A stretch of 33,193 nucleotides of DNA from Prochlorococcus sp. AG-409-J16 (GTDB lineage: Bacteria > Cyanobacteriota > Cyanobacteriia > PCC-6307 > Cyanobiaceae): assembly GCA_003215655.1 (NCBI GenBank), contig QCKB01000009.1, forward strand, positions 1 to 33,193. The letters are read 5' to 3'. The position numbers and the translations under genes were made by a program. The notes under the pieces were generated by a model, which had not been told where the DNA came from, did no database searches, and saw nothing but the letters and a program-made list of their open reading frames with translations. Shown one piece after another: positions 1 through 33,193 of this stretch (within the stretch, counting starts at the first letter, position 1; each line of letters starts with the position of its first letter).

Positions 1-76
1 TTAGCAACATTAAAGAAAAACAATATGCAGGCAATATTTAGGCATATAAAGCCAAGTACTGAAAAGGCTTTAATTA

Positions 77-625
77 CTAACTATTAATGTTATCTACAAG
101 GTCAATCATCCGAATACGCAAAGTACAAATCACTTCTTCAATCTCTTCCTTAGCCGTCAAGGTCTCACAATCTTTATCTTTTTCAAAAGGCTTCAAAGGG
201 TCAGGCATCCATCCACACCATGGCAACCCATCCCTCCTTCTAAGAGTTGGGCTCCACGAGCCACCAATCTGCACCACCCCCAATAAAGGGACTGACAACG
301 TTGAGCAAAGTGCTGCATAGGCAGGAACCGAACCCGGTATCTCTTCAGAGGCAAGTGGGAAAGCAAGCAAAATTGTTGGTTGCCGCCAAGCTCCTAGCTC
401 TTCAAACCAACTATCACCATGAGATTTAGGAATTGCAGCATCACCTATAAGAGAAACCAAACCGTTTCTTATAGAAATATTCTGTAGACATTTGGAAGGA
501 CTTTCAGCAGTCAAAAAGGTAATTAAATCTCCACCCCAGCACTCCGAGAGAGCTCTAGAAGCAGTCCTCATCTGGTTTTCAGATAAGTGCCCTGCTCCCA
601 CTAAAAAAGGAATCTTTCTATTCAT
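77..625 (-). CDS. Conserved hypothetical protein, 182 aa
   Basis: I do not recognise a named family. The 182-residue protein starts at an ATG (625) and has no signal peptide or clear membrane span. The N-terminal part reads like an alpha/beta domain: a short hydrophobic strand followed by GAGHLS near residues 9-15, then later hydrophobic strands (TILLAFPLA, VPLLGVVQIGG). The Trp-rich stretch WCGWMPDP lies in the C-terminal third, and the end is an acidic helix. It diverges from prs with only about 85 bases between starts, so the two probably share a promoter region. Base composition resembles the neighbours. Real coding is likely because of its length, the ATG start and the divergent gene arrangement; function is unknown. 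Confidence 0.75.
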   Translation of the reverse strand: MNRKIPFLVGAGHLSENQMRTASRALSECWGGDLITFLTAESPSKCLQNISIRNGLVSLIGDAAIPKSHGDSWFEELGAWRQPTILLAFPLASEEIPGSVPAYAALCSTLSVPLLGVVQIGGSWSPTLRRRDGLPWCGWMPDPLKPFEKDKDCETLTAKEEIEEVICTLRIRMIDLVDNINS

Positions 626-710
626 AGATCAACCTTTTTTAGAAATTCAAATGGGACATTGGCCACAACAGCATTAACATCGTAGAAAGCTGTTGATGCT
701 ATCGGGCCCC

Positions 711-1706
711 GTGACAAGTTTCCTCACCGCTGCCCGACCCGAAGAGGAAAGTATCAGCCATGACACTCACCGTCTTCGGCTATTTAGTGGCACCTCTAAT
801 CCTGCCCTAGCCAGGGAGATTGCTGCCTATCTTGGCATTAGCGATGGACCTCGTGTATGTAAGCGATTCGCAGATGGTGAGCTATATGTCCAGATTCAAC
901 AATCAATTCGTGGGTGTGACGTCTTTCTAATACAACCAACTTGCGCGCCAGTAAATGACAACTTAATGGAATTATTAATCATGGTAGATGCCTGTAAAAG
1001 AGCATCTTCAAGGCAAATTACTGCCGTAATCCCCTACTACGGATATGCAAGAGCGGACAGGAAAACAGCTGGCAGAGAGTCAATTACTGCAAAACTAACG
1101 GCAAACTTACTAGTTAAATCTGGTGTTGACCGAGTTCTTGCAATGGATTTGCACTCTGCGCAAATCCAAGGTTACTTTGATATCCCATGTGACCATATTT
1201 ACGGATCACCTGTACTTGTAGATTATCTCTCCACAAAAGACTTAGGTGAGGTTGTTGTTGTATCCCCAGACGTAGGAGGGGTTGCAAGGGCAAGGGCATT
1301 TGCCAAGCAAATGAATGATGCTCCACTAGCAATAATTGACAAAAGACGTTCTGCCCATAATGTTTCTGAAAGCCTCACTGTCATTGGAGATGTGGCAAAT
1401 AAAACAGCAATCCTTATAGATGACATGATCGATACAGGTGGAACTATTTGTGCAGGTGCAGAATTACTAAGGCAACAAGGTGCTGATCGAGTCATTGCAT
1501 GTGCATCTCATGCAGTCTTTTCACCTCCCGCCTGCAAACGACTTTCTCAAAAAGGTCTTTTCGAGCAGGTAGTGGTAACAAATAGCATCCCTATTGCGCC
1601 TGAAAGGTGTTTCCCTCAATTAAAAGTACTTTCTGTTGCAAATATGCTTGGCGAGGCTATCTGGCGCATTCATGAAGAAAGCTCTGTTAGCTCTATGTTT
1701 CGTTAG
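711..1706 (+). CDS. prs: Ribose-phosphate pyrophosphokinase (PRPP synthetase)
   Basis: It makes phosphoribosyl pyrophosphate from ribose 5-phosphate and ATP in the cytoplasm, feeding purine, pyrimidine, histidine and NAD synthesis. From the GTG at 711 the protein has 331 residues. The PRPP synthetase signature DLHSAQIQGYFD begins near residue 146 and the PRPP-binding loop LIDDMIDTGGT spans about 235-245. The run FADGEL and the YYGYARADRK segment (ATP-binding region) are also intact. I chose GTG 711 because picocyanobacterial homologues, as I recall them, begin with the TSFLTAAR stretch that follows it; ATG 696 and TTG 693 are in frame and possible. It converges with pepN, 53 bases apart. The pathway partner hisH lies in the same window but far away. 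Confidence 0.97.
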   Translation: MTSFLTAARPEEESISHDTHRLRLFSGTSNPALAREIAAYLGISDGPRVCKRFADGELYVQIQQSIRGCDVFLIQPTCAPVNDNLMELLIMVDACKRASSRQITAVIPYYGYARADRKTAGRESITAKLTANLLVKSGVDRVLAMDLHSAQIQGYFDIPCDHIYGSPVLVDYLSTKDLGEVVVVSPDVGGVARARAFAKQMNDAPLAIIDKRRSAHNVSESLTVIGDVANKTAILIDDMIDTGGTICAGAELLRQQGADRVIACASHAVFSPPACKRLSQKGLFEQVVVTNSIPIAPERCFPQLKVLSVANMLGEAIWRIHEESSVSSMFR

Positions 1707-1759
1707 ATGAAACACATCTATCTAATAACCATATAAATAAATTTGTTTATTATTAACGA

Positions 1760-4375
1760 TCATCTTTGCATTAACTCAACAACTTCTCTTGTATTAGAAG
1801 ATAGATTTGACTGAGAAAGTCTTTGAATTACTTTTAACATCTTTCCACTCCTTTGATTGTCATAACTGCGCCATTGAGAAAAGCATTTGACCATTCTTGA
1901 GGCAGTTATTGGATTCCTTTTATCTACATCTAATAACTTGTCTCCCATAAATTCATAACCACTACCATCTAAAGAATGAAACGCAGGGATATTGTGGACT
2001 AAACCACCAAGCACTGCACGTATTGCATTTGGTGCCATTGGATCAAACCGAGGATGGCACATCAGGTCTTCAATCCTACTAAGTGAATCATTCCAAGGAG
2101 TAGAGGCTTGGAATGCAAACCAACTATCTAAAATTACGGGGCGATCTTCCCAACGATCGTAAAACTCCTGAAGCGCCGTTTCTCTCTCTTGACATTCAAT
2201 TGGCTGTAGAGCTCTTAGAGCAAACTTAGATAAAGTCATAGACGAAGCTGAAACTGCTTTAAGTACTTCATCAAGAATTTCCCTATTTCCAGAAACAACC
2301 AACCAAGACCAAGCAATTCCCGTAAGCTCTCGCTCTCCTCTACCAGTTGGCCAAAGAGCTTCCCAAGCTAAGCGAGTTTTATCTAAAAGTTCAAAAAGTG
2401 AGGAAGAAAGCTTTTGTCCAAGAAAAGCTTTAAAAGTGTATAGAGCATTGTAAATAGCTATAGGGTCAGAAATCTTCTGAGCAGATTCCAACTCAGCGAG
2501 GCCAGGCATCCTCAACAAAGTTGCAACTTCACAAGCTTGTTCCTCTTTAAAAGATGCAAGAAGCTTCTCAAATATTTTTATTAAGTGATCTTCTTTTTTG
2601 AGTTGCGGCACATCGGAGGCCCTAGCCAGCAAAATACTTCTCAAAATATTTTGGCCAGCTTCCCACCGAGAAAACAGGTCATTGTCAAGCTCGAATAACG
2701 CAAAAAGTTCTTCCTGGGTTTGATCGATCTCCCACTTAACAGGGGATGAGAAATTACGGAAAATTGATAAAGCTGGAGGTTCTGAACCAACATGATCTGT
2801 TTGAAGAATAAACTCCTTCTCTTCTTCATCGAGAACAAGTAGCTGTTCTTCCCCAACAGTTCCTTCAGAATTAACCGTAGCAATACGGATAGGAATAACA
2901 AGAGGTTGGATATTTATATTGTCAGAGTTTATTCCAAATATTTGCTTAAAAAAGATTCTATAGGAACCATTATCTTTATCCCAAATTCGCTCTATCTGAA
3001 TACTTGGTGTGCCAGCTTGATAATACCAACGAATAAACTTATTTAAGTTAAAGCCCAATGGTTTATTGTCTATAGAAGCTCCATAAGTAATAGCTTCCAC
3101 AAAATCCTCTGTTGTAGCAGCACATCCATCAAATCTCTTAACATATTCTTCCATTCCAATCATAAATCTATTATGACCCAACAGTGAATAAAGCATACGT
3201 ACCAATTCCGCTCCCTTCTCATATATAGTGGTTGTATAAAAGTTATCAATTGACTTATACTTAATTGGCTTTACTGCGTGAGATGTAGGCCCAGAATCTT
3301 CTAAGAACTGAGTATTTCTAAGTAATGAGACATCATCTATTCTCTTAACGGAAGCAGAGTGACTATCAGAAGTGAAACTTTGATCCCTAAATACTGTCAA
3401 TCCCTCCTTTAATGATAACTGAAACCAGTCTCGACAAGTTATACGATTCCCGGTCCAATTATGAAAGTATTCATGTGCTATAACACTTTCAATCCTTTCC
3501 AGCTCAACATCAGTAGCTGTATTAATATCTGCCAAAACCAGTTTCGAATTGAAAATATTTAAGCTTTTATTCTCCATAGCTCCCATATTAAAGTGTCTTA
3601 CAGCAACTATATTGTATTCATCTAAATCATATTCAAATCCATAAACATCTTCATCCCATCTCATCGCTTTCTTCAATGAGTCAATAGCATGCTTAGTGTA
3701 TGACTTATCACCAGCCTCTACATATATACGAAGCTGTACTTTCTTACCGGAAAAAGTATAATAAAAGTCCTGGTAATATTCCAAGCTGCCTGCAACAAGT
3801 GCGAATAAATAGGAAGGCTTAGGAAATTGATCCTCCCATATAACTTGATGCCTATTTTGAGAGTTTTTTACTGGTCCTGAATTTATCTTATTTCCATTAG
3901 ATAATAAAACAGGATATTTTTCTATGTCCGCTTCGATACGAACCTTATACCTACTAAGTACATCTGGCCTATCTGGATGATAGGTAATCCGCCTAAACCC
4001 TTCTGCCTCACATTGTGTAGAGAGAATTTCTCCACTTAAGTATAAACCTTCTAGAGAGGTATTGTTATATGGGTTAATTTCAGACTCTACATTAAGAATA
4101 GCCCTATTAGTAATCGTTTCGCTAATTATTAATTGTTCATCAGTTAAACTATACATATCTTCCTTGATAGGCTTCTCATCTAATCTAAGACTAATAATCT
4201 TGATTCCTTTACCCTTCAATATCAAAGGCTTAGCCTCATAAGTATCGGGCTCAATAACCATCGAGCTTAAAACCAATACTTTAGTTTCATAGATAATTAT
4301 CTCTAAATTAATATTAGGTATCTTAAACGGATAAGGCTTATAATCTGATAAATAGGTAGTTTCCTTCAATGACAT
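1760..4375 (-). CDS. pepN: Aminopeptidase N (M1 family zinc metallopeptidase)
   Basis: An 871-residue cytoplasmic aminopeptidase that releases N-terminal residues from peptides, likely in peptide recycling. The M1 exopeptidase motif GAMEN is at residues 265-269, the zinc motif HEYFH (HEXXH) at 301-305, and the third zinc ligand is Glu324 in the SLKEG stretch, 18 residues after the second histidine, as the family requires. The long C-terminal half is the helical PepN-type domain, and the overall length matches the E. coli PepN-like group. No signal peptide is seen. The start is an ATG. It follows the small secreted-protein gene on the same strand by 83 bases, so it may have its own promoter or be read through. 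Confidence 0.97.
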   Translation of the reverse strand: MSLKETTYLSDYKPYPFKIPNINLEIIIYETKVLVLSSMVIEPDTYEAKPLILKGKGIKIISLRLDEKPIKEDMYSLTDEQLIISETITNRAILNVESEINPYNNTSLEGLYLSGEILSTQCEAEGFRRITYHPDRPDVLSRYKVRIEADIEKYPVLLSNGNKINSGPVKNSQNRHQVIWEDQFPKPSYLFALVAGSLEYYQDFYYTFSGKKVQLRIYVEAGDKSYTKHAIDSLKKAMRWDEDVYGFEYDLDEYNIVAVRHFNMGAMENKSLNIFNSKLVLADINTATDVELERIESVIAHEYFHNWTGNRITCRDWFQLSLKEGLTVFRDQSFTSDSHSASVKRIDDVSLLRNTQFLEDSGPTSHAVKPIKYKSIDNFYTTTIYEKGAELVRMLYSLLGHNRFMIGMEEYVKRFDGCAATTEDFVEAITYGASIDNKPLGFNLNKFIRWYYQAGTPSIQIERIWDKDNGSYRIFFKQIFGINSDNINIQPLVIPIRIATVNSEGTVGEEQLLVLDEEEKEFILQTDHVGSEPPALSIFRNFSSPVKWEIDQTQEELFALFELDNDLFSRWEAGQNILRSILLARASDVPQLKKEDHLIKIFEKLLASFKEEQACEVATLLRMPGLAELESAQKISDPIAIYNALYTFKAFLGQKLSSSLFELLDKTRLAWEALWPTGRGERELTGIAWSWLVVSGNREILDEVLKAVSASSMTLSKFALRALQPIECQERETALQEFYDRWEDRPVILDSWFAFQASTPWNDSLSRIEDLMCHPRFDPMAPNAIRAVLGGLVHNIPAFHSLDGSGYEFMGDKLLDVDKRNPITASRMVKCFSQWRSYDNQRSGKMLKVIQRLSQSNLSSNTREVVELMQR

Positions 4376-4458
4376 ATTGGATATAAATATTAATTATACA
4401 AATAATTATATTGAAGGAAAGCCCTATGCCTTCAAATATTGATAATAGAAGTTTTCAA

Positions 4459-4899
4459 TCATCTTTTCTTCTTGCCCTGTTTGTTCATATGAGCTTTGAA
4501 CTTCTTCTTAACATCTCCTGGAACTTCTTTGGGGCAAAATTGCAATGCTCCAGAGATAATCTGCAGCTCTGCACCAGCAAATAATTGCTTATTAGTTAAT
4601 TTCTTGTTTCCTGCGGAATCGACCAATCCACCATGACGACCATTTAAGACCTGAGCATAAGTTGCTGCTGCAACTCCAACTGCCTTTGGAAAATCTATGC
4701 CCGCTTGCCTTGCATTACAAAAATACGAAGACCCAAGACCTCGGTAAAGAAAAATATCCTCTTTTGACGCAGGCTGCGGCTTATCCTCTCCTTTTGAGTG
4801 GACTATTTCAGAGGTGCTGACAAGTGCTAACGGAGCAACTAGAAGAGTAGGCAATATTCCTCTAGTGAGTCGTCTAGAAAGCATTCTCAAAATAAACAT
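4459..4899 (-). CDS. Small secreted protein of unknown function
   Basis: The 146-residue product has a clear export signal: a positively charged start (RMLSRRLTR), a hydrophobic core (GILPTLLVAPLALVS) and a likely cleavage region near residues 30-36. The mature part has two cysteines (in SYFCNAR and LQFCPKE) that could form a disulfide in the periplasm, and a very basic tail ending in QGKKKR. A possible alternative start is the ATG five codons downstream at 4884. It resembles small conserved proteins of marine picocyanobacteria whose database names I would not trust for function. It lies upstream of pepN on the same strand. I do not know what it does. Confidence 0.8.
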   Translation of the reverse strand: MFILRMLSRRLTRGILPTLLVAPLALVSTSEIVHSKGEDKPQPASKEDIFLYRGLGSSYFCNARQAGIDFPKAVGVAAATYAQVLNGRHGGLVDSAGNKKLTNKQLFAGAELQIISGALQFCPKEVPGDVKKKFKAHMNKQGKKKR

Positions 4900-5166
4900 C
4901 TTTAATATTCATTCATGATGCCCTATCAAATTAATGGCTAGGCAACCAAACTAAGACAATATCTTAATTGGAGCCTTCTAAAAGGAACTTCTAAAATCAC
5001 CATTCACCCAACAAGGCTGTCCAACGATTCTATGGGAGTTCTCAGTACTCTGAATATCTTGCAAACTCTTTTAAAAGGCAGGTCGATTAAGCGAGTGTGC
5101 CCAAAATCCTCCAAAAATCCAAAAAAAAACATAAGGTAGCCAACAACTTTTAAGCCTCAAGCGGCT

Positions 5167-6318
5167 GTGGATGAGGTAGAAGCTCAAAACCGACAGAAAC
5201 TAAACCTGCTTCTAGTTGCTGCTCGCCCTCATCTTTCTAGGGGGGATCTAAGGTCTCTTATTAACTTTCTGGAAGGAGAGGACTGCGGATTCGATGTAAA
5301 TCTGCAAATATCAGACCCCAAAGAACAGCCTGAATTACTTGAGCTCCACAGATTAGTAGCAATACCTGCTCTAATAAAAATCGCTCCAGGGCCTAAACAA
5401 ATTTTTGCTGGAAGCAGCATCTTTCAACAATTACGCGGTTGGATTCCTCGCTGGCAACAAGAAGAAGTAATAAATGACCTTGAAATGAGTTCTAAGCCAA
5501 AAGAGCTTGACCAAAACCGTACTCAAAAAGAATTGCGCCTTGAGGATGAACTTTTGGTATTAAGGCAAGAAAACGAAACATTAATCACTCAAATTGAATC
5601 GCAAGAAAGGCTGCTAAGAATGGTTGCCCATGAACTTAGGACTCCCCTTACAGCAGCAGTTCTTGCTGTTCAAAGTCAGCGACTTGGTCAAATCGATCTT
5701 GATAGTTTTCAAGACGTAATCAAACGCCGTCTAGAAGAGATTGAATTACTTTCAAAAGACCTCTTAGAAGTTGGTGGAGCGCGTTGGGAAGCTCTTTTCA
5801 ACCCTCAGTGCTTAAACCTTGGCAGCGTTGCCGCTGAAGCGATCCTAGAGCTAGAAAAAAATTGGCTAAACAGAGGAATTGGAATTAACACCGACATACC
5901 TTCTGACCTACCTCAAGTATTTGCTGATCAAAGAAGGATGCGCCAAGTCCTATTGAACCTTTTAGAAAATGCTCTGAAGTTCACCCAAAAAGGTGGAAAG
6001 ATCTCCCTAACAATGCTTCACAGAACAAGTCAATGGGTCCAAGTAAGCGTATGTGACAGTGGACCTGGAATTCCTGAAAAAGAACAAAAAAGGATCTTTC
6101 TAGACCGTGTTCGACTCCCACAAACCTCTGATCGGACTTCTGGCTTCGGAGTTGGGCTTGCAGTCTGCAGAAGAATTGTTGAAGTCCATGGTGGAAAAAT
6201 TTGGGTAATCTCTGAACCAAACAAAGGGTCTTGTTTCCACTTCAGAGTCCCTGTTTGGCAAGGGCAAGTTCACAAGAAAGAAGAAGCCTCCTTGACGGAG
6301 GGCCAGGCTGGCCCGTAA
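5167..6318 (+). CDS. sasA: SasA-type circadian clock sensor histidine kinase
   Basis: SasA binds the KaiC clock protein through a KaiB-like domain and phosphorylates the regulator RpaA, passing clock phase to transcription. The 383-residue protein shows a thioredoxin-like/KaiB-like N-terminal domain (about 10-95), a charged coiled-coil linker (about 112-148), an H-box with phosphoacceptor His155 in VAHELRTPL, an N-box [11 protein letters not shown] near 262, and ATP-lid motifs DSGPGIP near 297 and GFGVGLAV near 326. There is no membrane segment, consistent with a cytoplasmic kinase. The start is GTG. Prochlorococcus is known to lack kaiA, so SasA is thought to be the main clock output there. 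No kai genes lie in this window. Confidence 0.95.
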
Positions 6319-6336
6319 CTTTCAAAAGTGATCATG

Positions 6337-6358
6337 AACACATAATGCATAATGTGTT
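6337..6358. promoter_or_regulatory. Interrupted palindrome over the probable tRNA-Glu promoter
   Basis: The 22-base element has 7-base arms AACACAT and ATGTGTT around a central ATGCAT, with only one mismatched pair (A/A). Two CATAAT hexamers, good matches to a bacterial -10 box, lie inside it; the second (6348-6353) is placed about 20 bases before the mature 5' end of tRNA-Glu. The symmetry suggests an operator, but that is inference; it could also be a weak hairpin after sasA. Confidence 0.4.
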
Positions 6359-6372
6359 GCGATCATGGCCTC

Positions 6373-6445
6373 GCCCCCATCGTCTAGAGGCCTAGGACAC
6401 CTCCCTTTCACGGAGGCGACAGGGGTTCGAATCCCCTTGGGGGTA
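6373..6445 (+). tRNA. tRNA-Glu (anticodon TTC)
   Basis: A 73-base cloverleaf can be drawn. The acceptor stem GCCCCCA pairs with TGGGGGT (a G-T first pair, as in cyanobacterial and plastid tRNA-Glu), followed by discriminator A. The anticodon stem CCTCC/GGAGG encloses a 7-base loop with TTC at 6407-6409. The T arm contains the standard GGTTCGAAT. No CCA is encoded. Besides translation, Glu-tRNA is the substrate of glutamyl-tRNA reductase, the entry to chlorophyll and haem synthesis. It stands alone between sasA and a minus-strand gene. Confidence 0.97.
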
Positions 6446-6457
6446 TTTAATCTATTT

Positions 6458-6479
6458 TCTATCAAACTTTATTGATAGA
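6458..6479 (+). terminator. Hairpin just after tRNA-Glu
   Basis: A perfect 8-base inverted repeat (TCTATCAA / TTGATAGA) with a 6-base loop starts 13 bases after the tRNA. Its position suits a transcription end, but no strong T-run follows, so intrinsic termination is uncertain. Confidence 0.4.
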
Positions 6480-6566
6480 TCTAAAATACTAGGAATGGAA
6501 TCAACCTATGAAGTTGATGTCATTAAGAGTTAGTTGGTTTCCAAAAAGAGATTTGATATCTAATTT

Positions 6567-7136
6567 TCAGATCTCTCCTGATCTTCTTAGTGCTTCTTGT
6601 TCTACAGCAAGAAGGTTTTCTGACAAATCCTCTCTAAGCCTCTGCTCAATAAGAGCCACAGGCATTCCAATACAACCCTGAACTGTTAATTCATAAAGCA
6701 AACAAGATCCCTCATTAAGGGATTTAACTGTCCATGAACCTTCAAACCGTCTGAAATCTCCTTTGAGAATATGAAACTTCAAATTGCCTTTGGCTTGATC
6801 TTCAATCAATTCCAACTGAACCTTTGCAGTAAATCTCAGACCGATTAGCTTCTGACTACCAACTTGATTGAGCTTAACCTTATTGCCATTTCTCTCCAAT
6901 AAAGAACTGCTGGTCAAGTTAGGGATGAAATCACTTAGATGGTCATAATCAGTTAACACTGACCAAAGAACGTCGGTTTCAATAGGAGTCCGAAGTTGAA
7001 CAGCCAACCTACGTATCCCATGAGGGAGGCGTTCCATTGTCTGCTCAATAGTTTGTCGCTCAATAGGCGTAACAACCTCAGTTGAATGCAACGTTAAGAG
7101 CTCATTGCTCTTATCAATTTGAAGAGTTGTCTCCAA
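6567..7136 (-). CDS. START/SRPBCC-fold protein (cyclase/dehydrase or COQ10-like)
   Basis: The protein has the polyketide cyclase/COQ10-like lipid-binding fold: RRLAVQLRTPI, then VLWSVLTDYDHLSDFIPNL, a GLRFTAKVQLEL strand, GDFRRFEGSW, and a long C-terminal helix ending in EQEALRRSG. Proteins of this fold bind hydrophobic ligands such as lipids, quinones or pigments; the ligand here is unknown. The stop is firm but the start is not. The frame is open to 7229, with TTG candidates at 7229 and 7136 and the only ATG at 7037, directly before the domain. I list 7136 (189 aa) because an AGGG lies about 11 bases upstream. A start at 7229 would leave little room for a petH promoter. It diverges from petH. 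Confidence 0.8.
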   Translation of the reverse strand: METTLQIDKSNELLTLHSTEVVTPIERQTIEQTMERLPHGIRRLAVQLRTPIETDVLWSVLTDYDHLSDFIPNLTSSSLLERNGNKVKLNQVGSQKLIGLRFTAKVQLELIEDQAKGNLKFHILKGDFRRFEGSWTVKSLNEGSCLLYELTVQGCIGMPVALIEQRLREDLSENLLAVEQEALRRSGEI

Positions 7137-7261
7137 GAGAAAAGTTGCCCTAATCGGTTGAGAACAATACAGAAATACGTGCAATATTGCTCCAAAAGGA
7201 CCCAGTGTTACAGCTGTGCCAATCCCCAAACGTGTCCTCTATCAATCAAAATCCCTGCTAA

Positions 7262-8416
<1,155 letters not shown>

Positions 8417-8439
8417 GTTCTAATACATCTCAATAAAAA

Positions 8440-8477
8440 CCAGCAAGAGGCTTTTTATATAAAATCCCTCTTGCTGG
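8440..8477 (+). terminator. Long hairpin after petH, possible terminator
   Basis: Perfect 11-base arms (CCAGCAAGAGG, 8440-8450, and CCTCTTGCTGG, 8467-8477) enclose a 16-base loop that contains a perfect 12-base palindrome, TTTTATATAAAA. The stem can therefore extend almost to the centre. It lies 24 bases after the petH stop. There is no clean T-run after it, so it may stabilise the mRNA end rather than cause intrinsic termination. Confidence 0.6.
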
Positions 8478-8572
8478 AGGCCTAATTGTTCATAAGATTC
8501 AAATATTTGGAAAAGGCTTTTTGGGCATCTGACCACAAATCATGTCGAGAAAGCCTTAAGGGTTTTGAATTC

Positions 8573-8599
8573 GCCGATTACTAGTTAAAAAACATCGGC
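8573..8599. repeat. Short inverted repeat before zwf
   Basis: Six-base arms GCCGAT (8573-8578) and ATCGGC (8594-8599) are separated by 15 bases and end 15 bases before the zwf ATG. It could be an operator or a leader hairpin; an AGAGG run follows it as the likely ribosome-binding site. Short repeats like this also occur by chance. Confidence 0.25.
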
Positions 8600-8614
8600 A
8601 GAGGTGATTGCAAA

Positions 8615-10138
8615 ATGAGCTCCACGATTACAAACCCTCTCCGGGTTGGACTACGTCAGGAGCGGGTCATCACCCCACAATGTCTAGTGATTTTTGGAGC
8701 AAGTGGTGACCTCACTCAAAGGAAACTAGTCCCAGCCTTATTCGAACTCTTCAAACAACGTCGTCTCCCAAGTGAATTTGCTCTCTTAGGTTGCGCTCGA
8801 AGGCCATGGAGTGATGAAGAGTTTCGAATAAGGATGAAAGAAGCCCTATCTAAACAAATCGGAAACGAAAATAAAATATGGGAACAGTTCTCTTCCTTTC
8901 TTTTTTATGAACCTGTTGATCTACAACAGCAAAATGACTTGCTAAAGCTAAGCGAAAGATTAGAAAAAATTGACCGGTCAAATGCAACTCATAGCAATAG
9001 AACCTTCTACCTTTCTGTCTCGCCCAAATTTTATGGAAGTGCCTGCAGAGCAATTCACTCGGCAGGGCTACTAAATGACCCCAAAAGAAGTCGTCTCGTT
9101 ATTGAGAAACCATTTGGGAAAGACTATGGCAGTGCTCAATCACTAAACCAAGTGGTTCAAAACTGTGCTCAAGAAAATCAGATTTTCAGGATTGATCACT
9201 ACCTAGGCAAGGAAACTGTTCAGAACATTCTTGTACTTAGATTTGCAAACACAATTTTCGAACCAATTTGGAACAGAAATTACATTTCAAGTGTTCAGAT
9301 CACAGCCGCGGAGACGGTAGGTGTAGAAGATCGAGCAGGCTACTACGAAGGCTCGGGAGCCCTAAGAGATATGGTCCAGAACCACCTAACACAGATGTTG
9401 GCCATAACTGCAATGGAACCCCCTGGGCACTTTGATCCTGAAGCTATAAGGAACGAGAAAGCAAAAGTCTTACAAGCAGCTCGCCTGGCTGACGAACTCA
9501 ATCCTTGGACTTGTTGTGTAAGAGGGCAATACGGTCCAGGGGGTTCAAAAGAATCTCCACTGATTGGCTACCAACAAGAAGACGGTGTCTCTTCAAGTAG
9601 CACTACTGAAACTTATGTAGCCCTAAAGCTATTCATTGATAACTGGCGTTGGCAAGGCGTCCCATTCTTCATTCGAACTGGAAAACGTCTTGCAAAACGT
9701 CTTAGCGAAATCGTCCTGACTTTTAGAGAAGCACCTGTACATTTATTTGATGCAGTAGGAGGAAGTCCCACTTCCAATCAACTAATTCTCCGCATTCAAC
9801 CCGATGAAGGAGCCGAATTCCGTTACGACGTCAAGTCTCCTGGTTCCGGCATGAGAAGTAGGCCAATAGAAATGGAGTTTTCTTATGACCAATCCTTCGG
9901 CGAGCCATCAGACGAAGGGTATGTACGCCTATTGGCCGATGCCATGCTGGGAGACCCAACCCTTTTCACCAGAAGTGATGAAGTCGAAGCCGCTTGGAGG
10001 CTTTATACGCCATTACTCGAGCTAATTGAAGACGATCCTCAAAAACTTCCTATCTACCCATATGAATCGCGTACATGGGGGCCAGCAGCTGCTGATTCAT
10101 TACTGGCAAAAAACAATTTGCTCTGGAGACGTCCTTAA
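8615..10138 (+). CDS. zwf: Glucose-6-phosphate 1-dehydrogenase
   Basis: It oxidises glucose 6-phosphate to 6-phosphogluconolactone with NADP+, the entry to the oxidative pentose phosphate route, which supplies NADPH in the dark. The 507-residue protein has the nucleotide-binding loop GASGDLT (28-34), EKPFG near 164, and the active-site signature RIDHYLGKE (about 192-200). Length matches the bacterial family. The ATG at 8615 follows an AGAGG run. The next gene, 49 bases on, is opcA, the known assembly and redox-activation partner of cyanobacterial G6PDH, so the two likely form an operon. A GH57 glucan-branching-type enzyme elsewhere in the window belongs to the same storage-carbon economy. Confidence 0.98.
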   Translation: MSSTITNPLRVGLRQERVITPQCLVIFGASGDLTQRKLVPALFELFKQRRLPSEFALLGCARRPWSDEEFRIRMKEALSKQIGNENKIWEQFSSFLFYEPVDLQQQNDLLKLSERLEKIDRSNATHSNRTFYLSVSPKFYGSACRAIHSAGLLNDPKRSRLVIEKPFGKDYGSAQSLNQVVQNCAQENQIFRIDHYLGKETVQNILVLRFANTIFEPIWNRNYISSVQITAAETVGVEDRAGYYEGSGALRDMVQNHLTQMLAITAMEPPGHFDPEAIRNEKAKVLQAARLADELNPWTCCVRGQYGPGGSKESPLIGYQQEDGVSSSSTTETYVALKLFIDNWRWQGVPFFIRTGKRLAKRLSEIVLTFREAPVHLFDAVGGSPTSNQLILRIQPDEGAEFRYDVKSPGSGMRSRPIEMEFSYDQSFGEPSDEGYVRLLADAMLGDPTLFTRSDEVEAAWRLYTPLLELIEDDPQKLPIYPYESRTWGPAAADSLLAKNNLLWRRP

Positions 10139-10187
10139 GAATTCCCTATCTCTCACCATCAATTATGCCTTCACCGAATACTGAATC

Positions 10188-11489
10188 ATGTCTCCGCAAC
10201 TAACACTTCAGACTCCTCTTCAAATTCCCCCTGAAGAAATCCCCATTTATCTTCAACAGCTTTGGTCAAGCGATCAAACTGGAAATGCAGGTTCTAATAC
10301 TTTTTGCCTATTAGTCTGGCAGCCATCATGGCTCGAACAGCAGTTAGTAAGAACAGGAAAAATTAATGGTCCAATAATTGGCTCACATCGTCAAGAGATT
10401 ATTTATGCCGCAAGGAAATTTGTCTTAGAAGGAAACCTTCCTCACAGCACAACTCCTTTCGACAAAAGTATTACCACAGCGCTTGGCAATAAAGAAGGTA
10501 GTACAAGTGCTGAAGACCTTAGAGGGCAACATATAAATTCCGCTATCAGTGCATTACAACCAAGACGGCTAATCACCCTTGCTCCCACTCTTGACCCGAA
10601 CCAAAATCTTCAAACCATGGTGGCAGCTTATTGCCCCTTGCCAGAAGATGGCGCTAACAAAGCTGCTTGTGGAGATGTAGTTGTACTTCGAGGACACATC
10701 AACTCACTTACAGAAGGTCTAGACATAATCAAACCTCTTCTGCCTGATGAATTACCCTCATGGCTTTGGTGGAATAGCAATCTAGATGAAGTACCAGATC
10801 TCTTTGACCAATTAGCAATCTCTCAAAGAAGACTAATTATCGATACTGCACTAGGCGAACCTGGAAGATGTCTAGGGTTGCTTCACTCGAGAATCAAAAC
10901 CGGTCAAGCTGTAAATGATTTGAACTGGCTCCGCCTTAGAAACTGGAGAGAAACCCTTGCAATGGTATTTGACCCACCTCAACGGCGCGATGCCTTAAAC
11001 CATGTCTCTCAGTTGGATATAGACATCGAGGGGAACCACCCAGTTCAAGGTCTCTTGCTTGCAGCGTGGTTAGCAGATCGTCTTAATTGGAAATTTCAAT
11101 CTTCAAATACATTTAAAGATGGATCCATTCAAGCAATTTTCAAGCGTTCAGATAACACCCCTATTCAATTCCGTCTCATGCCATTACCTATTGGCAATCC
11201 AAGCATTCACCCCGGACAATTAGTAGGGGTAAGAATGATTTGCAAACCATCCGCTGAAAAAGAAGTATGCGTAATTCTTGGCTCTGAAACAGGAGAATGC
11301 ATGAGGCTTGAAGCAGGTGGAATGGCAAGAATGGAGTTACTTGAAGAGATGGTCCCCATCCAATCAAACCCTGTTGAGAAGGATGTAGCTCGTCTACTTA
11401 GCAGCAGTCGAGGTAATACCAGTCCCCTATTAGCCGCTTCATCACCTATAGCTTTAAACCTATTTAATTCATCCTCCGCAGACAATTAG
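10188..11489 (+). CDS. opcA: Glucose-6-phosphate dehydrogenase assembly/activation protein OpcA
   Basis: OpcA is the cyanobacterial partner that assembles and activates G6PDH oligomers, linking the enzyme to redox state through thioredoxin. The 433-residue product has the family's pattern: an early QPSWLEQQLVR segment, the PRRLITLAPTLD segment in the first third, and the GLLLAAWLADRLNWKF segment near the middle. Cysteines occur in YCPLP, AACGD, MICK and GECMR; which, if any, take part in redox control cannot be told from sequence. No membrane segment is seen. The start is ATG, 49 bases after zwf, and cobB follows 27 bases later. The identification rests on sequence pattern plus the zwf neighbour. 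Confidence 0.95.
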   Translation: MSPQLTLQTPLQIPPEEIPIYLQQLWSSDQTGNAGSNTFCLLVWQPSWLEQQLVRTGKINGPIIGSHRQEIIYAARKFVLEGNLPHSTTPFDKSITTALGNKEGSTSAEDLRGQHINSAISALQPRRLITLAPTLDPNQNLQTMVAAYCPLPEDGANKAACGDVVVLRGHINSLTEGLDIIKPLLPDELPSWLWWNSNLDEVPDLFDQLAISQRRLIIDTALGEPGRCLGLLHSRIKTGQAVNDLNWLRLRNWRETLAMVFDPPQRRDALNHVSQLDIDIEGNHPVQGLLLAAWLADRLNWKFQSSNTFKDGSIQAIFKRSDNTPIQFRLMPLPIGNPSIHPGQLVGVRMICKPSAEKEVCVILGSETGECMRLEAGGMARMELLEEMVPIQSNPVEKDVARLLSSSRGNTSPLLAASSPIALNLFNSSSADN

Positions 11490-11516
11490 GGAAAGTCTGA
11501 AGAAGAACAAATCATT

Positions 11517-12941
11517 ATGGCCTGTGTAATTGCTGCTCCATCTAGTGGAAGTGGAAAAACTATTTTGAGTCTTCTGCTAACTGCTTGGGCACGTCAAAGA
11601 AATTTAAGCCTTCAAACTTTCAAAGTTGGTCCGGATTACCTTGATTCTCAGTTGCTAACAGCTGCATCGGGAAGAGATTGCCGCAACCTTGACCTTTTAC
11701 TAAGCAGTCCGAGTTGGGTAAAAAGTAGCTTCCATGGTTTCGGCGGATCTACAGAACTATCTTTAATCGAAGGTGTAATGGGACTTTTTGATGGTAGAGG
11801 ATCCTCAACCGAGGGAAGTACTGCTGATATTGCTCTTCTCTTAAAACTGCCCGTAGTACTTGTCATTGACGCGAGCGGACAAGCAGGGTCTTTAGCTGCA
11901 TTAGTAAAAGGCTTTAAAGAACATGAGCCAAAGTTAAACTTTGCAGGAGTGGTTCTAAATCGCATAAACACCCCTAGACATAAACATCTACTAACAAAAG
12001 TATTAAATGAAATTGGGATAAAGGTACTTGGAAGCTTGCCACGAGAGGATCCAAATCTTGTACTAAAGAGTAAATATCTAGGCCTTGAACCTGCACATGA
12101 AATAAAGTGTCTAAGCGAACGATTAGAAAGATGGGCTTCCCTAGCAGAGTCACTTCTTGACCTAAAGGCTTTCAGATTTCTACTTAAATCTCCCAAAGCT
12201 AAGTTAGATCCAATAACATCCTTAGTTCAAAAGAATAATAAACTAAATATTACTAAAGTCCTACCTGTAGCAGTTGCTGAGGATAAAGCTTTTCATTTTC
12301 TCTATCCAGAGACAAAAGAGGTTCTAAACGCATTTGGAATGCCAGTACTAAAATGGAGGCCTACCGAAAATGAACCTATCCCTGAAGAAGCCAAAGGAGT
12401 AATTATCCCAGGTGGCTTCCCTGAAAAATATGCATCTCAAATAAGTAAATGCCTAGAAAGTTTAGCAAGTCTTAAAAAGTTTTATAGAAAACGACCTATC
12501 TATGCGGAATGCGGAGGCATGTTGCTACTTGGAAAAACTCTTACTGACATAGCTGGTGGGATTCATCCAATGGCGGGAATACTTCCTTTTGAAGGCAAAA
12601 AAGGACGTCTAAAAATTGGCTACAGAGAAATCCAAGGAGCAAAAGAAAGCATGCTAATAAATAACGGTGAAAGGCTATTCGGCCATGAGTTCCATCATTG
12701 GGAAATAAGTTACCCAAGTTATTTAGTTTCAAAAGCAAAAATTAAATTATCAAGATTAAATGATCAAATAATAATTCCTCCTTGGAGGGTCAATGGATGG
12801 GAAGAAGTGAAAGTTTTTGAAGGTTGGTGCACTAAAATGACGCACGCGAGTTGGGTTCACCTTCATTGGGCAAGTTCATTTAATATCTGCAATCGTTGGC
12901 GACTAGCACTTGAAGAAGGAGAGAGTAATTCCCAAGAATAG
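11517..12941 (+). CDS. cobB: Cobyrinic acid a,c-diamide synthase
   Basis: It amidates the a and c side chains of cobyrinic acid with glutamine and ATP, a step of corrinoid (B12-type) synthesis; the CobB/CbiA family. The 474-residue protein has an N-terminal ATP-binding P-loop (SSGSGKT, about 9-15), DYLDSQLL, the LIEGVMGLFDG motif, and a C-terminal class I glutaminase-like domain with PGGFPEKY and Cys332 in YAECGGML, plus a late histidine in WVHLHWAS. Prochlorococcus is known to make a pseudocobalamin form. It follows opcA by 27 bases and may be cotranscribed although the pathways differ. No cobalamin riboswitch fits in the short gap. Confidence 0.96.
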   Translation: MACVIAAPSSGSGKTILSLLLTAWARQRNLSLQTFKVGPDYLDSQLLTAASGRDCRNLDLLLSSPSWVKSSFHGFGGSTELSLIEGVMGLFDGRGSSTEGSTADIALLLKLPVVLVIDASGQAGSLAALVKGFKEHEPKLNFAGVVLNRINTPRHKHLLTKVLNEIGIKVLGSLPREDPNLVLKSKYLGLEPAHEIKCLSERLERWASLAESLLDLKAFRFLLKSPKAKLDPITSLVQKNNKLNITKVLPVAVAEDKAFHFLYPETKEVLNAFGMPVLKWRPTENEPIPEEAKGVIIPGGFPEKYASQISKCLESLASLKKFYRKRPIYAECGGMLLLGKTLTDIAGGIHPMAGILPFEGKKGRLKIGYREIQGAKESMLINNGERLFGHEFHHWEISYPSYLVSKAKIKLSRLNDQIIIPPWRVNGWEEVKVFEGWCTKMTHASWVHLHWASSFNICNRWRLALEEGESNSQE

Positions 12942-12993
12942 ATTGCATATAAATAACTAATAAGATTTATTTGTGATCATTTAGTTACCATAC

Positions 12994-14454
12994 CTAACAT
13001 AGATTTTCTAGCCAATTACTTTCTAATGAAGTTCTACCTTTACCTCCAACAAAACAAACCTCCTGTTTTGCTCTACTAACGGCCACATAAACCAACTGAC
13101 GTCTAAAGCCTATTTCTTTTGGCCAAAAAACATCAGGGGCCACGAAAACCTTTCCAAAGCTACTACCTTGACTTCTATGAACAGTTAAGACTGCAGCAGG
13201 TCCTAATGAAGCAAATGCATCTCTTATCAGAAAAAATCTACGCCAATATACTCTCCCTTCTTTCTTGCCAACATCTTTGGCCTGCGAACTTAAAAACTTT
13301 AGTGTTTCATCAAAAGTTTCCCTCGCTTTAGTACCCATAGATGGTAATAAACGAAGAGAGAATTCCGTCTCTCCTCCCTGCACCTTGACGATCAAGGTAT
13401 CTATAAAAGAAGTCTTAGGAATATCCTTATTTTCTAAACCAAACTCCCTTAAATCACACTTTTCTGGAATAACATCTCTAACCAATAACTCCCTATTTGA
13501 TCCAAGGACCATATCTGGCTCTTCTTCCCCTAACGAGACACCATCTAATGAAGCTGGTGCCATAACAGCCTTTCGACTAATAAGAACTTCTCCAGGCAAG
13601 ACAGGTAGCTGATCAGCCATTTCTCCATGAATAGCCCTTCTAGCGTGAGGGACCAATCTTTCAAGAACTCGGTTTGTAAAACAAAGAATCCTTGCCGCAT
13701 CAGGATCATCGTTGTTTGAAGCCTCTCGTAAGGACTCCTTTGCTCGATCAAGCCAATCCAATTCATTAAGACACCCAACAGTCCCATTGGAGGTCTCAAA
13801 GGAAGGCAAGCAAGGAGGGGGCAAGCAAGGGATGCTCCCATCACGAAGACAATTAGCTAATTTCAAAACAGGTCCCTGATGTCGGACGACCTCACTTAAC
13901 TTCGATTCAAAGCAACGTTCCATTGAGAAGACAGGGCTTTGAGGCTCTCCAATTGGTGGCAACTGTGCCGAATCGCCTACAAAAACGAGACGTGTGTTAA
14001 ACAGATGCGCACATTTAAGTGAAATCTGCAACAAATTACTGTCAATCATTGAAGCCTCATCTACAAGAACAAGGCCTAATTGCTCTAAAGATTTTTCCGT
14101 CTGTTCTGTTTGCTCACAAACCTCGAGATCACCTTTTCTCTTGAGCTTTAGTCGAAGCAACCTGTGGATAGTAGAAGGATGCCAAGTTGGGCTAATACCT
14201 TCTCTATTCAAAGCCTCCCTCAATACGCCTACTGCCTTATGAGTGGGAGCTACAACAGTCCAACAAAGGCCTAATTCCTCGACCAGTCTAAGCAATTTAA
14301 TGGATAGGAAAGTCTTTCCACTTCCTGCATAACCAGTCAAGACAAAAGGAATCCCTTCATATCCTTTTTCTAGCCATGCTTTAAAAGCATTTGTCGCTTC
14401 CCGCTGATCATGAGTTAGTCCCTCGAAAACTGGACTTAAAGCTTTTCTTTTCAC
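12994..14454 (-). CDS. RecD-like superfamily 1 helicase (orphan)
   Basis: A 486-residue DNA helicase of the RecD/Pif1 branch. Walker A is GYAGSGKT (41-48); Walker B LVLVDEASM is centred on 132-133; motif III is VFVGDSAQLPPIG; the C-terminal motifs AVLTVHRSQGSSF and YVAVSRAK are those of SF1B enzymes. It is shorter than RecD2 and I see no recB or recC nearby, so the role (repair, end processing or fork restart) is open; database names such as exonuclease V alpha chain would overstate it. The start is GTG 14454, overlapping the stop of the PAP2 gene by 4 bases (GTGA), implying translational coupling. It ends the folD-crtE-PAP2 run. Confidence 0.9.
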   Translation of the reverse strand: MKRKALSPVFEGLTHDQREATNAFKAWLEKGYEGIPFVLTGYAGSGKTFLSIKLLRLVEELGLCWTVVAPTHKAVGVLREALNREGISPTWHPSTIHRLLRLKLKRKGDLEVCEQTEQTEKSLEQLGLVLVDEASMIDSNLLQISLKCAHLFNTRLVFVGDSAQLPPIGEPQSPVFSMERCFESKLSEVVRHQGPVLKLANCLRDGSIPCLPPPCLPSFETSNGTVGCLNELDWLDRAKESLREASNNDDPDAARILCFTNRVLERLVPHARRAIHGEMADQLPVLPGEVLISRKAVMAPASLDGVSLGEEEPDMVLGSNRELLVRDVIPEKCDLREFGLENKDIPKTSFIDTLIVKVQGGETEFSLRLLPSMGTKARETFDETLKFLSSQAKDVGKKEGRVYWRRFFLIRDAFASLGPAAVLTVHRSQGSSFGKVFVAPDVFWPKEIGFRRQLVYVAVSRAKQEVCFVGGKGRTSLESNWLENLC

Positions 14455-14954
14455 CCCAAAGTTGCAGAGATCATTTGGAATAAGTGCAATGGAGATCCAA
14501 CAAAAACAATTCCAGGAATAGAGATTGCAGGTCCAACAATGCTTCCAGCTAAAACCTCAATGCGACTATGACCAAGGACTTCCTTAAGTGGGGTCTGCTG
14601 AGAATTAGGGAAGGTCTTGTCATTTAAATCATTCACCCTTTTTGCTGTATATCCTGCTGCTCTCCTTATTCCACTGGCGTCATACATGACAACAAATGCC
14701 AAGGTTGCAGCTAAAGCAAATTCTGAATTGCCAAAGCCCATTTCTAAGCCGACCCCTGCAGCTGCACCAGTAACAAGAGCGGAGTGACTTGATGGCATTC
14801 CTCCAGTTTCAAGAAGGACAGCAGGTCTCCAACGTTGCTGAAAAATTATTTCAACAAACAACTTTGACAACTGAGCTAATCCACAAGCAACAAGTCCCCA
14901 TGCCAAAACTGCGTTATCAAGGATGGAAATCAAAGGAGAGTCTGTGAAAATCAT
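14451..14954 (-). CDS. Divergent PAP2 (DUF212) membrane phosphatase-like protein
   Basis: A 167-residue integral membrane protein of the divergent PAP2 family. Family landmarks are visible: Lys31 and RP at 43-44 (RWRPAV), GGMPSSH at 51-57, YDASGIRR from about 91, and [10 protein letters not shown] from about 128, with the two histidines expected of an acid phosphatase/haloperoxidase-like site. About four hydrophobic segments occur. No substrate is established for this family as far as I know. It overlaps the upstream crtE by 4 bases (ATGA) and the downstream helicase gene by 4 bases. That context suggests, but does not prove, action on a prenyl diphosphate. Confidence 0.93.
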
Positions 14955-15853
14955 CTATCTCGATTTGTTATGTAATCAGCAAGAGCAAGCAAAGGCATTG
15001 AAGTTTCATGCCAAGGGCTTAAAGCTTTCTTCGCTTCACTTATAAGACCATCTGCTCTAATGCGAGATTCTTCCAATCCAAGCAATTTGGGATAGGTAGT
15101 TTTGTCAGCAATCAAATCCTTACCAGCTGTTTTTCCTAAGACTTCACTAGACGCTGTTACGTCAAGAATGTCGTCAATAATTTGAAAAGCAAGTCCAATT
15201 CCACGTGCATATACACCCAAAGCCTTTAGAAGGTCCTCATTTGCCCCACCAATTAAGGCTCCGCAAATTACGCATGCCTTCAATAGAGCTCCTGTCTTAT
15301 GAAGGTGAATAAATTCCAAGGTATCCAGATCCACCTCTTTCCCCTCAGACTCCAAATCAACCACTTGACCGCCTACAAGGCCTGGTGCCCCTGCAACCAA
15401 AGAAAGTTCACCAATTACTTTAATTAGTCTTTCCTCTGGGATTCCAGGGCTTCGAAGCGCCACCATCTCAAATGCTCTCGTCAAAAGAGCATCTCCAGCA
15501 AGGATGGCCAAAGCATCTCCAAATTTCTTGTGGTTAGTCGGGCGACCTCGCCTTAAGTCATCGTTATCCATGGCTGGAAGGTCATCATGTATTAATGACA
15601 TGGTGTGAATCATTTCTAGGGCCACAGCCGTTGGTAGCGCCTTCTTAGAGTCACCTCCAGCCAGCTCGCAAGCTGCTAGGCAAAGGATTGGCCTTAAGCG
15701 TTTTCCACCAGCTAGCAATGAATAACGCATTGACTCTCTCAACTTCTCTGGCCTTTCGGGCGCAAGAGATTTATCCAAAGCGTCTTCCACAAGAGCTTTA
15801 GAGGATGCCAAATAGGCTGCAAAGTCGAAGAAAGAACTCACCGCTGGTGCCAT
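14951..15853 (-). CDS. crtE: Geranylgeranyl diphosphate synthase
   Basis: A trans-prenyltransferase that condenses isopentenyl diphosphate with allylic diphosphates to give GGPP, used for carotenoids, the phytyl tail of chlorophyll and quinone side chains. The 300-residue protein has the first Asp-rich motif DDLPAMD (about 90-96) followed by [16 protein letters not shown] near 50, and the second motif IIDDILD near 224. ATG 15853 is preferred; a TTG two codons upstream is also in frame. The gene follows folD by 40 bases and overlaps the PAP2 gene. Chain length is inferred from the cyanobacterial setting; a farnesyl/geranylgeranyl mixed product cannot be excluded from sequence. Confidence 0.95.
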
Positions 15854-15893
15854 GCACAATTCCTAGTTGGGGATTCTCTCAGGCATTGATAGT

Positions 15894-16799
15894 TCAGGGA
15901 AGCAGATCGCCCAATGTGAAAGACAAACCGCAATGCTGCTGCCATCTGCTAACAGTATTCACAAGCAACATAGCCACGGTCATAGGACCTACACCACCTG
16001 GAACAGGAGTAAGCGCACTTACCAAGGGTTCAACCTCTTCAGCCAAAACATCTCCGCAAAGTTTGCCTTTGATCTGATTAGAAGGGTTTTCACAAGGAAG
16101 ACGGTGAATCCCAACGTCCACCACAACTGCGCCAGGCCTTACATGCTCTGTCCGAATCATTCTTGGTTGACCTGCAGCAACAATTAAAAGATCAGCCTCT
16201 TTTGTTAGACCCGACAAATCTCGTGTACGAGAATGTGCAATCGTGACAGTGGCATTGGCAGCTTGAAGCATTAAAGCCATAGGTTGTCCAACTAAAATGC
16301 TTCGTCCAACCACAACTGCTTTCTTACCCTCTATTGGTATCTGGTAACGAGAGAGTAAGGCCATCACACCAGCTGGAGTACAACTTCGAGGTCCTTTTTC
16401 TCCTTTAAGCAATCTTCCCAAATTCAAAGTATGCAACCCATCAGCATCTTTCTCCGGATCAATTGCAGCTAATAGAGGCCCCTCTTCCATTTTGTTAGGC
16501 AATGGCAATTGCAAAAGTATCCCGTCAATATTTTCATCCTTATTGAGAGAGTGGATTTTGCTCAGCAACTCATCAATGGTCGTTCCTGACGGCAAATGAG
16601 TTCCAAAACTTCTAACCCCAATTCGCGCACAAGCCTTTTCCTTATTAGCGACATAAACACCACTTGCCGGATCATCACCTACTCTTAAAACAGCAAGCCC
16701 TGGTGGCCTGTCTACCTTCGCTAACCCAACTAGAATTTCGTGTTGAAGACGCTTCTCTACTTCTTCAGCAAGCTTTCTACCATTAAGTCTTAAAGCCAT
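15894..16799 (-). CDS. folD: Bifunctional methylene-THF dehydrogenase / methenyl-THF cyclohydrolase
   Basis: FolD interconverts methylene-, methenyl- and formyl-tetrahydrofolate, supplying one-carbon units for purines and formyl-Met-tRNA. The 301-residue protein shows [14 protein letters not shown] with the catalytic-type lysine, [32 protein letters not shown], the Rossmann motif [17 protein letters not shown], and the late [12 protein letters not shown], all family hallmarks. I chose ATG 16799 (MALRLNGRK) over the more upstream in-frame ATG 16826 because family members start at this point. It is the first gene of a tight run with crtE, the PAP2 gene and the helicase. It diverges from the 7TM-HD gene with about 70 bases between starts. 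Confidence 0.97.
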
Positions 16800-16869
16800 G
16801 AACCAATTTGGCATTCTCCCTAGCATGCCTTGTAAAAGGACCTAGCGTTAGTCTTATCAGCCAATTGTT

Positions 16870-18972
16870 TTGGTAAGAATTCCCAACCAAAAAAGTCTTT
16901 GGCGTACTTGGTTACGTCATGAATCACCAAGAAGGCATGTGGTGTATTGGTCACGACCTTATAAAGCCTGTCTTTTATTAATTTGTCTAGTAATTGCAGC
17001 TGTTTCAAGCTTGCATTGGCTAGTTGAGCCAAATTTACGCTCTGGAATCCCTGCCCCCTTTGATTCAATAGCTCCAAAAGATGCATCTGTAGAAGACACT
17101 GCAGCTCTACAACAAAAGCGAACAAAGCTTATCCCCAGCACATTTGTTCAAGTAATAGATGAAAAAGAAACTTCTACGCTTAAACAAAATCTCGAGAGGC
17201 AGCTATCAGAGATTGAGCTAGTTGCCAAAAGCAAAAATGCAGGACGTATTGGGCCTGTAAACCTAACGAACAAAGAACAAGCTTGGCTCTCTAGCAGCTC
17301 AAAAAAAACAGTGACTGTTTGGGAGAAAACTATTGAAGTTGCTGCCAATCGAATGCTCAGCCAAGGACTAATAAATACCTTGGCTCGTGATCAACTCCAA
17401 AATGCAGCTTCTATTCAACTTTCCGATATTTATAACCAAGGGACTCCTCCACTGACATTAGGAAGCAAGTTAATTAGTAACACCTTCTATGGAAGGAGCA
17501 ACCTTCGAACAGATCCTGCTAGGAGCCAACGATTACTAGAAGAATTAGTCACAAAGCAAGGAATTCCAACCATTGAAATTAAAAAAGGAGATTTAATCAC
17601 GAGAAAAGGACAGCCAATAAGTCCTCAGGCATATGAAGTACTAGATCATTTCGGAATGATCAGCCGTAGTCCTAGACCTTTTGCCTGGTTAGGACGATTT
17701 ATAGAAGCCTTGGCATGCTGTGGTGTTCTCCTTCTTGTAATGCGACGTGAGCGTCCATGCCTCCAGGCACGCCACGGGTTACTTGCATTAGGCCTTTTGC
17801 TAATTACACAAGGAAGCAAAGTTTGGTTTGGAGCGGCCGTTAGTCCTCTAGCGGTTATCGTTCCTCCCACACTCTTAATTGCGCAAGGACTTGGAACAAC
17901 ATCCGCCCTTGCTTGGATGGCCATCGGAAGTTTTTTATGGCCAAATCCAATTTCTGGATTTGGGGAAGGAAGAATGATTGTTGCCTGTGCCGTTGCAGCT
18001 GTAGTTGCCTTGCAAGCAGGAAGCATGAGAAGTCGCGCCCAACTCCTTCAAATGGCTGTAGTACTACCTCTAGGGGCATTAACAGCCGAATGGTTCCTAA
18101 TTAGGAATCAAATCGGATCTTCAAATAGTGATTGGAGTCGCTTAGCCCCTAATTCAAATGAACTGGTTTCGGAAGCAATGTTAATGGGTGCATTAATGAT
18201 GCTTGCCATTTTGCTCATACCACTTCTTGAGAGCACCTTTGGTCTAATCACAAGAGCTCGATTAATGGAACTAGCTGATCAAGAGCGTCCTTTACTTAGG
18301 AAACTCTCCTTAGAAGCCCCTGGAACTTTTGAACACACTTTGATGCTTAGTGGCCTGGCTGAAGAAGGAGCAAGAAGCATTGGTGCAGATGTTGACCTTG
18401 TAAGAACAGGAGCTCTTTACCATGATGTAGGTAAGCTTCATGCTCCTCAATGGTTCATTGAAAACCAAACAAATGGTAAGAACCCTCATGATGAAATTGA
18501 TGATCCTTACCTAAGCGCAAACGTTCTACAAGCCCATGTAGATGAAGGGTTAAAACTAGCCAAAAGATATCGATTGCCAAGACCAATAGCTGACTTCATC
18601 CCCGAGCATCAGGGAACTTTAAAAATGGGATATTTCCTCCATCGTGCTCGAGAAAAAGACCCTTCTATTTCTGAAGATGATTTTCGTTATCGTGGACCTA
18701 TTCCAAGATCAAGAGAAACTGCGATACTAATGTTGGCAGATGGATGTGAGGCCGCTCTTAGATCTCTTGATCAAAACACTACTGACAAGCAGGCAAGCCA
18801 GACCGTTCGTCAAATAATCAGAACAAGACAACGTGATGGACAGCTAAAAGAAAGCAGCCTTTCAAGAGCTGAGGTTGAAATGGTAGTTCGGTCATTCGTT
18901 CGTGTCTGGCGGAGAATGCGTCATAGACGTATCTCATATCCAATTGCGCCAAGGAAAGCCTATCCAGCATAA
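16870..18972 (+). CDS. 7TM-HD membrane phosphohydrolase, PgpH type (probable c-di-AMP phosphodiesterase)
   Basis: The 700-residue architecture is that of PgpH/YqfF proteins: an N-terminal membrane span (about 33-50), a large extracytoplasmic domain (about 51-275), seven or so membrane segments (about 275-460), and a cytoplasmic HD domain. The HD metal site is intact: FEHTLML (His489), ALYHDVGK (His518-Asp519), a HVDEG segment and EHQGT. Characterised members break down cyclic di-AMP; the substrate here is inferred from family. The start is TTG 16870, the first usable codon after an in-frame stop at 16849; GTG codons about 24 residues in are alternatives. Regulation by cell-surface signals through the extracytoplasmic domain is known for relatives only. 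Confidence 0.9.
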   Translation: MVRIPNQKSLWRTWLRHESPRRHVVYWSRPYKACLLLICLVIAAVSSLHWLVEPNLRSGIPAPFDSIAPKDASVEDTAALQQKRTKLIPSTFVQVIDEKETSTLKQNLERQLSEIELVAKSKNAGRIGPVNLTNKEQAWLSSSSKKTVTVWEKTIEVAANRMLSQGLINTLARDQLQNAASIQLSDIYNQGTPPLTLGSKLISNTFYGRSNLRTDPARSQRLLEELVTKQGIPTIEIKKGDLITRKGQPISPQAYEVLDHFGMISRSPRPFAWLGRFIEALACCGVLLLVMRRERPCLQARHGLLALGLLLITQGSKVWFGAAVSPLAVIVPPTLLIAQGLGTTSALAWMAIGSFLWPNPISGFGEGRMIVACAVAAVVALQAGSMRSRAQLLQMAVVLPLGALTAEWFLIRNQIGSSNSDWSRLAPNSNELVSEAMLMGALMMLAILLIPLLESTFGLITRARLMELADQERPLLRKLSLEAPGTFEHTLMLSGLAEEGARSIGADVDLVRTGALYHDVGKLHAPQWFIENQTNGKNPHDEIDDPYLSANVLQAHVDEGLKLAKRYRLPRPIADFIPEHQGTLKMGYFLHRAREKDPSISEDDFRYRGPIPRSRETAILMLADGCEAALRSLDQNTTDKQASQTVRQIIRTRQRDGQLKESSLSRAEVEMVVRSFVRVWRRMRHRRISYPIAPRKAYPA

Positions 18973-19083
18973 ATAAACCTGAAAAGGAAAAATGAAGTCT
19001 TGATTAAATATAAAATTGATTGCTAATTTAAGGATAATTTCATACAAATATTGGCATAGTATTTAAGACATATCCTAAAAAGA

Positions 19084-19476
19084 CTAAAGTCTTCGAACCC
19101 TTCTGTGGATAGGCCTACACCAATAAATCAATGCAAGAAGATTCAAAACAGCCAAGACTATAGATAAACCACTTAATGCCTGAGGATCCTTAACAAGTAC
19201 CAAACGAATAATGCCATATGGCAATGATCCGGAGATTGCCATAGATAGTGCAACTATCGCCAGAATCGCACCCCATTTTCTTTCTGCTAGCAAACCTGCA
19301 GATGCGACTATTCCAACAATCGCCGCTGGCCAAGCCAAGCTAAAGGCAAGACTTATATTGGCTGTTTGTAAAGGCGGTCCTGCAAAAGCAACTAGGCCAA
19401 TAATTGGAAGAGCTGCAACATTCGCCATTAGCCCCAACCAAGTCATTAACCAGTATCCACGAACTGAGGTTTTCAT
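19084..19476 (-). CDS. Small four-helix membrane protein, unknown function
   Basis: The 130-residue product (from ATG 19476; a TTG at 19491 would add five residues) is almost entirely hydrophobic, with four likely membrane spans: about 8-28, 38-57, 64-85 and 98-117, and a basic tail IHRRVRRL that should face the cytoplasm. No enzyme motif is visible. It converges with the 7TM-HD gene, 111 bases apart; that gap holds nothing I can identify. I do not recognise a named family; it looks like a conserved cyanobacterial membrane protein. Confidence 0.75.
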   Translation of the reverse strand: MKTSVRGYWLMTWLGLMANVAALPIIGLVAFAGPPLQTANISLAFSLAWPAAIVGIVASAGLLAERKWGAILAIVALSMAISGSLPYGIIRLVLVKDPQALSGLSIVLAVLNLLALIYWCRPIHRRVRRL

Positions 19477-19491
19477 TTTTGGACAACTCAA

Positions 19492-19718
19492 GAATTTCAG
19501 ATTAGTAAGAGCTTGAGAAGTTCTAGCTAAATTTTGACTCTTTTTAAATTCAAAGTTCTTAGAAAGGCAATGAACTAATCAAGAAAATCGCTCTGACTAC
19601 ATATATTTTGCTAAAAATTAAAAAAATTACCTTTTCAAATACTAGAATTCAGAATTAAATCAATCAATCAATCATGCCATATTAACTAGAAAATATAAAT
19701 TCTAGCTCTACTGATAAT
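19492..19718. other. AT-rich intergenic stretch with a short hairpin
   Basis: About 230 very AT-rich bases. It contains a four-unit AATC run (about 19658-19674) and a hairpin CTAGAA/TTCTAG (19686-19691 and 19700-19705) that lies just past the end of the minus-strand MTH1187-type gene and may be its terminator. It should also hold the promoter of the membrane-protein gene at its left end. No ORF or RNA gene is evident. Confidence 0.4.
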
Positions 19719-20036
19719 TCATTGTGCAATTTTTTTCCTTGAGATTAATTCCATAACACTTTTAACTTTTTCCCCAAAAGATTGCTTACGGTCTGAACGA
19801 GTATTGACTTTCAAAGCCGTAAAGATTCTAATAGCGCCTAATTCATGGACAACTTCATGACATTCTTTAATGCATTCAAAAACATCATTCCATTCTCCTT
19901 CAATAGCTGTACCATTTGGTCCAAGTTCATAAATAAGACCCTTTCTTTTTATTACCTCCTGACATGCCGCAACATAAGGAGTTAAGGAAACTCCTCCTGC
20001 TATTGGAATCAAACAAAGATCAACACTTACCCACAT
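19719..20036 (-). CDS. MTH1187/YkoF-type thiamine-binding-domain protein
   Basis: A 105-residue protein with the pattern of the MTH1187 family: the N-terminal strand VSVDLCLIPI, GVSLTPYVAACQEVIKRKGL, then YELGPNGTAIEG, and a central ECIKECHEVVHELGA helix, followed by a strand IRIFTALKVNTRSDR and a C-terminal helix. The fold is ferredoxin-like and usually forms tetramers; thiamine or related ligands are bound by some members. Its role here is not known, and no thiamine biosynthesis gene or TPP riboswitch is visible nearby. It follows a small unknown gene by 19 bases on the same strand, suggesting cotranscription. Confidence 0.88.
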   Translation of the reverse strand: MWVSVDLCLIPIAGGVSLTPYVAACQEVIKRKGLIYELGPNGTAIEGEWNDVFECIKECHEVVHELGAIRIFTALKVNTRSDRKQSFGEKVKSVMELISRKKIAQ

Positions 20037-20055
20037 AATTGAAACTTAAAAACTT

Positions 20056-20298
20056 TCAAATTGAAATACCTTCACTCATGCAATTAAGAGGGTAATGAAC
20101 TGTTCTCCATGAACCACTCCTTGTCATTACTTCAACTCCAATTGCTCTTTTGCTTAAAGAACAGCTCATCCCTTGTCCATCGCACCATGCTTGTGCAGCC
20201 AACAAAGCCGCTTCTAACGACTCATAAGGTGTATCCAAAACAGGATGGGGACTTCCATCAAGACCAGCCAACCTATAGAGGGTTTTATGGAGGGCCAT
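20056..20298 (-). CDS. Small conserved hypothetical protein, 80 aa
   Basis: From ATG 20298 (MALHKTLYRLAGLD) the product has 80 residues; an in-frame ATG at 20322 would add eight residues. Features are an N-terminal YRLAGLDGSP turn, a helix rich in Ala (ESLEAALLAAQAWCDGQG), and a C-terminal strand-like part with SGSWRTVHYPLNC. It has three cysteines and no membrane span. I do not recognise the family, although the pattern is consistent with small conserved picocyanobacterial proteins. It lies between leuA and the MTH1187-type gene, all on the minus strand, and is probably cotranscribed with the latter. Confidence 0.75.
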   Translation of the reverse strand: MALHKTLYRLAGLDGSPHPVLDTPYESLEAALLAAQAWCDGQGMSCSLSKRAIGVEVMTRSGSWRTVHYPLNCMSEGISI

Positions 20299-20392
20299 TA
20301 TGTTCACCTGCCCAACTGTCACCCATTATCCCATGGCATCCCTATCTCTTGCAAAAGAAGCAACAAAGTGCTGCTTTGAATTAGCCACTGAA

Positions 20393-22015
20393 TTAAATAG
20401 TGGGTCTTTTCTCCTTTGTGACAACATCTCTCTGTGGATGTATGGAATGATTCTCCTTACATGAAACAAGACGGTTAAGAGCATTTACAAAAGCCTGAGC
20501 TGCTGCCACAACAACATCGGTATCGGCTGAATGGCCAGAGTACAAATGTCCTTCTCTACGCAAACGAATTGTCACTTCTCCCATCGCATCAATTCCTTCA
20601 GTGACAGATTTAACTGAGAATTCAATTAATTCATTAGGCTCTCCCGCCAAGGCGTTTAGAGCCCGACAAACCGCGTCAACCGGGCCAGTGCCAACAGCAG
20701 CAGTTGTGCTTTCCTTTCCATCCTGATCAGCCAATGTGACCGTTGCAGTTGCCCTAAGACTGCTACCACAACTCACTTGAACTAGTCGCAAAGAAAACCT
20801 TGCCTCAGGTTGTTGGACTTGCTCACTAACTATCGCCTCAAGATCTCGATCGGTTATATCTCGCTTTCTATCAGCAAGGTCCTTAAATCGAGCAAACGCC
20901 TCATTCAGATCTTCTCTACTTAAGTCATAACCAAGCTCTTCAAGCCTTGCCCTAACAGCACTACGGCCACTAAGTTTTCCTAAGGAAATTCGGTTATCGG
21001 TTAGTCCAACTGTTCGTGCATCAACGATTTCATACGTCAGGCGATTCTTCAAAACTCCATCCTGATGAATCCCAGATTCATGAGCAAATGCATTAACGCC
21101 CACTATGGCTTTATTAGGCTGAACCATCATTCCAGTTAGGTTTGAAACCAAACGCGAGGTCTTTGTGATCTCCTCAGTCCTTATTGCAGTAAGGGGTGTT
21201 GGACTATCTAAATCTCGTCCAAAATAAGGGTTGAAATATCTCCTTCTTACATGCATTGCCATCACTAACTCCTCTAAAGCAGCATTACCCGCACGTTCGC
21301 CTATCCCATTAATCGTGCATTCAAGTTGCCTGGCACCCTTCTTTACTGCCTCTAGAAAATTTGCTACTGCCAAACCCAAATCGTTATGACCATGAACAGA
21401 TAAGACTGCTTCATCAATATTTGGTACATACTTATCAATAGAAGAAATCAAATCTCCAAATTCAGATGGAGTTGAATAACCAACCGTGTCTGGGATATTT
21501 ATTGTGCTCGCCCCCGCAGCAATCGCGGCCTCGATTACTTCATAAAGAAACTCAGGATCACTCCTGCCTGCATCTTCACAAGAAAATTCAACATCTTCTA
21601 CTAATGATCGTGCAAACGCCACCATCTCTGGAACTATCTCCAAAACCTCTTTTCTAGTCTTGTGAAGCTTATGTTCAAGATGAATATCACTAGTGGCAAT
21701 GAAAGTATGAATCCGCTTCTTAGGTGCAGGTGCAACTGCTTCTGCGCAAGACTTAATATCCTTCTTAGAAGCTCTTGCTAGGCCACAAATAATCGGGCCT
21801 TCTGACCCTCCGACCTGATCAGAAATACGTTGAACTGCTGCGAAATCTCCTTGACTAGCAAATGGAAATCCAGCCTCGATAACATCTACCCCTAACCTTG
21901 CAAGCTGTTGAGCGATTGCAAGCTTTTCTTCAAGGTTAAGGCTGGCTCCAGGAGACTGTTCACCATCCCTCAAAGTAGTGTCAAAAATCAAAACCCGGCC
22001 TGGATCTTTGGCCAT
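20393..22015 (-). CDS. leuA: 2-isopropylmalate synthase
   Basis: It condenses acetyl-CoA with 2-oxoisovalerate, the committed step of leucine synthesis. The 540-residue protein is a full-length LeuA: the catalytic TIM barrel begins with [12 protein letters not shown] (LRDGEQ at 15-20), carries the metal ligands in HGHND (208-212), and continues through [15 protein letters not shown]; the C-terminal ~140 residues are the regulatory domain that binds leucine in the family. The ATG at 22015 is clear. Feedback control by leucine is expected from the intact regulatory domain. A 368-base gap upstream separates it from the divergent GH57 gene. Confidence 0.98.
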
Positions 22016-22383
22016 AACTAAATCCTCGCCAAAAGAGTCCTAAAGAATTAAACTTTTACAAGTCTAAAGGAAAACCCAATACCTGCCCAAAACAATATTT
22101 CTATATAAGGAAGGCGTACTTTTGCAAGTTAGTCTCTCTTGCAATTTCGCAAGCTATAAGAAGAATATTTAAACCTAATTATTTTCAACCTAGCAAGAAA
22201 TCTTGGGCTTTCAAAAGAACATCCTTTGTGAGCAAAACCCAACAACAGCATAGATATTGCACTATTTGATTGATCAAATTCTTGCGACTCTAATCAATGT
22301 TAATAAGAACATTCAAGCAAGAGAAAAAAGCATTTCTACAATTCTAAGATGCATACTAAATTCAATCTCATGGTGAACAGAAT
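22016..22383. other. Divergent intergenic region between leuA and the GH57 gene
   Basis: This 368-base gap must hold both divergent promoters. I see an inverted repeat TTGCAAG (22122-22128) / CTTGCAA (22138-22144), a 40-codon minus-strand ORF (22251-22129) that starts MLLLGF, and a 12-codon plus-strand ORF (22349-22387) whose stop overlaps the TTG start of the GH57 gene. None of these has strong support as a gene. I see no tRNA or recognised small RNA. Confidence 0.4.
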
Positions 22384-23949
22384 TTGACCAATGGTGAGCT
22401 CGCCGTGGTGCTTCATGCTCATCTCCCTTACGTGAGATCAGCAGAATCAGGCTCCTTAGAAGAAGATTGGTACTTCCAAGCTCTCATGGAGTGCTATCTC
22501 CCTTTACTTGACGTACTAGAAACCTCTTCTAAAGACAAAGCACAGAGTCCAAAGTTAACCATCAGTCTTTCCCCTACTCTCTTATCACTATTAACTGACG
22601 AAGAACTAAATAATCGATTTCCTTCTTGGTTATCACTCCGCCTAGATCTGTTAACAAAGGTTCCCGATGACGAAAAGATTCCCGCTGAGGACCTCTCGTC
22701 CAAAATTCTCAATCAATTAAACCAATGGCAAAACAAAAGAGATCTTATTAGCCGATTCGCAAAGCTGCAAAGTAAAAACGTACTTGACCTGCTCACCTGT
22801 GCAGCTACTCACGGATATCTCCCACTGCTACGAGAGCACCCAGAAACTATTCAGGGACAACTCCGTACAGCTGTTATTGAACATCAAAGATTATTGAATA
22901 GTTCGCCTCTAGGTATCTGGTTACCTGAATGTGCCTACTACGAAGGCCTAGACAGATTGATATCTGAGGCAGGTCTTAGATATGCAATTCTTGATGGTCA
23001 TGGTTTGCTGCATGCCACTCCTCGCCCTAGGTACGGAATATATGCACCAATCTGCAGCAAAAATGGAGTTGCTTTCTTTGGTCGAGATAGCAATGCCACA
23101 CTCCCAGTCTGGTCAGCAAGCGAAGGCTTTCCAGGTGATCCTTATTACCGAGAATTCCATAAGGATCTTGGATGGGAACTCCCTTCGGAACAGCTAAAAA
23201 AAATAGGTCTTAATGAACCAAGGCCTCTCGGTCTAAAACTTTATCGAGTCACAGATCAGACCGCTCCGCTTAAGGACAAGAAAGTCTATGAACCATTAAG
23301 AGCCAAAAAACAAGCGCAAAAACATGCAAAAGAATACCTGCAGGGTCGACGTCTTCAACTCAATCAACTATCAAAAGCAATGGATATAAAACCTTTATTA
23401 GTAGCCCCATTTGATGCAGAACTGTTTGGGCATTGGTGGTTCGAAGGAACAAACTTTCTGGCAGAACTTTTTCGTCAATCCAAGCAAGAGCAGGTTTCCT
23501 TGACTCGTCTATGTGACGTTCTTAGTAATACACCCCGAATCCAACTTTGCAACCCTTGTCCTTCTAGCTGGGGGAAAGGAGGGTTCCATGACTATTGGCT
23601 AAATGAAAGCAATGCTTGGATAGTTCCCGAATGGACTAGAGCTGGAAGAGCATTCGTGAAATTGTGCCAAGAAAAGCGAGTCCAAGAATTAAATAAAGAA
23701 CTTACCAACCAAGCAGCAAGAGAACTTTTACTAGCGCAGTCCTCAGATTGGAGCTTCATCCTTAGAGCTGGTACAACAACCAAACTTGCTAAAGATAGGA
23801 TCAACTTACATCTTCAACGATTCTGGGAATTAATGAGTGCGATTAATGAAGACAAGACTCCTAAAGATGATTGGCTAAAAAGTCTCAAGCAGGAAGATTC
23901 TATTTTCCCATTAATACAATTCAGTGACTGGATTCATTCAGATGAATAA
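22384..23949 (+). CDS. Glycoside hydrolase family 57 protein, probable glucan branching enzyme
   Basis: The 521-residue protein fits the GH57 alpha-glucan branching enzyme group (TK1436 type): LHAHLPYVR at the N-terminus with the conserved His near 13, GIWLPECAYY with the probable nucleophile Glu182, the LDGHG segment, and FDAELFGHWWFEG with the probable acid/base Asp344. It would introduce branches in glycogen-like glucan, in the cytoplasm. The start is a TTG at 22384; no in-frame ATG precedes the conserved N-terminal strand. Its 3' end overlaps crtL by 16 bases on the opposite strand. The exact activity (branching or another amylase-like reaction) is not fixed by sequence. Confidence 0.92.
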   Translation: MTNGELAVVLHAHLPYVRSAESGSLEEDWYFQALMECYLPLLDVLETSSKDKAQSPKLTISLSPTLLSLLTDEELNNRFPSWLSLRLDLLTKVPDDEKIPAEDLSSKILNQLNQWQNKRDLISRFAKLQSKNVLDLLTCAATHGYLPLLREHPETIQGQLRTAVIEHQRLLNSSPLGIWLPECAYYEGLDRLISEAGLRYAILDGHGLLHATPRPRYGIYAPICSKNGVAFFGRDSNATLPVWSASEGFPGDPYYREFHKDLGWELPSEQLKKIGLNEPRPLGLKLYRVTDQTAPLKDKKVYEPLRAKKQAQKHAKEYLQGRRLQLNQLSKAMDIKPLLVAPFDAELFGHWWFEGTNFLAELFRQSKQEQVSLTRLCDVLSNTPRIQLCNPCPSSWGKGGFHDYWLNESNAWIVPEWTRAGRAFVKLCQEKRVQELNKELTNQAARELLLAQSSDWSFILRAGTTTKLAKDRINLHLQRFWELMSAINEDKTPKDDWLKSLKQEDSIFPLIQFSDWIHSDE

Positions 23950-25172
23950 GAAGATCTAAATCCAAATGTCATTCCCCAACGAACGCGCCATGGTGAGATC
24001 CAAAAAAGCCTAAGCATTACCAGTATTAAATCGGGCAGAGGAAGTGTGTTAGCTAGGAAACCAGACCAATCCTTTTTTGGCAGGCGGAAAAACGTAGCAA
24101 AGAATCTCCGCAAAGAAGCCTCATCAAAACTCATCAACCTTTTAAGCCCAAACTGATATAAACGATGCCGCTGCACTAATTCACGAGACCAAAGGACTTG
24201 CCACCCCCTTCTAGCCAAGACTGCAGAATCCAAAGGAGGATCAATAGCCATTGCTTTCGACAACTGTTTAGCCAGATTTGGTGCTCTTCTTAATAGAGCA
24301 CCAACCATATATCCCGAGGCAGGATGAACCATGCTCGCTGACCCACCAAAAGCAAGCAAAGGTTGTTTTCTGTCAGGCAAAGGGAGGTTCATAGGGAAAA
24401 GACAATTCTCCTCATGAAGGATTTCTTTTATTTCAATACCTCTATTCGAAAGCCTTTTAATTAGTCTTTCCTTCAGCTTTTCTATAGTCAAGGGAGGGAA
24501 ACATGCTAGTGAAGTCTCCTCAACAAAAAAAACTCCCTCTCCAAAATCCATTGCATATAAAAATGTAGGGGGCTCTTTTTTCTCAATTTCACTTAAATGA
24601 TCTGGCCTGAAATCCATCAAAACAAACTGTTCCTTTGAAACTGGTGAAGAGCTAAATCTTCCAACAACTCCATATGCCGCCTGCTGTGCGACAGGGCCAT
24701 TATTTGGACGCCTAATAAATTGACTGCGATGCCCACTAGCATCAATTACCAATCTTGCTCGGAAGGTATTACCTGAACTGCAAATAACTTCTGTTTCAGA
24801 CCCAAGGACATTAATAGATTTAGCAGTTTCTAGATTCCAACTCACATCTCCGCATCTCTTAAGTAGAGCTTGCTGTAAAGCTCCCTGATCAAAAAGACCA
24901 TAGTCAAATTGATGTTGAACTGGCAACTGACCTTCATCACCTTGCCCATCTCCAAAAAAGCTAACCGTGTCTGACCATCTATGACCTAATAATGAGGCCA
25001 TCCCTAGAGACTCAAGTTCTTCAGCCCATATCCCATATGTATTTGGCCAAGGTCTTTCAGGAGTATGAGAAGCAAGTGCATTAACAGCTAAACCTTGTTC
25101 AACAAGCTCAGCGACAATACATAGTGCAGCCGGTCCTGCACCCATCACAATCACATCAGAAGAAGACTTCAA
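23934..25172 (-). CDS. crtL: Lycopene cyclase (probably beta type)
   Basis: It closes the ends of lycopene to make beta-carotene, the precursor of zeaxanthin; a membrane-associated FAD/NADPH-dependent enzyme. The 412-residue protein begins with the dinucleotide fold VIVMGAGPAALC, continues with RPWPNTYGIWAEELE, has DASGHRSQF, the YGVVGRF strand, LFPMNLPLPDRKQP and the cyclase motif FGGSASMVHPASGYMVG. Prochlorococcus is known to have two such enzymes (beta and epsilon types); I assign the beta type from memory of a gyrA-adjacent position, with moderate confidence. The gene begins 2 bases after the gyrA stop, so the two are cotranscribed and probably translationally coupled. Confidence 0.93.
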   Translation of the reverse strand: MKSSSDVIVMGAGPAALCIVAELVEQGLAVNALASHTPERPWPNTYGIWAEELESLGMASLLGHRWSDTVSFFGDGQGDEGQLPVQHQFDYGLFDQGALQQALLKRCGDVSWNLETAKSINVLGSETEVICSSGNTFRARLVIDASGHRSQFIRRPNNGPVAQQAAYGVVGRFSSSPVSKEQFVLMDFRPDHLSEIEKKEPPTFLYAMDFGEGVFFVEETSLACFPPLTIEKLKERLIKRLSNRGIEIKEILHEENCLFPMNLPLPDRKQPLLAFGGSASMVHPASGYMVGALLRRAPNLAKQLSKAMAIDPPLDSAVLARRGWQVLWSRELVQRHRLYQFGLKRLMSFDEASLRRFFATFFRLPKKDWSGFLANTLPLPDLILVMLRLFWISPWRVRWGMTFGFRSSYSSE

Positions 25173-25174
25173 TT

Positions 25175-27787
25175 TCAGTTCTCGGACGCGCCCACCTCAG
25201 ATGAATGATCACTTTCTTCATCAGAAAGTTGCTCATTTTCAGGTGGGACTAGAACAACTTCTGACAAACGATCTCCTTCATCTAATTTCTGGAGCCTTAC
25301 ACCTGTAGCAGCGCGTGATTGTTGGGGAATTTTATCCGCACTAGTACGAACAATTACACCCTTTTCACTTACAAGCAAAAGCTCTTCACCATGCCCCAAA
25401 ACCCTAAGACCAATCAACTTGTCCCCATCACGACGAAATTTCATCGCCCTTAATCCCATTCCTGCACGTTTCTGCAATCGAAACTGGGTAACAGGAACCC
25501 TTTTACCTAATCCACTTGCTGAAGCAACAAGAACCCAAGGTCCTTCGGTCACTTCTGCAGGTTCCATACCTTCATCAGTATCCTCATCATGGCTTTGAGC
25601 GACCTGATCTGCCAACTCAGCAGGAAGGACATCCATACTCACAAGGGAATCACCTTCTCTCAAATTCATTGCCCTCACCCCTCGTGCTGTCCTGCCTAAA
25701 GGGCGCAATTCTTGATCAATAAGGCGAAAATGAATAGTCATGCCTTTACTTGAACCAATCAAAGCGCTATCACCTGATACTGCAAGTCTTACCCAAGTAA
25801 GTTCGTCTCCTTCTTCAAGTCCAATCGCAATTAAACCATTAGCACGAATATTGCTAAAGGAAGACAAGAGACTCCTTTTTATATACCCGCCCTTTGTAAG
25901 CATCAAAATATGCGCATCATCATCAAAAGAACTAACGGAAAGTAGAGATGTAATTGCCTCCTCTCTTGGTATTGGCAAGAGCTGAACTGTTGGAGTTCCT
26001 TTTGCCGAGCGACTACATTGAGGAACCCTATAAGCCGGCAAAGCATAAGCAACTCCTCGTGCACTAAAGAACAAAAGAGTGTCATGATCATTGCAACTAA
26101 TAAATAGTTTTACAGCTTCTTCTCCTTGACTACGAGTTCCTGCCTTACCTCGAGTCCCTCTACTAGTTGAGTCAAACTCATTGACTGGCATCCTTTTCAG
26201 GTATCCAGTCTCGGTAAGCAAAACTACAGATCTTTCATTAGCAATTAAATCAATATCTTCGAGGCCACTAGCTAAATCAAGTATCTCTGTTCTGCGTGGG
26301 CAATCATAACGCTCACGCAGTTTCAATAGTTCTTCTTGAATTAACGCAAATACCCTTTCCTTCCTCCCTAGAATATCTTTATAGTCGGCTATCTTTGCAA
26401 CAAGGTCTTCATGCTCTAAACGAATTTTATCTGCTTCTAAAGCAGTTAATCTCCTTAATTGCATTTGCAGAATCGCATCTGCCTGAGGTTGAGTTAGACC
26501 ATGCTTCTCTTGCAGTTGTTCTCTAGCAGAGGCACTATCTGATGCCGCACGAATCAAAGCAATAATCGGATCTAACTTTTCAAGAGCAAGCAAAAGACCT
26601 AAAAGAATATGATCCCTTTCTTCCGCCTTCCTTAATAAATAACGAGTTCTCCTCTCTATAGTCTCTACTCTAAAATCAAGAAATACTTTTAACATTTTTC
26701 TTAATGTTAAAAGCACTGGCTCTCCATTAACTAATGCCAACATGTGGGCACTAAAGTTACTTTGTAATGGTGTTAATTTAAATAGGTTATTTAAAACAAC
26801 CTGAGGGTAAGAATCACGGCGCAATTCAACAACAATTCTCATGCCATCGCGATCACTTTCATCCCTAATATCTGAAATCCCCTCTAACCTTTTATCATTG
26901 ACCATTTCAGCAATTCTTTCAATCAAGGCTGCCTTATTTGTCTGATAAGGCAGCTCAGTAACAATTACCGCGTCTCTATCAGGTCGTCCTGCAGTTTCAA
27001 TAGTTTCTATTTCTGCAACTCCTCTCATTGTTACTGATCCACGACCAGAGAGATAGGTTTCACGAATTCCATTCCTTCCAAGAATCTGCCCACCCGTTGG
27101 GAAATCAGGTCCAGGAATGATTTCAATTAATTCATTTTCACTAATTTCTGGGTTTGCTATTAGAGCGGTTAAACCATCAATCAATTCACTCAAGTTATGA
27201 GGAGGGATGTTGGTAGCCATCCCAACGGCGATGCCAGATGAACCATTTAAAAGCAACTGAGGGATCCTAGCTGGCAATACAGTTGGTTCTTGCTGAGAAC
27301 CATCAAAATTATCTGCAAAATCAACAGTCTCCGACTCAATATCTTCAAGCAAACTATCCGTAGTCAAAGCCTGCAAACGAGATTCGGTATATCTCATTGC
27401 AGCTGGAGGATCATTATCTATAGAGCCAAAATTCCCATGACCATCAATTAAAGGCATCTGCATTGAAAAGTCCTGAGCCATTCGGACCAATGCGTCATAG
27501 ACGGCCGTATCACCATGAGGATGATATTTACCAAGGACCTCTCCTACTACACGAGCGCATTTTCTATATGGCCTGTCATTCGTAAGGCCCAACTCATACA
27601 TCGCATAAAGAATCCGCCGATGAACAGGCTTTAATCCATCACGTGCATCAGGCAATGCACGCCCAACAATGACGCTCATCGCATACTCCAGATAGGAGCG
27701 CGACATCTCGTTGCGAAGATCAGTTTGAATAATCCGATTGTCGGACTCGCCGGGACCGCCTCTACTGGGTCCCAATGGATCCGCCAT
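25175..27787 (-). CDS. gyrA: DNA gyrase subunit A
   Basis: The cleavage-religation subunit of gyrase, which introduces negative supercoils. The 870-residue protein has the winged-helix region with [11 protein letters not shown] (Thr94 at the position equivalent to E. coli Ser83, and Asp98 at the Asp87 position), the catalytic Tyr133 in AAMRYTESR, and a C-terminal beta-pinwheel of repeated modules. The GyrA box that wraps DNA is a variant, SRGTRGKAG rather than QRRGGKG. The C-terminal tail is acidic. Thr at the quinolone position occurs naturally in some bacteria and is not evidence of selected resistance. ATG 27787 is the start. crtL follows directly. Confidence 0.98.
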
Positions 27788-27946
27788 ATAAAAGATGATT
27801 ATCGACTAATAGGTTATCTCGGCAAATGGGTAGTTTGTGGCCCCTAGAAACAAAAACCATTCATCTCATATTCAATTGCACTCAAAGAAATATCCTAAAA
27901 ACATGGAATTACCATTAAAGTCCAGTCCACCATTGGAGAATGAGCG

Positions 27947-28492
27947 ATGAGCTCTAGTGAGGGACCCAAAACCGAGACAACATTGAATTCTCAAGAAAAA
28001 CTGGATTCAACAAAAAATGAATTTGAAGTCAAGACAAAAGTTTCTTCTGATGTAAAAAAAACTACAACTCACGAGCAAATGGCTCCTCTTGAAGACCAGG
28101 AATATTCCTCACAGTCAACCTCAAACGCATCCAAAAATCCTATTTCATCTGACCAGTCTCAAGAAGGTGGTGAATGGGAACTGCTATTAGAAAAACTCCA
28201 GACCTGGTGGCAGCAAAACAATCCTCAGATTGAATTAAAAAGGCTTATCCAGCTTGTTTTACTAGCATTTTGCTTTCTAGTTCTTCTATTGGCATATCAA
28301 ATTTATGGGAATTTTCTCAATGGCCTAGATAAGGTTCCACTAATCCCTGAACTTTTACAGCTAACAGGGCTTATCTGGTTTTCTTGGTTCTCAGCTAAAA
28401 GACTTCTAAGAAGCAGTGACAGAAAAGAATTATTTATTGAGCTCAACAATCGATGGACGGATTTGCTAGGGGATGCTGACAAGAAAGGCTGA
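27947..28492 (+). CDS. Stand-alone CAAD/CURT1-like membrane protein
   Basis: A 181-residue protein with two parts. Residues 1-75 are polar, rich in Ser, Thr, Glu, Lys and Gln, and likely disordered. Residues 76-175 match the CAAD domain pattern: an amphipathic helix with WELLLEKLQTWWQQN, a first membrane span (about 100-121), the short PLIPELLQLTG turn, a second span (about 136-152), and a C-terminal amphipathic helix RKELFIELNNRWTDLLG. CAAD domains anchor some aminoacyl-tRNA synthetases to cyanobacterial thylakoids and are related to CURT1 membrane-curvature proteins; no synthetase domain is fused here. A GGAG lies 8 bases before the ATG. Role inferred: thylakoid shaping or anchoring. Confidence 0.85.
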   Translation: MSSSEGPKTETTLNSQEKLDSTKNEFEVKTKVSSDVKKTTTHEQMAPLEDQEYSSQSTSNASKNPISSDQSQEGGEWELLLEKLQTWWQQNNPQIELKRLIQLVLLAFCFLVLLLAYQIYGNFLNGLDKVPLIPELLQLTGLIWFSWFSAKRLLRSSDRKELFIELNNRWTDLLGDADKKG

Positions 28493-28570
28493 TACCAGAA
28501 TGTTTTATGCACTAAATAGCCCTGTTACCTCACCAGTTGGTAGCTTGGCGGAACATTTATTGCGTCTGCG

Positions 28571-29734
28571 GTGAACATTCAGCTCGGTCGCTCCAAGATC
28601 GTAAGAAGGGCCTATGGAATCGACGAAATAGCCCTTGCTCCTGGTGGGCGAACAGTAGATCCTGAAATTGCCAATACCAGTTGGCAACTAGGGGGAATCA
28701 ATAGGGAGATCCCAATAATCGCCAGTGCAATGGATGGTGTTGTTGATGTAGGGATGGCTGTTTCATTAAGCAAGCTTGGTGCTCTTGGAGTCCTAAATCT
28801 GGAGGGGATACAAACCAGGTATGAAGACACAAATCCAATACTTGATCAGATCACAAATGTCGGGAATGAATCTTTCGTCCCGTTAATGCAAAAGGTCTAT
28901 AGCCAACCAATCAAACAAAAATTGATTGAACAAAGAATCAAAGAAATAAAAGACCAAGGAGGAATTGCAGCCGTAAGCGGAACACCTATTGCTGCAATTA
29001 GGTATGCCGAAACTATTGCTAAAGCAGGTGCCGATTTGTTTTTCGTCCAAGCAACGGTTGTTTCGACAGAGCATATTGGACCTGAAGGGCGTGAGAGTCT
29101 TGATCTTGAAGGCTTATGTAAAGACATAGGCATCCCAGTAGTAATAGGAAATTGTGTTACTTATGAGGTAGCCCTTCAATTAATGCGAGCTGGTGCAGCC
29201 GGTGTGATGGTTGGGATTGGTCCTGGCGCAGCATGCACCTCAAGAGGAGTACTTGGTGTTGGGGTCCCACAAGCCTCTGCAATAGCCGATTGTTCCGCTG
29301 CCCGGACTGACTATCAAGAAGAAAGCGGTCGATACGTACCAGTAATTGCAGATGGAGGTATCGTCACAGGTGGAGACATCTGCAAATGTATCGCCTGCGG
29401 AGCTGATGCAGTAATGATCGGGTCACCAATAGCCCGTGCCCAAGAAGCTCCAGGAAGAGGCTTTCATTGGGGAATGGCAACACCAAGTCCCATACTTCCT
29501 AGAGGAACCAGAATCAAAGTTGGAAGTACTGGTTCACTTGAATGCATACTTAAAGGCCCTGCTCGCCTAGATGATGGAACCCATAATCTTCTTGGAGCAT
29601 TAAAAACCTCGATGGGAACCCTAGGTGCTAGAACAATCAAGGAAATGCAGCAAGTAGAAGTTGTAGTTGCACCTTCTCTACTGACTGAAGGCAAGGTTTA
29701 CCAAAAAGCTCAACAACTGGGTATGGGGAAATAA
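28571..29734 (+). CDS. guaB3: GuaB3-type IMP dehydrogenase-related protein
   Basis: The 387-residue protein is an IMP dehydrogenase-type barrel that lacks the inserted CBS domains of standard GuaB; this is the GuaB3 (IMP_DH_rel_2) subfamily found in cyanobacteria and actinobacteria. It should oxidise IMP to XMP with NAD+ in guanine nucleotide synthesis. The catalytic loop GPGAACTSRG has Cys222; the phosphate-binding strand PVIADGGIVTGGD and the MIGSPIA motif are intact. It starts with GTG 28571, placing the conserved IVRRAYGIDEIAL segment near the N-terminus. The gene lies 78 bases after the CAAD gene and directly before Yfr1 and trxA, a classic picocyanobacterial order. Confidence 0.93.
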   Translation: MNIQLGRSKIVRRAYGIDEIALAPGGRTVDPEIANTSWQLGGINREIPIIASAMDGVVDVGMAVSLSKLGALGVLNLEGIQTRYEDTNPILDQITNVGNESFVPLMQKVYSQPIKQKLIEQRIKEIKDQGGIAAVSGTPIAAIRYAETIAKAGADLFFVQATVVSTEHIGPEGRESLDLEGLCKDIGIPVVIGNCVTYEVALQLMRAGAAGVMVGIGPGAACTSRGVLGVGVPQASAIADCSAARTDYQEESGRYVPVIADGGIVTGGDICKCIACGADAVMIGSPIARAQEAPGRGFHWGMATPSPILPRGTRIKVGSTGSLECILKGPARLDDGTHNLLGALKTSMGTLGARTIKEMQQVEVVVAPSLLTEGKVYQKAQQLGMGK

Positions 29735-29781
29735 AGGGAAATTCCATATAGAGACTCACCAGGCTTAAATCTGACAAGCGT

Positions 29782-29787
29782 TAAGAT
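29782..29787 (+). promoter_or_regulatory. Putative -10 box of Yfr1
   Basis: TAAGAT is placed about 8-10 bases before the likely 5' end of the Yfr1 RNA. No clear -35 element is seen. The assignment rests on spacing only. Confidence 0.4.
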
Positions 29788-29793
29788 TATTTT

Positions 29794-29852
29794 GTGAGGG
29801 CTTAGGCCCGCACACTCCTCACACCAGACCGCCCGACGAGCTCGGGCTTTTT
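29794..29852 (+). ncRNA. yfr1: Yfr1 small RNA with its intrinsic terminator
   Basis: Yfr1 is an abundant picocyanobacterial regulatory RNA of about 55-65 bases that pairs with outer-membrane protein mRNAs. The hallmarks are all present: a 5' hairpin (GGGC 29798-29801 / GCCC 29806-29809), the single-stranded motif ACTCCTCACAC at 29814-29824, and a terminator hairpin (GCCCGA 29831-29836 / TCGGGC 29842-29847) followed by five T's. Its place between a guaB-type gene and trxA is the known locus. The 5' end is an estimate within a few bases. Confidence 0.95.
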
Positions 29853-29956
29853 GTATTTGTCTACACAAGAGCGTCACAGTTCCTACAGCTAATTTGCGCA
29901 AAGGCTGAAATTTGTAAAACTGGTTGCTAAGTTTCTTCGAAATAAAACCAACTGAA

Positions 29957-30280
29957 ATGTCTAGCGCTGATGCCGTTACAGATGGATCATTCGAGCAGGA
30001 TGTCTTACAGAGCAATGTCCCCGTACTAGTGGACTTCTGGGCTCCTTGGTGTGGTCCTTGCAGAATGGTTTCCCCAATTGTCGATGAAATCGCCAAAGAA
30101 TTCGAGGGGAAAATCAAGGTTTTCAAGCTAAATACTGACGAAAACCCAAATGTTGCAAGTCAATATGGGATTCGAAGCATCCCTACTTTGATGATTTTCA
30201 AAGGTGGGCAAAAAGTTGACACCGTGGTTGGAGCAGTTCCAAAGGCAACTCTCTCTGGCACTATCTCCAAATACCTATAG
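29957..30280 (+). CDS. trxA: Thioredoxin
   Basis: A 107-residue classical thioredoxin that reduces target disulfides, in phototrophs linking photosynthetic electron flow to enzyme activity. The active site WCGPC is at 31-35 in [13 protein letters not shown]; the cis-proline loop SIPTLMIF and the buried DFW Asp are intact. ATG 29957 gives the normal family length; a TTG at 29924 would add 11 atypical residues. It is preceded by the Yfr1 terminator, so it needs its own promoter within about 100 bases. It is one candidate for the redox partner of OpcA/G6PDH in this genome, by inference. Confidence 0.98.
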
Positions 30281-30363
30281 GACTTGAGAATCAAAAAATC
30301 TTGGTCCAATTTTTTACTTGCCAAGATTGTTCTATTGCACTTAATTGATTTTCAAAAAGCCAA

Positions 30364-31011
30364 GTGTCCACTCGACTAGGTCTGATCGATTACGGAATGG
30401 GCAACCTGCATTCTGTGCAGCTTGCCTTTAGGAGGCTTAACAAATCACTTGATTTAGTAAAAACTCCAACCGATCTAAAGAAATGCGATGCACTGATCCT
30501 TCCAGGAGTAGGAGCATTTGATCCTGCAATGGAAAATCTCGAGAGAACTCACCTAGTACCAGACTTGAAAATCTGGGCTGAACAAGACAAACCTTTATTA
30601 GGAATCTGCCTAGGTCTTCAATTGTTCTTTGAATCTAGTGATGAAGGTTCTTCTGCAGGCCTGGGTTTACTTAAAGGACACGTTCAACGCTTACCCATTA
30701 ACAAGAAAGAACGCATCCCTCATATGGGTTGGGCTCCTTTGGAACAAAAGAATGAGTCACCCTTGCTAAATAGTTTTGATCAAAACAACTGGATGTATTT
30801 CGTACATTCCTATGCGGCAAAGCCAATTAAAGAAAGGGATCTTGCTGCCACAGTTACTTTCGGAGATACAAAAATCACCGCAATAGTTTGGAGGAGTCGT
30901 ATTGGTGCATGTCAATTTCATCCCGAGAAATCCTCTTTAGCAGGGCAAAGGATGCTTAACAGATGGCTTAAATGGCTTGAGGATGGGGCTGAGCCTCTTC
31001 AAATAGCGTGA
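30364..31011 (+). CDS. hisH: Imidazole glycerol phosphate synthase, glutaminase subunit
   Basis: HisH releases ammonia from glutamine and passes it to HisF, making imidazole glycerol phosphate and AICAR in histidine synthesis. The 215-residue protein has the GLIDYGMGNLHSV start, LPGVGAF oxyanion-strand region, nucleophile Cys82 in GICLGLQLFF, and the His186/Glu188 pair in CQFHPEKS. The start is GTG. Its stop overlaps the GTG start of rsmD (GTGA, 4 bases), implying coupled translation. hisF and other his genes are not in the window, as is usual for scattered cyanobacterial his genes. Confidence 0.97.
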   Translation: MSTRLGLIDYGMGNLHSVQLAFRRLNKSLDLVKTPTDLKKCDALILPGVGAFDPAMENLERTHLVPDLKIWAEQDKPLLGICLGLQLFFESSDEGSSAGLGLLKGHVQRLPINKKERIPHMGWAPLEQKNESPLLNSFDQNNWMYFVHSYAAKPIKERDLAATVTFGDTKITAIVWRSRIGACQFHPEKSSLAGQRMLNRWLKWLEDGAEPLQIA

Positions 31012-31661
31012 TCACTACCAAATTAAGGCTTTCTGGGGGCATGAAGCTTCTAAGCCCTTCTGGCCTAGGCACAAGGCCAACAACTTCAAGAGTAAGAGAA
31101 GCGGTTATGAATCTTCTCTCACCGAGGATAAGTGGCTCTAACTGGCTAGAACTATGCAGCGGAAGCGGAGTTATGAGCTGCGAAGCATTACAAAGAGGAG
31201 CTAAGAAAATTGTTGCTGTTGAAAGGAATAGCAAAACAGCAAGGATTTGCAAGGCAAACCTCCTCAAGACTGCATCTGGAATCAAAGAACAAATAGAGAT
31301 AGAAGTAGTCCAGAAAGAATTAATTAGCTGGCTAAAGAATGGATCTACTCCAAAAATTCCTAAAACATTTATTTCAGACAAACCATTATCTAGAAAGGGC
31401 TTTGACCTGATTTATTTTGACCCTCCTTATGAGTCAACACTTTATTTACCAGTACTAAAAGAACTACATCGTGGCATTTGGCTAAACAGAAATGCCTTAT
31501 TAATTTGCGAACTTTCGAAGGAGAATAGGCTCCTTGCCCCTCAACCATGGGTTAAAAGGGATAGAAGGGTTTATGGCAATACAGCAATTTTGCTGCTTAG
31601 CCTCCCATCACACCACCCCGTCGATATTGATTCCATGCAGCAACAAATAAACCAGCAATAG
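31008..31661 (+). CDS. rsmD: 16S rRNA (guanine966-N2)-methyltransferase RsmD
   Basis: A SAM-dependent enzyme that methylates G966 of 16S rRNA. The 217-residue protein shows the RsmD start [19 protein letters not shown], the SAM-binding [21 protein letters not shown], and the catalytic DPPY in IYFDPPYES. Length is near that of the family (about 190-200), with a slightly longer C-terminal tail. That tail (last ~21 codons) lies antisense to petG, so its sequence may be constrained by the other strand. It is translationally coupled to hisH through a GTGA overlap. Confidence 0.93.
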
Positions 31662-31710
31662 TGATAGGTACTAGACCTAAAACAATTCCACAAAGAAGAG
31701 GTTCGATCAT
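31597..31710 (-). CDS. petG: Cytochrome b6f complex subunit PetG
   Basis: A 37-residue ORF on the minus strand from ATG 31710 to TAA at 31597-31599. It begins [20 protein letters not shown] and ends [11 protein letters not shown], the typical PetG pattern of one membrane span (about residues 5-25) with a basic stromal/cytoplasmic tail. PetG is a small subunit needed for assembly or stability of the b6f complex in thylakoids. Its last 65 bases overlap the 3' end of rsmD on the opposite strand. Its promoter should lie between 31711 and the start of the cytochrome c gene. Confidence 0.96.
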
Positions 31711-31766
31711 TTAGACACACTCAATGAAAAGATTAAGCACAATTGTTCTGAGATCCTGTAGCCATC

Positions 31767-32156
31767 GTGACTGGTGAGTCATCAACCACAGAAAAGAACA
31801 ATATCAGCAGCTTTGGGCTAATAAGAGCCCTTTTGATAGTCGCTGCAACAGCATGCATCTTACTAGCCTTATGGGCACTTAAATCATCTCAGGTCGATCC
31901 TTACGCCAAAGCATCACTACAAATTGTCGGCTCTGAAGCAAGCGGCCGTAATCTTTTCAGAATAAATTGTGCAGGATGCCATGGAATAAATGCTCAAGGA
32001 CTAGTAGGGCCGACTCTCCATCAAGTCAGCAAACGTAAGACCAAGAAACAATTAATCAGCCAGATAGTCAGCGGGAAAACTCCTCCCATGCCGAGTTTTC
32101 AAATGGATCCCGAATCGATGGCTGATTTATTGGCCTACTTAAATTCTTTAAATTGA
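31767..32156 (+). CDS. cytM: Membrane-anchored class I cytochrome c, probably cytochrome cM
   Basis: A 129-residue mono-haem cytochrome. Residues 18-38 form an N-terminal membrane span (LIRALLIVAATACILLALW), left uncleaved, then a haem site CAGCH (Cys68, Cys71, His72) and the probable axial Met108 in PPMPSF. The anchor and size fit cytochrome cM of cyanobacteria, whose role is debated (respiratory or stress electron flow). Another small cytochrome c class cannot be fully excluded. The start is GTG 31767. Its stop overlaps the TTG start of the methyltransferase gene by 4 bases (TTGA). Confidence 0.88.
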   Translation: MTGESSTTEKNNISSFGLIRALLIVAATACILLALWALKSSQVDPYAKASLQIVGSEASGRNLFRINCAGCHGINAQGLVGPTLHQVSKRKTKKQLISQIVSGKTPPMPSFQMDPESMADLLAYLNSLN

Positions 32157-32911
32157 AACTCCAAAACAATCAAATACCTACGGCTGTAATCCTTGTAGAA
32201 CCGTCGGGTCCTCTAAACATCGGAAGCGTCGCGAGGCTTTGCGCTAACTATGGAGTAACAGAACTCCGTCTTGTATCTCCCCGCTGTGATCCTTATCACC
32301 CTGACGCGATTAGAATGGCGGTTAAAGGAAATATTTACTTAAAAAGAGCCAAGAAGTTCTCATCTCTGATAGATGCAATATCAGATTGTCAAAAAGTTAT
32401 AGCGACTTGCGGGAGGCTAGAAAAAGGAGAGATTCCCTTGCATTCCTCAAATGAAATCCTGAATTGGTTATCCGACAAATCAAATAAAGGTCCTATTGGA
32501 TTAATTTTTGGGAGAGAGGATAGAGGACTAAGCAATGAGGAACTTTTATTAGCCAACAAAGTATTAACACTTAGTAGTGAGCCAACTTATCCATCATTAA
32601 ACCTTTCTCATGCAGTTGCAATCGTTCTACATGAGCTCAAAAGTTTTCAAGATAAAGACCTCAAATCAATTTCTTTAAAAGAAAATAATGCGACAAATGA
32701 ACTTGCTTTTCCTATTCAAGTTGAAGATTGCTTAAAAGATGCTGAGGTTCTTTTGCTAGAAGTTGGATTTCTTCTAGAGCACACAGCCAAAAGTCGTATG
32801 CAAAAAATACGAGGTTTACTCAAAAGAGCTGAGGTTAAATCTAACGAGGTTGCCTTAATTCGTGGAATGATTAGACAATTCCGTTGGGCAATTCACTCAA
32901 AGCACTCTTAA
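32153..32911 (+). CDS. SpoU/TrmH-family RNA methyltransferase, TrmJ-like
   Basis: A 252-residue SPOUT enzyme that would 2'-O-methylate RNA, likely tRNA position 32 by analogy to TrmJ. The three SpoU motifs are present: NIGSVARLCAN near 22, GLIFGREDRGLSNEEL in the middle, and YPSLNLSHAVAIVLHEL forming the knotted SAM site, followed by a C-terminal helical tail with a KSRMQKIRGLLKRAE segment as in TrmJ. It starts with TTG, overlapping the cytochrome stop; no better in-frame start precedes the conserved TAVILVEPSGPLNIGS. The target nucleoside is not determined by sequence. Confidence 0.92.
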   Translation: MKLQNNQIPTAVILVEPSGPLNIGSVARLCANYGVTELRLVSPRCDPYHPDAIRMAVKGNIYLKRAKKFSSLIDAISDCQKVIATCGRLEKGEIPLHSSNEILNWLSDKSNKGPIGLIFGREDRGLSNEELLLANKVLTLSSEPTYPSLNLSHAVAIVLHELKSFQDKDLKSISLKENNATNELAFPIQVEDCLKDAEVLLLEVGFLLEHTAKSRMQKIRGLLKRAEVKSNEVALIRGMIRQFRWAIHSKHS

Positions 32912-32939
32912 CCTCAAACCAAGCTACAAAGACGCACTC

Positions 32940-33193
32940 TTGGCTAGAACTCGCCAATCCACTAAAACCTCCCATTTCATTCGGCCTTTCAAACTCCTTT
33001 TGAGGCTAGTAATTATGGGAATTGGCCTAGGAGTAATAACTGGTACATACCTAAAAATGCTTAACCCGCAAAATAGACAGGGTCCTCTATTACTAAAAAA
33101 TCTATTAGTACTCAGCCCTATTAACAAAGAAACTTTTAACAAGAAGAATCATAAAATTATTCCTATTTCAAGATTTACTAATAAAAAATTTAT
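32940..33193 (+). CDS. N-terminal fragment of a membrane-anchored protein (runs off the window)
   Basis: The frame is open from TTG 32940 to the window end (84 codons, incomplete). It starts with a basic segment (LARTRQSTK), then a likely membrane span with LVIMGIGLGVITGTYLKML, then a polar extracytoplasmic part. ATG 33015 is an alternative start but would leave only part of the span. From recalled picocyanobacterial gene order it could be a beta-lactamase-like serine hydrolase, but no catalytic motif lies in the visible part, so I leave the function open. Confidence 0.55.
   Translation, partial: MARTRQSTKTSHFIRPFKLLLRLVIMGIGLGVITGTYLKMLNPQNRQGPLLLKNLLVLSPINKETFNKKNHKIIPISRFTNKKF

Follow-up and report, generated by a model that had tools for sequence, protein, structure and literature searches.

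An intact, ordinary copy of the small RNA gene yfr1 between guaB3 and trxA of Prochlorococcus sp. AG-409-J16, with related motifs in Yfr10-like RNAs and porin 3′ regions

Yfr1 is an abundant transcript of 54-69 nt. The RNA known from Prochlorococcus and marine Synechococcus contains the 11-mer ACTCCTCACAC and two hairpins, is preceded by a -10 element, ends in a terminator and lies between guaB and trxA in the orientation found here. The upstream gene is called plain guaB in the literature (PMC2190773, PMC1242208), the order guaB, yfr1, trxA being found in most, not all, genomes (PMC2190773, Table 2), and in three strains the start of yfr1 was mapped and a -10 element deduced (PMC1242208). In Escherichia coli, Yfr1 of strain MED4 represses a fusion of the porin gene PMM1121 4.7-fold, and Yfr2 relieves this repression (PMC6778093). 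In Nostoc, direct interaction of Yfr1 with 11 mRNAs has been described, many of which come from envelope genes; among the targets tested in Nostoc PCC 7120 are the porin genes alr0834 and alr4550 along with murC and mraY (PMC6974561). PMC6778093 itself questions whether ribosome-binding-site blocking in cyanobacteria is as well established as assumed, because such sites are no commoner than chance in MED4 and MIT9313. The same 11-mer occurs in Yfr10 of MED4 and in Yfr18 and Yfr104; Yfr10 presents it in a loop atop a stem and lacks conserved synteny (PMC6778093, PMC2518516).

The DNA analysed here (the window, 33,193 nt of contig QCKB01000009.1) contains an intact and ordinary copy of this already known RNA at its usual locus, within the 222-base spacer between guaB3 and trxA, all three genes being on the forward strand:

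28571-29734, forward strand: guaB3, upstream gene for an IMP dehydrogenase-related protein without CBS domain (TIGR01304, E 8.6e-157)
29782-29787, forward strand: putative -10 element TAAGAT, separated by six bases from the first base of the RNA (conserved columns)
29794-29852, forward strand: gene of the small RNA Yfr1, about 57-59 nt in length (RF01116 match and T-run)
29794-29813, forward strand: 5′ hairpin, one A/G mismatch flanked by 3 and 4 base pairs (minimum free energy fold, covariation)
29814-29824, forward strand: conserved 11-mer ACTCCTCACAC, the seed (exact match, unpaired in the fold)
29831-29847, forward strand: 3′ hairpin of the intrinsic terminator (fold, terminator scan, covariation)
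29848-29852, forward strand: terminator T-run, five T (sequence, terminator scan)
29957-30280, forward strand: trxA, downstream gene for thioredoxin, ATG at 29957 (TIGR01068, E 1.2e-40, obtained for the ORF read from the TTG at 29924)

The first-pass annotation had proposed a Yfr1 RNA with the full 11-base motif, both flanking hairpins and the T-run, and had named an Rfam covariance search as a check. This search bore the proposal out: the RF01116 match (29794-29850, forward strand) reached 65.4 bits (E 5.5e-11; gathering score 38 bits) and covered model positions 1-59 of 59. It was the only match in the window and in the whole genome, and among 14 control genomes Synechococcus elongatus alone was matched. 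A single exact motif is present in the window, and 100 shuffles yielded none. Counted up to where the Rfam match stops, the RNA measures 57 nt, like Yfr1 of MIT 9313 (57 nt; PMC1242208), and no difference of substance from the Yfr1 of Prochlorococcus and Synechococcus was found, the linker being two bases shorter than in the Rfam consensus. The stem sequences of Yfr1 from the filamentous relatives compared differ from those of the window RNA. Since Yfr1 has no ORF, an ORF-based gene list would miss it. The opposite strand carries a 138-aa ORF starting at TTG (29710-30126) that overlaps both Yfr1 and trxA.

The minimum free energy fold (-25 kcal/mol, z -2.97, matched in stability by 1 of 200 shuffles) consists of the 5′ and 3′ hairpins joined by an open linker that contains the motif, so that the perfect ACUCCUCACAC sits in the unpaired centre of the molecule; four flanking bases also pair across the terminator. 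The 3′ hairpin was recovered as a terminator-like site in the terminator scan, a result weak alone (one site found versus a shuffle mean of 0.5). The two flanking hairpins typical of Yfr1, the 3′ one acting as terminator, were further supported by covariation in an alignment of 63 sequences, 52 of them distinct. It comprises the window copy and 62 loci of picocyanobacteria; 14 further loci with the motif, from filamentous or distant organisms, were excluded beforehand, and MAFFT placed a few rows wrongly (e.g. L108). Over both hairpins 96.0% of 676 cells were paired and 7 of 13 pairs showed two-sided changes, neither value being reached in 500 shuffles. The 5′ hairpin (7 pairs) had 93.7% of its cells paired and four pairs changed on both sides (alignment A1), and the 3′ hairpin (6 pairs) had 98.7% paired. 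Controls with partners slid by 1-3 columns were paired in 19-53% of cells; the covariation score of the -1 control (0.137) was near that of the true pairing (0.157).

The putative -10 element belongs to columns of the form TAnnnT that stand out in the spacer (T in 53, A in 50 and T in 51 of 63 motif-anchored sequences). A generic scan for sigma-70 consensus promoters found none.

Profile matches to both neighbours confirmed that the RNA lies between guaB3 and trxA, and the recognition of the upstream gene as the CBS-less GuaB3 form was likewise correct (TIGR01304, 522 bits versus a cut-off of 342; best Pfam match IMPDH, with CBS absent among the Pfam matches). The implication that such a neighbour is peculiar did not stand. 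GuaB3 upstream and trxA downstream were present in 31 of 31 loci found via Yfr1 (that of the window plus the 30 top scorers in a search of 400 genomes). Starting from the protein, the exact motif was found downstream on the same strand in 76 of 80 GuaB3 loci (the best 80 of 581, from named other genomes including Nostoc, Anabaena and Leptolyngbya), 40-757 bases past guaB3 with a median of 85. A thioredoxin signature followed within 1500 bases in 73 of the 80, three of the others ending too early and four being without it. Because both sets show the same arrangement, GuaB3 is the normal neighbour and was discarded as a distinguishing mark; the order of genes in the window is that published as guaB, yfr1, trxA. 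Among the loci compared, a contig labelled Bifidobacterium breve (CALPNT020000018.1) carries a picocyanobacterial guaB3-Yfr1 locus, so that this public bin seems mislabelled or contaminated.

The identification as Yfr1 thus holds on account of sequence, structure, covariation and location. A copy preserved in sequence by chance, with promoter or function lost, is a very improbable reading of the locus. Such a relic might show itself in the two-base linker deletion relative to the Rfam consensus, and some genomes of the family indeed show no Yfr1; against this, the linker varies in length among relatives anyway (alignment A1), the seed is exact, both hairpins are intact and the -10-like columns are kept. 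Moreover, lost copies seem to decay, since no Yfr1 was detected at E up to 0.5 in the motif-less GuaB3 loci L070, L076 and L081, nor in L106. The first three are Prochlorococcus loci which group in the GuaB3 tree (100/92), the GuaB3 of the window lying outside. In this tree that grouping alone is supported, and the tree was rejected for dating the loss because its deep Prochlorococcus branches lack resolution. Loss in some low-light Prochlorococcus is already published (PMC2190773, PMC6778093).

In the family as a whole a Yfr1 match was obtained in 336 of 400 genomes (335 over the cut-off) and in 234 of the 251 that are at least 90% complete; the 64 and 17 genomes, respectively, in which none was found are upper bounds on absence, as the search used stricter filters and included incomplete genomes. 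The own genome is the sole member of its genus in the set compared. Three genomes of genus g9 (G008, G062 and G090; 95-99% complete, 2.1-2.5 Mb) had no Yfr1 match under the stricter filters and contain the exact motif, and it is possible that they represent a further loss of Yfr1 outside the small-genome Prochlorococcus.

The own genome carries two more exact copies of the motif, 7.6 kb apart and Yfr10-like in look:

C10:31838 (= L113 1486-1556): Yfr10-like RNA with the exact Yfr1 motif, stem-loop and terminator
C10:39462 (= L114 1486-1556): Yfr10-like RNA with the exact Yfr1 motif, stem-loop and terminator

That the window RNA itself is of the Yfr10 type and merely shares the 11-mer is hardly credible and was refuted by structure and place, since RF01116 matches neither of these two copies at E up to 0.1 and Yfr10 presents its motif in a loop atop a stem (PMC6778093), whereas the window RNA has it between two hairpins, matches RF01116 over the full length and lies at the guaB3-trxA locus. 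In short folds of the two Yfr10-like RNAs, the loop of a short stem holds the motif except for its first base, which pairs, and a second hairpin and a T-run follow. With longer upstream sequence GGAGT can pair with the motif, so that display in the loop depends on the position of the 5′ end. By eye, similar RNAs with varied stems were seen in relatives (L148, L151, L155, L162, L171 and others), some of which have no Yfr1 match (genomes G007, G016 and G065, at L162, L158 and L157). At least one exact motif is present in all 251 near-complete genomes, which fits the published Yfr10 of SS120, though chance copies occur too. Raw counts of the 11-mer were set aside as weak evidence (reversed control up to 4 per strand; own genome 3 versus 1).

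As to the function of the Yfr1 copy in the window, transcription of the RNA would start at a promoter of its own within the guaB3-trxA spacer and end at its own terminator; the two stable hairpins would keep the seed ACUCCUCACAC single-stranded, and the seed would pair with ribosome-binding sites of the GUGUGAGGA type, chiefly those of porin and other envelope mRNAs, and block the initiation of translation. We regard this reading, Yfr1 with promoter and terminator of its own whose seed would block target translation, as almost certain. Pairing of the exposed UCCUCACAC with target ribosome-binding sites, known from Prochlorococcus MED4 and Nostoc, is likely here by analogy, and transcription, high abundance and repression through pairing would likewise follow the work on relatives. 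Besides the gene, its structure, its location and its conservation, a perfect 9-base complement was observed at the start of the own porin gene:

C11:5076-6485 of the own genome (= L175 1498-2910), minus strand: OprB-like porin (OprB, 24.7 bits; cut-off 22.9)

Two other genera have genomes that encode this porin with 98-99% identity. The leader of the own porin gene is GTGTGAGGA-ACAA-ATG, in which GTGTGAGGA is the perfect 9-base complement of UCCUCACAC; the seed therefore has its counterpart at the porin start in terms of sequence complementarity. In co-folding both Yfr1 hairpins were kept, UCCUCACAC paired with the porin leader over 9 pairs, and five further pairs joined the Yfr1 tail to the leader. 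The duplex between the seed region and the leader had -17.3 kcal/mol, a value as low in 5 of 500 base shuffles.

The full 9-mer was found no more than 25 bases from the start in 16 of 21 family porin loci, taken as those with a match starting at residue 1; two others had 8 bases and three had 7, 5 and 4. Nine complementary bases occurred in 1 of 106 other genes, a control set biased upward because part of it came from loci picked for TGAGGAGT. When the set was enlarged to 90 loci, 60 of them hand-picked from a longer list, at least 9 contiguous complementary bases were found at 55 of the 63 porin starts recognised; truncated genes, duplicate sequences and starts that lack the usual N-terminal pattern had dropped out. 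Two other porin-like matches in the own genome, one reaching the contig end and the other a piece of 57 aa, have uninformative leaders.

Genome-wide pattern counts were discarded as a basis for the porin-target claim. TGTGAGGA ahead of ATG occurred four times versus twice in the reversed control, just two of the four sites preceding a gene start, and TGAGGAGT gave 68 versus 68; complementarity alone therefore does not define a target set. The other gene start after TGTGAGGA is that of a 204-aa ORF (L177 1503; C1:545888-545902, minus strand), which from this complementarity is a possible further target of Yfr1. Yfr2, the published antagonist, was not located: RF01702 matched nowhere, controls included, which makes that search uninformative, and a scan of L145 and the window with the published Yfr2 motif gave matches at chance level only.

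The Yfr1 word was also met at the other end of porin genes. TCCTCACAC was found 20-50 bases past the string AAGTTCTGA, which served as the porin-type end in the search, at 45 places (two sharing one stop) in 42 of 400 family genomes and 11 of 59 genera, against one place in the reversed control; the lineages being related, these counts are not independent. All of the 20 places opened follow an ORF or ORF end matching the own porin (pairwise blastp, E 1e-123 to 1.1e-7), and in the 8 of these with the start in view the 9-mer was present at the porin start in every case. In the set of 63 porins the word occurred past the stop in 6 and ahead of the leader in 1, each time within 260 bases. Past the stop, 755 permuted 9-mers gave an average of 0.098 and a maximum of 4. 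The own genome lacks the pattern of AAGTTCTGA followed after 20-50 bases by TCCTCACAC.

A predicted hairpin with TCCTCACAC in its loop lies in the porin 3′ region of marine Synechococcus-type loci, and the word was met in these family porin loci:

L205 2934-3030, L206, L207, L208, L213, L272, L273, L277-L283 and L287: porin 3′ regions with TCCTCACAC, mostly 20-50 bases past the stop

In the folds of 22 distinct regions, 16 place 7 or more of the word's 9 bases in an apical loop and the other 6 do not, compared with 25 of 315 random spots, and by eye the stems change in a compensatory manner (e.g. U-A to C-G in the third pair). The word in the 3′UTR, UCCUCACAC, is complementary to GUGUGAGGA at porin starts and has the same sense as Yfr1, hence it would mimic Yfr1 and not titrate it. 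It is tempting to speculate that UCCUCACAC is an anti-ribosome-binding-site word shared by Yfr1, the Yfr10-like RNAs and some porin 3′UTRs, and that porin mRNAs or their 3′ fragments might mimic Yfr1, curbing porin synthesis the more, the more porin mRNA is transcribed, or might soak up Yfr2; this proposal, drawn from sequence comparison, is a tentative one that we hold to be somewhat short of an even chance. One of these porin 3′ hairpins may be the Yfr10 of WH8102. No description of the porin 3′UTR word was found in the accessible parts of the literature on Yfr10 and Yfr104, on Yfr1 and porins and on UTR-derived small RNAs of cyanobacteria.

The Yfr1 copy of the window adds one more orthologue and serves mainly as an anchor. 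That the complement is conserved in the porins examined from the family is in keeping with an old, shared role of Yfr1 in porin control. If the proposal concerning the 3′UTR word is true, porin genes would control themselves through a mimic of Yfr1, which could be tested directly in marine Synechococcus.
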